64,000 nt of DNA from Desulfomarina profundi (GTDB taxonomy: Bacteria > Desulfobacterota > Desulfobulbia > Desulfobulbales > Desulfocapsaceae): the NCBI RefSeq assembly GCF_019703855.1, contig NZ_AP024086.1:2376501-2440500 (forward strand), read 5' to 3'. The translations under genes and the position numbers were made by a program. The notes beneath the pieces were generated by a model. That model made no database searches. It saw only the letters and a program-made list of their open reading frames with translations, and was not told the DNA's origin. This document shows, piece after piece, positions 1-64,000 of this stretch. Within the stretch, counting starts at the first letter, position 1, and every line of letters begins with the position of its first letter.

Positions 1-866
1 GTACTGTGATTTTCAGTTTTTCTCCAATCTTCAATATTTTCAGCCTGATAGAATCACATTGAGCTTTTGATATCTCTGTCCCTGTCAGACAGAGCTGTCG
101 CTGTGTTTGCAATAGAATGTATGCGATTGATGAGAAATAGAGCCGTATTTGATTGCTCCTCATTTTACTGGTACTGGTTCGCGCGGAAAAGAGCACTAAC
201 TGCTGCTCTTTGATTCGATTCTCCATGTCTCCCCGAGCACAGTATATCTGCTCATATAAAACCTTCGCGTCGTACTGTGCCTCTGGCAACGATGTAACAA
301 TAAACCGAGGATTTTCGCCTTTTGGCAAATACTCAGCTTTACCAATAACTCTCCGATACCAGCGCCAGGTATTCAAGGTCCTGCAACAAAAATCCTTGAA
401 GACACGCGATGAATTACCACTGCATTGGAACAGAGCTTTGACCAAGGCCATTTCTTCTTCTATCTCGGCCTTCAATCGGCTGTTTTTTTTGCGACACCAA
501 GAACGAAATCGACATCATTGTCTTCGCACCAACTCATCAGTTCTTCACGGCAAAAACCACTATCACCTCGAACAACTATTTGGGTATTCGGCCACCTGTT
601 ACGAATACATTCAACAATCGGTGCCAACTCTTCCACTGTCCTGGAAGCTGCATCATTATCTGCCGTGCGCAGTCGGGCACAGAGCAAGTGCTCACCACAG
701 AAAATGTAGAGAGGCAAATAGCAATATGCCTTGTAGTAACCATGGAAAAAACGCCCCTCCTGGTTGCCGTGCAATGGATCGTCAGTTGCATCGACATCAA
801 GGATGATCTGCGGTGGATCGGTGTGTGATGATTCGAGAAATAGTTCATGGTTGAGTTTACCAAGCA
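1..866 (-). pseudogene. IS1380-family transposase remnant, frameshifted and truncated
   Basis: This is a DDE transposase of the IS1380 group, read on the minus strand and running off the left edge of the window. The upper part (down to about 472) carries the family signature DATDDPLHGNQEGRFFHGYY and the downstream FRGDSG-like block VVRGDSGFCREELMSWC. The reading frame then stops just after a run of eight A (T8 at 483-490 on the plus strand). Adding one base restores an open frame to position 1, including the block YCARGDMENRIKEQQ with the expected C-terminal catalytic Glu. The N-terminal hundred or so residues of a normal IS1380 transposase are absent and replaced by IS91-type sequence. The family is certain; whether the A8 frameshift is real or a sequencing error is not. 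Confidence 0.85.
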
Positions 867-1299
867 ATTTCCAATCAAAGAGGAAGAACTTTCTTAATAT
901 CTTGGGATGGAAAAAACTTATTGCCAGTGAGGTACGGGATAACGTACCGTTTCCTTGAGATGATGGCCGAACTGGACCACTTTTTTGTTATGGCAGCTTA
1001 GGCAGGTAAGCGACCGAAGGGAGACTCCGAAACCATCTTCCTCGACATGAAAATGCCAAAATAAATTCATGATGACAGTCAAGGCACTTGGTGCGAGCAA
1101 AGCCTTGATGGAGGTCACCACATTCAAGGTATTTATTCACTATATGCGAGATTACCGGACGGTAAAACCCATATTGCTCCTGAAAAAGCTCGTCATAGCG
1201 CTCTTCGAAATCAAAGAAGTGGCCATCCAGGAGTTTCCACAGGGAGGTTTCCTGAGGCTTTCTTCTTTTATAGACACCGGCAATGTCGCTGCATTCCAT
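850..1299 (-). pseudogene. IS91-family transposase remnant, N-terminal part
   Basis: Minus-strand remnant of an IS91 (Y1-type, zinc-binding N-terminus) transposase. Visible blocks are VYKRRKPQETSLWKLLDGH, EEYGF-like EQYGFYRPVISHIVNKYL, GFARTKCLDCHHEFILAFSC and, in another frame, CLSCHNKKVVQFGHHLKETV and PKILRKFFLFDWKLL. The frame is broken at about 1005-1030 by a net 25-base insertion exactly in the CxxC zinc motif, and again near 905. The remnant passes directly into IS1380 transposase sequence near 850-870, so the catalytic part of the IS91 protein is missing. It is not functional. Confidence 0.8.
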
Positions 1300-1618
1300 G
1301 CTATGCCCCTCTGGCTGGTAGAAGAGCTATGGGAGCAGCAGGTTCTTACATTTTTCCTATGTCATGGATATAGTTGTAGGAGTGCTGCGCGAAAATACCG
1401 AGAAAAAAGTTATCTTTTAGGTTGATCTAAAAAAGCGATTACCTATCACCTGACCGGAATCTCGTCCGGAAACTGAAAATTTTTCTTTATTTTTGAAGTG
1501 CAGGATTGAGATTTAAATTCTTCGAGTTTCAGGAAACATAATAGATGAAAAAAACGATTACTTTTGGTCCACCTTCATGTTATAGTCCCGGATTAATCAT
1601 TTCTTACCAGGAGAACTT
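1300..1618. other. Intergenic region, no gene seen
   Basis: About 320 bases between the IS remnants and lemA. No convincing coding sequence is visible on either strand. The part near 1390-1570 is AT-rich. A TATAGT hexamer at about 1579-1584 could be the -10 element for lemA, but no good -35 partner was found. The 16-base string at about 1469-1484 (GGAAACTGAAAATTTT) recurs almost exactly at 5534-5549, upstream of the TAXI gene. Confidence 0.5.
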
Positions 1619-2203
1619 ATGATCCGTTTAACTCGTTCCGTACTGCTGTTTTTTGTTATTATTTCTCTTGCAGGCTGTGGTTACAACTCTCTTCAGGTCA
1701 AAGAAGAGGCCGTTTTCAAAACCTGGGCCGACGTGGAATCGACCCTGCAGCGGCGTGCAGACCTTATTCCCAACCTGGTAGAGACTGTCAAGGGATACGC
1801 GAAACACGAGGCAGAAACCCTGGAAGCGGTGATCAATGCGCGCTCCAAAGCCGGTGCTGTCCAGCTCACTACCGACGACCTGAGTGATCCGGCCGCGATG
1901 CAGAAACTCCAGGCTGCCCAGGGAGGGCTGACCAGCGCACTCTCCAAACTCATGCTGGTTGTGGAACGATATCCCGACCTGAAGGCAAACCAGAATTTTC
2001 TTGATCTGCAAAGCCAGCTGGAAGGAACGGAAAACCGAATCAATGTCGCCCGCCAGAGATACAACAAAGCCGTTGAGGTTTTCAACAGGGCCATCCGTGT
2101 CTTTCCCGCCAGCCTGACAAATTCCCTACTTCTTCATCTTGAAAGGAAGGAGTACTTCAAGGCGGACGAAGGCGCAAAAGCTGTACCGAAAGTCAAATTT
2201 TAG
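1619..2203 (+). CDS. lemA: LemA family lipoprotein
   Basis: LemA proteins are helical, membrane-anchored proteins whose biochemical role is not settled. This one has an N-terminal signal ending in a lipobox, LAGC with Cys20, so it is probably a lipoprotein. It carries the family core: a helix followed by [20 protein letters not shown], then INARSKA, and the C-terminal [19 protein letters not shown]. At 194 residues it is the usual length. The start has a good ribosome site (AGGAGA, 1610-1615). It is followed after 18 bases by two TPM-domain genes, and a LemA/TPM pairing is common in bacteria and suggests a shared envelope role. The end of the protein, after FPASL, differs from the usual conserved tail but is in frame. 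Confidence 0.92.
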
Positions 2204-2221
2204 AAAAATGGAAGAGTTGAA

Positions 2222-3094
2222 ATGAACCCGAGAAACCTCTTCATCCTGCTGTTGACACTGTACATTTCTGCAGTGTTTTCCCCCATGCAGGTCCGGGCAA
2301 AAGCGGTTCCCCCGCTGACCGGCAGGGTTATCGATAACGGTTCCCTCCTCTCTCCCACCACGGTTAGCCAACTTGAAAATTTTCTGGCAGATTTTGAAAA
2401 AAAGGAATCAACTCAGATAGTAGTATTTACTGTCAATTCCCTGGAAGGGGAAAATCTCGAGGAATTTTCACTCAAAGTTGCCGAAACATGGCAGCTGGGA
2501 CAAAAAGATGCCGACAACGGTGTTCTACTGCTCATCGCCAAAAAAGAAAGAAAAATCCGTATTGAAGTGGGGTATGGTCTTGAAGGCTCGCTCACTGACT
2601 TGACAGCGGGCAGAATCATCAGGAACATCATTACCCCGAAATTCAAAAGTGGCAATTTTGACCAAGGTGTCATTGATGGTATTGCGGCTATAACGGCCGC
2701 AGTAAAGGGAGAATTTGACGCCTCCGCCTTTACATCCACTGCCAGAAAAAACAACAATGACTTTTCCGGATTTTTAATTTTTATTCTTTTCGCATTTTTC
2801 AACCTGGGCAGAATGTTCCAGAAAAAAAGAGGCCTGGCGGTAACTATCGGCGCCATTCTTGCTCCTCTGCTCACCTACCTGTTTTTCGGTCTGGGTCTTT
2901 ATCTGCTTGCCCTTATTCCTGCAGGTGGTTTTTTAGGTTATCTGGCAGCCACACCCGGCTCATCAACCCGTTCCGGACATCCAGGGGGCTGGTCCCACGG
3001 CTCCGGAGGATCTTTTGGCGGTTTCAGTGGCGGCGGCGGTTTCAGCGGTGGCGGTGGCGGCTTTGGTGGCGGTGGCTCCTCCGGAGGGTGGTAA
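2222..3094 (+). CDS. TPM-domain membrane protein (YgcG-like)
   Basis: A 290-residue protein with an N-terminal signal peptide, a periplasmic TPM domain (about residues 35-160, with the family block TGRVIDNGSLLS and the segment IRIEVGYGLEGSLTD), two hydrophobic segments (about 180-235), and a C-terminal tail made almost only of Gly and Ser. This is the standard layout of YgcG-type proteins. TPM domains have been linked to phosphatase activity in plant proteins and to photosystem repair, but the role of the bacterial proteins is unclear. It lies between lemA and a second TPM gene, with 18 bases before and 1 base after, so the three are likely one transcript. Confidence 0.9.
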   Translation: MNPRNLFILLLTLYISAVFSPMQVRAKAVPPLTGRVIDNGSLLSPTTVSQLENFLADFEKKESTQIVVFTVNSLEGENLEEFSLKVAETWQLGQKDADNGVLLLIAKKERKIRIEVGYGLEGSLTDLTAGRIIRNIITPKFKSGNFDQGVIDGIAAITAAVKGEFDASAFTSTARKNNNDFSGFLIFILFAFFNLGRMFQKKRGLAVTIGAILAPLLTYLFFGLGLYLLALIPAGGFLGYLAATPGSSTRSGHPGGWSHGSGGSFGGFSGGGGFSGGGGGFGGGGSSGGW

Positions 3095-3095
3095 T

Positions 3096-3746
3096 ATGGC
3101 AACTATGGCACAAAAATTTCTCACCGGGGACGAACAGAAGAAGATAACTGAAACTGTTCACGAAATGGAACTGAAAACTTCCGGAGAAATTGTGGTAATG
3201 GTTGTTTCAAGATCCCACAGTTATCCGACAGCCGCAATAACGGGCACTGTACTCTTTGCCCTGCCTCTTGCCCTTATCGCCAATATGGTTCTCGGACCGG
3301 CAATATGGATAGGCTCTCAAAACATATGGTTTTTCCTGGCTCTTTTTTCAATTTTTTATATCACAATTCATCCCTTCGCCAACCGTTCCAACAGTTTGAA
3401 AAGATTTTTTCTCGACCCGCTGCAGGTGGAAGAAGAAGTCAGCGAAGGCGCCATCACCTCTTTTTTCACAGAACAACTCTACAAAACAGAAGACGAAAAC
3501 GGTATTCTGCTCTATATCTCCGTCATGGAGAAGAAGGTCTGGATCCTTGGAGATTGCCGGATCAATGAAAAGATTGACCAGAGCACCTGGGATACAATAA
3601 TCTCAGATCTTACCCGTGGTATTAAAGAAAATAATAAATGTGAAGCCATCTGCAATGCCGTACGGGAAATAGGCAAAATTCTCAGCAGTCATTTCCCCAT
3701 CAAGGAAAACGACAAGGATGAACTCCACAATATCATTATCCGCTGA
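3096..3746 (+). CDS. TPM-domain protein with internal membrane segments
   Basis: The start is placed at ATG 3096, one base after the stop of the preceding gene and behind a CCGGAGGG ribosome site; upstream in-frame codons only read the Gly/Ser tail of the neighbour in another frame. The 216-residue product has no signal peptide. It begins with a short helical part containing the TPM-type string LKTSGEIVVMVVSRS, then two hydrophobic helices (about residues 48-95), then a soluble part with the string VSEGAITSFF and the TPM-like ENGILLYISVMEKKVWILGD. The split of the TPM domain by membrane helices is typical of the second TPM protein in LemA operons. Confidence 0.85.
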   Translation: MATMAQKFLTGDEQKKITETVHEMELKTSGEIVVMVVSRSHSYPTAAITGTVLFALPLALIANMVLGPAIWIGSQNIWFFLALFSIFYITIHPFANRSNSLKRFFLDPLQVEEEVSEGAITSFFTEQLYKTEDENGILLYISVMEKKVWILGDCRINEKIDQSTWDTIISDLTRGIKENNKCEAICNAVREIGKILSSHFPIKENDKDELHNIIIR

Positions 3747-3751
3747 CTGAT

Positions 3752-4084
3752 CTACTCACCTCCTGAGCCTTCCAGTATATCTCTGCACCAGGAAATAGCC
3801 GCCATGGTCTGGGGAAAACCTATGGTGGAAATGAGCAAAAGCAGAGTGTGATATATTTCTTCCCTTGTGGCACCCGCCTTAATGGCGCGCCTGGTGTGAG
3901 AGTGGACGGCACCTTCGGATCTCCCTGTTGCTGCTGCGGCAATCTGGATCAGGTGACTGGTTTTTTCGTCCAGTGGGCCCAACCCCCGAATTGTTGAACC
4001 AAGTTTTTCAAGAGCTTCAATTACATCCGGGTAACGCTTTGAAATATCATGATAGGTTCTGTTTCTTGAGTGAAATTTATCCAT
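3752..4084 (-). CDS. Carboxymuconolactone decarboxylase family protein
   Basis: A 110-residue all-helical protein of the CMD/AhpD superfamily. The recognisable core is LIQIAAAATGRSEGAVHSHTRRAIKAGATREEI followed by the hydrophobic helix ISTIGFPQTMAAISW. In AhpD-type peroxidases this region carries a CxxC pair; here the corresponding stretch SEGAVHSH has no cysteine, so a thiol peroxidase function is unlikely. The CMD superfamily also includes gamma-carboxymuconolactone decarboxylases and many uncharacterised members. It ends 5 bases from the convergent TPM gene. Its function cannot be assigned. Confidence 0.85.
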   Translation of the reverse strand: MDKFHSRNRTYHDISKRYPDVIEALEKLGSTIRGLGPLDEKTSHLIQIAAAATGRSEGAVHSHTRRAIKAGATREEIYHTLLLLISTIGFPQTMAAISWCRDILEGSGGE

Positions 4085-4156
4085 AATCCGCCCCTGTCTG
4101 CCTGAAAATTTTTCGATTTGTTAAACAATATTTTTCCAATAAAAAATAATCTCTCA

Positions 4157-4170
4157 CCCGCATTTCTCAT
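4157..4170. repeat. Solo 14-bp end of the small TTAA-type element
   Basis: The 14 bases CCCGCATTTCTCAT match the terminal inverted repeat of the elements at 16201, 38028 and 42668. No partner end or body is visible nearby, so this is a relic end or a chance remnant in the 165-base gap between the CMD gene and ctlX. Confidence 0.45.
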
Positions 4171-4249
4171 CGGGCTTACTCATTATAAGACCTTTTCTCA
4201 TAAACTGCCACAACACTCGTTTTGCACCAATCCGTGTGAGCTGAACAAA

Positions 4250-5182
4250 TTAATATCTCCTCGCGAGATGGATTCCTGCCAGCATACAGCGGACAGAGCC
4301 ACCGGCAAGTTCGATTGTAGGTACAGACAATTCGACAATTTTTATCGATTTTTCTATAATATCCTTCTGCTCTTTATGCAGTGATGCAGCCCCCCTTGAA
4401 GAAATGGCAAGAATTCTCTTATCACCGGCAGACAGCTCAATTGAATTTGCGGCAAACTCGCTGATCTGCTCGTTATCAAGCTCAATGACATCCCTGCCCA
4501 TTTCTCTCAGACGTGCTCTTATCTCCTCTCTTCTTGCCCTGTCACTCATTATCTCGAAACCAACCATGGCAAAATCCGTCGCGATAGACATCATCACATT
4601 GGTATGATAAATCGATCGACCACCGGGATCTGCAGTATCAAAAGCCATAGGTTCAAAATTAAAATGAGTGCAGAACCGTTCCAGAGCAATGGGATCTGCC
4701 CGGTTTGAACGAGCCGTATAGGCAACCCGAGCAATATGATCAAGAACCATGGCTCCGGTTCCCTCCAGAAAAAGCCCGTCATATTCCAGGCAGGAATAAT
4801 CGATAATATCCTGGACCCGATACTCCGCCTTCAGCATCTCCAGAATATCAGAACGTCTCTCCCGCCGTCTGCTCGGGGAGTACATGGGATAGACAGCAAC
4901 ATGTCCACCGGGATGGGTGGAAAACCAGTTGTTCGGAAAAACCGAATCCGGAGTCTCCTTCTCCCCACGGTCCTCAAAAATATGGACCCGCACACCTTCT
5001 TTTTCCAGACGCCTGGCTGCCTCTGTTACCTCCCGATACCCGTCTTCCGCCATCTGTCTGACAGTTCTGTCACTGTCGGTTCGCTGAAATGCATTGTCTG
5101 AAGCGGTCTCCGGATTTGGATGAAACCTGTGGGGACGTACCATAACCACAGCGCCAGGGGCTTGAATACATTTTGAAATCAC
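4250..5182 (-). CDS. ctlX: Citrulline utilization hydrolase CtlX-type amidinotransferase-fold enzyme
   Basis: A 310-residue enzyme of the guanidine-modifying (arginine deiminase/dimethylargininase-like) superfamily, closest by motif to CtlX. Visible features are the N-terminal VVMVRPHRFHPNPETASDN, the substrate-binding block PDSVFPNNWFSTH, the acidic LEGTGAMVLD, the catalytic-His block IYHTNVMMS and the C-terminal catalytic-Cys block GGSVRCMLAGIHL (Cys299). All the residues expected of an active hydrolase are therefore present. Members hydrolyse a guanidinium or ureido group; the substrate here is probably citrulline or a related compound by family. No partner urea-cycle or arginine genes are adjacent. 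Confidence 0.88.
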   Translation of the reverse strand: MISKCIQAPGAVVMVRPHRFHPNPETASDNAFQRTDSDRTVRQMAEDGYREVTEAARRLEKEGVRVHIFEDRGEKETPDSVFPNNWFSTHPGGHVAVYPMYSPSRRRERRSDILEMLKAEYRVQDIIDYSCLEYDGLFLEGTGAMVLDHIARVAYTARSNRADPIALERFCTHFNFEPMAFDTADPGGRSIYHTNVMMSIATDFAMVGFEIMSDRARREEIRARLREMGRDVIELDNEQISEFAANSIELSAGDKRILAISSRGAASLHKEQKDIIEKSIKIVELSVPTIELAGGSVRCMLAGIHLARRY

Positions 5183-5197
5183 ATCCTTTCCTCCCGA

Positions 5198-5410
5198 TCA
5201 CAACTTCAACTGTGGACAATAATTGAATACAATATCTGCAGACAGTCCCATATTATTCTTTTTTGCCACTTCTCTCAATTCTTTTTCCAACCGGCATGAC
5301 CCAATCAAAAAAGACTCAACCATTCCTGATATGTCATGGGTTGTATCGGCAAAATTTTGCCGATCATCCCCCTGGAAATGGTTTGCGCCTGCCGATTGCT
5401 TCCAATTCAA
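5198..5410 (-). CDS. Possible small protein upstream of ctlX
   Basis: A 70-residue open frame 15 bases upstream of ctlX, with a TTG start and no clear ribosome site. The translation has a balanced composition (charged helical middle ESFLIGSCRLEKELREVAKKN) and looks more protein-like than a random frame, but no family is recognised. It could be a genuine short leader gene or chance. Confidence 0.25.
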   Translation of the reverse strand: MNWKQSAGANHFQGDDRQNFADTTHDISGMVESFLIGSCRLEKELREVAKKNNMGLSADIVFNYCPQLKL

Positions 5411-5459
5411 CGCGCCGCTTACTGTTATATTTTCCTGTTATTTTAGCTCCTCATGAATT

Positions 5460-5489
5460 TTGAACTACAAAACGTTATCATGGTATATT
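5460..5489 (+). promoter_or_regulatory. Predicted sigma-70-type promoter for the TAXI-TRAP/larA operon
   Basis: TTGAAC at 5460-5465 and TATATT at 5484-5489, separated by 18 bases, with a TGG just before the -10 (extended -10 pattern). Transcription would begin near 5496, leaving a leader of about 75 bases before the TAXI start codon. Confidence 0.5.
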
Positions 5490-5513
5490 TTTTGCTCTAA
5501 ACAGTCAGAGGGG

Positions 5514-5540
5514 GTTTCCATTGTCATTTTTAATGGAAAC
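5514..5540 (+). promoter_or_regulatory. Leader hairpin or operator upstream of the TAXI gene
   Basis: Nine-base inverted repeat, GTTTCCATT and AATGGAAAC, around a nine-base loop, inside the predicted leader of the TAXI gene. It could be an operator for the response regulator encoded 6 kb downstream or an mRNA-stabilising stem. Confidence 0.4.
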
Positions 5541-5569
5541 TGAAAATTTCATTCTATCTGGAGACTGAC

Positions 5570-6595
5570 ATGAAGTTAGAACTACTGTTAAAACGATTTG
5601 CTGTAGCTGCCTGTGTGACGGGACTATTTCTGACGGGAAGCGCTCTTGCCGCACCCCAACCCCAAAACTTCCTGCTTGCAACCGCCAGTACCGGGGGTAC
5701 CTATTATCCGGTTGGAGTGGCAATTTCCACACTCACCAAGGTCAAACTGCAGCCCAAGCTGAAAATCGGAATGTCAGCTATCAACTCGGCCGGTTCCGGT
5801 GAAAATGTCAAACTTCTACGGGAAAACGAAGCCCAGTTTGCCATTCTCCAGGGACTTTTCGGTTACTATGCCTGGAACGGAAAAGGCCCCCTGACGCAGG
5901 ACGGGCCCCAGAAGGAACTCCGTTCAGTAACCATGCTCTGGCAGAATGTTGAGCAATTCACAATTCTTTCGAACAGGGCAAAGACAGGAACTATCGCAGA
6001 TATCGCAGGACTCAAGGGGGAAAGGCTTTCCCTGGGAAAAAAGAACTCCGGGACAATCGGTTCCAACAAGACAATCCTTCGTAACCTCGGCCTGGATGCG
6101 GAAAAGGATTTTAAACTGATCCATGTTGGTTACGGGCCCAGTGCTGATGCTCTGCAGAACGGACAGATTGTCGGCATGTCGACCCCGGCTGGTGTTCCCG
6201 CCGGAGCAGTGACCAGAGCTCTTGCAGCCATGGGAAAGAAAGTGACCATTCTCGATTTTACAGATGAACAGGCAAAAAAAGCTGATGGCGGTCTGAATCT
6301 CTGGACAAGATATGTCATTCCAGCCGGCACCTATCCCAGTCAGGACAAGGATGTGAAAACCATTGCTCAACCGAATTTTCTGGCGGTACGGGCTGATGTG
6401 AGCGAAGAGGCTGTTTACCAAATCACAAAAACCATTTATGAAAACCTGCCGTTTCTCAATGCCATACATAAAGCCACCAAAGCCATCAAACCTGACAAGG
6501 CCCTGGCCGGACTGCCCATGCCCCTCCATCCGGGTGCAGTGCGCTACTACCGGGAAATCGGTCTGAAAATACCGGAATATCTCACTGCCAAGTAA
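5570..6595 (+). CDS. TRAP transporter binding protein, TAXI family
   Basis: Periplasmic solute receptor of a tripartite ATP-independent transporter, TAXI branch. A clear signal peptide ends at about residue 28 (ALAAP). The mature protein opens with LLATASTGGTYYPVG, the block that defines the TAXI family, and continues with INSAGSGENVKLLRENEAQFAILQG and the receptor core PSADALQNGQIVGMSTPAG. At 341 residues it is full length. It is followed by a small hairpin and then by the fused membrane subunit, so it supplies the substrate to that permease. TAXI substrates are mostly unknown, with glutamate-like and other carboxylates suggested. The downstream larA hints at a hydroxy-acid. Confidence 0.93.
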   Translation: MKLELLLKRFAVAACVTGLFLTGSALAAPQPQNFLLATASTGGTYYPVGVAISTLTKVKLQPKLKIGMSAINSAGSGENVKLLRENEAQFAILQGLFGYYAWNGKGPLTQDGPQKELRSVTMLWQNVEQFTILSNRAKTGTIADIAGLKGERLSLGKKNSGTIGSNKTILRNLGLDAEKDFKLIHVGYGPSADALQNGQIVGMSTPAGVPAGAVTRALAAMGKKVTILDFTDEQAKKADGGLNLWTRYVIPAGTYPSQDKDVKTIAQPNFLAVRADVSEEAVYQITKTIYENLPFLNAIHKATKAIKPDKALAGLPMPLHPGAVRYYREIGLKIPEYLTAK

Positions 6596-6600
6596 GTTTG

Positions 6601-6617
6601 TCCTGAATCCGTCAGGA
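6601..6617 (+). promoter_or_regulatory. Small hairpin between TAXI receptor and permease genes
   Basis: Six-base stem TCCTGA/TCAGGA with a five-base loop, six bases after the TAXI stop codon and without a T-run. It may protect the receptor transcript from 3' decay. The same bases match the dispersed motif CCTGAATCCGT described elsewhere in the window. Confidence 0.4.
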
Positions 6618-6654
6618 TGAAATAATACAAACCGGTCAAATCTGGAGGCGTGCG

Positions 6655-8730
6655 GTGCAAAAAAAAATTGAAAAGGCGCTGTTTTTTGTCGGAATTGCCA
6701 TATCTCTGCTCCATATCTATTTCAATATTTTTGGAATATTACCCGGATTATGGCAGAATTCACTCCACTATTCCGGTTTTGCAATTCTCTGTACCCTTTC
6801 CTACCCGATGTTTTCGGGAAAGAAAGAACGATCACGTTTCATCCTGACGATTGATATTATTATAGGTATAACGGCTGCGATATCGGCACTCTATTTAATA
6901 TCCATGGAGGATGCCATCTATGCCCGAGGCGTCCATCTGGCTCTCCCTGAATGGATTGCCGGTATTCTTCTTATTCTCTCGGCCCTTGAATTGACCCGGC
7001 GAACAACGGGGCCGATCATTCCCATTCTCATTATTCTCGCCCTGACATATGTTGGCTGGTGGGGTGGACTGTTGGACGGCGTCTTTCGATTCAGTGGACT
7101 GACTTCGGAAACCATTCTTTTCAGATCCATTTACGGAGACGACGGCTTATTCGGCAATATTGCCAGGATATCATCAACTTTTGTTTTCATGTTTATCCTG
7201 TTCGGTGCTTTTCTCCTGCGTTCCGGGGCAGGTGATTTCGTTATCAACCTGGCAAGAGCCGTTGCCGGAAGAACTGTAGGAGGGCCAGGGCTGGTTGCAG
7301 TGTTCGCCTCAGGGTTGACGGGAACTATCTCCGGCTCTGCAGTTGCAAACACGGCATCCACTGGTGTAATTACCATTCCGTTAATGAAAAAAGCTGGGTT
7401 TCCACCGAAATTTGCTGCAGGTGTTGAAGCGGCCGCATCCACTGGTGGCCAACTCATGCCTCCCATCATGGGCGCCGGCGCTTTTGTCATGGCAAGTTAC
7501 ACCCAGATTCCCTACACGACAATAGTGACGGTCAGCGTACTTCCGGCCATTCTTTACTTTGCCACGGTGGCCTTCTTTGTCCGAATTGAAGCCAAAAAGA
7601 GAAATGTACAGGTTATAGAGGATGAAAGAGTAAAACCAATGGAAGTATTGAAAAAAGGCGGACTGCCCTTTCTTCTCCCCATAACGGTTCTGATCGGCCT
7701 GCTCGTTTTCGGATTTACACCAACTTATGCTGCCGGAATATCGATTCTCGCAGTTATTGCTGCCTCCTGGCTTACCCCGAACAGGATGGGACCGCGGGCT
7801 ATTCTGGAAGCCCTGGCCCTGGGGGCAAAGAACATGACCATGACGGCCATTCTCCTCTGCAGTGTCGGATTGATTGTCAACGTTATCGCCACCACGGGAA
7901 TCGGCAATACTTTTTCTCTCATGATCACAAACTGGGCGGGACACAGCCTTATCATTGCCATAATCCTCATCGCCCTCGCCTCCCTGGTCCTCGGTATGGG
8001 ACTGCCGGTAACTGCAGCTTATATTGTCCTTGGAACCCTGTCGGCACCTGCCCTCTACAACCTGATTATTGACAATAAACTTATTGAACTGATTGCCGCC
8101 GGACTTCTTTCAGAAGAGGCAAAAGCGATCTTCATGCTCGCCCTGCCTGAAAAGGTCGGCATGCTGAACCATTCAATGGGACTGGACCAGGCTGCGGCTC
8201 TGCTGGCGGCTGTGCCTCCTGACCTGGCCGGGACCTTGCGCGATATTGCCGTGGGAGGCAGCACAGCCACCTTTGCCCTGCTCTCCGCTCATATGATTAT
8301 TTTCTGGCTCAGCCAGGACAGTAATGTTACTCCGCCGGTCTGCCTGACCGCCTTTACCGCTGCCGCCATTGCCAAAACTCCGCCCATGTCGACCGGACTG
8401 GAATCCTGGAAAATTGCCAAGGGAATCTATATCATGCCACTGCTTTTTGCCTATACCCCCTTCCTGGGTGGCTCATGGTACGAGGTGATTTCAATATTCC
8501 TCTTTGCCCTCATCGGAGTTTATGCCTTTACCGGAGCCATCCAGGGATATCTTGAGCAGAAATTGAGTTGGGTTTTGAGACTGGTTGTTCTGGGTCTGGC
8601 TTTTTCCCTGCTTGCGCCCTCAAACATACTGATCCATTCGGCTGCGGCCATTGCCTTCACTTTCCTGTTGTTTTTCAATGTGAAAAGAGGACAGGCACAA
8701 ACCTTAACCCCTGAACCGGCAACAAAATGA
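6655..8730 (+). CDS. TRAP transporter fused membrane subunit (DctQM-type, TAXI class)
   Basis: A 691-residue polytopic inner-membrane protein in which the small (4-TM) and large (12-TM) TRAP permease subunits are fused, as is usual for TAXI systems. The large-subunit signature is visible: LTGTISGSAVANTASTGVITIPLMKKAGF, then GVEAAASTGGQLMPPIMGAGAFVMA, and later LGMGLPVTAAYIVLGTL. It couples import to an ion gradient rather than ATP. The start is GTG 6655 behind the ribosome site CTGGAGG (6642-6648). Its last four bases overlap the start of the LarA-like gene (ATGA), so the two are translationally coupled. Confidence 0.93.
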   Translation: MQKKIEKALFFVGIAISLLHIYFNIFGILPGLWQNSLHYSGFAILCTLSYPMFSGKKERSRFILTIDIIIGITAAISALYLISMEDAIYARGVHLALPEWIAGILLILSALELTRRTTGPIIPILIILALTYVGWWGGLLDGVFRFSGLTSETILFRSIYGDDGLFGNIARISSTFVFMFILFGAFLLRSGAGDFVINLARAVAGRTVGGPGLVAVFASGLTGTISGSAVANTASTGVITIPLMKKAGFPPKFAAGVEAAASTGGQLMPPIMGAGAFVMASYTQIPYTTIVTVSVLPAILYFATVAFFVRIEAKKRNVQVIEDERVKPMEVLKKGGLPFLLPITVLIGLLVFGFTPTYAAGISILAVIAASWLTPNRMGPRAILEALALGAKNMTMTAILLCSVGLIVNVIATTGIGNTFSLMITNWAGHSLIIAIILIALASLVLGMGLPVTAAYIVLGTLSAPALYNLIIDNKLIELIAAGLLSEEAKAIFMLALPEKVGMLNHSMGLDQAAALLAAVPPDLAGTLRDIAVGGSTATFALLSAHMIIFWLSQDSNVTPPVCLTAFTAAAIAKTPPMSTGLESWKIAKGIYIMPLLFAYTPFLGGSWYEVISIFLFALIGVYAFTGAIQGYLEQKLSWVLRLVVLGLAFSLLAPSNILIHSAAAIAFTFLLFFNVKRGQAQTLTPEPATK

Positions 8731-10022
8731 AAAATTCCGGCCGAGTCTGTGAAATTGCTTTTGGAAAAAAATTCCTCCCCGTAACATTTCCGGCGAACAG
8801 TATTGATCTGAGCATCTCGAATCCCTCCCCCAGAATGAACAGTACACTGTTCAAAAGGAGTCTTTCCCGTTTTCTCAATAAACATCCTCTTGATCTCTCA
8901 AGACCTGTCATCGTCGTCACTGATAAAACCAGACTCTGTGACTATCCCGCTTACCTGCCTCCACTCATTGAGATTTTAAAGCAATATGGCATGCACCCGA
9001 AAAGCCTCCGGTTCATAATCGCTTATGGAACTCATCCAGTCCAGAGCGACGAGGAGAGCAGGCAACTCTATGGCGACACGTACGATTCCTTTCCATTCAT
9101 TCACCATGACTGTGATGACATAAAACTCTTTGTCGATCTCGGAAAAACCTCCCGCGGGACTCCAATACGATTTCGAAAAGATATTATGGAAGCAAGCGCT
9201 GTCATTACAATAGGTCCGATTGTTCACCATTATTTTGCCGGTTACGGCGGAGGACGCAAACTTCTTTTCCCCGGATGTGGAGAGAGAAAAGCTATCTATA
9301 AAAATCACTCCCTCTATCTCGAAGAGAAGGGCCTTGCCACCGGGTGTCAGCCGGGTACTTTGAAAAACAACCCCCTGGCAGAGGATCTGGCAGAAATTGC
9401 AGCCCGAAAACCGGCAGACATGGCCATCCACGGTATCCTGGATTCCCACGGACATGTCTGTAATATGCTGGTCAGCAACAGTAATCAGGAATACCACAAA
9501 GCCTGTGCAATCCATGGACAACACTGTGAAATTGAAACAGAACCGTTTGATCTGGTCGTTGCCTCCTGTGGCGGATTCCCCAAGGACATCAATTTTATCC
9601 AGAGTCATAAGGCCATCCATAACAGCGCCATGTTTGTAAAAGACGGTGGACTGCTGATAGTCTACAGTGAATGTCGGGACGGAATAGGTTCTGAGACTTT
9701 TTTGCCCTGGTTCAGGATGGGGAGTTTTAAAAAAGCTTTTAAGGCACTGGGGGAAAATTACCAGGGAAATGGCGGAACGGCCCTTGCCATGATGACCAAA
9801 CTGAAGAGAATACGCATCGGAATGGTCACCAACCTCGATATTGAAACATGCCGTCTTATAGGTGTGGAAAAATGGCAGAACCATGAGGTGGAAAAGCTGC
9901 TTGCCTCCACAGAAACGATTCCGGCCTGGATCAGTAACGGCAGCCTGCTTGTGAAAAAAGAATCAAAGCGAAAAAATACAGTCCTGCACGGCGGGAAGTA
10001 CCATTTATCAGGGCTTAAATAG
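8727..10022 (+). CDS. larA: LarA-family (nickel-pincer) racemase/epimerase-like protein
   Basis: A 431-residue member of the lactate racemase family. Residues that bind the nickel-pincer nucleotide or act in catalysis in LarA have clear counterparts: AYGTHP (His103), GPIVHHYFAGYGGGRKLLFPG (His pair and the Lys that tethers the cofactor), AIYKNHSLY, and GFPKDINFIQSHKAI. LarA catalyses hydride-transfer racemisation of lactate; relatives act on other 2-hydroxy acids. The cofactor genes larB, larC and larE are not in this window. The four-base overlap with the TRAP permease means the racemase is co-translated with an importer, so its substrate is probably the imported solute. The 3' end overlaps the convergent kinase gene by 15 bases. 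Confidence 0.85.
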   Translation: MKNSGRVCEIAFGKKFLPVTFPANSIDLSISNPSPRMNSTLFKRSLSRFLNKHPLDLSRPVIVVTDKTRLCDYPAYLPPLIEILKQYGMHPKSLRFIIAYGTHPVQSDEESRQLYGDTYDSFPFIHHDCDDIKLFVDLGKTSRGTPIRFRKDIMEASAVITIGPIVHHYFAGYGGGRKLLFPGCGERKAIYKNHSLYLEEKGLATGCQPGTLKNNPLAEDLAEIAARKPADMAIHGILDSHGHVCNMLVSNSNQEYHKACAIHGQHCEIETEPFDLVVASCGGFPKDINFIQSHKAIHNSAMFVKDGGLLIVYSECRDGIGSETFLPWFRMGSFKKAFKALGENYQGNGGTALAMMTKLKRIRIGMVTNLDIETCRLIGVEKWQNHEVEKLLASTETIPAWISNGSLLVKKESKRKNTVLHGGKYHLSGLK

Positions 10023-11837
10023 CAGAGTCACACAGGTTCCTGCCTTTGATTCAATGAGCAAGCTGCCACCAATTTTTGCTGCTCTTGTCCGCATGTTGGC
10101 AAGGCCATGTCCTTTCACGATATCATCACCAAAACCCTGGCCATCATCCTGTATAACCATGACTGCTTTTTCTTCTGTTACATGAAACTCAGCATCAACA
10201 TGTTCTGCTTCTGCATGTTTAATGATATTCGCTAAAGCTTCTTTAAATATTTTCAGGATATTTAAGAACAGGAACCCGTCCGGTTCTGGCATGGTTTCAT
10301 CAACATTTTTTCTAAAAACAAACGACAATCCCAAAGGCGTCAGCATTTTCTCACCAATATGGGAAAGAGTTTGTGCCAGTACAAGCCAGTCTGCCTCATT
10401 CTCATCAAGACTCTGCATAAAACTGCCAATCTCGACCATACAGTCATTTGAAAGCTCAGAGACACTGATAAGGCTCTGTCTCATCCCCTCTTCCGATGGA
10501 TTATTCAGCCCCATCTGAGATAAAAATTTTATATTGGTTACAAGCCCTCCAAGCCCATCATGAAGATCTTTAAGTAATTCAATTTTTTCGTTTGATCTTT
10601 TCTCAAGTTGTCTGGCATAGATTTCCAACGTATTGTGTATTTCAATATTCTGCAGTCGTTTGATACATTCTAGAGTCAATATAAAAACAAGAAGCGCCAA
10701 GGGGACAAACGAAGATGATGATTCAAGCTTACCGAGACCCACTAGCGCATCGTGAACACCGCAGAGAATAATCGGCACAAAACCACACAGGTAAATCCCG
10801 ACCAACTTTTCTTTTTTAATAAAAAAATCGACCATACAGACACCTGTAATAAGCCCCATCTGCACAAGAAGAAGTAAACGAAGAATATTCAATGTCCATG
10901 AGCCTACTGTCATGGGCAGAAAAGAATGGAGAATAAGCAGAAAAATAACCTGACAAATACAGGCATATCCGAGTTGAAACTGCCAGATACGGTGAAAAAT
11001 ATTCCCTTTTACCGGCCTGAAGGTCTGCCAGACAAATCCTGTCGCCCCGACAGGTATGAGAGACATGGCAACAATATAAACATTGAACCAAAATACAGGT
11101 GCATGAAAAATCAGATCTTTAAGCGCTGTAAGATTTGTAGTGTACAGCCCCATACTGACAGCCAGAATACCAAACATGGACACTGATCCAACGCGGCCAA
11201 AATTTGTCCGGTACACCAGTAAATCCAGAACACCTATCAAAATAAGAAAGAGACCGATTATAAAACGGCTAAAATCATTTTTGATGATGTTTTCAAGCAG
11301 AGCAGACCTTGAACCATAAACCACTTTACCCCGAATACCTATATTGGCATAATCCGAAAAAACCTTGAACGTCACCATTTTCCCACGGTAATCGTCACCA
11401 AGATGAATAAGATGGGAGGATATACCCGAAAACTTCCCTTCTCCCATGGCTGTCAGTTTACCAAACTTGTATATCAGCTGATCGTCCAAGAATGTCTCAA
11501 ATGTTAACAGCACTCCTTTGCCACCTATAAAGAGTGTACCATCTGTTACAGCTGTAGTGGGCAACCTGTACCTGAGCCAGAGAAGGGTATTGTTTCTTCG
11601 GCCAGGTGGATTTATCGGATTATTTATAGGTTTCCAGTCGACATCAGAAACCGTATTTTCCCCTGGAGCTCCCCACTGATATTGCCAGTGCTCCGAAAGT
11701 TCATACACGGGAGCAGAAGATGAGACAATACCAGAACCCTCGCAGTAGAATTCATGGTAGATCCCTATTGCCGGAACTAATAATAACGCACACAAAAACA
11801 CCACTGGCAGGAAAAAATACGTAAAGAGATGTTTCAT
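10008..11837 (-). CDS. 7TM-type sensor histidine kinase (NarX/DegS class)
   Basis: A 609-residue membrane sensor kinase. It has an N-terminal membrane anchor, an extracytoplasmic domain of about 150 residues (DISM-like, beta-rich), seven membrane helices (about 185-395), then a short coiled region and a HisKA_3-type dimerisation domain with the phosphoacceptor His at about 426 (LLKDLHDGLGGLVTNIKFL). The ATPase domain shows the N-box FKEALANIIKHA, G1 QDDGQGFG and GHGLANMRTRAAKIGG. Partner is the divergently encoded NarL-type regulator 119 bases away. It lies tail to tail with the TAXI/LarA operon, which makes that operon a candidate target. Confidence 0.92.
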   Translation of the reverse strand: MKHLFTYFFLPVVFLCALLLVPAIGIYHEFYCEGSGIVSSSAPVYELSEHWQYQWGAPGENTVSDVDWKPINNPINPPGRRNNTLLWLRYRLPTTAVTDGTLFIGGKGVLLTFETFLDDQLIYKFGKLTAMGEGKFSGISSHLIHLGDDYRGKMVTFKVFSDYANIGIRGKVVYGSRSALLENIIKNDFSRFIIGLFLILIGVLDLLVYRTNFGRVGSVSMFGILAVSMGLYTTNLTALKDLIFHAPVFWFNVYIVAMSLIPVGATGFVWQTFRPVKGNIFHRIWQFQLGYACICQVIFLLILHSFLPMTVGSWTLNILRLLLLVQMGLITGVCMVDFFIKKEKLVGIYLCGFVPIILCGVHDALVGLGKLESSSSFVPLALLVFILTLECIKRLQNIEIHNTLEIYARQLEKRSNEKIELLKDLHDGLGGLVTNIKFLSQMGLNNPSEEGMRQSLISVSELSNDCMVEIGSFMQSLDENEADWLVLAQTLSHIGEKMLTPLGLSFVFRKNVDETMPEPDGFLFLNILKIFKEALANIIKHAEAEHVDAEFHVTEEKAVMVIQDDGQGFGDDIVKGHGLANMRTRAAKIGGSLLIESKAGTCVTLLFKP

Positions 11838-11892
11838 CTTTTTTCAAGGATAGTAATAATCCTCAGCAGGAGTTTGCTTCCCTTCAAAAATC

Positions 11893-11908
11893 ATCGTACA
11901 TTTACGAT
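11893..11908. promoter_or_regulatory. Short inverted repeat in the kinase/regulator intergenic region
   Basis: ATCGTA and TACGAT arms around CATT, lying midway between the divergent kinase and regulator genes. It is followed by TTATAC, a possible -10 for the regulator. It may be an autoregulatory site. Confidence 0.35.
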
Positions 11909-11956
11909 TATACAGTTTGCACCAAACAAGGCCAACTCAAAACGCCAGGAGTTCCA

Positions 11957-12610
11957 ATGCAGATCAAAATAGTACTTGCCGATGACCATAAACTCATAAG
12001 GGATGGCCTTCGTTCTTTAATTGATAACGAAAAGGATCTGAAAGTTGTGGCGGAGGCTGGCAATGGCCGGGATGCGGTCACATTTGTCAAACAACATGCT
12101 GTCGATGTCGTGGTCATGGATATCCATATGCCCGATCTCAATGGCATTGATGCGACCAGGTTGATTCTCAAGGCAAAACCGGACACCAAGGTGATTGCCC
12201 TCTCTATTCACTCCACAAATACATTTGTCAAAGAAATGCTGCAGGCGGGCGTGTCCGGTTATCTCGTCAAACACTGTGCTTTTGAAGAACTTGCAGATGC
12301 CATACGCATGGTTACAAACGACAAACCATATTTGAGCTCCCAGATTGTCGCCACCGTTATGAAAGACTATACCGGCCCACACCTTCAGGACAAAGGCTCC
12401 GTTTTTTCAATCCTCAGCACACGGGAACGCGAAGTACTCCAGCTCGTAGCCGAAGGATTGAAGTCTGATGAGATTGGTACACGCCTGTTTATCAGTGTAA
12501 AAACAGTCTCTTCACATCGAAGACAGATTATGAAAAAACTCAGTTTGAACAGTGTGGCAGAGCTGACTCGTTATGCAGTCAGTGAGGGGCTGGTACCACA
12601 GGAATATTAG
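11957..12610 (+). CDS. NarL/FixJ family response regulator
   Basis: A 217-residue two-component regulator. The receiver domain has the acidic pair ADDH at the start, phosphoacceptor Asp55 in VVVMDIHMPDLNG, the Ser of ALSIHS and the Lys of LVKHC. A LuxR-type helix-turn-helix follows, LSTREREVLQLVAEGLKSDEI and LFISVKTVSSHRRQIMKKL. It should be phosphorylated by the adjacent 7TM kinase and bind DNA as a dimer. The start ATG 11957 is preceded by only a weak ribosome site. Confidence 0.95.
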   Translation: MQIKIVLADDHKLIRDGLRSLIDNEKDLKVVAEAGNGRDAVTFVKQHAVDVVVMDIHMPDLNGIDATRLILKAKPDTKVIALSIHSTNTFVKEMLQAGVSGYLVKHCAFEELADAIRMVTNDKPYLSSQIVATVMKDYTGPHLQDKGSVFSILSTREREVLQLVAEGLKSDEIGTRLFISVKTVSSHRRQIMKKLSLNSVAELTRYAVSEGLVPQEY

Positions 12611-12641
12611 TACCTTACTCCGTAAAAACTGTAACGAAAAA

Positions 12642-12775
12642 CAGGTAAGCACTCTGAAAGACAAGGGCATAAACTCCGACTCCGAGAAAAAATGTGTTAC
12701 GTTTTATTTACTGATTCATAACAGTAACAGATAGCGAACGCAGTGAGACCTTCAAAGCACTTACCTGCAGCTTAC
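12642..12775. repeat. Imperfect inverted-repeat unit built on AGGTAAG
   Basis: The 320-base gap between the response regulator and the next gene holds no coding sequence. It holds an imperfect inverted pair: AGGTAAGCACTCTGAAAG near 12643-12660, and its counterpart on the other strand in CTTCAAAGCACTTACCT near 12752-12768, followed by a second CTTACCT at 12773-12779. The left arm is followed at about 12678 by CTCCGACTCCGAG. These words recur elsewhere in the window (see findings). A TATAAAAT at 12846-12853 may be a promoter element for the downstream gene. Confidence 0.45.
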
Positions 12776-12930
12776 CTGCGCTGATTTATCAGATTTTTTA
12801 ACCCCTGAAATCAGTATTTCTCCCAGTAGATTATTTCTCCCACTCCTATAAAATGATAGTGTCCTACTCAATTTCTGTTGACTGACAGAAGATCAAACAC
12901 ATTATTGCAGCCCCACCAGGGAGAGTAAAA

Positions 12931-14505
12931 ATGAGATACCTTGCATTGTTGACACTACTATTTACAGTTTTTCTATTCACCCCGATGGGGGCCAGTTCGG
13001 CAAACTTGAATTCCGATATAGTGCGCCGTGTTAGTAGTGCTGACAGGGAGTTGAGTTGGGTAAACAAGGCAATTGCCAAAGGTGAGACAGATGAAAACGC
13101 CCTTGATAAAGCCCAGGAAGAATATGATAAGATTTTTCAATATTACGCAGGCAGCTTTGATCCCAGCCATCCACAGATTGCAGCGTTGAAAAATCGCATT
13201 GATGCAGCCCGTAATGCCATGAAAGGGGCTGACGATAAAAAAAATCTCAATATCCCCATCGAAACAAACCATAAAGCCGTGGCAAATCTACCCCACCAAA
13301 TGGGCAATGATCTTGTTGCAGTTGCCTCTGCCCTCCGAACTCTGGAAAATCGTCTGAATGCAGCTGCAACATCAAACAATCCCGGAAGCTATGTGGCAGG
13401 AGTAAACAGCGATCTCTCCATCGCCAAAGACAAACTCAGCCATTTTGAGTCACTGTATAAGGGCCGTTTTCCCACCGATCATCAAGCTTATCTTCAGGTA
13501 ACAACACGTTTGCAAAGGGATACCAAAACCGCTGCCACACTTCAGGCAAAGGTCAATTCAGCGACACATGCACAGGCAACTGTACAAAAAGTAAGCTATG
13601 GCGCAGAGGCAAAGCGCATGATGAACCGATACAAAGAACGGCCATTAACAAGCAGACTCTCAAAAAAATATAAAGGCCGCATGGTCTGGTCGAAAAAAAT
13701 TATCAGCTTTTCCGAACAAGACACTATACCACTGACAACGACCTTTAAACTGTCGGATCCCATTTTCGGTCGAATTTATTTTAACCATTCCCTGGCAAAT
13801 ACACCGGTATACAGTAAGAGCAATATGAATAAACCCGAGGAAAATACCTCCTATGGTTACATATTCAAACTCTTTATTGACGGTCAGAAAAAAACGGACT
13901 CATTCGGCGTGTTTTTGACCGGAAATTTCAATCAGGATCAGGGTAAAACCTGGGCCACCTATCAATTTGCACCCAACCCAATTCCTTTTGACAAAGACTT
14001 TAGCAGGGAAGCAGCAGCCTGGCGTCGTGCAGCACAGGGACTTTCCCCTGGTAGTCATGCAATCCGTTTTGAATTGTGGGGAGTACAGGGCCAGTTTCAA
14101 TCCAAGGAGCCGGTTGCCGTAGGCGAGTTTTCTCTCGTTGTTGCGGCGGGTGATCGTGTAGCTCCCGGCCTCACATTTCCACATGACAGCTACAAGGGCT
14201 CCAATATTGAGGCTGTGCGTCGCTCAATGGCCGAGGCTCTTGTCGGCCCCGTGGCAAAAAACCGTAATGAAGTACTTAAAGTTGCCGTAACTGGCAACTG
14301 GAAAGAAGGCGTCTATTCAGATACTAAAAATCGTTATAGAAAAATCAGCGGTACCGTTCTCTGGTACGATGAAAATAACGATTCTGTCTGCCGTTTTACC
14401 ACCTACAATTTTATCTCCAATCATGCTGGAGGTACAAACTGGACACCACTGCGTTTTAAATCTTTCTGTAATGGCTGTCCAGAAGGTGATACCGGGTGTC
14501 CATAA
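12931..14505 (+). CDS. Exported protein of unknown function, 524 residues
   Basis: Signal peptide (residues 1-24, MGASSANL cleavage area). The N-terminal 225 residues are helical and appear to contain two related units: a helix then YDKIFQYYAGSFDPSHPQIAAL, and later LSHFESLYKGRFPTDHQAYLQV. Both have an aromatic-rich helix, a Phe-Asp/Thr-Asp-His-type turn and a second helix. A basic linker (about 225-250) leads to a beta-rich C-terminal half, ending with a Cys-rich tail CNGCPEGDTGC. No family is recognised. A ribosome site GGGAGAG precedes the start. It may form a unit with the small secreted protein and the membrane protein that follow. Confidence 0.8.
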   Translation: MRYLALLTLLFTVFLFTPMGASSANLNSDIVRRVSSADRELSWVNKAIAKGETDENALDKAQEEYDKIFQYYAGSFDPSHPQIAALKNRIDAARNAMKGADDKKNLNIPIETNHKAVANLPHQMGNDLVAVASALRTLENRLNAAATSNNPGSYVAGVNSDLSIAKDKLSHFESLYKGRFPTDHQAYLQVTTRLQRDTKTAATLQAKVNSATHAQATVQKVSYGAEAKRMMNRYKERPLTSRLSKKYKGRMVWSKKIISFSEQDTIPLTTTFKLSDPIFGRIYFNHSLANTPVYSKSNMNKPEENTSYGYIFKLFIDGQKKTDSFGVFLTGNFNQDQGKTWATYQFAPNPIPFDKDFSREAAAWRRAAQGLSPGSHAIRFELWGVQGQFQSKEPVAVGEFSLVVAAGDRVAPGLTFPHDSYKGSNIEAVRRSMAEALVGPVAKNRNEVLKVAVTGNWKEGVYSDTKNRYRKISGTVLWYDENNDSVCRFTTYNFISNHAGGTNWTPLRFKSFCNGCPEGDTGCP

Positions 14506-14569
14506 ACTACAATGGACACTCTGCCAAGCCAAAACAGGCACAACCCAACAACCCTATCGGAGGTTTCGT

Positions 14570-14818
14570 ATGAAAGGAAAAAAATTAGTCTATCTGCTGG
14601 CGCTGGTTGCATTCGTATTTTCATCTGTCCCCCTCCTCTCTGTTGCTAAATCTGTGAAGAAGCGGCACAACTCGGTGGCCGTATTGGTCGAACCAACAGG
14701 CGTAGATAAAGTGGCACCAAAGACTCAATCAGATCCCTCAAAGGGCGTACTGGTAAAACCGGTATTGCTGAAAAAAGGTACTCCAAAAACAAAATCAGGT
14801 CGTTCCAAAACACAGTAA
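14570..14818 (+). CDS. Small exported basic protein, 82 residues
   Basis: The start is taken at ATG 14570 because it has a CGGAGG ribosome site and begins a textbook signal peptide (MKGKKLVYLLALVAFVFSS to about residue 26); earlier in-frame codons lie inside the previous gene. The mature part of about 56 residues is very basic and is a rough duplication: VLVEP followed by APKTQSDPSK, then VLVKP followed by TPKTKSGRSK. No known family. It could bind an acidic partner or the cell wall. Confidence 0.6.
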   Translation: MKGKKLVYLLALVAFVFSSVPLLSVAKSVKKRHNSVAVLVEPTGVDKVAPKTQSDPSKGVLVKPVLLKKGTPKTKSGRSKTQ

Positions 14819-14857
14819 ACCGCTCAACGAGACAATCATTCCTCCGGGAGGAGGTAA

Positions 14858-16120
14858 GTGGCTCACTCGAGAAAAAAAGGCAGTTTTGCAAATTTTCTGA
14901 TACCTGCCCTTATGGGCCTGTTTCTCTTCGTTGTGCTTAAATATCAGGATACAAAATTTTTCCGGTCGGCCATGGATTTTCTCTTTAATCCCGATGCCGC
15001 CCTGGCCCTGCCCCCATTCTGGCAGAAAAACAGGATGGGATTGACGGGTTGCCTGATCCTTATCCTTGTTGTCTATTACAGACCAACCTGGCAGAGATAC
15101 AGAAAACTCATCGGTCTGTATCGCAATAACTCCAAAAGAAAGAAAAAACCGGATCTTCCGGTAGTCCAGGCCAGTTACCTTTACCGCCAGGACAAAGCCC
15201 TCTGCCTCGTTACCTGGCTCATGGATCTCTGCACCCGGGGTCTCCTTATCCTTGATTACAAAAAAGGCAATAACCCCTGGTCGCTCAGCAGAGGCTCCCA
15301 CCACTCCAGAACCGCATTTGAACAACAGCTTATAGACATCCTCCTGCAACACGGGGAACCAATTCGCCTGCAGGCTATTCTCTCAGAACCTGATCCCGAT
15401 GTGCAGGAAGCTGCAACAGAGCTCTATGAAGATATCAAAGAGAAAAACAGTTCCGCTTTTATGGCCCGTCAAAGCAGTCTGCCTGCCCTGTTTACTCTAA
15501 TGGGGTGCATTGCGGAAATTCCCTTTTACATGGCAAGCCAAGGTGGCGAAAAACCGGCCACCCTGATCATTACATTATTTTCCGCAGCTCTTTTTGCCCT
15601 CCCTGCATATATCATCAGCCACGAATTACCTGTATTTTTCGGCGACTCAAAGATAATCGCCTACATCAAGCTCGCAGCTGCTACGCTATTTGCCATCTTT
15701 GGACACTGGCTTTTATTCTCTGACTGGGCGACACATTCCTATTGGAGCACTGCTTTGTTTCCTGATATACTGGTGATGATCGCTGTAATGGTGCGAAAAA
15801 TACCTTTACTGCCGAAAAATACTATTTTACTCTCCCAGCTTATCGGCTATGCAAAACATCTTTCCGCAGACGATTACAGCATCCGTGAAGAAGATCTTCC
15901 CTGGAGCCTGGGTCTTGGAGTGCATGCTGATATAAGTGCACACAATTTTCACTATGACAATAACGAGCCACCTCAATGGTTAAACAGCAGTCAAGATGAC
16001 GTACAGACACTGATAAAACTTCTGCACCAGACCTTTGCACAGCAGGTGAGTGAAGCTGTTTATGGCAAAATGAACACAAAGAGCCGTCTCAGTAACAGAG
16101 ACAACATGTGGCGCCATTAA
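14858..16120 (+). CDS. Multi-pass membrane protein, DUF2207-like C-terminal architecture
   Basis: A 420-residue protein starting at GTG 14858 behind a strong GGGAGGAGG site. There is a membrane helix near the start and another at about 62-75, a cytoplasmic part with QASYLYRQDKALCLVTWLMDLCTRGLLIL, further membrane helices around 210-320, and a soluble tail containing SADDYSIREEDLPWSLGLGVH. The pattern of a winged-helix-like segment with GLL.L and FEQQLIDILL between membrane helices, then a late acidic E-DLP-SLGLG block, resembles the C-terminal half of DUF2207 proteins. The usual N-terminal beta domain is missing. Function is unknown. Confidence 0.7.
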   Translation: MAHSRKKGSFANFLIPALMGLFLFVVLKYQDTKFFRSAMDFLFNPDAALALPPFWQKNRMGLTGCLILILVVYYRPTWQRYRKLIGLYRNNSKRKKKPDLPVVQASYLYRQDKALCLVTWLMDLCTRGLLILDYKKGNNPWSLSRGSHHSRTAFEQQLIDILLQHGEPIRLQAILSEPDPDVQEAATELYEDIKEKNSSAFMARQSSLPALFTLMGCIAEIPFYMASQGGEKPATLIITLFSAALFALPAYIISHELPVFFGDSKIIAYIKLAAATLFAIFGHWLLFSDWATHSYWSTALFPDILVMIAVMVRKIPLLPKNTILLSQLIGYAKHLSADDYSIREEDLPWSLGLGVHADISAHNFHYDNNEPPQWLNSSQDDVQTLIKLLHQTFAQQVSEAVYGKMNTKSRLSNRDNMWRH

Positions 16121-16200
16121 AGAGAGAGAAAAATCATCTCCATCTCAACAATCCAGGCTGGAAATCAGGTGATAAGTCATCCCTATGTAAGCCTCTCTAA

Positions 16201-16405
16201 CCCGCATTTCTCATCAGTTCAGGCGGCGTCAGGTTCAAAATTCTCGGAGTCTTCGCTTACCGGGCAGTGAGTTATAGTGATCTATATTTACAGCAGAAAT
16301 ACCGTAGAAGATGGCGTCGCCTGGACTGACCTTGAGTGGACATTGTGTAAATTATTCTGGGTCACTGATAATTGTCTCATTATTTGTGTTCTACAGTTAT
16401 TCTCA
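16201..16405 (+). mobile_element. Small TTAA-type element, copy 1 (right end lost)
   Basis: The 590-base gap after the DUF2207-like gene holds one copy of a non-coding repeat of about 220-236 bp. The left terminal repeat CCCGCATTTCTCAT is intact at 16201-16214 and preceded by CTAA. The body matches copies at 38028 (inverted) and 42668, including GAAGATGGCGTCGCCTGG near 16308. The match decays after TTATTCTCAAAA (about 16400), so the right terminal repeat is missing. The rest of the gap (16406-16690) is AT-rich and shows no gene. Confidence 0.75.
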
Positions 16406-16712
16406 AAAGCTGAGGATTTAATAAACAAAAAACTCCTTTAACGGGATGGGCTTTACTTAAACTGACAAATATATTAGACTGGGAAAAGTAACTATTCCCA
16501 ATTCAATGAAGTTTTAATACTTCCTTGTCACAAACCCGTTTTATAACAGTAACTAATACCATGTTCCATCCACCTGAAAATGAATAACAAGAAAACTTTT
16601 ACGGGTCACAGCGTCCATGCTGACACTCTTCCACATCAATGCCCTGGCCGGTAAAACGCTGAGAAAGAGCGTCGAAGACCTGAGCAAGGAATGATCTGTA
16701 GAGGAGGCACAT

Positions 16713-18611
16713 ATGTTTAATAATCTGACAGTACTGACTTTTGTGATAATGCTTATAGGTTGCGGGAATGTGGAAAATGCAATCTCAGGCACCTTGGAAC
16801 AGACAATCTATTTTGGTGGTGATATTATCACCATGGAAGGAGATAAGCCAACCTATGTGGAAGCGGTCATCGAACGGGACGGGAAAATCATCTACGCCGG
16901 TCCCAAGTCATCTGCGGTAAATAATTTTGCCGGCAAAACCATTGATGTGGATCTGCAGGGAAAAACAATGATGCCCGGATTTATTGAGCCACATGCCCAT
17001 CCGGTCTCCATCGGCGCTTTCATTCTGGCCAACGATATTGTCGCACCTCATGAATGGCGCATGCCGCATAAAACCTATCCTGGAGTAAGCGGTAGGAAAA
17101 ATTACCTGAAAGCTATAAAAGCTATTATCGATTCCAAAAAAGATCAAACTGAAACCGTTCTCATCTGGGGCTATCATAAATCGTGGCATGGGCAACTGAC
17201 ATTGAAAGATCTGGACAAGGTTACCGGTGAGGTGCCAACAATCATCTGGCAGCGTTCAACCCACGAAATATATCTGAACACTGCCTGCGTTAAAAAATAT
17301 GGCATCAAAAAAGGTGACCTGTCAGCAAAGGATGACAACCAGGCAGACTGGGATAACTATCATTTCTGGGAAAGGGCCTATCAAATGATGAAGGGGACAA
17401 AACTTTCCCCCTTTTTCGGCGATCAGGAAATGCTGAAGCTCGGTATGGACCGTATCTCACAGCTGATGCTACAGAATGGTATCACCGCCATGTGCGAACC
17501 CAGCTTTCCAAATTCCACCTTTGAAGATGAATACGCAGTGTTGCTTGACGGCACCGAAAAGGCCCGGGCCTATACCATTTATCTGATTGCCGGTTTTCCC
17601 GAACAGTTTGTCAAAAAGATCGGCAATGATGCCTATGCCAGGCATATCGCCTTGCTACCGAAAAAATACAATACCAAATATATTAAATTCCTACCCAATC
17701 AGTACAAAACCTTTGGTGACGGCGCCATCTACTCCCTGGCCCTGCAGCTGCGGGAACCTTTCTACAACTGCGTTAACTGTAAATCGGAATGGATCATTCC
17801 CCCGGAACCTGCTCAGAGGATCTTTGATTACTGGTGGGACAAAGGTTATAAAATTCACATCCATATCACAGGTGATCTAGCTTTTGAAAAGTACCTGGAT
17901 TTTACAGAAGGGGCCATGAAACGCAATCCCCGAAATAATCACCGAACCACCTTCCATCATGTTGGCCTTTTCGATAGCGCTCAAGCACAACGAGCCGCAG
18001 ACCTTGGCGTGGAAATATCAGCAAATCCCTATTACCTCTGGGCCCTGGCCGACAAATACAGCAAGACCGGACTTGGACCGGAAAGAGCGGCCAATATGGT
18101 TGCCTTAAAAGAGTTCACCAAACGCGGTGTACCCGTATCCCTGCACTCCGATTTTGCCATGGCCCCTGCCGAACCGCTTTTACTGGCCTGGGTTGCAGCA
18201 AACCGTATCGTAGCCAGCGGCAAGGTGATGAATCCTGATGAGAAAATATCCGTGTATGATGCCATGAAGGGCATTACCATCACTGCAGCCCACACCTTTG
18301 AAATGGAAGATGCTATTGGCTCCATCAAAGAGGGGAAAGAGGCAACTTTCACCCTTCTTGAACAAAATCCCTTTAAAATTGCCCCTGAAAAACTCAAAGA
18401 CATTCCTGTTGTCGGGATCGTCTATAAAGGAAAAATGAAGTTGAACAAGGGAAAAACGCTTGGTGATGATCATGACGACCATGGCTGTATCGGTTCAGCA
18501 GGTTATTCCTGGTGTGAAAAGACACAGACCTGTGAACGTCCCTGGCAACTGGCAAAGGAGAATAATTTTGCCAATACACCGGAGGTCTTTAACACCTTTT
18601 GCAGCAATTAA
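16713..18611 (+). CDS. Amidohydrolase (YtcJ/Amidohydro_3 type) with Cys-rich C-terminal tail
   Basis: A 632-residue metal-dependent hydrolase. It begins with a lipobox-like signal LIGC (Cys17), so it is probably a periplasmic or outer-membrane lipoprotein. The TIM-barrel metal site is visible as PGFIEPHAHP (His94, His96), HIHITGD, FHHVGLFD and the late SLHSDFAMAP. The composite-barrel ends are GGDIITMEGD and the C-terminal GKEATFTLLEQNPF. After the enzyme comes a His/Asp-rich linker and a small Cys-rich module, GCIGSAGYSWCEKTQTCERPW, found as a tail in unrelated secreted proteins. A good ribosome site (GAGGAGG) supports the start. Substrate unknown; family members cut amide or cyclic amide bonds. 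Confidence 0.88.
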   Translation: MFNNLTVLTFVIMLIGCGNVENAISGTLEQTIYFGGDIITMEGDKPTYVEAVIERDGKIIYAGPKSSAVNNFAGKTIDVDLQGKTMMPGFIEPHAHPVSIGAFILANDIVAPHEWRMPHKTYPGVSGRKNYLKAIKAIIDSKKDQTETVLIWGYHKSWHGQLTLKDLDKVTGEVPTIIWQRSTHEIYLNTACVKKYGIKKGDLSAKDDNQADWDNYHFWERAYQMMKGTKLSPFFGDQEMLKLGMDRISQLMLQNGITAMCEPSFPNSTFEDEYAVLLDGTEKARAYTIYLIAGFPEQFVKKIGNDAYARHIALLPKKYNTKYIKFLPNQYKTFGDGAIYSLALQLREPFYNCVNCKSEWIIPPEPAQRIFDYWWDKGYKIHIHITGDLAFEKYLDFTEGAMKRNPRNNHRTTFHHVGLFDSAQAQRAADLGVEISANPYYLWALADKYSKTGLGPERAANMVALKEFTKRGVPVSLHSDFAMAPAEPLLLAWVAANRIVASGKVMNPDEKISVYDAMKGITITAAHTFEMEDAIGSIKEGKEATFTLLEQNPFKIAPEKLKDIPVVGIVYKGKMKLNKGKTLGDDHDDHGCIGSAGYSWCEKTQTCERPWQLAKENNFANTPEVFNTFCSN

Positions 18612-18640
18612 CGAATTTATCCTGAACAAAAGGAGAAAAC

Positions 18641-19747
18641 ATGAAGAATAAAATTGGTTTCAAGTCATTTCTGGCTGGTACAGCCTGCACGATGCTACTG
18701 TTGGGTCAGCCTTTGGCCGATGCCTGCACAGCTCTTCACCTCACGGCAAAAGACGGAGGGGTTGTAGTTGGTCGTACCATGGAATTTGGCCTTGATACTA
18801 AGTCAGATGCTGTGGTGGTCCCAGCCGGAACCAGGTTAACAAGTTCACTACCTGACAAATCAAAGGGAATACATTACACGACCAAATACGGGATTGTTGG
18901 GCTCAATTTTATGGAAAAACATATGGTTGTTGACGGCATGAATGAAAAGGGAATGTATGTTGGAGCATTGTACCTCCCTGGCTATGCCAGCTACCAGAAA
19001 GAAACTCCTGAAAATGCCGCAAAGTCCATGACTCCTGAGGATTATGTTGCATGGCTGCTCGGAAACTTTTCCACAGTCGCAGAGGTAAAGGAAAATTACA
19101 ACAAGGTTCTATTGGTAGAGAATCCACAAAAGGAAATAGGCGGACAAAGCTTTCCAGGACATTTTCTGATTACTGACAGCAGCGGTGCCTCCATAGTTAT
19201 CGAACCAATTGATAAGACCCTTAAACTCCATAAAAATCCCCTTGGCGTACTAACCAATTCACCGAGCTTTGACTGGCACATGACAAATCTCAGTAACTAT
19301 GCCAATTTATCTGCGGTAAATGTTAAACCGCTGAACTTCTCAAACACTACAATCAGCACTTTCGGTCAGGGTTCAGGCCTGGTCGGTCTCCCCGGAGATT
19401 TCACACCTCCATCACGTTTAGTACGTGCAGTCGCTTTTTCTCAGTCTGCCATTAAACTTCCAACTGCAACAGAAACGGTTCTACAATTGTTCCACGTTAT
19501 GAATGCTTTTGATATACCGTTTGGAAGCATACAGGAAAAGACAAAAGATGCTGTCCACTATGCCTATACTCAGTGGACAACCGTTGCAGACTTGAAGAAC
19601 ATTAAATATGCATATAAAACCTATAGCGATCAATCCATCCATAGTATCGATGTACATAAAGCATTAACCGCAGCAGGGAAAGGGATAAAGATTATCGAGA
19701 TGGACTCAAAGCAACCCATCGAAGATGTATCCACAAAGTTCAAGTAA
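18641..19747 (+). CDS. Linear amide C-N hydrolase, choloylglycine/penicillin-acylase (Ntn) family
   Basis: A 368-residue secreted Ntn hydrolase. The signal peptide ends at LADA and exposes Cys29 as the new N-terminus (CTALHLTAKDG), the catalytic nucleophile of the family. The supporting blocks VVVGRTMEFGLD, GMNEKGMYVGALYLPGY, FLITDSSGASIVIEPI and LTNSPSFDWHMTNL are all present. Relatives hydrolyse conjugated bile salts, N-acyl amino acids or N-acyl homoserine lactones. It sits 29 bases after the amidohydrolase with an AAAGGAGA ribosome site, so both amide hydrolases are likely one transcript and may act on the same periplasmic amide. Confidence 0.92.
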   Translation: MKNKIGFKSFLAGTACTMLLLGQPLADACTALHLTAKDGGVVVGRTMEFGLDTKSDAVVVPAGTRLTSSLPDKSKGIHYTTKYGIVGLNFMEKHMVVDGMNEKGMYVGALYLPGYASYQKETPENAAKSMTPEDYVAWLLGNFSTVAEVKENYNKVLLVENPQKEIGGQSFPGHFLITDSSGASIVIEPIDKTLKLHKNPLGVLTNSPSFDWHMTNLSNYANLSAVNVKPLNFSNTTISTFGQGSGLVGLPGDFTPPSRLVRAVAFSQSAIKLPTATETVLQLFHVMNAFDIPFGSIQEKTKDAVHYAYTQWTTVADLKNIKYAYKTYSDQSIHSIDVHKALTAAGKGIKIIEMDSKQPIEDVSTKFK

Positions 19748-19851
19748 ATATTGCCAAACCGTTCTTTTTCCAAACCTGTACTAACACCGGATTCTGCCAC
19801 TAATGTCCCAGGATGATATTTTTTCGGGCAGCGGCGGCCAGACGGGACTAA

Positions 19852-19958
19852 GCTTGGGTGAACATTGTGTAAATTTTGTTCAATCACTGGTAGTTGGCTC
19901 ATTGTTTGTCTTCTCCGGTTATTCTCAAAATTGGCACAATGTTCATGAGAAATGCGGG
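19852..19958 (+). mobile_element. Small TTAA-type element, copy 2 (left end lost)
   Basis: The right-hand 107 bases of the small repeat: GCTTGGGTGAACATTGTG, then a degenerate middle, then TTGGCACAATGTTCATGAG and the terminal repeat ending in AATGCGGG at 19958. The left half is missing. It has the same orientation as the copy at 16201, so the outer ends of the pair are intact and the inner ends are lost. The 460-base gap here (19748-20210) has no gene. Confidence 0.7.
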
Positions 19959-19983
19959 ATAGCAATTTTATCAGCTGCATTAC

Positions 19984-20012
19984 AAAATTCACAAAACCGT
20001 CACGAATTCAAA
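19984..20012 (+). repeat. Dispersed short repeat (CCTGAATCCGTGACG family)
   Basis: AAATTCACAAAACCGTCACG followed by AATTCA. The same word, preceded like this copy by GCATTAC, occurs at 33056-33085, and related copies are at 31354-31380, 51808-51834 and 61048-61075, all intergenic. Confidence 0.5.
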
Positions 20013-20210
20013 ATACTCTTTTGATCAATATTTCTCCTTCAGTTTTTTTTCTGTTCAAGTCAAAAGTATAATGATAAAGTAAAGTATTGGATTATTAGTG
20101 CTTTATCTTTCTCTCACCTTTTCCGGGAAAAACTGTTTTTAAAACCTGTTTCTTCCCCTTTTCCCGGTAACTTTTTTAAAATTTTTAATTAATTACCTTT
20201 ATTACAGGCT

Positions 20211-21860
20211 TTGGAAAAACAGAAAAAACCGCAACTCGGCACACTCCTCAAAGAACACAATCTGGTCACTGAACAGCAGATTGAATTTTCACTCAGGGAG
20301 CAAAAGGCCACCGGAGAGAGGCTGGGCGAATGCCTGATGAGGCTGGGTGTTCTGACCGACACTGATCTCTCCCGGGTCCTTGCCCAACAGTCCAAACACC
20401 CGTTTATCGACCTCCGGGCATTCACACCGGACCAGAATCTCCTGGTCAAAGTACCATCACGTATTGCCAAGCAGTTTTCCTTTCTCCCTCTTTTTGAAGA
20501 TGAAACAACCCTGCACATTGCAGTAGCCGATCCTTTTTCCGGGGTAGCTGAAGAACAGGCATACAGGGCGACCGGTAAATTTATCAAAAGTCACGTTGGC
20601 GGAGAAAGTGAGCTGAAGAAACTGATTGAACGGTTCTATTTTCTGCTCGAAAATCCCATCGAAGAAGAAATATCGCTGATAACCGGACGGTTGCGCCGCA
20701 ACAGCAATGCTGATGTCAATGTGGAAAAGCTTGTGGATAATCTCCTGGGTTCAGCAGTCAGTTACAGGGTAACTGATGTTCATATTTCGGCCAGTGACAT
20801 CACCACCAGGGTCATGTTCCGTGTCGATGGAGTATTGCAGCTGGCCCATGTCTTTCCAAAACCATTGCACAATCGCCTGATCACAACTCTCAAGGTTCGG
20901 GCAGGAATGGATATTTCCGAACAGCGAAAACCCCAGGACGGTCGCCTCTCTTTTGAATTTCTCGGCGAAAGTTTTGATGTACGTATTTCCACAGTCCGCA
21001 CAAATTTCGGTGAAAACATGGTCATGCGGCTTCTCGCCTCCCGAGGCAGTTCCGCGTTCAGTATACGGGATCTTGGTTTTGAAACGGACAAGGTCCGGAA
21101 AATAGAAAAACTCTTTGGTCACCCCTACGGCATGGTTCTGGTGACAGGCCCCACCGGCAGCGGTAAAACAACTACCCTGTATGCTGCTCTGCGGGGCCAG
21201 GACGCCATAGGGAAAAATATTCTCACAGTTGAAGACCCCATTGAATATGAATTGCTGATGGTCCGTCAGACACAGGTCAATGAAAAGGCCGGCTACACCT
21301 TTTCCTCAGCCATCAGAACCTTTCTCCGCCAGGACCCGGATGTCATGCTGGTGGGAGAAATAAGAGATGAGGAAACAGCTATACTCGGTATCCGGGCTGC
21401 CCTGACCGGCCACCTGGTCCTCTCCACCCTGCATACTAATACCGCGATCGGCGCTCTTGCCAGACTCAAGGATCTCGGGATTTCTCCGTACCTGCTTTCC
21501 ACCTCCCTGGTGGGAGTCATGGCCCAGCGACTGGTCCGAAAACTCTGCCCGGACTGTAGAATAGAAAAACAATATGATGAGCATCTTCTTAAAGCTTACG
21601 ATCTGCCGGCAGACCATGTCTATTACACGGCAGGAAGCTGTGCACTCTGCAAGGGCAGTGGATTCCTCGGTCGGGAGTGTGTGTCAGAAATCCTGGAACT
21701 CAGCGATCCGATTCTGCGCTTGATAGCAGAAGATGCTCCACTTGGAAAGATACGTGATCAGGCGGGAAAAGAAGGTTTTACAGATCTCATGCATTCGGCC
21801 CGACAAAAGGTGATGGCAGGTGTTACAAGCCTAGAAGAACTGCAGAGGGTGATGGGATAA
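20211..21860 (+). CDS. Type IV pilus/MSHA assembly ATPase (MshE/GspE-like)
   Basis: A 549-residue secretion ATPase. It has an N-terminal T2SSE_N domain (about residues 1-140), then the CTE and RecA-like core: Walker A GPTGSGKTT, Asp box EDPIEY, Walker B DVMLVGEIRDEETA, and His box ALTGHLVLSTLHTN. A tetracysteine zinc motif CPDC/CALC follows. It should power pilin polymerisation at the inner membrane. The start is TTG 20211; no upstream ATG is in frame after the last stop. It is the first gene of a tightly packed pilus operon and its stop overlaps the next start (TAATG). Confidence 0.95.
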   Translation: MEKQKKPQLGTLLKEHNLVTEQQIEFSLREQKATGERLGECLMRLGVLTDTDLSRVLAQQSKHPFIDLRAFTPDQNLLVKVPSRIAKQFSFLPLFEDETTLHIAVADPFSGVAEEQAYRATGKFIKSHVGGESELKKLIERFYFLLENPIEEEISLITGRLRRNSNADVNVEKLVDNLLGSAVSYRVTDVHISASDITTRVMFRVDGVLQLAHVFPKPLHNRLITTLKVRAGMDISEQRKPQDGRLSFEFLGESFDVRISTVRTNFGENMVMRLLASRGSSAFSIRDLGFETDKVRKIEKLFGHPYGMVLVTGPTGSGKTTTLYAALRGQDAIGKNILTVEDPIEYELLMVRQTQVNEKAGYTFSSAIRTFLRQDPDVMLVGEIRDEETAILGIRAALTGHLVLSTLHTNTAIGALARLKDLGISPYLLSTSLVGVMAQRLVRKLCPDCRIEKQYDEHLLKAYDLPADHVYYTAGSCALCKGSGFLGRECVSEILELSDPILRLIAEDAPLGKIRDQAGKEGFTDLMHSARQKVMAGVTSLEELQRVMG

Positions 21861-23062
21861 TGGCATATTATCACTACACAGCCATGAACCAAACCGGAGA
21901 CCTGCTCAAGGCCGAAGGTGAATTTGCAACGGTTGTTGACCTTTTCGACCAGCTGCAGAAGGACGGTCTGGACCTTATCCAATATCGTAAAAATATTTTT
22001 GGCAGAGGCTTTCTATCCAGCAGTCGTATGACACGGCTGCAGCTCGCTGAATTTTTCAGGAACCTGGCCCTGCTCCTGAAAGGAGGAGTTCCCTTGCGTG
22101 ACGCCCTGCAGGACCTGATCAGTGGTCCGGGTCAACCTGTCATACGACGGGTTTTCAGCAGGGTTATAAAACGATTGGAAGAAGGAATTCTATTTTCAAA
22201 AGCCCTTGAAGCTGAAAAACGTCATATTCCCAAAATCCTCCTGCCTCTTGTTGCCATCGGGGAAGAAACGGGAGAGATGGACAGAACCCTGCTCAATGCA
22301 GCACAACACCTTGAAAAGGTGCATGAAATCATTTCCTCCACGCGCAGAGCCCTGACCTATCCCGCCTTTGTCCTCTTTGCCATGCTGGGAGCTCTGACCT
22401 TCTGGATGGTCTACGTCCTTCCCCAGCTTCTTGAGCTGTTCACCTCCATGGGCATGAAAGAACTCCCCCTGGCAACCCGGGTATTGATTGGATCCGTGAA
22501 TATTTTCAACTCATGGTGGCCCGTTATTCCCGGCTTCTTTTTCCTGCTGTTTCTTGTTTTCCTGGCCAGTCGCAAAAACCGGAAACTTCACTACATATGG
22601 GATAATTTCTGGAGTTATTTCCCCCTGATTGGTGTTATTTTCAGATCGTCCCAGCTTGCCTTCTTCTTTGAATACTCTTCACTGCTCACCTCGGGTGGAA
22701 TCCATATTATCCGCACCCTGGAACTGATGGAGGAATCAGTCAGGCACCAGGTACTGAAGGAAGGCATTCATAATATTAAAAAAGAAATAATTGCAGGTGA
22801 TTCCATGTCGGAATCCATCTCAAAACTGAAATTTTTTGAACCCTTTGTGCTACGTATGGTCAAGGTCGGTGAACAGACAGGTAATATGCCGGAACAATTC
22901 CTGATACTTGCTGACTATTACATGAAAAAGGTCAACAATCTGGTTGAAATGATGTCCAAGACCTTGGAGCCACTCATTATCACTATTGCCGGTCTTGTCT
23001 TTCTCGTCATTATCCTCGGTCTTCTCGGCCCCATATACGATCTGATTACCACTATCCAATAA
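21860..23062 (+). CDS. Type IV pilus inner-membrane platform protein (MshG/PilC/GspF-like)
   Basis: A 400-residue platform protein with two T2SSF domains (about 65-190 and 270-390), each with the family pattern: FFRNLALLLKGGVPLRDALQDL and FFEYSSLLTSGGIHIIRTLEL, plus IGEETGEMD and VGEQTGNMPEQF. Three membrane helices (about 170, 215 and 375) are visible. It bridges the assembly ATPase to the pilus. The start overlaps the stop of the ATPase gene by one base. All features are intact. Confidence 0.95.
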   Translation: MAYYHYTAMNQTGDLLKAEGEFATVVDLFDQLQKDGLDLIQYRKNIFGRGFLSSSRMTRLQLAEFFRNLALLLKGGVPLRDALQDLISGPGQPVIRRVFSRVIKRLEEGILFSKALEAEKRHIPKILLPLVAIGEETGEMDRTLLNAAQHLEKVHEIISSTRRALTYPAFVLFAMLGALTFWMVYVLPQLLELFTSMGMKELPLATRVLIGSVNIFNSWWPVIPGFFFLLFLVFLASRKNRKLHYIWDNFWSYFPLIGVIFRSSQLAFFFEYSSLLTSGGIHIIRTLELMEESVRHQVLKEGIHNIKKEIIAGDSMSESISKLKFFEPFVLRMVKVGEQTGNMPEQFLILADYYMKKVNNLVEMMSKTLEPLIITIAGLVFLVIILGLLGPIYDLITTIQ

Positions 23063-23063
23063 T

Positions 23064-24148
23064 ATGGAAAATAAAACACCTCAATATCTCAGCTGTTATA
23101 ACCTGCACAAGGCCCCTTTCGGACTCTCTCCCGATCCCGATTTCTTTTTTCCGGCCCCCCACACCTGGCTGCCCGTGAAACATTGAAACATACCCTGCAG
23201 AGAGGGGAAGGTTTTATGGTGTTGATTGGAGAAGCCGGAACAGGAAAAACCCTGCTTGTCCGCATTATCCTGAAAGAAATGGACAGGAACAAGGTTCCTG
23301 CCGTCCTGCTCAGTCCGACCGTAAACCCGCAGGGACTTCTGCGCATTATCCTGACAGAACTGGGTGAAAAAACGAGCCGGGAAAATGACATGGCTTCGCT
23401 TCTCATGTGCTTTCAAAAAACCCTGCTGAACATGGCCCACAACAAAAAGGAACTGCTCATTATCGTCGATGAGGCCCAGAACCTGCCGATTGAAAGCCTT
23501 GAACAACTGAGAATGCTTTCAAATATTGAAACAAGCGATAGAAAGCTCATGCAAATTCTACTGGTCGGCCAGCCCGGTCTCGCAGAAAAACTCCAGGATC
23601 CCCTGCTGGGCCAACTCAATCAGCGCATTGTGATCAGCGAGAACCTGCGCCCCCTGAACAGGAAGGAAACTATTGATTACATCAACTTCCGACTGGCCCA
23701 GGCAGGGCAGGGAGGACTGCCTATCAGCCGCAGTGCCGGCAGGCTTCTCTTTAAAAACAGCCGGGGGATTCCTCGACTGATCAACAGGTTAATGGACAGG
23801 ACCCTCCTGTTTGGCTGCGCCGATTCTTCCGTGAAGCTGACTGTCGGACATGTTAAAAAGGCCCTGGAAACCCTGCCGAAAACAGGCCGAAAAATGAATT
23901 ATCTGCCGAAAAACAAGCTCCTTTATCTGGCCACTGCCGCCTGTTTTGCTGCAATTTTTTTTATTCATTATTCCAATATACTTCAACCGGAAACCAGTAT
24001 AAAAAATCAGATAACCAACCTTCACACGGTCAATAACACTGTGAAAAAAATTGAAAACGAGGACGGATACCGTAAAATTACCATTCATGATGTCGTTATT
24101 CGCCAACAGGAACCAGAAACGAAGACAGCACAATCAATCCGGTATTGA
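23064..24148 (+). CDS. ExeA/MshM-like AAA ATPase, frameshifted near its 5' end
   Basis: Reading starts at ATG 23064 (two bases after the platform gene) with YNLHKAPFGLSPDPDFFF, the usual ExeA-family opening. The frame breaks at T6 (23145-23150); one extra T gives an uninterrupted join to the main frame through SGPPHLAARETLKHT. The remainder has Walker A GEAGTGKTLL, Walker B LLIIVDEAQNL, sensor-type ILLVGQPGL, the ExeA arginine-finger region and a C-terminal membrane helix (about 285-302) with a short periplasmic tail. Repaired length is 361 residues. MshM/ExeA proteins help secretin or pilus assembly in the envelope. The frameshift is probably a sequence error. Confidence 0.85.
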
Positions 24149-24151
24149 AAT

Positions 24152-25621
24152 ATGGCACTGACACATTTAGCACTCTCTACAGGCCAGGGTAAATACCTCT
24201 GTACCGACGTCCGAAAAAAGAGCTCTCAATATATCTGTGCACCGGTAAGAGAGATTGAAGAATTCAAACCGTCAGAATTCAAAAAACCACTGCTTCTTGC
24301 ATTTGCATCCAGCAAGGCACTGGTTCTAATGGAGAATTTTCCCCCTCTGGCACACAAGCTTCTGTTGATGCATGTGGAAAGACAATTGGAAAACCGGGCA
24401 CTCATGGATGAGGGTGTCAAAAGTGCAATTACCTATAAAATTGTCGATACAAAAACGGAAAAAAAACTGCACAGCCTCGTGGTCCTCCCTGAAAACGATG
24501 TCTGGCCCGTGATAGAAAATCTCGCTCGACAACACATCTTCATCCATACCGCCACCCCTTCAATTGCCGCTCTGGGAGCATTGACCGCCCGATTTACCCC
24601 GGAACCTCTCATTGTCATCATGGCCCGGGAAAACAGCAGTGAACTGACTGCCTTCAGAAACGGCATCCCCCTGTACATGCAACCTTTTCCCATGACAGGC
24701 CCTGGCGAATTTGACGTTACCATGATAAATCATGCTATTTCAGTCTGCAGCCACGCCCTTTTTCGCGATTTCCAGATTGAAAAGGTACAACTCCTCCTCA
24801 TGGGTGAAAGGAGAAACAGTATAGATATATCAGAAACAGGACTCGACTGCCTGGAACCTGAATGGAAATCCCTGCCGATCACCGCAAACATACAGTCGAT
24901 CTGCAACTGGCCCGAACTGTATGGAACTCTTTTTGCCAGACGGGATTACAGTTATCTCCCCCCTGAATATTTTTTCTCACATAAAATCAAGAAGGTAAAC
25001 AATTGGCTTGCAGCAGCCTGTACCCTGGCCGCCATCAGTCTGTCAACTCTTGCCTGGAACGCGTATCAACAGAATATTTCCCTGGAACAACAACTGACAA
25101 AACAGCAGATCGAGCTGAACGGGCGTATTGGAACCCTTCAGAAAAATCTGCCAGCTTCGGACAGTCTGGAACACCTGGAACACTACCTTGATATCCTCGC
25201 CCGGGGAGTCATGGAACCCCGACTTTCAAGACTTTTTGAAACCCTGGTACTGGCGATACCAGAAACTATCCGTATTGAAAAACTGACGGTGAGAAAGGCC
25301 GTGCCAGTACTCCCTTCAAATGCAATTGAAGAACCGACAGAAACGACTCTTCCCCCGCCTGGATACACTCAGCCCGACAGAAAAAAGAGTATAACTGCCG
25401 AACTGGAGACACCGGAAAGTAACCAGGAGAAATCTATGGTTATGGATATCACTTTTACCACTGAAGGAACTTATCGGAATGTGCGTGCCGGTTTTGAGAA
25501 AACAGTTACGAATCTTTCCGAATCATTTGATTTGAAAAATATTGAATGGGGATACAGGGAATCTGAGAAAAACGGCTACCTTAAAGGACAACTCTGGGTA
25601 CAAAAGGAGGGAACATATTGA
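24152..25621 (+). CDS. Pilus assembly protein, PilM/PilN-like (MshI/GspL-like)
   Basis: A 489-residue protein with a cytoplasmic N-terminal half of about 285 residues in the position of an actin-like PilM/GspL domain, one membrane helix (about 290-306, LAAACTLAAISLSTLAW), and a periplasmic coiled coil plus ferredoxin-like domain as in PilN. Assignment rests on architecture and position in the operon; motifs are weak. A proline/threonine-rich insert (about 390-430) sits inside the periplasmic part. It would link the cytoplasmic ATPase platform to the periplasmic PilO/PilP-like partners. Its stop overlaps the next start by four bases. Confidence 0.75.
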   Translation: MALTHLALSTGQGKYLCTDVRKKSSQYICAPVREIEEFKPSEFKKPLLLAFASSKALVLMENFPPLAHKLLLMHVERQLENRALMDEGVKSAITYKIVDTKTEKKLHSLVVLPENDVWPVIENLARQHIFIHTATPSIAALGALTARFTPEPLIVIMARENSSELTAFRNGIPLYMQPFPMTGPGEFDVTMINHAISVCSHALFRDFQIEKVQLLLMGERRNSIDISETGLDCLEPEWKSLPITANIQSICNWPELYGTLFARRDYSYLPPEYFFSHKIKKVNNWLAAACTLAAISLSTLAWNAYQQNISLEQQLTKQQIELNGRIGTLQKNLPASDSLEHLEHYLDILARGVMEPRLSRLFETLVLAIPETIRIEKLTVRKAVPVLPSNAIEEPTETTLPPPGYTQPDRKKSITAELETPESNQEKSMVMDITFTTEGTYRNVRAGFEKTVTNLSESFDLKNIEWGYRESEKNGYLKGQLWVQKEGTY

Positions 25622-26094
25622 AAAGCCTTTTGGATCTTCCGAAAAAAACAACCGTATTCCTGCAACTCATACTTGTACTTTTTTTCAGCTGCAGTCTCTA
25701 TTTTTATCTGCAGGAGGACAACGTATCCATACAGCTTCAACAGCTACAAATTCGCCTGATGGAGAAAGAACACAGAGTCACCCGGACAGAAGCACAATTA
25801 CGTCAATACAAAAATGCCCTCGCTACCCGACCGGATATTTTGAATGTATCGGGAGAGATACAATGGGAGAAAGTGGATTTTTTCTGGAAAAACATTTCGT
25901 TCCGGGAACTGCTTCACCGACTGGACGGGGTCTATGCAAGGGAACGGACATTTACCTTGGAAACATTCACCCTGGAAAAAAGCAAAAAAGACAGGAACAA
26001 TACTGACAGCACTGCCATTTCCAACCTGACTGACAGGCGGGAAGATGAAGTCGGTTTCAAACTCAAAGGTTATTATTTATGTCTCTGCCAATAG
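25618..26094 (+). CDS. Pilus assembly protein, PilO/MshJ-like
   Basis: A 158-residue protein starting at TTG 25618 (ribosome site AGGAGG, 25606-25611). It has a short cytoplasmic end, one membrane helix (about 13-31), a coiled coil (about 35-65) and a small periplasmic domain, the layout of PilO/GspM proteins. Sequence identity alone would not be enough; position between the PilM/N-like and PilP-like genes supports it. It overlaps the next gene by 16 bases. Confidence 0.65.
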   Translation: MKSLLDLPKKTTVFLQLILVLFFSCSLYFYLQEDNVSIQLQQLQIRLMEKEHRVTRTEAQLRQYKNALATRPDILNVSGEIQWEKVDFFWKNISFRELLHRLDGVYARERTFTLETFTLEKSKKDRNNTDSTAISNLTDRREDEVGFKLKGYYLCLCQ

Positions 26095-26603
26095 ACAAAA
26101 CCCTGTCCTGGCTGCGCATTGGCTCGGTCCCTCTGCTCCTCATCGCCTCATCCATTCCGGCTGTATGGCTGAGTTCCAGGCCCCAGGTTAATCCCGGAGT
26201 CCCCACTCCTCCCGTACCACAGTTCAGCATCGACCTCAGCAAGATAACTCATCCGCTGACCATAGAAGAGCAGAAAAACAGGGCTTTGGAAATTTACAGA
26301 GATCCCTTCAGTCTTTCTCAAACAGCCAGACCCACCCTTAACAAGGTCAATCTCCGTTCAATCCATCTGGACCTGGTTGTAATCAGTCCCAGGAAAAAGC
26401 TGTGCTGGATCAATGGACAGATGATGAAAGAAGGGGATAAAACGAATTATTATACGCTGGGAAAAATCGATACAAACGGTGTCTGGTACACAACCCGATC
26501 AGGAAAATATTTCCTGCGTACCGGGGAGAGTATACTCATCGACAACTCAGGTATTTTCCACACTGAAAAAAACAAGGGAACGGTTGAGCCCAAACCGGAA
26601 TAA
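26079..26603 (+). CDS. Pilus assembly protein, PilP/MshK-like
   Basis: A 174-residue protein with one N-terminal membrane helix (about 12-32), a proline-rich linker, and a C-terminal domain with the pilotin-homology pattern: RDPFSL, then IHLDLVVISPRKKLCWINGQMMKEGD. This resembles the homology region of GspC/PilP that docks on the secretin. It is immediately followed by the secretin gene, which fits that role. Confidence 0.65.
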   Translation: MSLPIDKTLSWLRIGSVPLLLIASSIPAVWLSSRPQVNPGVPTPPVPQFSIDLSKITHPLTIEEQKNRALEIYRDPFSLSQTARPTLNKVNLRSIHLDLVVISPRKKLCWINGQMMKEGDKTNYYTLGKIDTNGVWYTTRSGKYFLRTGESILIDNSGIFHTEKNKGTVEPKPE

Positions 26604-26607
26604 TAAA

Positions 26608-28164
26608 ATGCTTAAAAACTATCCTGTCCCGATACATCTTACCCTGATCCTGCTCCTCTGCTTCACCTTTGCAGGTTGCGGGCAGAAAAAGAAAGATTCT
26701 TCAGAAATTAAACCGGTTGAGCAAATCACACGGGTAACTGCCCCCAGGTCAGTCACTCCGCCGGTTCAGGAAAAACCTGCCGGGGACCTGCCTGCGCCAG
26801 CACCACGGTTCAAGAAACTGTCTCCCCTCGACAATGAACGACTTTCCATGAGTTTTATCCAGGAAGAAGCAACCCGGGTCCTCCAGGCTCTGGCCCATGC
26901 AGCCTCTCTGAACCTGGTGCTGTCCACAGAAATTACCCTGAACCGACAAATCACGGCAGAGTATCAGGAGATGACCATCCGATCCATTCTTGATGCTACC
27001 TGCCGGATGCTCAATGTGGTCTGGTATGAAAAACATGGTACCATTTATATAGAACCTTACGCCCGGAAAATGCTTGATCTCGATTTTCTCGCTTCCGTCA
27101 GAAAATCAAGTTTTAAAGTTGGCGGTGATGTCCTGGGGGTGAGTTCCGGACAGCAGAACCAATCCACCTCATCTCCCCTGTCCGGGCATTACGGTATTGA
27201 AGGGGGTGCCGATGAGTCTATTTCCGACATTTATGGTGATATTGAGAAAACGATTGGGAAAATGATAGGCTCCAATGGCAGTTTTGCCATCAACAGGCAA
27301 ACCGGAACACTCATGGTAAAAGCCCGTCCAGACACCATGGAGGATGTTGAACAGTATATTGCAATTCTCAGGAATAAATATCGACGCCAGGTCCTGATCG
27401 AAGCAAAAATTATTGAAGTCGGACTCAGCAAAAAACACCAGCTTGGTATAGACTGGCGAAATGTCGGTGGCCTTATATCCAAACATGCACTTCTCGCTTC
27501 ATCCGGGGCCACAGTCACAATTGCCCCGAGTGTCAGTCAGACAGACTCGTTTTACTCCATGAATATCAGTTCAAAATACTCCAATATGAACGGGATCTTC
27601 AGGGCCCTCGAAGAATATGGCACCCTCACAGTCCTTTCCAATCCGAGACTGAAGACAATGAACGGCCAGGCAGCCATGCTCAGCGTCGGTCAATCTGTCT
27701 CTTACCTGAGGAGTTTTGAACAAAACAGTGAAGGTACCGGCGATAACCGGACAACCGATTTTACAACGGAGATAGGCTCTGTTTTTGACGGTATACTGCT
27801 CGGAGTCACCCCGGTAATTGAAGATGACGATATGGTTTCCCTGCATATTGTCCCCATTAAAAGCGATCTCGTCAAACTTGAGACTGTTTCCTTCGGCTCT
27901 CTTATCTCGCCATATCAACTCACCCTGCCCACTGTCAATCTCCGGGAACTGTCAACAGTTTCACGAATTCATTCCGGAGACATCGTCCTGCTCGGCGGAT
28001 TGATCATGGAGTTCGACGATAAGGAAGAGACCTCGATTCCCATTCTGTCGGACCTCCCTCTTTTCGGCAGACTCTTCAGCATGGAAACAAAGGAGAAAAA
28101 AAAGGTGGAGATGGTTGTTGTCCTGCAGGTTCACATTGTTGATCAAAACAGAAAGGACCCATGA
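26608..28164 (+). CDS. Secretin, MshL/PilQ/GspD-like outer-membrane pore
   Basis: The start is placed at ATG 26608, four bases after the preceding gene, because it begins a lipoprotein signal (FAGC); upstream in-frame codons read inside the neighbour. The 518-residue protein has an STN-like N-domain (LSMSFIQEEATRVLQALAHAASLNLVL), an N1-type domain with RQTGTLMVKARPDTMEDVEQY, and the secretin core with the C-terminal signature VSRIHSGDIVLLGGLIM and LPLFGRLFS. It would form the multimeric outer-membrane channel for the pilus. It overlaps the next gene by four bases (ATGA). Confidence 0.93.
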   Translation: MLKNYPVPIHLTLILLLCFTFAGCGQKKKDSSEIKPVEQITRVTAPRSVTPPVQEKPAGDLPAPAPRFKKLSPLDNERLSMSFIQEEATRVLQALAHAASLNLVLSTEITLNRQITAEYQEMTIRSILDATCRMLNVVWYEKHGTIYIEPYARKMLDLDFLASVRKSSFKVGGDVLGVSSGQQNQSTSSPLSGHYGIEGGADESISDIYGDIEKTIGKMIGSNGSFAINRQTGTLMVKARPDTMEDVEQYIAILRNKYRRQVLIEAKIIEVGLSKKHQLGIDWRNVGGLISKHALLASSGATVTIAPSVSQTDSFYSMNISSKYSNMNGIFRALEEYGTLTVLSNPRLKTMNGQAAMLSVGQSVSYLRSFEQNSEGTGDNRTTDFTTEIGSVFDGILLGVTPVIEDDDMVSLHIVPIKSDLVKLETVSFGSLISPYQLTLPTVNLRELSTVSRIHSGDIVLLGGLIMEFDDKEETSIPILSDLPLFGRLFSMETKEKKKVEMVVVLQVHIVDQNRKDP

Positions 28165-28907
28165 GTAAACTATTTGAAGCACTGCAGATAATTGAACAGC
28201 AAAGCACACCGGAACCATTTACGCCAGGGAATAACCTTGCAAAAAAACAATCTACCAGACCTTTTAATACAATTTTACTGATCCTGATTTTTCTGTTTGT
28301 CACTGGAGGTGTTGTTCTCTATTCTCTGGATCTTCATACAGGAACCTTTTTCCGAGGCGATACCTCGGTTCCCCACCTGCAGGAAAACATGGTGCAATCC
28401 TCCGTCAAACAAAAAGAAACAAAAAAAACAGAAATAAAAACCAGTCTATCCGATACAGACAATTTTCATGAACCATATAACCCTTCAAAAATTCAAATTA
28501 ACCCTGTAGAGGTGAAAAAACAGCAACCAACAACCACTTCCCATCAGAAAATAATAAAATCACTACCCGAAAAACTTAAAGTTCCAGTTTCTCAAGTTGG
28601 TTCGGTCACTCAGCAGCTTCAAAAACAACAGAATGAACTGAAAAAAACCGTTCAGCAATTACTTTATCAGGCTGAAGAAAGAAGAAAAGAAGGAGATATG
28701 GAAGCAGCGGTTATACTGTATCGTCGGGCCTGGAAACTCGAAAAATCTCCGGAAACAGCCAATAATCTGGCCGCGGGGCTTATCACCATGAAAAATTTTA
28801 ATGATGCTTACAAGCTCCTTCAAAAAGCTCTTGCCATGGCTCCGGATGACCAGGATATCCAGTATAATATTAAAATCCTGAATAAATATCTTACTGAAAG
28901 AAAATAA
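28161..28907 (+). CDS. TPR-repeat protein of the pilus operon (MshN-like)
   Basis: A 248-residue protein with one membrane helix (about 32-52), a long Lys/Gln/Thr-rich linker (about 70-150), and about two TPR repeats at the C-terminus (RRKEGDMEAAVILYRRAWKLEKSPETANNLAAGLITMKNFNDAYKLLQKALAMAPDD). This matches MshN in layout and in position directly after the secretin. It is probably an accessory periplasmic factor. Confidence 0.75.
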   Translation: MSKLFEALQIIEQQSTPEPFTPGNNLAKKQSTRPFNTILLILIFLFVTGGVVLYSLDLHTGTFFRGDTSVPHLQENMVQSSVKQKETKKTEIKTSLSDTDNFHEPYNPSKIQINPVEVKKQQPTTTSHQKIIKSLPEKLKVPVSQVGSVTQQLQKQQNELKKTVQQLLYQAEERRKEGDMEAAVILYRRAWKLEKSPETANNLAAGLITMKNFNDAYKLLQKALAMAPDDQDIQYNIKILNKYLTERK

Positions 28908-29073
28908 CAACAATCAAATCCACCCTGATTGAATAGTCAGTATAACATCATTCAGTGACATGACCTGCCCGTAATTCAAAAAAACAATTAAAAATTTGAA
29001 TTTCAGATCTCCAGACCATATGATTAGATATTGGCTAGTATATATTAATTAATCCGCAACTGGAGAAAGGAAA

Positions 29074-29745
29074 ATGAGAACGACCGGTATGAGCTCACAA
29101 ACTCACAAAAAAAAACATTCAATTCTAAATAACAACAAAGGCTTCACCCTGATTGAAATAGCTATTGTCCTGGTTATTATAGGCCTGATTCTTGGATCAG
29201 TATTGAAGGGAAAAGATCTTATCAACAGTTCAAAACAGAAAAAATTCTATACAACTTTTCTTAAAACATGGCAACTCAGTGTGGCATCATATTATGACAG
29301 AACCGGATATATGTTAGGTGATGGTACTATCAACGGAGGAACTGCAGCGAATCCAGACGGACATTTTGACAATATTTCCGGTGCAACTTTTGGTGCAGCC
29401 AACGGAATTGATGCCACATTAAAAAAAGTCGGCCTTGAAGTCTTTAAGGGCAACACCGCAAACAGTGGTCAGTACAGTTTTGAAGGCGCTTATAGCGGTA
29501 CCAGCACAATAACGCTGTACCTATATTACCTGACCAGCCACACTGATGGAAACGCTGCCAATAGATTATATTTGACCAATGTGCCCACAGATCTGGCAAT
29601 TGCACTGGATAAAATAGTAGACGGACAAATGAATTCCGTAACAGGATCATTCAGGCAATATCCTGACAATACGGATGCCACCGGTGCATGGCCTGATGCA
29701 AGTACCACCCGTACAGTTAATTGCTCTTTGTTAATTGATCTTTAG
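29074..29745 (+). CDS. Type IV prepilin (MSHA-type major or minor pilin)
   Basis: A 223-residue prepilin. The leader ends in KG before the methylated Phe: NKGFTLIEIAIVLVIIGLILG, with Glu at mature position 5. The remainder is a globular pilin domain rich in Gly, Ser and Thr, ending in a short tail with a single Cys. The ribosome site GGAGAAAGG lies six bases before ATG 29074. An alternative start at Met6 would give a shorter leader. It follows the assembly operon after a 166-base gap that is AT-rich and holds no gene, so it may have its own promoter. Confidence 0.9.
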   Translation: MRTTGMSSQTHKKKHSILNNNKGFTLIEIAIVLVIIGLILGSVLKGKDLINSSKQKKFYTTFLKTWQLSVASYYDRTGYMLGDGTINGGTAANPDGHFDNISGATFGAANGIDATLKKVGLEVFKGNTANSGQYSFEGAYSGTSTITLYLYYLTSHTDGNAANRLYLTNVPTDLAIALDKIVDGQMNSVTGSFRQYPDNTDATGAWPDASTTRTVNCSLLIDL

Positions 29746-30021
29746 TGAAAATACAGTGAAAAACTTCCCGTCCTGCGGGACATCCGCCAACAACACACTC
29801 TGCTCCTTTTGAACCCACTGATAGAGTTCACTATAATTAAAGTGCTCAAAAGGGGCAGGGCACACTTCAGACGAACGCTCACGAATTCCGAAAATATTCT
29901 GTATGGGATGTTTTTTTCGCAACCCGCAGTGTGGAAGGTCACACCGTCTCAGGCAGATTTTCATTTGTTTATCATACCTGAACCATACGATCCAATCACA
30001 AAGTCGTCAATGATTCCAATA

Positions 30022-30999
30022 TCAAGGAATCGTCAATATCACTTTTCCATCAAAAGGTGTTCCGGTTGTACAATTTGGAATTGCAAAAGTACTATCGTTA
30101 ACATCACATTTGGCAAGATCTTCAAATCCAACCTGCCCGGTACACCCATCACTGGTTCCGTTATTATAATGAATCACCTGTCCTGAAGACACCGTAACTG
30201 CGTTGAGACCATCTGCTACTTTGCACCCCTCGTTATCACTGTACCAAACCAACGCGCTGCCAGTCATGGTAACATCTATGGTCGTATTTTTACTGTTACA
30301 GAGTTTTGCGGATATCTCGCCAAAACTCAGTTCACCCGTCAGATCATCACGATTTACAGTTATATCAAACGGATTAGCAGACATTTCATATTCTCTGCGA
30401 CCATCACGTCCGTTCTTCGCACCAAAGACATGATCTTCCCCGCCACTGCAGGTATATGCCGCAAGGTAATATCCCTGCCCCGGGGAACCGATCCGTCCAT
30501 CATCTCCATCCGTGGTATCTGTAACACATACCAGGTTACTTGCTCCACAGGCAGCATTTGACGGACTTCCATACCAACTGTATAAATTCTCAAGCTGATA
30601 AAGAGTTGAACATAGATTCCTGGAATTCGTAGTCGTAAGAATATCCGTAACATCATACCCATAAGGTATGGACCAGGTATCCTTACTTATAGAGCTGATA
30701 CTCAAATCAATAAAAGGAAGCCCACAGGGAGAATTCGCACAATTTGAAGTCGGACAGTTCTCGCTGCCATCACCATCTGTATCAGGACAGGGAAGCCTAC
30801 CATGACTGAAGGCATAAGTGATTAATGAATTTTTTATTACCGTTATGTTTGCCTTTTCTTTGACTATTTTACCTGTCTTTCTGACACTCTTCATTATCCC
30901 GATACCCACCGTCATCAGCAGGCCGACAATTACCAGAACTATACTTAACTCAACCAGGCTGAATCCTTCCTCACCTGACATTGTTTGTTTCGGATACAT
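30022..30999 (-). CDS. Type IV prepilin-like protein with large Cys-rich domain
   Basis: A prepilin on the opposite strand, converging on the other pilin gene. The leader ends in EEG before Phe: GFSLVELSIVLVIVGLLMTVG, again with Glu5. The globular part of about 270 residues is large and Cys-rich, with the string GRLPCPDTDGDGSENC, common in minor pseudopilins of this kind, and a late pair of Cys near NCTTG. The start is set at Met 30999; an earlier Met at 31053 would add 18 residues and a later one at 30981 is possible. It may be a tip or minor pilin. The gap 29746-30021 holds no gene. Confidence 0.88.
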   Translation of the reverse strand: MYPKQTMSGEEGFSLVELSIVLVIVGLLMTVGIGIMKSVRKTGKIVKEKANITVIKNSLITYAFSHGRLPCPDTDGDGSENCPTSNCANSPCGLPFIDLSISSISKDTWSIPYGYDVTDILTTTNSRNLCSTLYQLENLYSWYGSPSNAACGASNLVCVTDTTDGDDGRIGSPGQGYYLAAYTCSGGEDHVFGAKNGRDGRREYEMSANPFDITVNRDDLTGELSFGEISAKLCNSKNTTIDVTMTGSALVWYSDNEGCKVADGLNAVTVSSGQVIHYNNGTSDGCTGQVGFEDLAKCDVNDSTFAIPNCTTGTPFDGKVILTIP

Positions 31000-31053
31000 A
31001 AATATTTTCCATTTCTTATAATCAGATAAAAATATCTTCCTGCAGTCATCCAA

Positions 31054-31381
31054 AACAGACCGGAGACGTCAACGTGCAAAAACACCCGGCATCTCATATA
31101 TTGACAATTGTATATTCTGTGAATGACCAGGTCCCTACGTTACACTGCACCTGATAACAGTACCGTATCAAAATTTCGAAAATGTACATAAACTGGTCAG
31201 ATCATGAGATGAGAAATAATTCATTTAAATAAAAGTGTATGTGTTTGAGGACAATTATTCAAATGAATATTCCAAAATATCAAGACGTTCTCTGATAGGG
31301 AAATCAACTACTATAAATATTTTAACTGTATTTCCATTATATTAGCTAGATCAAAAACACAAAGCCGTCACAAATTCAGGA
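31054..31381. other. Intergenic region with a dispersed short repeat
   Basis: About 330 bases without a gene between serB and the minus-strand prepilin. It is AT-rich. One copy of the dispersed repeat, AACACAAAGCCGTCACAAAT followed by TCAGG, is at 31354-31380, just after the serB stop codon. Confidence 0.5.
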
Positions 31382-32614
31382 TTATAAATGTTTAATCGCA
31401 TCCGGGTCAATTTCCCTTTCATGTACACCAAGCAGATAGAGCAGCCCGTCAAGACCCACCGTCGAAATCGCGTTACCGGCCCGCTCTCTCACTATGGGTT
31501 TGGCATGAAAAGCCACTCCCAGCCCGGCACTGCTTATCATGGGCAGGTCATTTGCTCCGTCTCCCACGGCAATTGTCTGCTCCAAAGTAATATTTTCACG
31601 CTCAGCGATCTCCCTGAGCAAGATCGCTTTTTTCCGGCCGTCTATAATTTCCCCATGAACCCTTCCTGTAACCTCTCCATCACAGACATCAAGCTCATTG
31701 GCATAGAGATAGTCAAAACCCAGTTTTTCCTTTAAATATTCGCCTACAAAAGTAAAACCACCGGAAAGAATAGCCAGTTTATATCCAAGCCCCTTTAAGG
31801 TTCTGCAGACCAGCTCCGCACCTTCGGAAAGCGGCAGGTCGGCAGCCAGTCCCTCCAGTTCCGATTCCTTGAGCCCCTTGAGCAGGGCAACACGTTTTCT
31901 GAAACTTTCCTGAAAATCAATCTCCCCCTGCATGGCAGATTCGGTGATGGCCGTTACCTCATCCCCCACTCCGGCGAGAATCGCCAGCTCATCAATGACT
32001 TCGGCCTGGATCAATGTTGAATCCATATCAAAAACAACAAGTCGCCGGTTGCCACTGTAAATATTTTCCATATGAAAAGAGATATCGATGCCATGATCTT
32101 GGGAAATCTGCATAAATCGAGCTCTCATCTCTTTAATATTATTTGGTTTTCCACTCACAGCCATTTGAATGCTGGCCCTCTGCTTGTTTTGGGGCCGGAC
32201 CAGGGAGATCCTGCCGGAGAGCCGGGTTATGCTGTCAATATTAAGATTATTTTCGTAAATGACAGTAGCTACCCCGGCAATCTGCTTTGCCGTCAGTTTT
32301 TTTCCAAGCAGGGTAATAATCCGCCTCTCCTTGCCGCGCTCTTCAACCCATTTTTCATACTCTTCCCCTTCCACCGGTTTGATATCAATGGAGAGATCCA
32401 TTTTATGGCCCGCGTAGAGGATATCCTTGTAAAGAGCTGCAAAATTTTCCTTTACCGGGATTTCAACAAGAATACCAAGAGATATATGTTCATGGATAAC
32501 CGCCTGGCCTATATCAAGGACACTGACATCATATTCTGCCAGAATTGTGGTGAATTTTGCATCAAGCCCCTTTCTGTCCCTGCCCGTGATATTTATCAGT
32601 ACAATTTCGCTCAT
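31382..32614 (-). CDS. serB: Phosphoserine phosphatase with tandem ACT domains
   Basis: SerB removes phosphate from phosphoserine in the last step of serine synthesis. The 410-residue form has two ACT domains at the N-terminus (starting MSEIVLINITGRDRKGLDAKF) and a HAD phosphatase domain with motif I VVFDMDSTLIQAEVIDELA, motif II ILSGGFTFV, and motif III/IV VGDGANDLPMISSAG followed by GVAFHAKP. The start is put at 32614, where the ACT domain begins behind a GGAAAAAGA site; an upstream in-frame Met at 32686 gives a 24-residue tail without family match. ACT domains suggest feedback by serine. Confidence 0.93.
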   Translation of the reverse strand: MSEIVLINITGRDRKGLDAKFTTILAEYDVSVLDIGQAVIHEHISLGILVEIPVKENFAALYKDILYAGHKMDLSIDIKPVEGEEYEKWVEERGKERRIITLLGKKLTAKQIAGVATVIYENNLNIDSITRLSGRISLVRPQNKQRASIQMAVSGKPNNIKEMRARFMQISQDHGIDISFHMENIYSGNRRLVVFDMDSTLIQAEVIDELAILAGVGDEVTAITESAMQGEIDFQESFRKRVALLKGLKESELEGLAADLPLSEGAELVCRTLKGLGYKLAILSGGFTFVGEYLKEKLGFDYLYANELDVCDGEVTGRVHGEIIDGRKKAILLREIAERENITLEQTIAVGDGANDLPMISSAGLGVAFHAKPIVRERAGNAISTVGLDGLLYLLGVHEREIDPDAIKHL

Positions 32615-32982
32615 TATTCTTTTTCCGTCATTTTTCCATCCTGTAAAACCTGACTGGTCGCAGGATTTGTAACTCTGTGTTTTCATTTACCTCACCCCGG
32701 TAAGTGATCAGGGGCACCGTTCTGTCCTGGCCTTGCATCATAACAGGCAGGTTCAATTTTACCAGACTCTTCTGACAAACTTTTCCATGGTATACAAATA
32801 CTGGCGAAATTTCGTACGTAAATGGAAAATATATGTTCGACAGGTTGCATAGACTCCGAACTTGCAAATTGCAGGATTTTATGTGTCAATTATCAAAAAA
32901 AAATTTATCTACTGTTATTTTTTGTTTATGATTCAATTTCGGATTATTTTCCAGAAGCTTGTTTTTATTTGAGGCCTGAATC

Positions 32983-33088
32983 CGTGAACGATTGCTCCCC
33001 AAGGAGCAAGTGAATGTTTTGAATAAGCCATGTTCAATATTTTAATTGCATTACTTAAAAATTCACAAACCCGTCACAGATTCAGGTC
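32983..33088. repeat. Inverted pair of the CCTGAATCCGTGACG dispersed repeat
   Basis: The 510-base gap 32615-33126 has no gene. It holds CCTGAATCCGTGAACG near 32983-32998 and, in inverse orientation, TCACAAACCCGTCACAGATT near 33063-33082, framing about 100 bases. Between them a hairpin TTGCTCC/GGAGCAA (32992-33009) is visible. The layout resembles a tiny inverted-repeat element upstream of the BMP gene. Confidence 0.5.
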
Positions 33089-33126
33089 AGGGTTTATTTT
33101 TTTTATTCCATGAAAAGGAGCAAAAC

Positions 33127-34305
33127 ATGAAGCGTGTCACCATCCTGTCTCAGGCTCTGGCAATTGCCTGTTTTCTGCTGTTACCTGTTACCGGCGCACT
33201 TGCCTCCCAGTCCTATCCCTTCGGCCTGCTGCTGGTCGGTCCAGCCAATGATCACGGCTGGAGCCAGGCCCATTTCGAGGCTGGCAGGGAATTGGAAAAG
33301 AAACTACCGGGTGCCAAGATGATCTATATCGACAAGGTCAATCCGGTTGACCGCCCCGGTATCACCATCCCCATGCTGGTTGACGATCTTGTTTCCAAAG
33401 GTGCGAAACTGATCATCGGTAATTCTGACGACATGAAGGACGGCATGCGTGAAGCGGCCATCATGCATCCTGAAATCAACTTTATCCATGTCTCAGGTGA
33501 TGATGTGCTGACCGGCAAAGCAACTCCCAACCTCAGCAACCTGATGGGACGGATGACCTACGGTAAAATGATGGCAGGGTTCGTGGCGGCCATGACCTCA
33601 CAAACTGGAAAAATCGGCTATCTTGGCCCACTTATCAACGCAGAAACAAGGCGTCTGACCGCGGCAGCCTATCTCGGAGCCCGCTATGCCTGGACACAGG
33701 TAAGAAAGAAAAAGGCATCCGATCTGAAATTCAAGGTGTCCTGGATCGGCTTCTGGTTCAATATTCCCGGTGTCACCTCCGATCCTACCCTGGTCACTAA
33801 TAATTTTATTGATTCCGGCTATGACGTGGTTCTTTCCGGAATTGATACAACCGAGGCCCTGGTTGTGGCCGGACAGAAGAGAAAAGAGGGAAAAACAGTC
33901 TGGGCCATCCCATACGATTACAAGGGAGCCTGTGTTTCAGCCCCCGAGGCCTGTCTCGGCGTTCCCTATTTCAACTGGATTCCCGGTTATTCCGACATGA
34001 TCGGTAAGGCCATGGGCGGCCAGTGGCAGCAGCAGTTTCTCTGGCTTGCACCGGACTGGAGGAATATCAATAACCCTGACACCTCTCCTGTGGGTTTCAT
34101 GACCGGCAAGGCCATGTCCCCCGAAACAAAAAAGGCCCTGGTCGATTTCCAGAATGCATTGGGTAATGGCAGTCTCAATCTCTTTACCGGACCTCTCAAT
34201 TTCCAGGACGGCACCACCTTCCTGAAAAAGGGGGAACAGGCCACCGATGACCAGGTCTGGAACCTGCCCCAACTACTGAAGGGCATGGAGGGGGCCTCTA
34301 AATAG
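33127..34305 (+). CDS. BMP family ABC transporter binding protein
   Basis: A 392-residue periplasmic receptor of the BMP/PnrA-like family, associated with purine nucleoside uptake in characterised cases. A signal peptide ends near LASQ. The core is visible as FGLLLVGPANDHGWSQAHFEAGRELE, KGAKLIIGNSDDMKDG, NFIHVSGDD, and later SGIDTTEALVVAGQKR. The start ATG 33127 has an AAAGGAGC site. The downstream ATPase and two permeases complete the importer. The substrate is inferred from family only; related receptors also bind other small molecules. Confidence 0.9.
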   Translation: MKRVTILSQALAIACFLLLPVTGALASQSYPFGLLLVGPANDHGWSQAHFEAGRELEKKLPGAKMIYIDKVNPVDRPGITIPMLVDDLVSKGAKLIIGNSDDMKDGMREAAIMHPEINFIHVSGDDVLTGKATPNLSNLMGRMTYGKMMAGFVAAMTSQTGKIGYLGPLINAETRRLTAAAYLGARYAWTQVRKKKASDLKFKVSWIGFWFNIPGVTSDPTLVTNNFIDSGYDVVLSGIDTTEALVVAGQKRKEGKTVWAIPYDYKGACVSAPEACLGVPYFNWIPGYSDMIGKAMGGQWQQQFLWLAPDWRNINNPDTSPVGFMTGKAMSPETKKALVDFQNALGNGSLNLFTGPLNFQDGTTFLKKGEQATDDQVWNLPQLLKGMEGASK

Positions 34306-34386
34306 ACCGGGGTTTACCAATAAGAACATGGCTGGACCAAATGGCTCAGCCATATAATTTTTTCCTGCAATTTCATCAACCAGGCT

Positions 34387-34427
34387 CCGCTCCCGTTTCT
34401 TTATCTGTAAACGGGAGCGGTTTTTTT
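34387..34427 (+). terminator. Terminator-like hairpin directly before the ABC ATPase start codon
   Basis: A 12-base perfect stem, CCGCTCCCGTTT and AAACGGGAGCGG, around a ten-base loop, followed by seven T (34421-34427). The next start codon is at 34429, one base after the T-run. The only ribosome-site candidate for that gene, GGGAG at 34413-34417, lies in the 3' arm of the stem. The structure would both end many transcripts after the BMP gene and hide the next ribosome site. Confidence 0.85.
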
Positions 34428-34428
34428 A

Positions 34429-35877
34429 ATGATCGAGCTTAGAAAAATCAGTAAACACTTCGGCAGGGTACGTGCACTGGACAAGGTCTCTCTGAAGATC
34501 AGAAGCGGCTCAATTCATGGCATCATCGGTGAAAACGGAGCCGGAAAATCAACCCTGATGAAGATTCTTACCGGTTTCTATACCAGAAGCGGTGGCGAAA
34601 TAATCCTTAATGGCAAGAACATAGAACTCCGCACTCCCAGGGATGCCCGGAAGTTGGGATTCGGCATGCTTTACCAGGAACCACTTGATTTTCTACAGCT
34701 CTCAGTCCTTGATAATTTCATGGTGGGCAGTGACGGGTTTCACCCCGAAGAGGCCCGGCATACCCTCAGAGAACTCAGCAGAGCATTCGGGTTCTCCCTT
34801 CCTCCTGACTCAAAACTGGAAGAACTCACGGTTGGAGAACGGCAACAGCTTGAACTTCTACGACTTATCCGGGACAAAGCAAACCTGCTGATTCTGGACG
34901 AACCCACGAGCGGGATTTCACAAAAACAACAGGATGTTCTTTTTCAGGCTCTGCACACTCTCAGGGAAGACGGCCTGGCAATCCTCCTTGTTTCCCATAA
35001 ACTTGATGAAATCGAACAACTCTGCGATGAGGTAACGGTACTCCGCCACGGTAGGTTGGCCGGACAGCAGCAACGCCCCTTTAATCGGGAGAAACTGCTT
35101 CACGCCATGTTCGACACCCTGCCCGAGGGATTTGTTTCCAGCACAGACCGGGGAGGAAGTCGGACGGTTCTCGATTTTACAGATGTCACCTCCACTACAG
35201 GTCGTTCGGGACTGCAGAACATCACCCTGTCCATTCAGGCTGGAGAAGTAGTCGGTCTGGCGGGAGTGGACGGCAGCGGTCAATCCGTTTTTCTCAAAAC
35301 CGCCTTCGGCCTGCTTTCTCCCGAAACGGGAATCATCAATCGTTTCGAGGAAAAAGCTACTCTTCCCAACAGGAAGAATTATAGCCTCACGGCCTTTCTT
35401 CCCGCCGACAGGTTGACGGAAGGGCTGTTTCCCGGAATGACCATTCGCGAACACCATATCCTTGCAGGCAGCAGATATCGGATCATCACCGGCAGAAGCG
35501 GACTTGCTGAAACAGAAAAAGCCATTGAAACCTATAATATCAAAGGTCAGCCTGATACGGTTGTTGAAAACCTCTCAGGAGGAAACCTGCAGCGACTGTT
35601 GCTCTCACTCATCCCCGGAAATGTCCGTCTTGTTCTCATGGAAAACCCCACAAGGGGACTGGATGTACAGTCTTCAGAATGGACATGGCGATTTCTGCAC
35701 AGTCATCTCCGACCCGACACAACCATAATTTTTGCTTCCCCAGAACTTGAGGAGATCATGGAGCAGGCCACCAGGGTTCTTGTTTTTTATAACGGTTCAA
35801 TTATCCTGGATAGTCCGGTCGATCAGACAAGTTACAACGAGATATCAAGGGCCATTACCGGCCAGAAACCATCATGA
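34429..35877 (+). CDS. ABC transporter ATPase, double nucleotide-binding domain (BMP/nucleoside class)
   Basis: A 482-residue protein with two fused ABC domains. Domain 1 has Walker A GENGAGKST, a degenerate signature LTVGERQQ, and Walker B LLILDEPTSG. Domain 2 has a changed P-loop GVDGSGQSV and an intact signature NLSGGNLQR with Walker B LVLMENPTRGLD. This asymmetry is normal for sugar/nucleoside-type twin ATPases. It energises the two permeases encoded next. The product is full length. Confidence 0.92.
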   Translation: MIELRKISKHFGRVRALDKVSLKIRSGSIHGIIGENGAGKSTLMKILTGFYTRSGGEIILNGKNIELRTPRDARKLGFGMLYQEPLDFLQLSVLDNFMVGSDGFHPEEARHTLRELSRAFGFSLPPDSKLEELTVGERQQLELLRLIRDKANLLILDEPTSGISQKQQDVLFQALHTLREDGLAILLVSHKLDEIEQLCDEVTVLRHGRLAGQQQRPFNREKLLHAMFDTLPEGFVSSTDRGGSRTVLDFTDVTSTTGRSGLQNITLSIQAGEVVGLAGVDGSGQSVFLKTAFGLLSPETGIINRFEEKATLPNRKNYSLTAFLPADRLTEGLFPGMTIREHHILAGSRYRIITGRSGLAETEKAIETYNIKGQPDTVVENLSGGNLQRLLLSLIPGNVRLVLMENPTRGLDVQSSEWTWRFLHSHLRPDTTIIFASPELEEIMEQATRVLVFYNGSIILDSPVDQTSYNEISRAITGQKPS

Positions 35878-35897
35878 CCTGACTCGAATTTCAAAAA

Positions 35898-36944
35898 ATG
35901 AAACAACCATCAATCAGACTTCACTCCCTTGCCAGGAAAACCGGTCGATTTCTCAGCATCACTGGCCTTGCCCTGGGAGCGGTGAGCCTCATGCTTGTAT
36001 TGCTGGGTATATCCCCCGCCACAATAGGCATTACCATTATCCGGGGAACACTCAGCTCATGGCTGCAGTTCAGCCACGTGCTCTCCGTCTGGATCCCCCT
36101 TCTCCTCTGTTCCTGCGGCCTGCTTTTCACCTTCAGAGCCGGCCTCTGGAATATCGGAATTGAGGGGCAGGTCATTCTCGGAGCCATCGGTACAACATTG
36201 ATCCTGAGACAACCTCTATCCATACCGCCGGCCGCCACAATCAGTTTCGCGCTCTTTGCCGGATTTCTTGCTGGTGGACTCTGGGGAACCTTTACCGGCA
36301 TCCTGAAAAACAGGGGTGGAGTTAATGAAATCTTTGGTGGTCTTGGTCTTAATTTCGTAGCCCAGGGGGGTGTCCTCTGGCTTATCCTCGGGCCGTGGAA
36401 ACGTGCGGGAATGGCCTCAATGAGTGGTACTGATCTTTTTCCCAGGGAGCTCTGGATATATCTCCCCCAGGGCTGGCGGGTTCCCCCCGCCATGATCTTA
36501 CTTGGACTGCTTGCTTTTCTGGTCACTGCCTTTCTCCTCGGGGCGACACGCTTCGGCCTGCGCATCAAGGCAGCCGGTATAAATCAAAATGGAGCAAAAT
36601 TATTTGGTATCCGACCCGAGCTGACCGGTCTTGGAGCCATGGCTATTGGTGGAGGTCTTGCGGGTCTCGCCGGGTCTGTTCAGGTTCTCTCAGTCTATCA
36701 TCGGCTCATCCCTTCCATATCCAGCGGTTACGGCTACCTTGGCCTGCTGGTTGTCATGCTCGCCAATTACAGGGTCCTGCCGGTTGCTCCAATCTGCCTG
36801 TTTTTTGCGGTACTGGCCGCGGGCTCCATTCAGCTTCCCATTGTTCTGCAGATCGATTCTTCCCTGTCCGGTGTGATACAGGGGGCCTGCGTTCTCAGCG
36901 CACTTCTGGTGTATGGCATTCAACAACGGGGGAAAGAGCAATAA
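35898..36944 (+). CDS. ABC transporter permease 1 (BMP/nucleoside class)
   Basis: A 348-residue inner-membrane permease of the RbsC/YufP branch with about eight to ten membrane helices. Family strings are FTFRAGLWNIGIEGQVILGAI, NRGGVNEIFGGLGLNFVAQG and RIKAAGINQNGAKLFGI. It starts 20 bases after the ATPase gene and overlaps the second permease gene by one base. It is intact. Confidence 0.92.
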   Translation: MKQPSIRLHSLARKTGRFLSITGLALGAVSLMLVLLGISPATIGITIIRGTLSSWLQFSHVLSVWIPLLLCSCGLLFTFRAGLWNIGIEGQVILGAIGTTLILRQPLSIPPAATISFALFAGFLAGGLWGTFTGILKNRGGVNEIFGGLGLNFVAQGGVLWLILGPWKRAGMASMSGTDLFPRELWIYLPQGWRVPPAMILLGLLAFLVTAFLLGATRFGLRIKAAGINQNGAKLFGIRPELTGLGAMAIGGGLAGLAGSVQVLSVYHRLIPSISSGYGYLGLLVVMLANYRVLPVAPICLFFAVLAAGSIQLPIVLQIDSSLSGVIQGACVLSALLVYGIQQRGKEQ

Positions 36945-37909
36945 TGGAACTTTCACTGGCATCCCTTACGGCATCTTTGATTATAATGGCTGCGCCCCTG
37001 GTCCTTGCAGCACTGGGAGAAACTCTGACGGAAAAAGCAGGCGTGGTCAATCTCTCTCTAGACGGCACTATCCTGCTCAGTGCCATGACCGCTTTTGTTA
37101 TCGGTAGCTGGAGCGGCTCAGTTCTGCTCGGTTTTCTGGCTGCTGCCTGTACCGGTGGTGTTTCCGGTGCCATTCTTGCCGGCATCAGCGTCAGACTCGG
37201 TCAGTCCCAGGTTGCTGTAGGCTTTGCTCTCACCTTTCTCTCCAGAGACCTCGCCTATTTTCTCGGCAATCCCTATTCCAGACAGCAAGGAGTCCAACTC
37301 GACAGCTTTCCTCTTCCCGGTCTGGCAAACCTCCCTTTTTTCGGTAAGGCTCTTTTTTCTCACTCTCCCATAATCTACCTCAGCCTGCTCGCCATCCCTG
37401 CCTGTTATTATTTTCTTTACCATACAAGACAGGGACTCATACTTCGAAGCGTGGGTGAGAATCCGGAAGGTTGCTGGGCTCGTGGTATCAATCCCCTGCG
37501 GGTGCAGACAATCTACACCATTATCGGCTCCAGCATAGTCGGCCTGGCAGGAGGAGCCTTTTCCCTGGCTGTTAAACCTGGATGGGGGCATCCGCAAGGA
37601 TGTGAAGGAATAGGCTGGATCGCCCTGGCCCTGGTTATCTTCGGCAGCTGGAATCCTTTCCGGGTTGCCATAGGGGCCTATTTTTTCGGTCTCCTGCAGA
37701 TACTTGGAATCACTTTCCAGGACATTTTTACAGCTGTCCCTCCACAGATATTCCAGGTGGCACCCTTTCCTCTGATGATTTTCACCCTGGTTCTGATCCA
37801 TTTTGGAACCGGAGAAAAAAACGGGCAGGAAAAAACCATCAGCCGGATTATGGGATTCCTCGGCGGGACTCCACCAAAATGGCTAGGCAGAAATTACAGG
37901 CAATCATGA
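36944..37909 (+). CDS. ABC transporter permease 2 (BMP/nucleoside class)
   Basis: A 321-residue partner permease of the YufQ branch, with the string LGETLTEKAGVVNLSLDGTILLSAMTAF near the N-terminus and LRSVGENPEGCWARGINP in the middle. It shares the TAATG junction with permease 1. A perfect nine-base stem (GCACATAAT/ATTATGTGC, 37957-37982) lies about 50 bases after the stop but has no T-run, so it is a stem-loop rather than a clear terminator. Confidence 0.92.
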   Translation: MELSLASLTASLIIMAAPLVLAALGETLTEKAGVVNLSLDGTILLSAMTAFVIGSWSGSVLLGFLAAACTGGVSGAILAGISVRLGQSQVAVGFALTFLSRDLAYFLGNPYSRQQGVQLDSFPLPGLANLPFFGKALFSHSPIIYLSLLAIPACYYFLYHTRQGLILRSVGENPEGCWARGINPLRVQTIYTIIGSSIVGLAGGAFSLAVKPGWGHPQGCEGIGWIALALVIFGSWNPFRVAIGAYFFGLLQILGITFQDIFTAVPPQIFQVAPFPLMIFTLVLIHFGTGEKNGQEKTISRIMGFLGGTPPKWLGRNYRQS

Positions 37910-38027
37910 TTTCAGTTGCAGGATAACTCCTGCCCACAAGTATCAGGCTGGTTTTCGCACATAATCGGGATTTATTATGTGCATTTGCAATAAATGAAAA
38001 TGCTCTTATAGTAGCAGGAAGAGTTAA

Positions 38028-38263
38028 CCCGGATTTCTCATGAACATTGTGTCAATTTTGAGAATAACTGTAGAACACAAACAATGAGACAATTATCAGT
38101 GACCCAGAAAAATTTACACAATGTTCACCCAAGGTCAGTCCAGGCGACGCCATCTTCTACAGTATTTCTGCAATAAATATAGGTCACTATAATTCATTGC
38201 AAGGTAAGCGAAGACTCCGAGAACTTTGAACCTGACGCCGCCTGAACTGATGAGAAATGCGGG
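38028..38263 (-). mobile_element. Small TTAA-type element, copy 3 (complete, 236 bp)
   Basis: A complete non-coding element flanked on both sides by TTAA (38024-38027 and 38264-38267). The ends are CCCGGATTTCTCATG and TGATGAGAAATGCGGG. An internal inverted pair, GAACATTGTGTCAATTTTGAG and AATTTACACAATGTTCACCC, can fold into a hairpin near one end. Its orientation is opposite to the copies at 16201, 19852 and 42668. TTAA target duplications are typical of piggyBac elements, to which IS1380 is considered related; an IS1380 transposase remnant lies at the window start. The 650-base gap 37910-38566 holds this element and one other repeat, no gene. Confidence 0.8.
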
Positions 38264-38322
38264 TTAATGGTTATGAATGAAACCTGAATCCACGACGACT
38301 TTGTTTTTTTATTGATTCAAGT

Positions 38323-38497
38323 AAAATTGATGATCTCGTAAAAAGTCGTTCAACGTTCTCAGATGGACTCTGGAAAAACTTCGATATACAAGGCGTGGCG
38401 GTGTCGTGTAAGCGCAGGCGTACATATAGCACGTCGAGCATTACACGATCACCCCACAACGCAGGAGATCGGAGTTTTTACGAGTCCATCAAAATTG
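38323..38497. repeat. Second inverted-repeat element, about 175 bp
   Basis: Imperfect ends: AAAATTGATGATCTCGTAAA on the left and, in inverse orientation, GTTTTTACGAGTCCATCAAA on the right. The middle has AAGGCGTGGCGGTGTCGTGT mirrored by ATTACACGATCACCCCACAA, so most of the unit folds on itself. It is unrelated in sequence to the TTAA-type element. A unit of this kind is likely to be a miniature transposable element or a structured intergenic repeat. Confidence 0.7.
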
Positions 38498-38566
38498 AAT
38501 CGACCATTTCTTAATTGTACCGAATTCGCCCGGAAAAATGAATGCCGGAAGGAGCAGTGAGAAGTC

Positions 38567-41110
38567 GTGAAAAAAAATATACCCATAACAAAAAGACCGC
38601 TCTACTACTGGATACTTAACAATTGTTATGGATTGCAGCTTCTGCTGCTCATCCTGATCCTGGTCAGCCTCTTTTTCAGGGTCTTCCCCCTGGAAATGCA
38701 GAAGCGTATAGTCAACGAAGCCATCAGCTACGGCGATCTTCACGCTCTCTTTCTCTATTGCGGCCTCTATATGGGAGCAATTCTTCTGGCCGGACTCAGC
38801 AAATACGCCATCAACATGGTACAGGTGATAATCGGCCAGAGGATTCTGATCAAACTGCGTTCCGAACTGTATCTTCATATCCTCCACCTGCCCCTCAGGC
38901 TCTACCGCAGCCTGCGACCCGGTTCGGCCATTTCCGCCATGACGGCAGAGCTCAATGCCATCGGATTGTTTCTTGGAGAGGCTCTGGCCGTGCCCCTTAC
39001 CTCCATACTCACCTATGTCGTGGTTTTGGGATATATGTTTTCCCTAAACCAACTGCTGACTTTGCTGACAATAGCTATCTACCCTGTGGAGATTATTGTC
39101 ATTCCTCTGTTACAGAAACGATTCAACAACTGGAACAGGAAAAGGATAAAAACAGTTCGGGCCATGAGTGACACAGTCAATGAGGCCATTAACGGCATCG
39201 TCGAAATCCAGTCCTACAACGCTTACGACCATGAAAAAAACCGCCTTACCCGATTAATAGACAAACTCTACCGGATTTCCATCAAGCTTCATCTTTATAA
39301 ATTCGGTATCAAGTTCTCTGGAAATCTGTTCCAGGCTATTGGACCCTTTCTTCTCTTTCTGGTGGGGGGAGTCCTGACAATCCGGGGTGAATTTGACCTG
39401 GGCGCCCTGGTAGCCTTTCTGTCTGCCCATGAAAAACTGTACGATCCCTGGCAGGAGCTTCGCCTTTTTTATCAGTCCTATCAAAATGCCATAATCCGCT
39501 ACCAACAGATTACAAACCTGTTCGATTACAGGCCTGCACTGCCTGCACCATCAGCAGATGCAGACATTTCTTCAGACGCTGTCTGCATTGAAACAAACCG
39601 TATTTCTTATACCCTCCCAGGAAACATAACACTCCTTCACGATATTGATATTTCGATAAATAAAGGAGAACATATTGCCCTTATAGGACCCTCCGGATGC
39701 GGCAAGTCAACCCTCGCCCTGGTACTGGCAGGTCTCCATTGCCCCACAAAGGGAACAGTCCGGATCAATGGTCGTGACCTGAGCAGTTGCAGCGGTGATT
39801 TCATCAGCGAAAACATTGCCATGGTCCCACAACATCCTTTTATCTTTTCAGGAACTATAGGAGAAAACATCCTCTACGGTCTTGGAGAACCGGACCTGCA
39901 GAACCCTCTTTCTCCTGAAATCCGGACCCGTATCCGAACCATACTCCACGAAATCGGTCTGGAAAAAGACATTCTCTGGTTCGGTATGAATTCCATCCTC
40001 CCCCCGGGAAAGGCCCATAAACTGAAAAATCACTTTCTGAAAATGCGTGCCATTATCCGGGAGAAACTGAAACAGGATTTCCAGGAGGTTGTGGAATTTT
40101 ACGATCGCAATCGATTTCTGGAATTTGCAACTCTGCGGGACAACCTTATCTTCGGAGAATCCATGAGCGGCAGATACAGTACGGAAAATCTGCCTGACAG
40201 CCCTGATTTCAAGGTACTTGTTCAGGAAATGGATCTGGCGGAAGATCTTCTCAGGCTGGGTGCCGCCCTGGTCCGGGTAACCCTGGAAATGATCAAGGAA
40301 ATTGATATCGATGAATTCTTTTTTCAAAATAACCCCATAAAACAGGAAGAGCTTGGTCACTACGAAGATATAATCAGACGTCTGGACAGGGGGTTAAAAC
40401 TGACTGCCCAGGAAAAAAACAGGTTGATGGTAATCTCCCTGCGGTATATCCCTGCCAAACATGAGCTGATTGCCCTGAGCCTGGAATTAAGGCGAAAAAT
40501 CCTCCAGGCCCGCTTCTATTTCCTCTCTGAAATACAGCATATCGACACCTCACGGTGCGAGCTGGACGGGGGCCAGGTTACCCATAACGGAGAATTGAGA
40601 GATTTCAGTACCTACTGCCATGCCGCCTACCTGTACAACCGGAATATCCGCACCAATATTCTCCTTGGTTCCGCCAAAAAAACCAATGAAGATATCATGC
40701 AACTCCGCGATCTTGCCTGGGATACCTTTCGCCGGCATGGGTTGTTGGAAGAAATTATCAATATCGGTCTCGATTTCTCTGTGGGCAGCCAGGGCAGCCA
40801 TCTTTCCGGTGGGCAGAAGCAGAAAGTTGCCATTGCCCGAGCCCTGCTGAAAGACACCCCGATCATCATAATGGATGAAGCAACAGCCAGCCTTGATAAC
40901 ACCTCACAGGCCCTTATCCAGGACTATTTATCTTCATCCTTAAGGTCTAAGAAAACCATTATCGCTGTCATTCACAGGCTCGACCTCACTCCATCCTATG
41001 ACCGGATTCTTGTGATGGATAACGGCACCATCGTTGAAGACGGAGATTTTGATTCTCTAATTGAACACCGGGGTATTTTTTACGAACTCTACCATCTCAA
41101 TCAAACCTGA
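38567..41110 (+). CDS. ABC exporter (fused membrane and ATPase domains) with expanded ATPase domain
   Basis: An 847-residue half-transporter starting at GTG 38567. Residues 1-320 are a type-IV exporter membrane domain with six helices. The ATPase follows: Walker A GPSGCGKST (374-382), Q-loop AMVPQHPF (Gln422), signature LSGGQ (746-750), Walker B IIIMDEATASLD (766-777) and switch His803. All catalytic motifs are intact. Normally the Q-loop and signature are about 80 residues apart; here they are about 325 apart. The extra 250 residues look like degenerate repeats of the same segment (see findings). The substrate is unknown. It has 570 bases upstream and 210 downstream, so it is probably transcribed alone. 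Confidence 0.9.
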   Translation: MKKNIPITKRPLYYWILNNCYGLQLLLLILILVSLFFRVFPLEMQKRIVNEAISYGDLHALFLYCGLYMGAILLAGLSKYAINMVQVIIGQRILIKLRSELYLHILHLPLRLYRSLRPGSAISAMTAELNAIGLFLGEALAVPLTSILTYVVVLGYMFSLNQLLTLLTIAIYPVEIIVIPLLQKRFNNWNRKRIKTVRAMSDTVNEAINGIVEIQSYNAYDHEKNRLTRLIDKLYRISIKLHLYKFGIKFSGNLFQAIGPFLLFLVGGVLTIRGEFDLGALVAFLSAHEKLYDPWQELRLFYQSYQNAIIRYQQITNLFDYRPALPAPSADADISSDAVCIETNRISYTLPGNITLLHDIDISINKGEHIALIGPSGCGKSTLALVLAGLHCPTKGTVRINGRDLSSCSGDFISENIAMVPQHPFIFSGTIGENILYGLGEPDLQNPLSPEIRTRIRTILHEIGLEKDILWFGMNSILPPGKAHKLKNHFLKMRAIIREKLKQDFQEVVEFYDRNRFLEFATLRDNLIFGESMSGRYSTENLPDSPDFKVLVQEMDLAEDLLRLGAALVRVTLEMIKEIDIDEFFFQNNPIKQEELGHYEDIIRRLDRGLKLTAQEKNRLMVISLRYIPAKHELIALSLELRRKILQARFYFLSEIQHIDTSRCELDGGQVTHNGELRDFSTYCHAAYLYNRNIRTNILLGSAKKTNEDIMQLRDLAWDTFRRHGLLEEIINIGLDFSVGSQGSHLSGGQKQKVAIARALLKDTPIIIMDEATASLDNTSQALIQDYLSSSLRSKKTIIAVIHRLDLTPSYDRILVMDNGTIVEDGDFDSLIEHRGIFYELYHLNQT

Positions 41111-41198
41111 TCCTGATATTCCACCTGCCGATTCACTTCCTTCCTGACAAACCCGCACTCTATTTAACTATTTAACCTGTTACTTTAATTTTTATTTG

Positions 41199-41244
41199 CA
41201 TATACACAGATAATAGTTAACATATACACATAAAGTGCTATACT
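41199..41244 (+). promoter_or_regulatory. Predicted porin promoter with phased direct repeats
   Basis: TTAACA (41217-41222) and TATACT (41239-41244) are spaced by 16 bases and form a plausible sigma-70 promoter. Two identical CATATACACA repeats (41199-41208 and 41221-41230) lie exactly 22 bases apart, two helical turns, one upstream of the -35 and one in the spacer. This is the geometry of a regulator that binds the same DNA face twice. Confidence 0.5.
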
Positions 41245-41321
41245 GAAGAGAGAAGCACTAAGATGTGCATAAACAGGAGAGATTTATTCAAAACTCAATC
41301 TTTTTCTGCAAGGAGAAAAAA

Positions 41322-42640
41322 ATGCTAACGACAATGTGGAAGAAAAGGGCTGATCGATCTGTCGTCATTCTGCTGCTGCTTTTCAGCGGTCTGTTATTCA
41401 TTCCACAGAGCGCGAGAACAGAAACACTTGATGAACTGAAAGCAACCATCCAGCAAATGAAGGCAAATATGGAACTGCTCCAGCAAAAAGTTGCCGCCAT
41501 GGAAAAAGCGCAACAGGAGCAGAAAAAATCAGCACCGCAGACGGGTGACAACGGGAGCTCACTGATTCTCCCAAAAGATACCAAGGTGAAAATATACGGT
41601 TACGCAAAGCTGGATGCCATATATACTGATACGGACGGCGGCGGAAAATATGCCTATTCCCCAAAGCTGTTCCTCTCGATTCCCAGCAGGATGCGTTACC
41701 TGACAACTCTTTTTTCATGCATGCACGTCAGACCAGGCTCGGCATTGCTACCAGCACTTCCACCGACTACGGAATGTTCAAAACTAAAATCGAAGGCGAC
41801 CTTTTTGGTGCCGGTGGTACGGAAACGTATTCCAATTCCTATGGTCTGAGACTGAGACGGGCATACGGAGAACTCGGCCACCTCCTGGTCGGCCAGGAGT
41901 GGAGTACCTTTATCGACCTGGCTTCCTATGCGGAAACTGTTGATTTCGGTGGACCTGCCGGGAGTCTTTTCATCCGTCAGCCCCTGATCCGATGGACTCA
42001 ACCCATGGGCTTCGGTTCCCTGCAGTTTGCTCTGGAAAACCCGGAAAGCACTTTTACATCAAAGGATGGCAGTGCTCCCACCAGCAGTGATGGAGAATCT
42101 ATTCCGGACATTATTGTCAGAGCGAATGTGGATACAGGCTTCGGTCATTTTTCTCTGGCGGCAATGGGACGGCAGCTCATAATAGATGATGGCCTCTATG
42201 ACGATGACACCTTTGGCGGAGCTGCCAGTTTTACCGCCGTCATTCCCACTTTCAACAAGGATAAATTCCGTTTTCAGTTCAATTACGGTAACGCGCTGGG
42301 ACGCTACATGGAAGCTGAATTTGCCGATGCCTTTATCAACCCGGTCACCCGGAAAATTGAGACGAACGTCCAGTATGGCGGCCTTGTTGCCTATCAGCAC
42401 TTCTGGACGGACAGTCTGCGTTCAACTCTTATCTATTCCTATGCCGAACGTGACAATGACCTGAAATATGTGCCGGATACTGTCGACAAGAGCTACCAGT
42501 CGGTCCACGCGAACCTGTTCTGGAGTCCGGTTAAACGTATCAACTTCGGTCTGGAATATATCTGGGCCATGAGAGAAGTGGAAAACGGAGACGACGGTGA
42601 TATAAACAGGCTCCAGTTCGGTTTCCAATATCTTTTTTAG
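41322..42640 (+). CDS. DcaP-like outer-membrane porin, frameshifted
   Basis: The start is ATG 41322 behind AAGGAGA. The N-terminus has a signal peptide, then a coiled coil (LDELKATIQQMKANMELLQQKVAAMEKAQQ) and the first strand KIYGYAKLDAIY, as in DcaP-type trimeric porins. The frame breaks near 41659-41665 (CCCCAAA); one added base gives the continuous KAVPLDSQQDALPDNSFFMHARQTRLG and the remaining barrel, ending in the aromatic FQYLF typical of outer-membrane barrels. Repaired length is 439 residues. It probably passes small anionic or dicarboxylic solutes; substrate is inferred. The break is likely a sequence error. Confidence 0.85.
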
Positions 42641-42667
42641 CCGACATGGCCAAACCGAAAGGCTCAG

Positions 42668-42886
42668 CCCGCATTTCTCATCAGTTCAGGCGGCATCAGC
42701 TACAAAATTTTCAAGAGTAAATAATAGTGGCCTATATTTACTGTTGAAATATTGCAGAAGATGGCGTCGCCTGGGCTGACCTTGGGTGAACATTGTGTCA
42801 ATTTTGTTCGACTACTGATAGTTGGCTAATTATTTGTATTCTACAGCTCATCTCAAAATTGACACAATGTTCATGAGAAATGCGGG
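42668..42886 (+). mobile_element. Small TTAA-type element, copy 4 (219 bp, both ends present)
   Basis: The ends are CCCGCATTTCTCATCAG and TTCATGAGAAATGCGGG. The body matches the copies at 38028 and 16201, but lacks about 20 bases including the CGGAGTCTTCGCTTACC word found in those two. The internal hairpin GAACATTGTGTCAATTTTG with CAAAATTGACACAATGTTC is nearly perfect. Flanks are TCAG and TTAG, so no clean TTAA duplication is left. It lies 28 bases after the porin stop codon and could form part of the porin mRNA 3' end. Confidence 0.75.
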
Positions 42887-42970
42887 TTAGCCATTGATCA
42901 TCATTTATTCTTCTCCTGTTTTTGTAAACCCCGGCAAAAAAAGAGCTTGTTGATTTAAATGGCTCAGAAA

Positions 42971-43004
42971 AGCCCCGGAGATAATATATCTTCGGGGCTT
43001 TTTT
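42971..43004. terminator. Bidirectional terminator between porin and DUF4340 gene
   Basis: An 11-base stem AGCCCCGGAGA/TCTTCGGGGCT with a seven-base loop and T-runs on both strands (six T after the plus-strand stem, four on the minus side). On the minus strand it lies about ten bases after the DUF4340 stop codon. Confidence 0.85.
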
Positions 43005-43012
43005 CCTGCAGC

Positions 43013-43951
43013 TTACTCTTTTTCCTTTTCTGCCGGACCGGATTTTTCCTTGTCCAGCAGATCATCACGCTTTGTATCCAGCAGACTGTTGATTCGCCAC
43101 AGGGCTACCCTGAAATATTCTTTTCTGTCCGACCGTTTCAGGATATAATCAGTCTTCTTCTTTTTATCCTTGGCAAAACGATATTCCACCGTGGAACCAT
43201 CCTTCTTTTTGACGGTAACCAGCAGAGCCGGGTTATCAAGTTTATAGGAAGGATCGTTCTTCCTGCCAAGAACACCATCCACTTTCAATTCGGCCAGGGT
43301 ACTTACCAGGTTTGCCGCCACTGACTTTTTCGTTTTACCTTGCCCGGCATCTTTCAGGACAAATCCATCCTTTTCCCTGACCAGGGTCAGCTCATTTATC
43401 TGCAACTCAACGATCTCCTTTTTGTCCAGTTTCACCAGGGACGGATCGAGCCATTTATCCGGATCGACAGGAAAATCATAAGTCGCAAGATTGCCCCGGA
43501 AAATATCATTGCTGCCTTCCAGTCGCAGGTAGGCAGACCGGGCCCCTGCAGAATCACCAAGAAAAATGGTGGTCTTTTTCTCTTTTTCCTGCAATACCAG
43601 TTTTACTTTGAACTGCTCATCCGCCACATGAAATCGAAGAGCAGCAGATGAAGTTGTGGCAACAGGCCAACCTGCCTTGATTGTAACAATTTTCTCTAGC
43701 AAACCGCTGATCCTTGAACCGTCAGCAGCCACTTCAGAATGATCAGGCAGAATCCATTTCCCTTTTCTTTTTTCCAGAACAACCTGTTTTTTATCACCAT
43801 CCATAATAGTAATATGATCCACAGTTGCAGTATTAAGAGAAACAAGAGGTTCTCCGACGCCTGTCTCCTGCCTGCCGCCTGAATAACAGTATATGACCAG
43901 CACAACCTGCACCACGAGTATCGCGGTCAGCAGTGGTAATAAACGTTTCAT
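43013..43951 (-). CDS. DUF4340 domain protein
   Basis: A 312-residue protein with one N-terminal membrane anchor and an extracytoplasmic domain in which the unit VDHITI...KKQVVLEKRKGKWILPD and KEIVELQINELTLVREKDGFVLKD repeats, the DUF4340 pattern. DUF4340 genes are regularly found behind GldG-like ABC genes, as here. Function is unknown; it is likely to work with the transport system. The C-terminus is rich in Lys and Glu. Confidence 0.88.
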   Translation of the reverse strand: MKRLLPLLTAILVVQVVLVIYCYSGGRQETGVGEPLVSLNTATVDHITIMDGDKKQVVLEKRKGKWILPDHSEVAADGSRISGLLEKIVTIKAGWPVATTSSAALRFHVADEQFKVKLVLQEKEKKTTIFLGDSAGARSAYLRLEGSNDIFRGNLATYDFPVDPDKWLDPSLVKLDKKEIVELQINELTLVREKDGFVLKDAGQGKTKKSVAANLVSTLAELKVDGVLGRKNDPSYKLDNPALLVTVKKKDGSTVEYRFAKDKKKKTDYILKRSDRKEYFRVALWRINSLLDTKRDDLLDKEKSGPAEKEKE

Positions 43952-43953
43952 AG

Positions 43954-46857
43954 CTACACCCTCCCAGAATCATCAAGTATGGCCTGAAAACGAAGCCGTG
44001 TTCGCCGGCGCAGCCACAGGCTCATGACCCAGATAAGAATCAGACCCACCAGGGCCATTCCATAATTTAGATATTCGATCACCCGTCTCTCACCCGTCTG
44101 CAGAGGAAGTAGAATCCGGGAAAACCGGGTATGACTGCGCATGGCAAGCAGTTCCCGATCTTCCAGAGACCAGTCAATGCAGTTTGCAACCAGCTGAAGG
44201 GGGGCTTCGTAGCTTGTTCCGTTGACGCTGGAGCTCAAGCCCAGGGCAATATCGGACAGAAAAGTGTTTGAACCCAGGACAAAAAGACGGGATGAATCGG
44301 GAGAATGATCAATTACCCTGTTGATTGCAATCGCTTCCTCTTTTTTATCCCCGCTATTTTTTTCCGGTTTCTTTTCTGTCTTTTTCTCTTTTTTTACAGC
44401 TGCCAGGGGCGATGGTTTATCTTTAAACCATGAGTTGAAACCACCCTCCACCATGACAGCCAGGGGTATCCGGCCACGGGTTTTGCTCACCTGGAAACCC
44501 AGTTCGCCATACTGGTCAAAATCAGGCTGGATGTTGAGATTGTCAGAACGCCAGCTTTCTGGAGAACTGAACAGCAGTTCACTGACCTTTCGCTGCGCGT
44601 TTTTCTCCCTGTCCACTGTAACCGGAGATGCCCAGGACATTGTCAGCTGGCGCACACCGGCGAGCAGACCATCGTCACTCTCCATACCGTCTGGACGGAT
44701 GTCCACAAAGAGCGGGTAGTTTACCAGTTGTGTTTCGCGGACAACAAAACCACCGAGATCACGCTTCCTGGGAACAGGAAAAGGCGTATTCTGAGGATCA
44801 AAGACCAGCTCTTTTTCAATCGTAATCCCATTATGTTCAAGCCATTTCTCCAGACCACTGTCAACCTTCCTGACTTTCAACGCCCCGTTCATTTCAATAT
44901 CACAGGAAGAGGTTGCCATGATCACGGATCCACCCTGCATCAGGAACTGGTCTACCGCAAAAAGCTGTTTCTCGTTGAGCGATTCCGGTGCCAGCAACAG
45001 AAGAATATCGGCGTTTTCAGGAACCGTACCCTTTTTCAGGTCGGTATCAACTATATTGAAATCCTCCCCGAGATACTGATGCAATTGACGGAACTGCCTT
45101 TTCTGTTCCCTGGGAGCGTAGGGAGACATGGGAGGAGTGGAAACAGGTGTCCAGACAGCCACGGTCTTTAAGAATCCCGTGGAAAACCTCTTCAGGGCAG
45201 AATCGATTACCCGCTGTACTGCCTCTGCCTTGAGATCCTCGGGAAGGGGTACCTGAACCTCCTGGTCGCCATTCTTCATCACCATGTAAAACCAGAATGT
45301 CTTTGGAGAAAAAAGCCCGGCCACCATAGGTCTGAAACCCCACTTCTCTTCGAGCCGATTGATAAAATCCCCTCCCTTTTTATCGGGATCCACAAAGGTG
45401 GCACTGAACCGGCCACCGCTGTTTTTACCGGTTTCATCAACCGCTTTGACAATGGCCTTTTTCAAGTCAACCAGTTCTTTCGGCAATTTTTTGTCATCCG
45501 AGAAATAGGCTGTGAAACCAACGGATCCGGTAATATTCTCAAAAAGATTACCTCCGCTCTGATAACTGTACAGGACTTTTTTGATGGCCTGGCTGATATC
45601 ATATTCGGGATTTTTCAGGTCAACGCTCATTTCGGTTTCACCGGCAGTCTTGATGTCAATCAGGTCGCGGAAATTCAGAGTTTCAAATTCGCTGCCGTAG
45701 GAGACCAGGATATCAAAATATGAATTGGTTACCGCTGTCTGGTAACGGGAGGCGGTGCGGAAAGGAACCGGGCGGATACCATATTTTTCCCCGGCCTCCT
45801 GTTCCAGGTCAGGGTGTTCACCCGGATCGATAATCTCAACCTTGACCCTGCCGTTTCCGGCAGCCTCGTACTCTTTCAAGAGGTCACTCAATCTCGGTAC
45901 CAGGGGAGCCAGGAGCGGATGGGTCTGGGCGGAAAAATAACCACGGATCAGCAGAGGTTCCCGCAGACGGGACAGATAACTGCGGGTAGCATCACTCAGG
46001 GTATAGATTTTGTTCTCGGTCAGGTCAACTCTCACCTTCTGCACCGGGGCCATCCAGATATTGACAACAACCAGGTTGACGACGGCAAGCAGGGTCACGA
46101 GCTGCCAGGTACGATGGGAAACTTTACCTGTATTGCCGGCCCAGCGCTGTTGTTCAAGCGAGTAACCGGTCAATACAAGGAAGATCGCACAGACACTCAG
46201 GTAATAGAGAAGATCACGAACATCAATCACTCCACGGGTGATTGAATCAAAACGGGAACCACTTCCCAGCAGTTTCAACAGTTCGGCTGTGGAATTATTG
46301 AAAAACGAGGTAAAGACCGGTGAACCGAGAAAATAAAACACAGCACAGATGAATACGCTGGTAATAAGCGCAACCAGCTGATTGTCCGACCTGGAACTGA
46401 CAAAAATACCAATGGAAATATAGGCAGAAGCAAGAAAAAGAGAGGCAAGATAGCCGCCAAACACCGGACCCCAGTCAAGGGGGCCGATAAAACTGACCGT
46501 CACAGCCAGGGGCAGGGACAGCAGGAGTGCCAGGGCGACAAGCCCGAGACAGGCCAGAAACTTTCCACAGATTAGAACCAGGGAGGAGACCGGGGAGGTC
46601 ATAAGAAGCTCCCGGGTACCGGTACGCCTCTCTTCCGCCCACATCCGCATGGTGATAGCCCCGCACAGAAAAATCAGGAGCAGAGGCATCCATTTAAAAA
46701 GTGGCTGCATATCAGCAATATTACGGGCAAAAAAAGACTCAATCCAGAAAAAAATAAAATAGGTGGCACCAAGAAAGGCACCGAGAAATATATAGGCCGC
46801 GGGAGAGGAGAAAAAGGTTCCGAACTCCTTCCCGGCTATCCGGAGCATTGTTTTCAT
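43954..46857 (-). CDS. Fused ABC-2 permease and GldG-like protein
   Basis: A 967-residue fusion. The first 240 residues are an ABC-2 type permease with six helices (GKEFGTFFSSPAAYIFLGAFL, RTGTRELLMTSPVSSL). After a further helix the GldG-like part follows: LTENKIYTLSDATRSYLSRLREPLLIRGYFS, then EYEAAGNGRVKVEIIDPGEHPDLE, and a late NADILLLLAPESLNEKQLFAVDQFLMQGGSVIM. A Lys-rich insert (about 785-810) and a final membrane helix (about 937-950) complete it. Fusion of GldF- and GldG-like parts is known in proteobacterial homologues. In Bacteroidetes these proteins are involved in gliding; here the role is unknown. Four-base overlap with the ATPase gene. Confidence 0.9.
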   Translation of the reverse strand: MKTMLRIAGKEFGTFFSSPAAYIFLGAFLGATYFIFFWIESFFARNIADMQPLFKWMPLLLIFLCGAITMRMWAEERRTGTRELLMTSPVSSLVLICGKFLACLGLVALALLLSLPLAVTVSFIGPLDWGPVFGGYLASLFLASAYISIGIFVSSRSDNQLVALITSVFICAVFYFLGSPVFTSFFNNSTAELLKLLGSGSRFDSITRGVIDVRDLLYYLSVCAIFLVLTGYSLEQQRWAGNTGKVSHRTWQLVTLLAVVNLVVVNIWMAPVQKVRVDLTENKIYTLSDATRSYLSRLREPLLIRGYFSAQTHPLLAPLVPRLSDLLKEYEAAGNGRVKVEIIDPGEHPDLEQEAGEKYGIRPVPFRTASRYQTAVTNSYFDILVSYGSEFETLNFRDLIDIKTAGETEMSVDLKNPEYDISQAIKKVLYSYQSGGNLFENITGSVGFTAYFSDDKKLPKELVDLKKAIVKAVDETGKNSGGRFSATFVDPDKKGGDFINRLEEKWGFRPMVAGLFSPKTFWFYMVMKNGDQEVQVPLPEDLKAEAVQRVIDSALKRFSTGFLKTVAVWTPVSTPPMSPYAPREQKRQFRQLHQYLGEDFNIVDTDLKKGTVPENADILLLLAPESLNEKQLFAVDQFLMQGGSVIMATSSCDIEMNGALKVRKVDSGLEKWLEHNGITIEKELVFDPQNTPFPVPRKRDLGGFVVRETQLVNYPLFVDIRPDGMESDDGLLAGVRQLTMSWASPVTVDREKNAQRKVSELLFSSPESWRSDNLNIQPDFDQYGELGFQVSKTRGRIPLAVMVEGGFNSWFKDKPSPLAAVKKEKKTEKKPEKNSGDKKEEAIAINRVIDHSPDSSRLFVLGSNTFLSDIALGLSSSVNGTSYEAPLQLVANCIDWSLEDRELLAMRSHTRFSRILLPLQTGERRVIEYLNYGMALVGLILIWVMSLWLRRRTRLRFQAILDDSGRV

Positions 46858-47780
46858 TGCATCCTCCCAGATGACATCATTGTTTCACTGAAGATTGTTT
46901 CAAGATCCCTCGATTCGGGGGTCAACTCAAAAAGTTTCCAGTTATTCTGCATAATCGTATCGGCAATTTCCGGTGTAATATCCGGAGCATCACCCTTAAT
47001 TTCGAGAGAATATCTGCTCAACCCCTTTCCCCTGTCGACACGGACAGCCTGAACAAAAGGCAGCGCCTCCAGAATATCCGAAGCATTGTCAACATCCAGG
47101 GCAACACTGACACTGCGGCTTTCCTTCAAGGTTTCCAGGGACTCATCCAGCACCTTTTCACCGTCCCGAATAATGATTACCCGGTCGCATACAGCCTGTA
47201 CCTCCTGCATGATATGGGTGGAAATAATTATGGTGGCCCGGGGGGCCAATTCCTTGATCAGTTGCCGCATGTGACCGATCTGGGTCGGATCAAGCCCGTT
47301 GGTCGGCTCATCAAGAATAAGAAGCTCTGGCTCATGGAGCAGGGCCTGGGCAACCCCCAGTCTCTGCCGTAACCCCCGGGAGAGAGTATCAATACGATCG
47401 AAGGCCCGGTCACTGATCCCGGTCATTTCCAGGACTTCACGAATTCTCCTTTTCTTTTCCGGTTCACCCAGATTGCGCAGAGAGGCGCAGTAATCAAGGT
47501 AGCCAATTACCGACATCTCCGGGTAAACAGGGCAGTTTTCCGGCAGATAACCGATAATTTCCTGAACCTTGCGCCGATTTTGGGCCAGATCATGACCACC
47601 GATCCTGACCTGCCCGGTGGTGGGTTCGAGAAAACCGGTCAATATCTTCATTATCGTGGTCTTCCCGGCTCCATTGTGACCGAGCAGGCCGACAATCTCA
47701 CCCCGTCCGATATCAAACGACACCTGACGCAGGGCGAAATCAGATCCATATTTTTTCGACAAATTGTCTGCCTGTATCAT
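46854..47780 (-). CDS. GldA-like ABC transporter ATPase
   Basis: The start is put at 47780 (AAGGAG seven bases upstream); earlier Met codons give a tail with no ABC match. The 308-residue product has Walker A GHNGAGKTT, signature LSRGLRQRLGVAQALL, Walker B LLILDEPTNGLDP, and a C-terminal regulatory extension ending RDLETIFSE. It is the ATPase of the adjacent GldG-like permease. The three genes 43013-47780 are one operon. Confidence 0.92.
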   Translation of the reverse strand: MIQADNLSKKYGSDFALRQVSFDIGRGEIVGLLGHNGAGKTTIMKILTGFLEPTTGQVRIGGHDLAQNRRKVQEIIGYLPENCPVYPEMSVIGYLDYCASLRNLGEPEKKRRIREVLEMTGISDRAFDRIDTLSRGLRQRLGVAQALLHEPELLILDEPTNGLDPTQIGHMRQLIKELAPRATIIISTHIMQEVQAVCDRVIIIRDGEKVLDESLETLKESRSVSVALDVDNASDILEALPFVQAVRVDRGKGLSRYSLEIKGDAPDITPEIADTIMQNNWKLFELTPESRDLETIFSETMMSSGRMQ

Positions 47781-47989
47781 CTGTTTCTCCTTTATCACTT
47801 GAACATCCATACTCCCTTCCACTGAACCAGCACAACTGGGCTGGAAAGCTGAGCAATGAGAAAGCAATGAAAATCCCAACTGTGACGAAAAAACCTGCTG
47901 TGACTGGGTTTTCAGATAACAATGCCCTTCAGCCTGAAAGGAAAATCATCCAAGGCACAATACTAACTCTGCAACATTACACAAACATT

Positions 47990-48021
47990 ACAGTAAGATT
48001 ACAAAACTGTAATCTTACTGT
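47990..48021. promoter_or_regulatory. Perfect 14-bp inverted repeat between two divergent operons
   Basis: ACAGTAAGATTACA and TGTAATCTTACTGT around AAAC. It lies in the 400-base gap between the divergent GldA-like and SLC12-type genes. Related ATTACA words precede it (CATTACACAAACATTACAG, 47973-47991). No T-run follows, so it is more likely a dimeric regulator site than a terminator. The remainder of the gap shows no gene. Confidence 0.6.
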
Positions 48022-48186
48022 CTTTGATGCACGAAGCTTTCAAAGGACGCTTTCACCCAGACGACAGTTTGTGGTATAAAGCGTTAAGACCGGGTTGGCC
48101 AACCGCAGCATGTATGCCGACAGCTGTCCGGAAATACCAATGAAAAGAAAACGTACTTTCCCCTGCAGAACAACAGTGATGAAAAT

Positions 48187-50714
48187 ATGAAAGATAAAAA
48201 CCACTCCGGAAAATCAGATCCTCCACAAAAGACAGAACACAGTGGAGGCAGACTTGGCACCTTTGCCGGAGTTTTTACCCCGTCTATCCTCACTATTCTT
48301 GGTATTATCCTCTTTCTGCGTCTCGGGTATGTGACAGGAAGCAGTGGTGTTGCCAGGGCATTCATCATCATTGCCATTGCCAATGTCGTCACGGTACTGA
48401 CCAGCATGTCCCTGGCGGCCATCGCCACCAATCTCAAGGTCAAGGGAGGTGGTGATTACTATCTTATTTCCCGCACACTGGGCATGGAATTCGGTGGAGC
48501 CATCGGCATTGTCCTCTACCTTGCCCAGTCGGTTTCAGTGGCCTTCTATTGCATCGGTTTTGCCGAGGCCCTCAGTGCCATCATGGGACCAACGTTTTTT
48601 CTCTCTCCACGGTTGATTGCCCTTCTTGCCGTATCCGCCATTTTTGCACTCGCCTGGATCGGTGCTGACTGGGCCACTCGATTCCAGTACCTGGTCATGC
48701 TCCTGCTGGGAGCCGCTCTTTTTTCCTTTTTCGCCGGTGGTCTGCCCCGTTGCAGCGCAGACATCTTCCTGGCAAACTGGTCACAGCCAACAGGCGGTCC
48801 ACCATTCTGGGTTATTTTTGGAATCTTTTTTCCGGCGGTCACCGGCTTTACCCAAGGAGTCAGCATGTCGGGAGACCTGGCTGATCCCGGAAAAAGCCTG
48901 CCCACCGGTACTTTTATGGCTGTCGGGCTATCAATTATCATCTATTTCGCAGTGGTCGCGGTTTTTGCCAGCGTTCTGCCAAACAGAACACTGATGGAAG
49001 ATTACCAGGCAATCAAACTGGTTTCCCGTTATGATTTTCTGATCGACGCCGGAGTCATCGCCGCTACTCTCTCCTCCGCCATGGCCTCTTTTCTCGGTGG
49101 GCCACGGATTTTGCAATCCCTGGCGGCAGACAGAATTTTCCCCTTCTTACCCCCTTTGCCAAAGGAGCTGGAAAGGGGAACAACCCCCGCCGGGCTGTTC
49201 TGCTCTCAGGAGTCATAGCAGTGGGTGTCATCATGGTCGGTCAGTTGAACCTGGTGGCCCGGATTGTCACCATGTTCTTTCTGATTTCCTACGGACTGCT
49301 CAACTATGCCACCTACTACGAGGCCAACTCCAGCAGCCCGTCATTTCGTCCCCGTTTCAAATGGTTCAATAAATACCTGAGCCTTGCCGGCTGCCTTGTC
49401 TGTCTGTTGATCATTTTTGCACTCGACCCCCAGTACGGAGTTATCGCCATGGCCATTCTAGCCGCCATCCATCAATATATAAAAAGGACAGCCGGACCTT
49501 CCCGCTGGGCCGACAGCGGCCGCTCCCATGCCATGCAGGTTATCCGCAGCCAATTGCTGGCAGCCAGAGATGATCCGGAACATGACCGGGACTGGCGTCC
49601 TCATATCCTGGCCTTTACAAAAGACAAGGAACGAAGGTTGCCTCTCCTCCGTTTTGGTGACTGGATTGCAGGACGAAGCGGTATAATTACTGCTGTAAAA
49701 ATCGTTGAAGGAGGTCCGCTGAAGGTCGAGAAAACAAGGCGGAATGAACAGAAAGAACTGGACAGGCTTATCCGAACGGAAAAGCTTGATATCTTCCCCC
49801 TGGCCATCACCGCACCCGATTTCACAACCGCCCTGCCTTACCTCCTGCAGAGCTATGGAATCGGTCCGGTAAAAGGAAACACTGTATTAACCAACTGGTA
49901 CGGGAAAACCATGACACCCTTTCCCGGCCTTACCGCCATGAAATTCGGTCATAACCTGCGTGTGGCCTTTCGCCGGGGCTATAACCTGGTTGTTTTCCAC
50001 ATAGACCCTTTACGGACCTGCAATATCTTTGATCCTGAAAAAAAAGACAGGGCCATTGATGTCTGGTGGAACAATGATGCCAGCAGCCGGCTGATGCTGT
50101 TGCTTGCCCACCTGATGACCCGCAATGAACTGTGGAAAAACGCAGCAATCAGATTATTGTCTGTAAAAGAAGAAAACCCGGCCAGGCATATCGAAGAAAT
50201 AGATCGGCAGCTTGATGACGCAAGAATCGGGGCAGAGGTAATCCTGGCCGACGACAGGAAACCGGAAACAGTTCTGGCCCATTCCAGCTCTTCATCCATC
50301 GTCTTTCTTCCTTTCCGGATACAACGATCCATGCTTACGGATACGAGCGGTTACAGCCTGGAACGTGTCCTGACACAGCTGCCTCCCACGGCCCTGGTTA
50401 TGGCTGCGGAAGATATTGATCTTGATGCTGAACCGGAAGAGGGTTCAGCTGGTGAACTGGCGGAAGCCCTGGATCGGCTACAGGAAATGGAAAGACGTAT
50501 GGCTGGAGCAGAAAAACAGTATCAAAAACTTGAAAAGCTGACACTATCCCTTCAACAGCAGATCGAAGACACGGCCGACTTACCCGAAACCGAACGGGAA
50601 CACATTGAACACCAGCTTTCCAATGCCCGTCAAAAACTGGAAAAACTGTTCAGAAAAAAGGCGAGGGAGCAGGCCAAACTCGATGATGCCATCAAGGTTG
50701 TCAAAGACTTCTGA
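48187..50714 (+). CDS. SLC12-type cation-chloride cotransporter, frameshifted
   Basis: An amino acid-polyamine-organocation superfamily transporter of the cation-chloride cotransporter (SLC12) branch. The first part has GTFAGVFTPSILTILGIILFLRLG, the defining helix 1, and FPAVTGFTQGVSMSGDLADPGKSLP. The frame breaks at about 49139-49151 after DRIFP; one added base continues it as TPFAKGAGKGNNPRRAVLLSG and through LINYATYYEA-like LLNYATYYEANSSSPSFRP, then a cytoplasmic domain with a C-terminal coiled coil (EALDRLQEMERRMAGAEKQYQKL). Repaired length is 842 residues. It probably moves K+ or Na+ with chloride. The break is likely a sequence error. Confidence 0.88.
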
Positions 50715-50739
50715 GCACTGACAAGAAGAATTTTCCAGG

Positions 50740-51702
50740 TCAATAGTCGATATTCTCTTCAAACTCCCGGAGACGTTTATTAATGGAACGCAACTCCGTA
50801 ATAGTGGTCCAGTTGGCAATAAAGATCGAAAAGGACTCGCGTACTTTGCTGAAAGCATTCGACACCTGAACGAGAACACCCAGGGTAATGATACCGGTAA
50901 AGAGTCCCGGCCCCATGATCAGGTAAGGGACAATCACCATCAGCTGCTCGAAGAAATTGACCCAGATATCAAAATAACCGTAATGGAGAAACAGCCTGTT
51001 GTAATTGAACTTAAGACCGGTAAACAACTCAATGATTGTCTCTGTTTTGCCGTAGTTGATCTTATCATCCTCGGCATAAACCAGCTCTTTTCTGAATGCC
51101 GCTTCCACTTTCTGGTTGTTATATTCAAGCCCCGGCAGCTTGATTCCCACAAACCATGAAATCAGCAGACCTCCAATGGACACGATCAGTGCCACCCAGA
51201 CCAGACTGCCCGGAACTTTTTTGATCAACTCAATATCCACACCGCTGCTCAATCCCCAGAGAATGGGGAGAAAAGCAAAAAGTGTCATGATGGCCCGGAT
51301 AACCTGCAAACCAAGGGACTCGAATATCCTGGCAAAGCGGTAGATATCCTCCTGGATACGCTGGCTGGCCCCTTCGACCTCTTCTTCCACCTGCTGCCAT
51401 TTCTCCACATAGGCAAAGGTCATGGCTTCCCGCCATTTAAACGCATAGATCCTTGTAAAGTAAGCAGTCACGGTTGCAATCAGTACATAAGGAAAGGCAA
51501 TTTTTGCAAATTTCAGCATCTCCACCCACAACTCCGACACCTCATGTTCCGTTGCTTTCTGAAGAATATTATAAAAACTGCCATACCATTCGTTGATACG
51601 GACCGTCAGTTCCACTTGAAAATAGAGAGCCAGCAACAGGATTAAAGCTCCACCATAGGCCCAGACAAACCATTCTCTGCTTTTAAAAAATGATCGAAAC
51701 AC
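50740..51702 (-). CDS. SbmA/BacA-like peptide transporter
   Basis: A 320-residue membrane protein with the SbmA/BacA pattern: FFKSREWFVWAYGGALILLLALYFQVELTVRINEWYGSFYN at the N-terminus, KWREAMTFAYVEKW, GASQRIQEDIYRFA, and a C-terminal FSIFIANWTTITELRSINKRLREFE. It looks like the membrane half of an ABC exporter without an ATPase. Escherichia coli SbmA is about 406 residues, so this is a shorter variant. SbmA imports peptides and peptide antibiotics using the proton gradient. It is preceded by a weak site and stands alone on its strand. Confidence 0.88.
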   Translation of the reverse strand: MFRSFFKSREWFVWAYGGALILLLALYFQVELTVRINEWYGSFYNILQKATEHEVSELWVEMLKFAKIAFPYVLIATVTAYFTRIYAFKWREAMTFAYVEKWQQVEEEVEGASQRIQEDIYRFARIFESLGLQVIRAIMTLFAFLPILWGLSSGVDIELIKKVPGSLVWVALIVSIGGLLISWFVGIKLPGLEYNNQKVEAAFRKELVYAEDDKINYGKTETIIELFTGLKFNYNRLFLHYGYFDIWVNFFEQLMVIVPYLIMGPGLFTGIITLGVLVQVSNAFSKVRESFSIFIANWTTITELRSINKRLREFEENIDY

Positions 51703-51807
51703 GTTTTCTTTCCTCTACCCATCAGTATTGGTATTTCACGATTCAGGTACAATAGATCTTGCCCGGCACAAGTCAAGAAAACAACATACTTTTCCATTCT
51801 TTTCGAT

Positions 51808-51834
51808 AGAAAAGCTCAAAATCGTCACGGATTC
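51808..51834 (+). repeat. Dispersed short repeat (CCTGAATCCGTGACG family)
   Basis: AAGCTCAAAATCGTCACGGA followed by TTCAG, in the 180-base gap between the SbmA-like and DUF2339-like genes. It matches the dispersed copies at 19984, 31354, 33056 and 61048. Confidence 0.5.
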
Positions 51835-51882
51835 AGAATGAGCCCCGGGGCGTCTCCAGGTTCTTAATAGTCAGGCTGAGTT

Positions 51883-52592
51883 TCAAACGTAATCAGAAAC
51901 AAAATAAATCATTTCATGAAAGATAATCGCAGCCAGCAGAATGGCTGTTCCCATATGATAAACAGTCAACAGAGATTTCCGCCATCTTTTCCCCAGGGAA
52001 AAAAGAATTCTGTACTGCGTATACAGGGCAACCCCCCAGGCAAGCCAGCCCCAGCCGGAGAAAAGATGACCGCCTGCCGGAAGCCCGGAGAAGGCGGAGA
52101 TTCCAAGAAGCATAATCAGCGGAAGGTGGAAAAACGTCACAACCTCTGGATATTTCCACTTCAGTTTCTCCGAGACAAGCCCGAAACCAATGGAACCAGC
52201 GGCAGAATAAAGAAGAAGGCCGTTTTCAAAGTTCCAGGGAAACATCTGCATATGAATTTCACGCAATCCGGCAACATACCACCAGCAAAGAGCCATGAAC
52301 AGCAGAAAGGCCTCCTGGTATCGACTCACACCTGACCTGGAGCCCCTTTTTTTCTGCAGAAAAAACAGGGAAAACCATGCTGACAGGGAAAGGAGAAAGC
52401 ATTGGAAAAAATAGCTGTTAAGAAAGATCATCCCCGTACAGGATACCAGGATGTTTTTAAAAAAGTCAGCCCGGCCGCAAGCTGCAGTGCAATCCCGAAA
52501 AAACTGACACCGTCCCGGTTCCGGCAACCTCCTGAAGTAACAAGACCACTACCTGCCAGACAACCGAGCACAACAAACCATTGCCAACTCAT
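51883..52592 (-). CDS. DUF2339-like membrane protein, C-terminal part only, frameshifted
   Basis: The opening MSWQWFVVLGCLAGSGLVTSGG begins at ATG 52592; the frame breaks in the A6/T5 run at 52454-52464. Restoring a base links LQLAAGLTFLK to NILVSCTGMIFLNSYFF and gives 236 residues with about six membrane helices. The strings WWYVAGLREI and HLPLIMLLG...GWGWLAWGVAL and YHMGTAIL match the C-terminal quarter of DUF2339 proteins, which are usually near 900 residues. This is either a natural short version or a 5'-deleted remnant. Function is unknown. Confidence 0.65.
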
Positions 52593-52607
52593 TATCTTTT
52601 CAGCAAC

Positions 52608-53188
52608 TTACCGAATTGCTCCGGCTGTCACCCTGTCCCCCGGAAGATTTCGTTTTTCAAGATAGGAGCGAATCTTTTCCCTATCCTGTTCTGATTTTTT
52701 CCGGGCAAGATTCGCCTTGGCTGAAAGAGTATCAATACGAACCGCAACAACCGTGCAGAGGTCTACTGCCGCAGTTTCCTCTGTTATCTCGTGAAATGAC
52801 CTCATCCCCTCATGGCTTGCCATCAAGGCATTGAGGGCCCCAGCTTTTCTCTTCGCTCATTCACACGTTCTGCCCGCCCTTTTATAATCACGCTTTTATA
52901 AAACTGGCTTACCGAACAGGGTGAAGCTTCCCTGTCAAATCCGGTATCCAGGTAAGCCAGTGGGAGATCAACCTCAAAACAGACCCGGTCATCCACGTCA
53001 ATATTATCCAGTTTTTCACCTTTTCGTGCACAGTGAAAATAAATAGCTCCCTGCCAATACACATAATTCAGAGGAGTAATATACGGGTACCCGTCCTGAC
53101 CAAAAGTTGCCAGCCGCCCTATCCTGCACCGATTCAGCAGTTTTTCTATTTCTTCCTGATCTGCAATCTCTTCATGCTTCCTGCGCAT
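52608..53188 (-). CDS. Pyridoxamine 5'-phosphate oxidase-related flavoprotein, frameshifted
   Basis: A split-barrel FMN-binding protein of the Pyridox_ox_2/NimA-like group. The core is visible as [44 protein letters not shown], and VCFEVD, then [16 protein letters not shown]. The frame breaks in G4 (52838-52841 on the plus strand); one extra base joins REKLG to [11 protein letters not shown] and the C-terminal helix [13 protein letters not shown]. Repaired length is 193 residues. Members bind flavin and act as oxidoreductases or reduce nitroimidazoles; substrate here is unknown. Its start overlaps the end of rph by 17 bases. Confidence 0.82.
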
Positions 53189-53892
53189 ACTGCCCCTCCT
53201 CTTTCCACAGGGAAAAAAGCTCTCTTATTCCCTTTTCGGCAAACCCCATCATCGTCAGAAAAGCATCACCGGCAAATGGTATACCTTCCGCCGTGGACTG
53301 TATTTCAATCCACCGCCCATCTGCAGACATGACAAAATTTGCGTCAGCCTCGGCAGCGGAATCCTCACTGTAATCAAGATCAAGTAAAGGAATCCCACCC
53401 ACTATTCCCACTGAAATGGCAGCCACTGGAAGAATTTCCGGAAGGTTTTCGAGTTTTTTTTCAGCCACCAGTTTCTTCAGAGCATCACGAACTGCCAGGC
53501 CCCCCCGGTAATACTTGCTGTTCGGGTGCCCCATCAGCATTAAGAACGTCACAGTCAACCCGGAGTGTTCTCTCGCCAATGGTTTTCAAATCAACCATCA
53601 TTCGCAGACTGCGCCCGACCAGTCTCTGGATCTCCATTGTTCGACCGGACCTGCCGTTCACCTCACGACGATACCGGCTGTCGGTCGCACAGGGTAACAT
53701 GCCGTACTCCGCGGTAATCCACCCCTGCCCTGAATCCTTTAAAAAAGGAGGAACCGATTCCTCTACCGACACCCCACATATCACATGGGTATTTCCCATT
53801 TTTATCAAGATTGAGCCATCGGCCTGATATTGTACACCCCGCTCAATCGAAACCGGCCGAAGAGAATCCGCAGCCCTGTTGTTTCCTCGCAT
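53172..53892 (-). CDS. rph: Ribonuclease PH, two frameshifts
   Basis: RNase PH trims the 3' ends of tRNA precursors by phosphorolysis. The start is put at 53892, where [30 protein letters not shown] begins behind a GAGGAAAT site. [16 protein letters not shown] and [23 protein letters not shown] are the family hallmarks, and [16 protein letters not shown] follows. Two one-base losses (C4 at 53529-53532 and C7 at 53500-53506) break it; with both restored the text reads [21 protein letters not shown] and continues to the end. Repaired length is 240 residues, the normal size. Both breaks are probably sequence errors. Confidence 0.92.
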
Positions 53893-53929
53893 ATTTCCTC
53901 GCTGTTTATAATTACAATTCACAACACCT

Positions 53930-54003
53930 GAAAAACCCCTCACTCCTAACCCCTAACTCTTCACCCTTTACTCCTAACTCCTCACCCCCAACCACCAACA
54001 AAC
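53930..54003. repeat. Low-complexity CTCCTAAC-type repeat
   Basis: A pyrimidine-rich run of degenerate octamers (CTCCTAACCCCTAACTCTTC and similar) on the plus strand, directly upstream of rph and between it and the DctP gene. Such runs are typical of short-unit slippage. The rest of the gap 54004-54244 is AT-rich and shows no gene. Confidence 0.6.
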
Positions 54004-54244
54004 ACCGTAACATACTGTAATAAAACCATTTTAACAAACAGAATGTAAATTAACAGACAAAGCAACAAAACAGTAATTTATAAATCATCCAAAGCGCACA
54101 GTCTAATATAATTATGCACAATACGCATTTTACCGTATTTAGTTAAAGAAAACACTTTACCAAGAGCAGGATTTTATGGTATGGAAGTCAATCAGAAACC
54201 CCAAACTTAGAGCATTTGCTTCATTAGCAGAGGAGAAACTCCCC

Positions 54245-55285
54245 ATGAAAAAGCTTTTATTTGTTCTGTTGCTCATCACCCTGATTCTACCCTGTGGTTC
54301 CATGGCTGCTGGTAAAAAAAACCCACTGGCTGCATGGCAACCCAAATTTGATCCCAGTGGTGCCAAATACACTTATATTCTTTCCAATATATCACATCCG
54401 GTTATTGAAGGTGTAGGAGTTGGCTATCGTATCCGTGACAAGGTCTGGGAAAAATCGGGTGGCAGGCTGTATGTTGATTTCCGTCCCCTTGCCCAACTGG
54501 GCGGCGAAAAGGATGTTATCAGTAAGCTGAAACTCGGAGCCGTTCAGGGCATGCTCAGCTCCTCTGTGGCTGCAGCCAATATTTCCGACAGACTGGGAAT
54601 CGTCAATCTCCCATATGTTGTGGATACTTTTGATAAACTGGATACCTTCAGAAATACGCCGGAACTGTGGGAACCTTTTGCCAACGGTGCCCAACGGCAG
54701 GGGTTGCTTGTAGCCGACATCACAGGTTACGGCCCATACGGCTGGGCAACCACCACTCCCGTCGCCACCAATGCTGACGCAAAGAAAATCAATTTCCGCA
54801 TTGCGGAAGCTCCGGTCAACACAGATATCTACAAGGCATGGGGCTTGAAATTCACGGTCATGCCATGGCCGGATGTCCCTCAGGCCCTGCAGACCGGTGT
54901 TATCACCGGCCTTGATCATACCGCTATTGTCTGCAATATCACCAGGAAATTTACCATCGCCAAGTCATTTACCGAGCTGAATTACGCCCAGGGGCTTTTT
55001 ATTCACCTTATCAACAAACGCTGGCTGAAAAAACTGCCGAAAGATCTTCAGGAAATCCTCCTGTCCGTTATCAAGGAAGAAAGCTCCAAGACCCGTGAAC
55101 TGACTCGCAGACAGCATGAGGCTCAAGTAGCCAAGGCTAAGGCAGCGGGCGTCACTTTTATCAAACTGTCAGATGCCGATATTCAGGAACTCAAGCACAA
55201 AGCAGAACCGGTTCTGGAAAAATGGGGGAAAAAAATCGGCCCGGACTACCTGAACAAGGTCAGGCAGGCACTTGCTGATAACTGA
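54245..55285 (+). CDS. dctP: TRAP transporter binding protein, DctP family
   Basis: Periplasmic solute receptor. The start is set at ATG 54245 with GAGGAG upstream and a signal peptide ending near SMAAG; an earlier in-frame Met lacks a ribosome site. The mature 346-residue part has the DctP layout: YILSNISHPVIEGVGVGYRIRDKV, SKLKLGAVQGMLSSS, and the substrate-binding helix KKINFRIAEAPVNTDIYKAWG followed by WPDVPQALQTGVITGLDH. Ligand is probably a small carboxylate by family. Terminator then dctQ and dctM follow. Confidence 0.93.
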   Translation: MKKLLFVLLLITLILPCGSMAAGKKNPLAAWQPKFDPSGAKYTYILSNISHPVIEGVGVGYRIRDKVWEKSGGRLYVDFRPLAQLGGEKDVISKLKLGAVQGMLSSSVAAANISDRLGIVNLPYVVDTFDKLDTFRNTPELWEPFANGAQRQGLLVADITGYGPYGWATTTPVATNADAKKINFRIAEAPVNTDIYKAWGLKFTVMPWPDVPQALQTGVITGLDHTAIVCNITRKFTIAKSFTELNYAQGLFIHLINKRWLKKLPKDLQEILLSVIKEESSKTRELTRRQHEAQVAKAKAAGVTFIKLSDADIQELKHKAEPVLEKWGKKIGPDYLNKVRQALADN

Positions 55286-55335
55286 TTATTCCTTTCCAGG
55301 CAGTCTTCAGCCTTGTCAATAAAACCCAGGTTCTC

Positions 55336-55378
55336 TTCTGGTCACCGTGGAACAGGTTCCACAGTGACCAGATTTTTT
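55336..55378 (+). terminator. Terminator-like hairpin between dctP and dctQ
   Basis: A 17-base stem with one mismatch (TCTGGTCACCGTGGAAC and GTTCCACAGTGACCAGA) and a seven-T run at 55372-55378, 29 bases before dctQ. It would let most transcripts stop after dctP. Confidence 0.85.
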
Positions 55379-55406
55379 TGATTAAGCGAAACAATCTGCG
55401 GCAACC

Positions 55407-55916
55407 ATGCTAAAAAAAATATTCAGACAAGTTGACCGTGTTTTTCTTTTTTTCGAGGAATGGTCTCTTTTTGTGGCTGTGTGCGTCGCTCTCCTGGCGG
55501 CCATGGCCAATGTTGTTCTCCGCAAGACAACCAGTGATTTTAATATTTACTGGTCAGATGAGATCGTCAGGAAAGTTATCTTCTTCACCACATACATAGG
55601 CTGTGTGGCCGCCGTTCGCAGCAGGGAGATGATCTGCATTGATGCCCTGCCGCAGATGGCGCCGGGACTGAAAAAACCTCTGGCTCTCTTTTCCCAGTTT
55701 ACCGTACTCATCTTTTCCGGAGCCATGGTTTACCTCGGCTGGCAGATGACGGTAATGATGTTTGAAGATGAATATGCCAAAACAGCCACCCTGCAGATCC
55801 CCGAATTCTATTTTTACGCCATCCTGCCCCTGATGGGCTGCATGATGTTTATTCGCACCCTGATAACTATCCGGGAAACCTGGATCAACAAACGGGACAT
55901 CACCGGGGAGAATTAG
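55407..55916 (+). CDS. dctQ: TRAP transporter small permease, DctQ family
   Basis: A 169-residue protein with four membrane helices. Family features include WSLFVAVCVALLAAMANVVLRKTTSDFNIYWSDEI in the first two helices and AVRSREMICIDAL. It pairs with DctM. The start ATG 55407 has no strong ribosome site, which fits weak expression compared with dctP. It ends four bases before dctM. Confidence 0.92.
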   Translation: MLKKIFRQVDRVFLFFEEWSLFVAVCVALLAAMANVVLRKTTSDFNIYWSDEIVRKVIFFTTYIGCVAAVRSREMICIDALPQMAPGLKKPLALFSQFTVLIFSGAMVYLGWQMTVMMFEDEYAKTATLQIPEFYFYAILPLMGCMMFIRTLITIRETWINKRDITGEN

Positions 55917-55919
55917 CAC

Positions 55920-57204
55920 GTGGAACAGAGTTACATTCTTATCTTCGCCCTTCTCCTTGGCTGTCTTGCCTCCACCGTCCCGGTTTTCATGGCCCTTTTT
56001 TTTACGGGAACAGTCGGCCTTGTTTACGGAGTAGGCATCGACCCCCAAATAGTCATTGAAGTTCTCTATCGCAGTATGGATAAATTTGCCCTGGTAGTCG
56101 TAGTGTTTTTCATTCTCTGCGGCAACATCATGACTACCGGGTCCATTGTGGAAAAACTGATCAAAACGGCAAACGTGCTGGTGGGATTTCTCCCGGGAGG
56201 ACTTGCCATGGCTGGAATACTGGCCTGTGGCTTCTTCGGGGCAATTTCAGGCTCCACTGTGGCTACCGTAGTTGCCATCGGCGGATTCATGATTCCGGCC
56301 CTCATCGAAAATGAATATGATGAGAAATTCGCAGTGGGGATTATGACAACTGCACCGATCCTGGGAGTGATCATCCCCCTTCCATCGCCATGATCCTCTA
56401 TGCCATGGTCAGCAATGACCAGCTTGAGGCACTCTTTCTGACCGGTTTCATCCCCGGCCTGATGATCATTCTGGCCATGAGTTTCTACACATACATAGTT
56501 TGCAGAAAAGCCGGAATGAAAAGGCGCAAAGCTCCTTCAGTAAGCGAGGCACTGACCGTACTGAGAGAAAGCTGCTGGGCCCTTTTCCTCCCCGTGCTTA
56601 TCTTCGGTGGTATCTACTCCGGTCTCTTCACGGCTAATGAAGCCGCAGTTGTTGCCTGTTTTTATGCCTTTTTCGTGGAAATAGTTATCCACAAAGACAT
56701 GAAAATGAGGGATGTAAAAAAGGTGGTTGTCACCTCGGCAATTACCTCTTCCACTCTTCTCATTATCGTTGCCGGGGCTTCGGTCTTTGGAGAATACCTG
56801 ACCTTCGAGCAGATTCCAGGCAAAATTGCCGCCGTGGTTGTGGAAAATATATCTTCCCCTGGGTTTTTCTGCTCTCCGTCAATGTGCTGCTGCTCTTTAT
56901 CGGCATGTTCATGGATATTATCTCAGCAACCCTGATCCTCACCCCGATCTTTCTGCCACTCCTGGACAAATTCGGTATAAACACCATGCACTTTGGCCTG
57001 CTGATGACTATAAATCTCGGTATAGGCTACTGTACTCCACCCCTGGGAGTCAGCCTCTATATTTCAGGAGCCCGTGTCCATAAAAACCTGCTCTACGTTT
57101 CCCGGGCGGTCATCCCTTTTCTGCTCATACAGATGGCCATCCTGCTCCTGCTGACTTTCTGCCCCGATATCGTGCTGCTGCTTCCGCGCCTGATTTACGG
57201 ATAA
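55920..57204 (+). CDS. dctM: TRAP transporter large permease DctM, two frameshifts
   Basis: Starts at GTG 55920. The first part has GILACGFFGAISGSTVATVVAIGGFMIPALI, the DctM signature. Breaks occur at C5 (56375-56379) and C4 (56856-56859); one base restored at each gives GVIIPPSIAMILYAMVSNDQ and ENISSPWVFLLSVNVLLLFIGMFMDIISATLILTPIFLP, and a 428-residue protein of normal length with about twelve membrane helices. The large permease carries the ion-coupled transport path. Both breaks look like sequence errors, since dctP and dctQ are intact. Confidence 0.9.
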
Positions 57205-57233
57205 AGGCATGGCTGCTTATCCAAATCCATGGA

Positions 57234-58153
57234 TTATTTTTCCCGTTCAATCAGTCCTTTGACAAACCAGCGCTGCATGGACAGAACGACAAGAACTGGA
57301 GGCATCATCACCATCAGGGCAGCCCCAGGGCCACATTCCATTCTGGCAGGTCATCCGCCTGGGGAATCAGGTCCTGCAGACCGATAACAGCCGTAGTCAT
57401 ATGAGGGTCCGTTGTAATGAGCAGTGGCCAGAGATATTGGTTGTAACCATAGACAAACTCTATCACGATCAGGGCGGCAATATTGGTTTTTGAAAGAGGA
57501 AATAAAATCTTTCGGAAAAAAGTCATGGGGCTGGCACCGTCCATTTTTGCAGCCTCACTCAGTTCTTCCGGGACTGTAAGAAAGAACTGTCTGAAAAGAA
57601 AGGTACAGGTAGCAGACGCTATCAGGGGCATTATCAGACCTGTATAACTGTCCAGCAGTGACCAGTTGAGAGTCATTTCAAAGTCGTGGCCGACAATCCA
57701 TGAGACCATGCCGTTGAGATGAAGAGTATCCCATAGGGCCTGAAGCGGGCCAAGGACATTGGCAGCTACTTCATAGGTTGGCATTATCCGAACTTCAACA
57801 GGCAGCATAAGAGTGCAGAAAACAGACGCAAAAGCCACCACACGAAGCCTGTAGTCAAAATAGACTATGGAAAATGCACCAAAAATGGAAACAATGATTT
57901 TACCGATGGTAATACCGGCTGCCATGATGAAGGAGTTCATGATCTGGGTGCCGAGATTACCTCTTGTCCACGCCTCTTTCATGTTGACCAGAAACTGATC
58001 CCCGGGAATAAGCGGTATAGGTACTTTTGAAACATCTTCCAGGGGAAGTGTTGCTGCAATCAGACTGTATATGATGGGAAAACCGACAATTAGAATTCCA
58101 ACCATCAGAAAAACATAGGTAAAGGTATCGAGTACAGGTGTTTTTTCAACCAT
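57234..58153 (-). CDS. ugpE: Glycerol-3-phosphate-type ABC permease UgpE, frameshifted near the end
   Basis: An inner-membrane permease with six helices. The EAA loop EELSEAAKMDGASPMTFFRKILFPLSKTNIAAL is intact. The frame breaks at C4 (57323-57326, plus strand) after WNVALG; one extra base gives AALMVMMPPVLVVLSMQRWFVKGLIEREK, the standard end of UgpE, and 306 residues. It works with UgpA, UgpB and UgpC. It overlaps nothing; the convergent dctM ends 29 bases away. Confidence 0.88.
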
Positions 58154-58158
58154 GGTAA

Positions 58159-59048
58159 CTATCCGGTATATTGGACTTTTTTCTCTACATATTTAAATTG
58201 CAGAACAGTGATTACTATAATGAGAGTCATCAGGACAACGGACTGGGCGGACGAGGAACCGAGGTTCAGACCGACAAAGCCATCCTGGTAGACTTTATAG
58301 ACAAGGATATTCGTTGAGCCCCCCGGCCCCCCTGGGTGACCGTATGAATCACACCGAAGGTTTCAAAAAATGAATAGATGATATTCATTACGGACAAAAA
58401 GAAAAAAGTCGGGGACAACAGAGGAAAAGTAATGGCCCAGAACCGCTTGAAAGGGCTGGCACCGTCAATGGCGGCGGCCTCTATCAGAGATTTTGGAATG
58501 GCCTGCAAACCGGCCATGAAAAAGACAAAATTATAGCTTATCTGTTTCCAGGCGCTGGCCATGGTAATCATGATCATGGCATCCATACCGTTCAGTACGG
58601 GATTCCAGTCCACCCCCAGCCATTTTTTGATGCCAAGCGCCACAATGCCGTAAGAGGGGTGAAGAAGGAAAAGCCAGAGAATACCTGAAATGGCCGGTGC
58701 CACGGCATAGGGCCAGATAAGCAGTGTTCTGACAAGGGCTGTAGCCCGCAGCGCTCTGTTGGCCATGGTTGCAATAAAAAGCCCCAGGGAAATAGACACA
58801 GAGGCAACCGCGATGCTGAAGGTAAACGTCGTCAGAATCGACTTGAGATAAAGAGGATCCCTGAAAATCTCAAGATAGTTGTAAAACCAGACAAATCTGC
58901 TGCTCTGCCCAAAGGGATCACTTAACAGAAAAGACTGGATCAGTCCCTGCAGTGCCGGCCAGTAAAAAAAAGTCAGGGTAATAACAACCTGTGGCAGAAT
59001 AAGGAAGTAGGGCAGATAGGATGATTTAAAGGCGGATCGTTTAATCAT
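58159..59048 (-). CDS. ugpA: Glycerol-3-phosphate-type ABC permease UgpA, frameshifted
   Basis: An inner-membrane permease with six helices. The EAA loop [34 protein letters not shown] is intact. The frame breaks in a G6 run (58327-58332) within VIHTVTQGG; adding a base gives [33 protein letters not shown], the conserved last part of UgpA, and 296 residues. It forms the heterodimeric channel with UgpE, which starts five bases downstream. Confidence 0.88.
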
Positions 59049-59058
59049 ATTAACAGTT

Positions 59059-59090
59059 CAGCCGGAGCTCCCGTCTGGAAGCTCCGGCTG
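59059..59090 (-). promoter_or_regulatory. Stable hairpin between ugpB and ugpA
   Basis: An 11-base perfect stem, CAGCCGGAGCT and AGCTCCGGCTG, with a ten-base loop, ten bases before the ugpA start codon and about 15 after the ugpB stop. It has no U-run, so it is more likely to protect the ugpB mRNA or slow ugpA translation than to end transcription. Confidence 0.7.
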
Positions 59091-59106
59091 TATTTATGCT
59101 TGCTCT

Positions 59107-60438
59107 TTATTTTTTATAGGTTCTTTCAAAGGTTCTCAGCTGGACATTGCTTCTGGCAACTGCATTGTCCAGTGCTTCCTGGGGTGTTTTCTTTCCGTTC
59201 CAGACAAGCTCAAGTTCCTCATTGATGATATTTCTTATCTGAACAAAATATCCAAGACGCAGTCCCCTGGAAATTTTGGTGGGGATTGCCCGGTTGAGCT
59301 GATCGATACCCACAGTCTGCAGGGGATTTTCCTTATAATATCCTTTTGCCTTCAGATCATTATAGGCATTCAGAGTAATAGGAAAATAGCCGGTTTCCTT
59401 ATGCCAGTATTCCTGCATCTCATTGCCTGCCAGGAATTTCAAAAATGCAGCCACACCCTCATATTCCTTCTTACTGTGGCCCTTGAGAACCCAGAGAGAG
59501 GCCCCACCGATAATGGAGTTCTGTGGGTTTTTCATGGATGCTTCCACAGGAAGGGGTGCCGCATCCCATTTAAAATTCTTCACAGCTTTTTTCAGCTTGG
59601 CAATTCCACTGACGGAATCCATATATACAGCCACATGCTGGGCGATGAATTCTGATTTTGGTCCCTGGTATTTCTGCCCACCGTACATGAACCGTTTGTC
59701 ATCCGCCCATTTTTTCAATCGCTCAATATGACCGACAACAAGAGGATTATTGATTTTCAATTCACAGTCAAGCCCTTCATAACCGTTTGCCCTGCTTGCA
59801 AATGGCACGTTGTGAATGGCACTGTAATTCTCAATCTGGACCCAGGACTGCCATGCGGTAACCATCCCTGCGGGAGCAATACCGGCATCTACGATTTTTT
59901 TGGTTATTTTTCCAAGTTCATCCCATGTTATGGGTTTCGTCTTGGAAAGAGGTGCGATACCGGCTTTTTCAAACATGCTGACATTATAATACATAATGGG
60001 CGTCGAAGAATTAAAAGGCATCGACATGAGATTACCGTCAGCATCCATGTAATAGGAGAGAACAGCCTGGAGATAATTGGACCAGTCAATATTGTAACCG
60101 TTTTCAGCCATGAGTTTATGAACGGGATAAATTGCGCCCGACTGCATCATGGTCTGGGTTCCCACTTCAAAAACCTGAAGAATATGGGGTTGTTTTTTTG
60201 CTCTGAATGCTGCGACGCCGGCATTCATAACCTCATCGTAGTTACCTTTATTGGTACCGACAACCACATACTCTGACTGGGATTCGTTGAATTTCTTTAT
60301 CATGTTCTCAACGACTTTTCCCCTGGCGCTTCTCATTGCATGCCACCAGTTGATAGTCACGGGCTTTGCCAGTACTGCTGCCGGGAATGCCAGACTGATA
60401 CCCACAGCAACACTTACAACCAAACGGTTTAATTTCAT
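59107..60438 (-). CDS. ugpB: Glycerol-3-phosphate-type ABC binding protein UgpB
   Basis: Periplasmic receptor of the Ugp system. The start is at 60438 behind AGGAGGGAGC, and the signal peptide ends at VLAKP. Strong family matches are INWWHAMRSARGKVVENMIKKFN, KGNYDEVMNAGVAAFRAKKQPHILQVFEVGTQTMM, MPFNSSTPIMYYN, NSIIGGASLWVLKGH and the C-terminal RGLRLGYFVQIRNIINEELELVWNGKKTPQEALD. The 443-residue size matches UgpB. It binds glycerol-3-phosphate or its diesters in known homologues; this substrate is inferred. Confidence 0.93.
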   Translation of the reverse strand: MKLNRLVVSVAVGISLAFPAAVLAKPVTINWWHAMRSARGKVVENMIKKFNESQSEYVVVGTNKGNYDEVMNAGVAAFRAKKQPHILQVFEVGTQTMMQSGAIYPVHKLMAENGYNIDWSNYLQAVLSYYMDADGNLMSMPFNSSTPIMYYNVSMFEKAGIAPLSKTKPITWDELGKITKKIVDAGIAPAGMVTAWQSWVQIENYSAIHNVPFASRANGYEGLDCELKINNPLVVGHIERLKKWADDKRFMYGGQKYQGPKSEFIAQHVAVYMDSVSGIAKLKKAVKNFKWDAAPLPVEASMKNPQNSIIGGASLWVLKGHSKKEYEGVAAFLKFLAGNEMQEYWHKETGYFPITLNAYNDLKAKGYYKENPLQTVGIDQLNRAIPTKISRGLRLGYFVQIRNIINEELELVWNGKKTPQEALDNAVARSNVQLRTFERTYKK

Positions 60439-61128
60439 AGTGCTCCCTCCTGGAAAAAGAATCTTGTTCACTACCCCCCTTCAAAGGGATAAGTAGTTCC
60501 ATGAAAATATATTCCCAAATAAACAGGTCAATATTTTCACTGCTTACACCTCAACCCAGCAAAACATAAAATATTCCTGATTGCCAGATAATCTCTCATA
60601 CCGCCAGTATGAAAAATTCACCTGAGGTGATGTTCAGAACTGTATAACATACCTTTATTGAAAGCAGTCGGCAATAGTTCGAAAGCCAAATTGATTTCGT
60701 ATATTTCGGAAAAAATGTCTTTTCACCATATTTTACTGCCATATACAAACACTCCAAAAAGTATTTTTTCTTTCTCATTCATAAATATTTCAATAAAAAA
60801 CAGTTGTGCTCTGTCACTATTTATTGTTTTTTGAACTCAGTATATTGAGTGTCTGTACAGAAATGAGATTTTTTGTTCGAGTTCAGGTAAGCGCAGACTC
60901 CGAGGAGCACAGAATAATAAAAAGGGCAGCATATTAGACATATGTGAGCATTTTTATTATTCGTTGCGATGCAGAAATCGGGCAAAAAGGCCATTTATGG
61001 ACAAACACTATTTAACCTGAATCCGTGTACATCTGAGGGTGATGCACAAAAAATCACGAAACTGTCATGGATTTCAGTTTTTCTTCTTCGAAAAAAAATG
61101 TTTCAAAAATCGAAAGGCGGATTTCACA
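60439..61128. other. Intergenic region between divergent ugpB and ugpC, with dispersed repeats
   Basis: About 690 bases without a convincing gene. It contains the word CAGGTAAGCGCAGACTCCGA at 60884-60903, shared with copies at 1005, 16241 and 38202. It also holds an inverted pair of the CCTGAATCCGTGACG repeat, at about 61017-61032 and 61054-61075. The stretch 60500-60880 is AT-rich and is the likely site of the two divergent promoters. Confidence 0.6.
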
Positions 61129-62235
61129 ATGACGGTATTGAAATTTGAACATGTAATCAAAAGATACGGCAAAACCGAGGTCATTCACGGGATTGATCTT
61201 GAAGTAAGGGACAAGGAGTTCCTTGTCCTTGTTGGCCCTTCAGGTTGTGGTAAATCTACCCTTTTACGGATGATAGCTGGACTTGAAGAGATATCCGAAG
61301 GCACTATCTCCATTGACGGTGAAGTCATAAATGAAAAAGCACCCAAGGATCGCGGCCTTGCCATGGTCTTTCAGAATTATGCGCTTTATCCCCATATGAA
61401 TGTTTACGAGAACATGGCATTCGGACTCAGGCAGCTGAAAACCCCCAAAGAAGAAATCAAACAACGGGTTGAGGAAGTGGCGGAAATCCTTGAGCTGGGT
61501 GAACTGCTCAAACGAAAGCCCCATGAACTCTCCGGCGGACAGCGCCAAAGGGTGGCCATGGGCCGGGCTATGGTCAGAAAACCCTCGATTTTTCTTTTTG
61601 ACGAGCCACTGTCCAATCTAGACGCAAAACTCCGGATCCAGATGCGGGCCGAAATCAAATTGCTCCACCAGCGGGTTCAGTCCACCATGATTTACGTGAC
61701 TCACGATCAGGTGGAAGCCATGACCCTGGCTGACAGAATAGTGATTCTGAAAGACGGTTATATTGAACAGGTAGGAACCCCGCTGGAGCTCTTTTTAAAA
61801 CCGGTCAATATCTTTGTCGCCGGCTTTATCGGTACTCCACCAATGAATCTTATTCCCTGCATAATCCGTGGTGATAATAAATCTGCATATCTCGATTTCG
61901 GCAACGATTTCAGGATGCCTGTTCCTCCCCTGCCGAGTGCTGAGTTCACCGACGGACAGAAGGTTATCATGGGGCTGCGCACGGAAGAAATCACTATTGC
62001 CGGAGAAAAAGATGTCCTCCGGAAGGAATGGATCTTCCCTGGAACAGTGAAGGTTGTTGAACCCCTCGGAAATGAGAATCATCTGCACGTTGCAATGAAC
62101 GGCGTAACATTTGTTGCCAGATGCGAAGGACGAAAAATCATTCAGAACGGAGAAAAAATAGATGTCGCTTTCAACCTTGAACAGCTCCATATTTTTGATG
62201 CCGAAACAACAAGGGTTGTCTATCAGAACGGCTGA
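61129..62235 (+). CDS. ugpC: Glycerol-3-phosphate-type ABC importer ATPase UgpC (MalK class)
   Basis: Starts at ATG 61129 (AAAGGCGG upstream); a Met at 61039 would add a tail with no match. The 368-residue protein has Walker A GPSGCGKST, Q-loop MVFQNYALYPH, signature LSGGQRQRVAMGRAMV, Walker B IFLFDEPLSNLDAKL and switch His, then the TOBE/MalK C-terminal domain (VGTPLELFLKPVNIFVAGFIGTPPMN). It should power UgpAE, although it is on the other strand, 690 bases from ugpB. Confidence 0.93.
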   Translation: MTVLKFEHVIKRYGKTEVIHGIDLEVRDKEFLVLVGPSGCGKSTLLRMIAGLEEISEGTISIDGEVINEKAPKDRGLAMVFQNYALYPHMNVYENMAFGLRQLKTPKEEIKQRVEEVAEILELGELLKRKPHELSGGQRQRVAMGRAMVRKPSIFLFDEPLSNLDAKLRIQMRAEIKLLHQRVQSTMIYVTHDQVEAMTLADRIVILKDGYIEQVGTPLELFLKPVNIFVAGFIGTPPMNLIPCIIRGDNKSAYLDFGNDFRMPVPPLPSAEFTDGQKVIMGLRTEEITIAGEKDVLRKEWIFPGTVKVVEPLGNENHLHVAMNGVTFVARCEGRKIIQNGEKIDVAFNLEQLHIFDAETTRVVYQNG

Positions 62236-62250
62236 GGCGGGACAGGCCCG

Positions 62251-64000
62251 ATGAACGCGACCAATCCCGAACTCGAACTCGCGCGCGAATTCCTTGCAAC
62301 CACGGACTGCAATATTTTCCTGACGGGCAAGGCTGGAACCGGGAAAACAACTTTTCTGAAAAACCTGAGAAAAAGAAGCCCGAAACGCATGGTTGTCACT
62401 GCCCCAACCGGAGTGGCAGCCATCAACGCCGGTGGTGTCACCCTCCATTCCTTCTTTCAATTACCTTTTAGCCCCTTTGTTCCCGGGAGCGAAGCTTTTT
62501 CCCAGGGCAACCGCCGCAAATTCAGAAAGGAAAAAGTCAATATTATTAAAAGTCTTGACCTGCTTGTCATCGACGAAATCAGCATGGTACGTTCGGACAT
62601 GCTGGACGGGGTAGACAGCGTTCTGCGCCAATACAGACGCTCCAGTCTGCCGTTTGGTGGAGTACAGCTGCTCATGATCGGAGACCTCCATCAACTGGCT
62701 CCTGTGGTCCGGGAGAACGAATGGAGACTGCTTTCACAATATTACGACTCCCCCTATTTTTTCAGCAGTAACAGTCTGAGGAAGACAGAATTCTACACCA
62801 TAGAACTACAGCATATCTATCGTCAATCGGACAAAAAATTCATTGATCTTCTCAACAAGGTCCGTGACAACAACCTGGACGAGAGCAGTCTGCAGGAACT
62901 CAACAGAAGATACCTGCCCGACACCTCATCGGCGGAAAAAGAAGGCTTCATCACCCTCTGTACACATAACCGTAACGCAGACGATATTAATAGCGCCAGA
63001 CTGAACTCGCTCATCACCCCAACCCGCAGATTCGAGGCGGAAATAGTCGGTGATTTCCCTGAGCATACCTATCCGACATCCGCCCTGCTGGAACTGAAGG
63101 AAGGGGCCCAGGTCATGTTCGTCCGCAACGACAGCTCTCCTGAAAAACTCTATTTCAACGGTAAAATTGGTAAAATCCTCCACATCCGCGGAGAGGAAAT
63201 TCTGGTCAAATGTCCGGGGGATACCGAACCCATTACCGTATCACCGGAAACATGGGAAAATATCGAGTATAAACTCGACGAGGAAAACGGAGAAATCAAG
63301 GAAAACAGAATCGGCGAATTTGAACAATATCCCCTGAAACTGGCATGGGCCATAACCATTCACAAGAGCCAGGGACTCACCTTTAATCACGCCATAATTG
63401 ATGCCCGGGCCGCCTTTGCCCACGGCCAGGTTTACGTTGCCCTCAGCCGTTGCAGGACCCTGGAAGGTCTGATTCTCAGCTCTCCCCTCTCCGGATCTGC
63501 AATCAAAAGTGACCCTGCCATTGCCAGGTTTACCCGTGAAAGCCGGAAAAGCAGGCCAAACCGAAAACTCCTTGAACGTGCAGCAATCCGTTACCAGCAA
63601 CGGCTTCTGCTTGAATGCTTTACTTTCGACAAACTGCGCTACCTTCTGGGTCGTTTTACCGGCCTTGTAAAAGGCAACAGCAACATTATTCATCTGGCAG
63701 GAATCACGGACATACAGGAATTGCAGCAGACGTGTTTTACAGAAATCTGTACGGTAGGTGAAAATTTCGGCCGCCAGCTGCAGGGGTTGTTCCGGGAAGA
63801 CATACTGCCGACAAACGACAAAGTCATTGTTGAGCGAATAAACAAGGCTTCAGATTATTTCGGAGAAAAGCTGAAATCACTCCTTCTTGCACCAATCGAC
63901 AGACTTTCAATCGAGACGGACAACAAGGAACTGGGCAAACGCCTCAGGAAATTACATAAACAGGTAAAAGAAGAGGGAAGTGTAAAAGTGGCCGCAGTTG
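62251..64000 (+). CDS. Pif1/RecD-like helicase (partial, runs off the window)
   Basis: An AAA-type superfamily 1 helicase starting at ATG 62251, 15 bases after ugpC, with a frame open to the window end (583 codons seen). Walker A is FLTGKAGTGKTTFLKNL, followed by VVTAPTGVAAINAGGVTLHSFFQLP (motif Ia), Walker B LLVIDEISMVRSDML, motif III MIGDLHQLAPVV, and the late AWAITIHKSQGLTFNHAIID (motif V) and YVALSRCRTLEGL (motif VI). This is the layout of Pif1-family DNA helicases. The C-terminal accessory region is only partly visible. The role is likely DNA repair or replication support. Confidence 0.92.
   Translation, partial: MNATNPELELAREFLATTDCNIFLTGKAGTGKTTFLKNLRKRSPKRMVVTAPTGVAAINAGGVTLHSFFQLPFSPFVPGSEAFSQGNRRKFRKEKVNIIKSLDLLVIDEISMVRSDMLDGVDSVLRQYRRSSLPFGGVQLLMIGDLHQLAPVVRENEWRLLSQYYDSPYFFSSNSLRKTEFYTIELQHIYRQSDKKFIDLLNKVRDNNLDESSLQELNRRYLPDTSSAEKEGFITLCTHNRNADDINSARLNSLITPTRRFEAEIVGDFPEHTYPTSALLELKEGAQVMFVRNDSSPEKLYFNGKIGKILHIRGEEILVKCPGDTEPITVSPETWENIEYKLDEENGEIKENRIGEFEQYPLKLAWAITIHKSQGLTFNHAIIDARAAFAHGQVYVALSRCRTLEGLILSSPLSGSAIKSDPAIARFTRESRKSRPNRKLLERAAIRYQQRLLLECFTFDKLRYLLGRFTGLVKGNSNIIHLAGITDIQELQQTCFTEICTVGENFGRQLQGLFREDILPTNDKVIVERINKASDYFGEKLKSLLLAPIDRLSIETDNKELGKRLRKLHKQVKEEGSVKVAAV

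Follow-up and report, generated by a model that had tools for sequence, protein, structure and literature searches.

A conserved amidohydrolase–CBAH gene pair bracketed by two truncated MITEs in Desulfomarina profundi

Results

We analysed a 64,000-nucleotide stretch of the Desulfomarina profundi genome (contig NZ_AP024086.1, positions 2,376,501 to 2,440,500), referred to here as the window. Two truncated MITE copies lie there in the same orientation, with genes for an Amidohydro_3 protein and a CBAH-family Ntn-hydrolase, spaced by 29 bp, between them (Table 1). The left remnant is missing its last 28 bp, which hold the right TIR, and the right remnant is missing its left half. An earlier note, made from the letters alone, had described outward ends at 16201 and 19958 in the same orientation with their inner ends lost, a matched 14-base inverted pair, only an amidohydrolase and an Ntn-hydrolase gene between them, and no clean target duplication. 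All of this held: the TIR CCCGCATTTCTCAT is exact at both outer ends, the enclosed genes match PF07969 and PF02275, and the 4-bp flanks of the 3.76-kb bracketed stretch are CTAA on the left and ATAG on the right. The region around the bracket is locally rich in MITEs. Five further TIR sites with 0–1 mismatches in the window (4157, 38028, 38250, 42668 and 42873) represent one solo end and two complete copies. Between the operon and the pilus genes, the right remnant folds as a single long hairpin (positions 19840–19960 fold at −35.8 kcal/mol, z −3.22), and this predicted structure may act on transcription or RNA.

Table 1. Coordinates of features in the window.
Feature	Position	Strand	Details
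Part of an IS1380-type (DDE_Tnp_1_4) transposase region	1..849	-	start lies before the window
Left MITE remnant, 236-bp subtype, positions 1-208	16201..16408	+	93.75% to complete copy 38028-38263; flank CTAA
Outer left TIR, CCCGCATTTCTCAT	16201..16214	+	exact match
Amidohydro_3 gene, 632 aa	16713..18611	+	PF07969, E 2.6e-47
CBAH-family Ntn-hydrolase gene, 368 aa	18641..19747	+	PF02275, E 8.2e-74
Right MITE remnant, about positions 106-219 of the 219-bp form	19845..19958	+	85% match; flank ATAG
Outer right TIR, inverse of CCCGCATTTCTCAT	19945..19958	-	exact match
Complete 236-bp MITE	38028..38263	-	TTAA both sides; nearest complete copy compared to the left remnant
Complete 219-bp MITE	42668..42886	+	flanks TCAG/TTAG

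The N-terminus of the amidohydrolase, read by eye, resembles a lipoprotein signal, and the CBAH protein does not reach the curated cut-offs of the models for penicillin V amidase and choloylglycine hydrolase. The amidohydrolase of the operon would be exported, and it and the CBAH-family Ntn hydrolase may catalyze two steps in breaking down an N-acyl amide by hydrolysis. In base composition the two genes do not stand out as foreign: their G+C contents are 0.463 and 0.437, against 0.469 across the window.

The TIR occurs in this genome far more often than expected by chance. There are 71 exact copies of CCCGCATTTCTCAT in 4,307,339 bases and none of the reversed control. About two thirds of these sites (48 of 71, listed by hand) are the ends of complete or nearly complete, gene-free MITEs. 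By length, the window and 60 further loci hold 28 copies at 219 bp, eight at 236 bp, four at 218 bp and a small number of different sizes; MITE numbers throughout are lower bounds, as 40 of 200 candidates were scored in the own genome and at most 13 in each relative. One-ended remnants with an exact TIR are also common. We counted 23 such solo ends by hand, leaving aside the partnerless site 3994689, where the MITE body is nearly complete. Some copies depart further from the standard forms. Two (L051 and L052) carry some 163 bp of extra sequence inside, for a total of 387 bp, and a third (L065) is similar by BLAST. A near-empty element at L034 3410–3443 consists of a 34-bp TIR pair with TTAG on each side, and in one relative (G028, L174 844–869) two TIRs are fused into 26 bp.

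The MITE flanks record a 4-bp target duplication. We read flanks in the same 61 sources (the window and 60 loci, picked by exact TIR or MITE match) and counted copies of recognised size, excluding pairs of 86 and 124 bp, one of which has one and one two differing bases. Among the 45 copies counted, 39 have identical flanks, three differ at one base and three at two or more. The more diverged 236-bp size class is no exception, with identical flanks in 8 of 9 copies. The target consensus is NTAN: the 39 identical duplications comprise TTAG (12), TTAA (8), CTAA (7) and others (12, including ATAG in 4).

The family extends beyond D. profundi. An exact TIR was found in 15 of 58 relatives, with the own genome counted, and the reversed control occurred once each in two. 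A MITE relative is present in at least 9 of the 58, again counting the own genome. All four MITE-length copies whose flanks we read in other genomes (two in G028, one each in G036 and G002) have matching NTAN flanks. At three loci of another relative (L169, L170 and L171 in G010), an exact TIR lies about 125 bp inside the contig start, and two of the three are identical in sequence up to the TIR. These contigs begin as if a longer repeated element with the same TIR were breaking the assembly.

We compared the MITEs with IS1380-type elements of the same genome. Two 1711-bp elements have transposase genes that match DDE_Tnp_1_4 (PF13701) and ends of sequence CCCGGATTTCTCAT, one mismatch from the MITE TIR CCCGCATTTCTCAT; some MITE ends, such as that at 38028, carry exactly CCCGGATTTCTCAT. 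The element in locus L001, the one copy whose flanks we read, has CTAA on both sides. Positions 1–840 of the window are 96% identical to this element, with one TAA within the matched stretch. The transposase is in two frames, split at the same A8 run (GGTGTCGCAAAAAAAACAG), in L001 (1372–3082), in L002 (726–2436) and in the window (1–849). A split at the same run in all three copies suggests programmed frameshifting rather than decay.

The MITEs therefore resemble IS1380-related MITEs in being short and gene-free, with a 14-bp TIR one mismatch from that of resident IS1380-type elements and a 4-bp duplication. The 14-bp TIR is the only sequence seen in common between the two. The TIR and the duplication point to an IS1380-type transposase as the probable mover. 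A profile search of seven genomes gave PF13701 matches in four, above the cut-off in two, and none in G002, G008 or G036. The earlier assignment to an IS1380/piggyBac-like element is thus plausible in its IS1380 part, given the one-mismatch TIR and the PF13701 elements, and needs amending in its target, which is NTAN and not strictly TTAA. TTAA is the reported target of most piggyBac members (PMC10813416); here it accounts for 8 of the 39 identical duplications.

We then considered the two remnants as pieces of a single MITE. Their shared orientation and their order fit an element split by insertion of the operon. However, both contain the same stretch of about 86 bp of the MITE, across which they are about 80% alike, and their nearest complete copies differ: the left remnant is closest to the copy at 38028 (93.75%) and the right one to copies in L062 and L036 (90.35%). 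The overlap and the difference in subtype effectively rule out a single split MITE, and the best reading of the remnants is two insertions, each of a different subtype. We also considered that right halves might be a distinct kind of element that has its own left end. This was rejected, as positions 19740–19860, around the upstream edge of the right remnant, gave only chance-level matches among the fetched loci of the own genome.

The amidohydrolase–CBAH pair recurs in other genomes. We assembled 58 CBAH loci, 57 from a search for CBAH relatives and one (in G141) from a search with the amidohydrolase. An amidohydrolase gene is present in at least 12 of them, a lower bound because contig ends limit some flanks; in 11 of these 12 loci it is no more than 330 bp away. 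Going by record titles, the paired loci come from a Methylothermaceae MAG, Sulfurimonas or Helicobacteraceae (seven), Ignavibacteriales, Bacteroidales, Rhodoblastus and G141, which belongs to the window's phylum. Among 395 genomes of that phylum, 11 (counting the one that holds the window) have an amidohydrolase at E up to 1e-40, with G141 at 79% identity. The Sulfurimonas and Helicobacteraceae pairs have the same two families adjacent, mostly with the amidohydrolase first. Unlike the window's pair, these and the other pairs have no adjacent MITE match, and in the ten pairs compared (L154, L093, L122, L095, L106, L110, L112, L116, L121 and L140) the CBAH protein shares 40–44% identity with that of the window. 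No MITE match was found in any of 83 foreign loci. By these comparisons the pair is a gene unit of its own, conserved in unrelated genomes.

The partners within the pair seem to have different histories. The amidohydrolases of the window, G141 (L154), L093 and L122 are 74–82% identical. The L093 CBAH is nearest to those of Sulfurimonas and Helicobacteraceae (62–68%), and the L122 CBAH is nearest to that of Bacteroidales locus L095 (81%). This incongruence suggests that the pair has been reassembled with different CBAH genes.

We examined the surroundings of the operon. The D. profundi genome has a single CBAH match, and among seven genomes of the genus only this one has any; the other six are drafts that are 72–88% complete. 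The same six drafts gave no match to the 420-aa gene upstream of the operon. The downstream neighbour is a type II/IV secretion ATPase whose stronger matches lie in other families (E as low as 1.4e-121, identity about 42%). In the rest of the genus, the top match listed (G006) is partial, at 42% over residues 167–546. Neither the upstream gene nor the two hydrolases lie within the 1.5-kb flanks of 15 ATPase loci, and at the 58 CBAH loci we saw no counterpart of the upstream gene or of either downstream pilus-type gene. The operon was possibly gained by horizontal transfer; base composition does not point there. Carriage on a plasmid or virus was rejected: no stretch of the viral contigs matched the peptide patterns, and 10 of 72,556 plasmid records have a relative at E up to 1e-60, all 33–37% identical.

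We asked how unusual the bracket is. When 23 solo ends are placed at random, 10% of placements put a right end no more than 3758 bp after a left end, and 36% of trials bring any two solo ends that close. The ends were placed uniformly, and allowing for local clustering would make such brackets more likely. Bracketing by two solo ends is therefore not rare. The genome has 16 left-to-right combinations of exact TIRs within 20 kb. Seven span 113 to 236 bp, the size of the 219-bp form or shorter, and the others span 3758 bp, 6365 bp and 11 to 18 kb (seven). The bracket is the only such combination between 400 bp and 6 kb. The larger ones were rejected as composite units: the 6365-bp combination joins two complete copies, in five of the seven long ones a complete copy supplies one or both ends, and in the remaining two (15,802 and 15,617 bp) both ends are solo and their flanks are unequal.

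Discussion

We propose that the conserved operon came to be flanked by two independent MITE insertions, each of its own subtype and each into an NTAN target, and that these MITEs did not move it; we put the probability of this reading at about 0.86. An IS1380-type transposase acting in trans was probably the mover of both MITEs. Each MITE would later have lost its inner end by ordinary deletion, an order of events that is our reconstruction. Because the hydrolase pair is a gene unit of its own, MITEs inserting on either side of it bracket exactly these two genes. Several observations count against independent insertion. The outer TIRs are perfect while the inner ends are lost, the pattern expected of a composite unit; this is partly ascertainment, since solo ends were found by an exact-TIR search. 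In addition, the CBAH gene was seen in none of six draft genomes of the genus, so a recent arrival of the operon is conceivable. The bracket also stands alone among the left-to-right pairings of exact TIRs in the genome at distances from 400 bp to 6 kb.

The main alternative is a composite transposon, in which an IS1380-type transposase moved both MITEs and the operon through the outer TIRs and the flanks were altered afterwards. The stretch from 16201 to 19958 would then be a decayed, IS1380-type analogue of a TIME-COMP, whose two MITEs once brought the hydrolase operon into the lineage. The perfect, correctly oriented outer TIRs and the lack of a CBAH match in six genus relatives are consistent with such a unit. 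There is also precedent in Tn3-type TIMEs, in which two miniature copies flank and move other DNA, in one case in the same orientation (PMC4133298). The bracket shares this layout. The TIME-COMPs, however, were caught transposing, whereas both copies here are truncated and have no common duplication.

The identical outer duplication of a composite cassette is not what we found. CTAA and ATAG each occur elsewhere as identical duplications (7 and 4 of 39), yet two of their four bases do not agree. A mismatch of the flanks is not in itself enough to dismiss a unit, because 3 of 45 two-ended copies also have flanks with at least two differing bases. For pairs of independent targets sampled from those observed, such a difference arises in 40% of cases, so the flanks favour independent insertion, roughly six to one by our arithmetic. 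Age alone does little to account for the mismatch, since 8 of 9 copies in the more diverged 236-bp class keep identical flanks. A composite origin is further weakened by the single CBAH match in the genome and by the conservation of the gene pair elsewhere without a MITE match, and we regard it as unlikely. The earlier suggestion of a mobile 3.76-kb cassette of two amide hydrolases is accordingly not supported, because the flanks are unequal, the remnants are of two subtypes, one-ended remnants are many and the pair is conserved without an adjacent MITE; the bracket is an ordinary one.

A one-ended capture, with a good left end and a surrogate right end beyond the genes, is known for ISEcp1, a member of the IS1380 family. 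This route is very improbable for the bracket. Its right end is the right half of a MITE and not a surrogate, its left copy, also a MITE, carries no transposase gene, the unit as a whole holds no transposase, and no common duplication is present.

Among the titles and abstract starts of the matches listed in our literature search, we found no description of either the MITE family or the amidohydrolase–CBAH pair, and one more MITE family, with an NTAN target, is now described. If the cassette reading were true, IS1380-type MITEs would be able to mobilise metabolic operons. As it stands, independent insertion makes this locus a worked example of a high-copy MITE family bracketing a conserved operon by chance.
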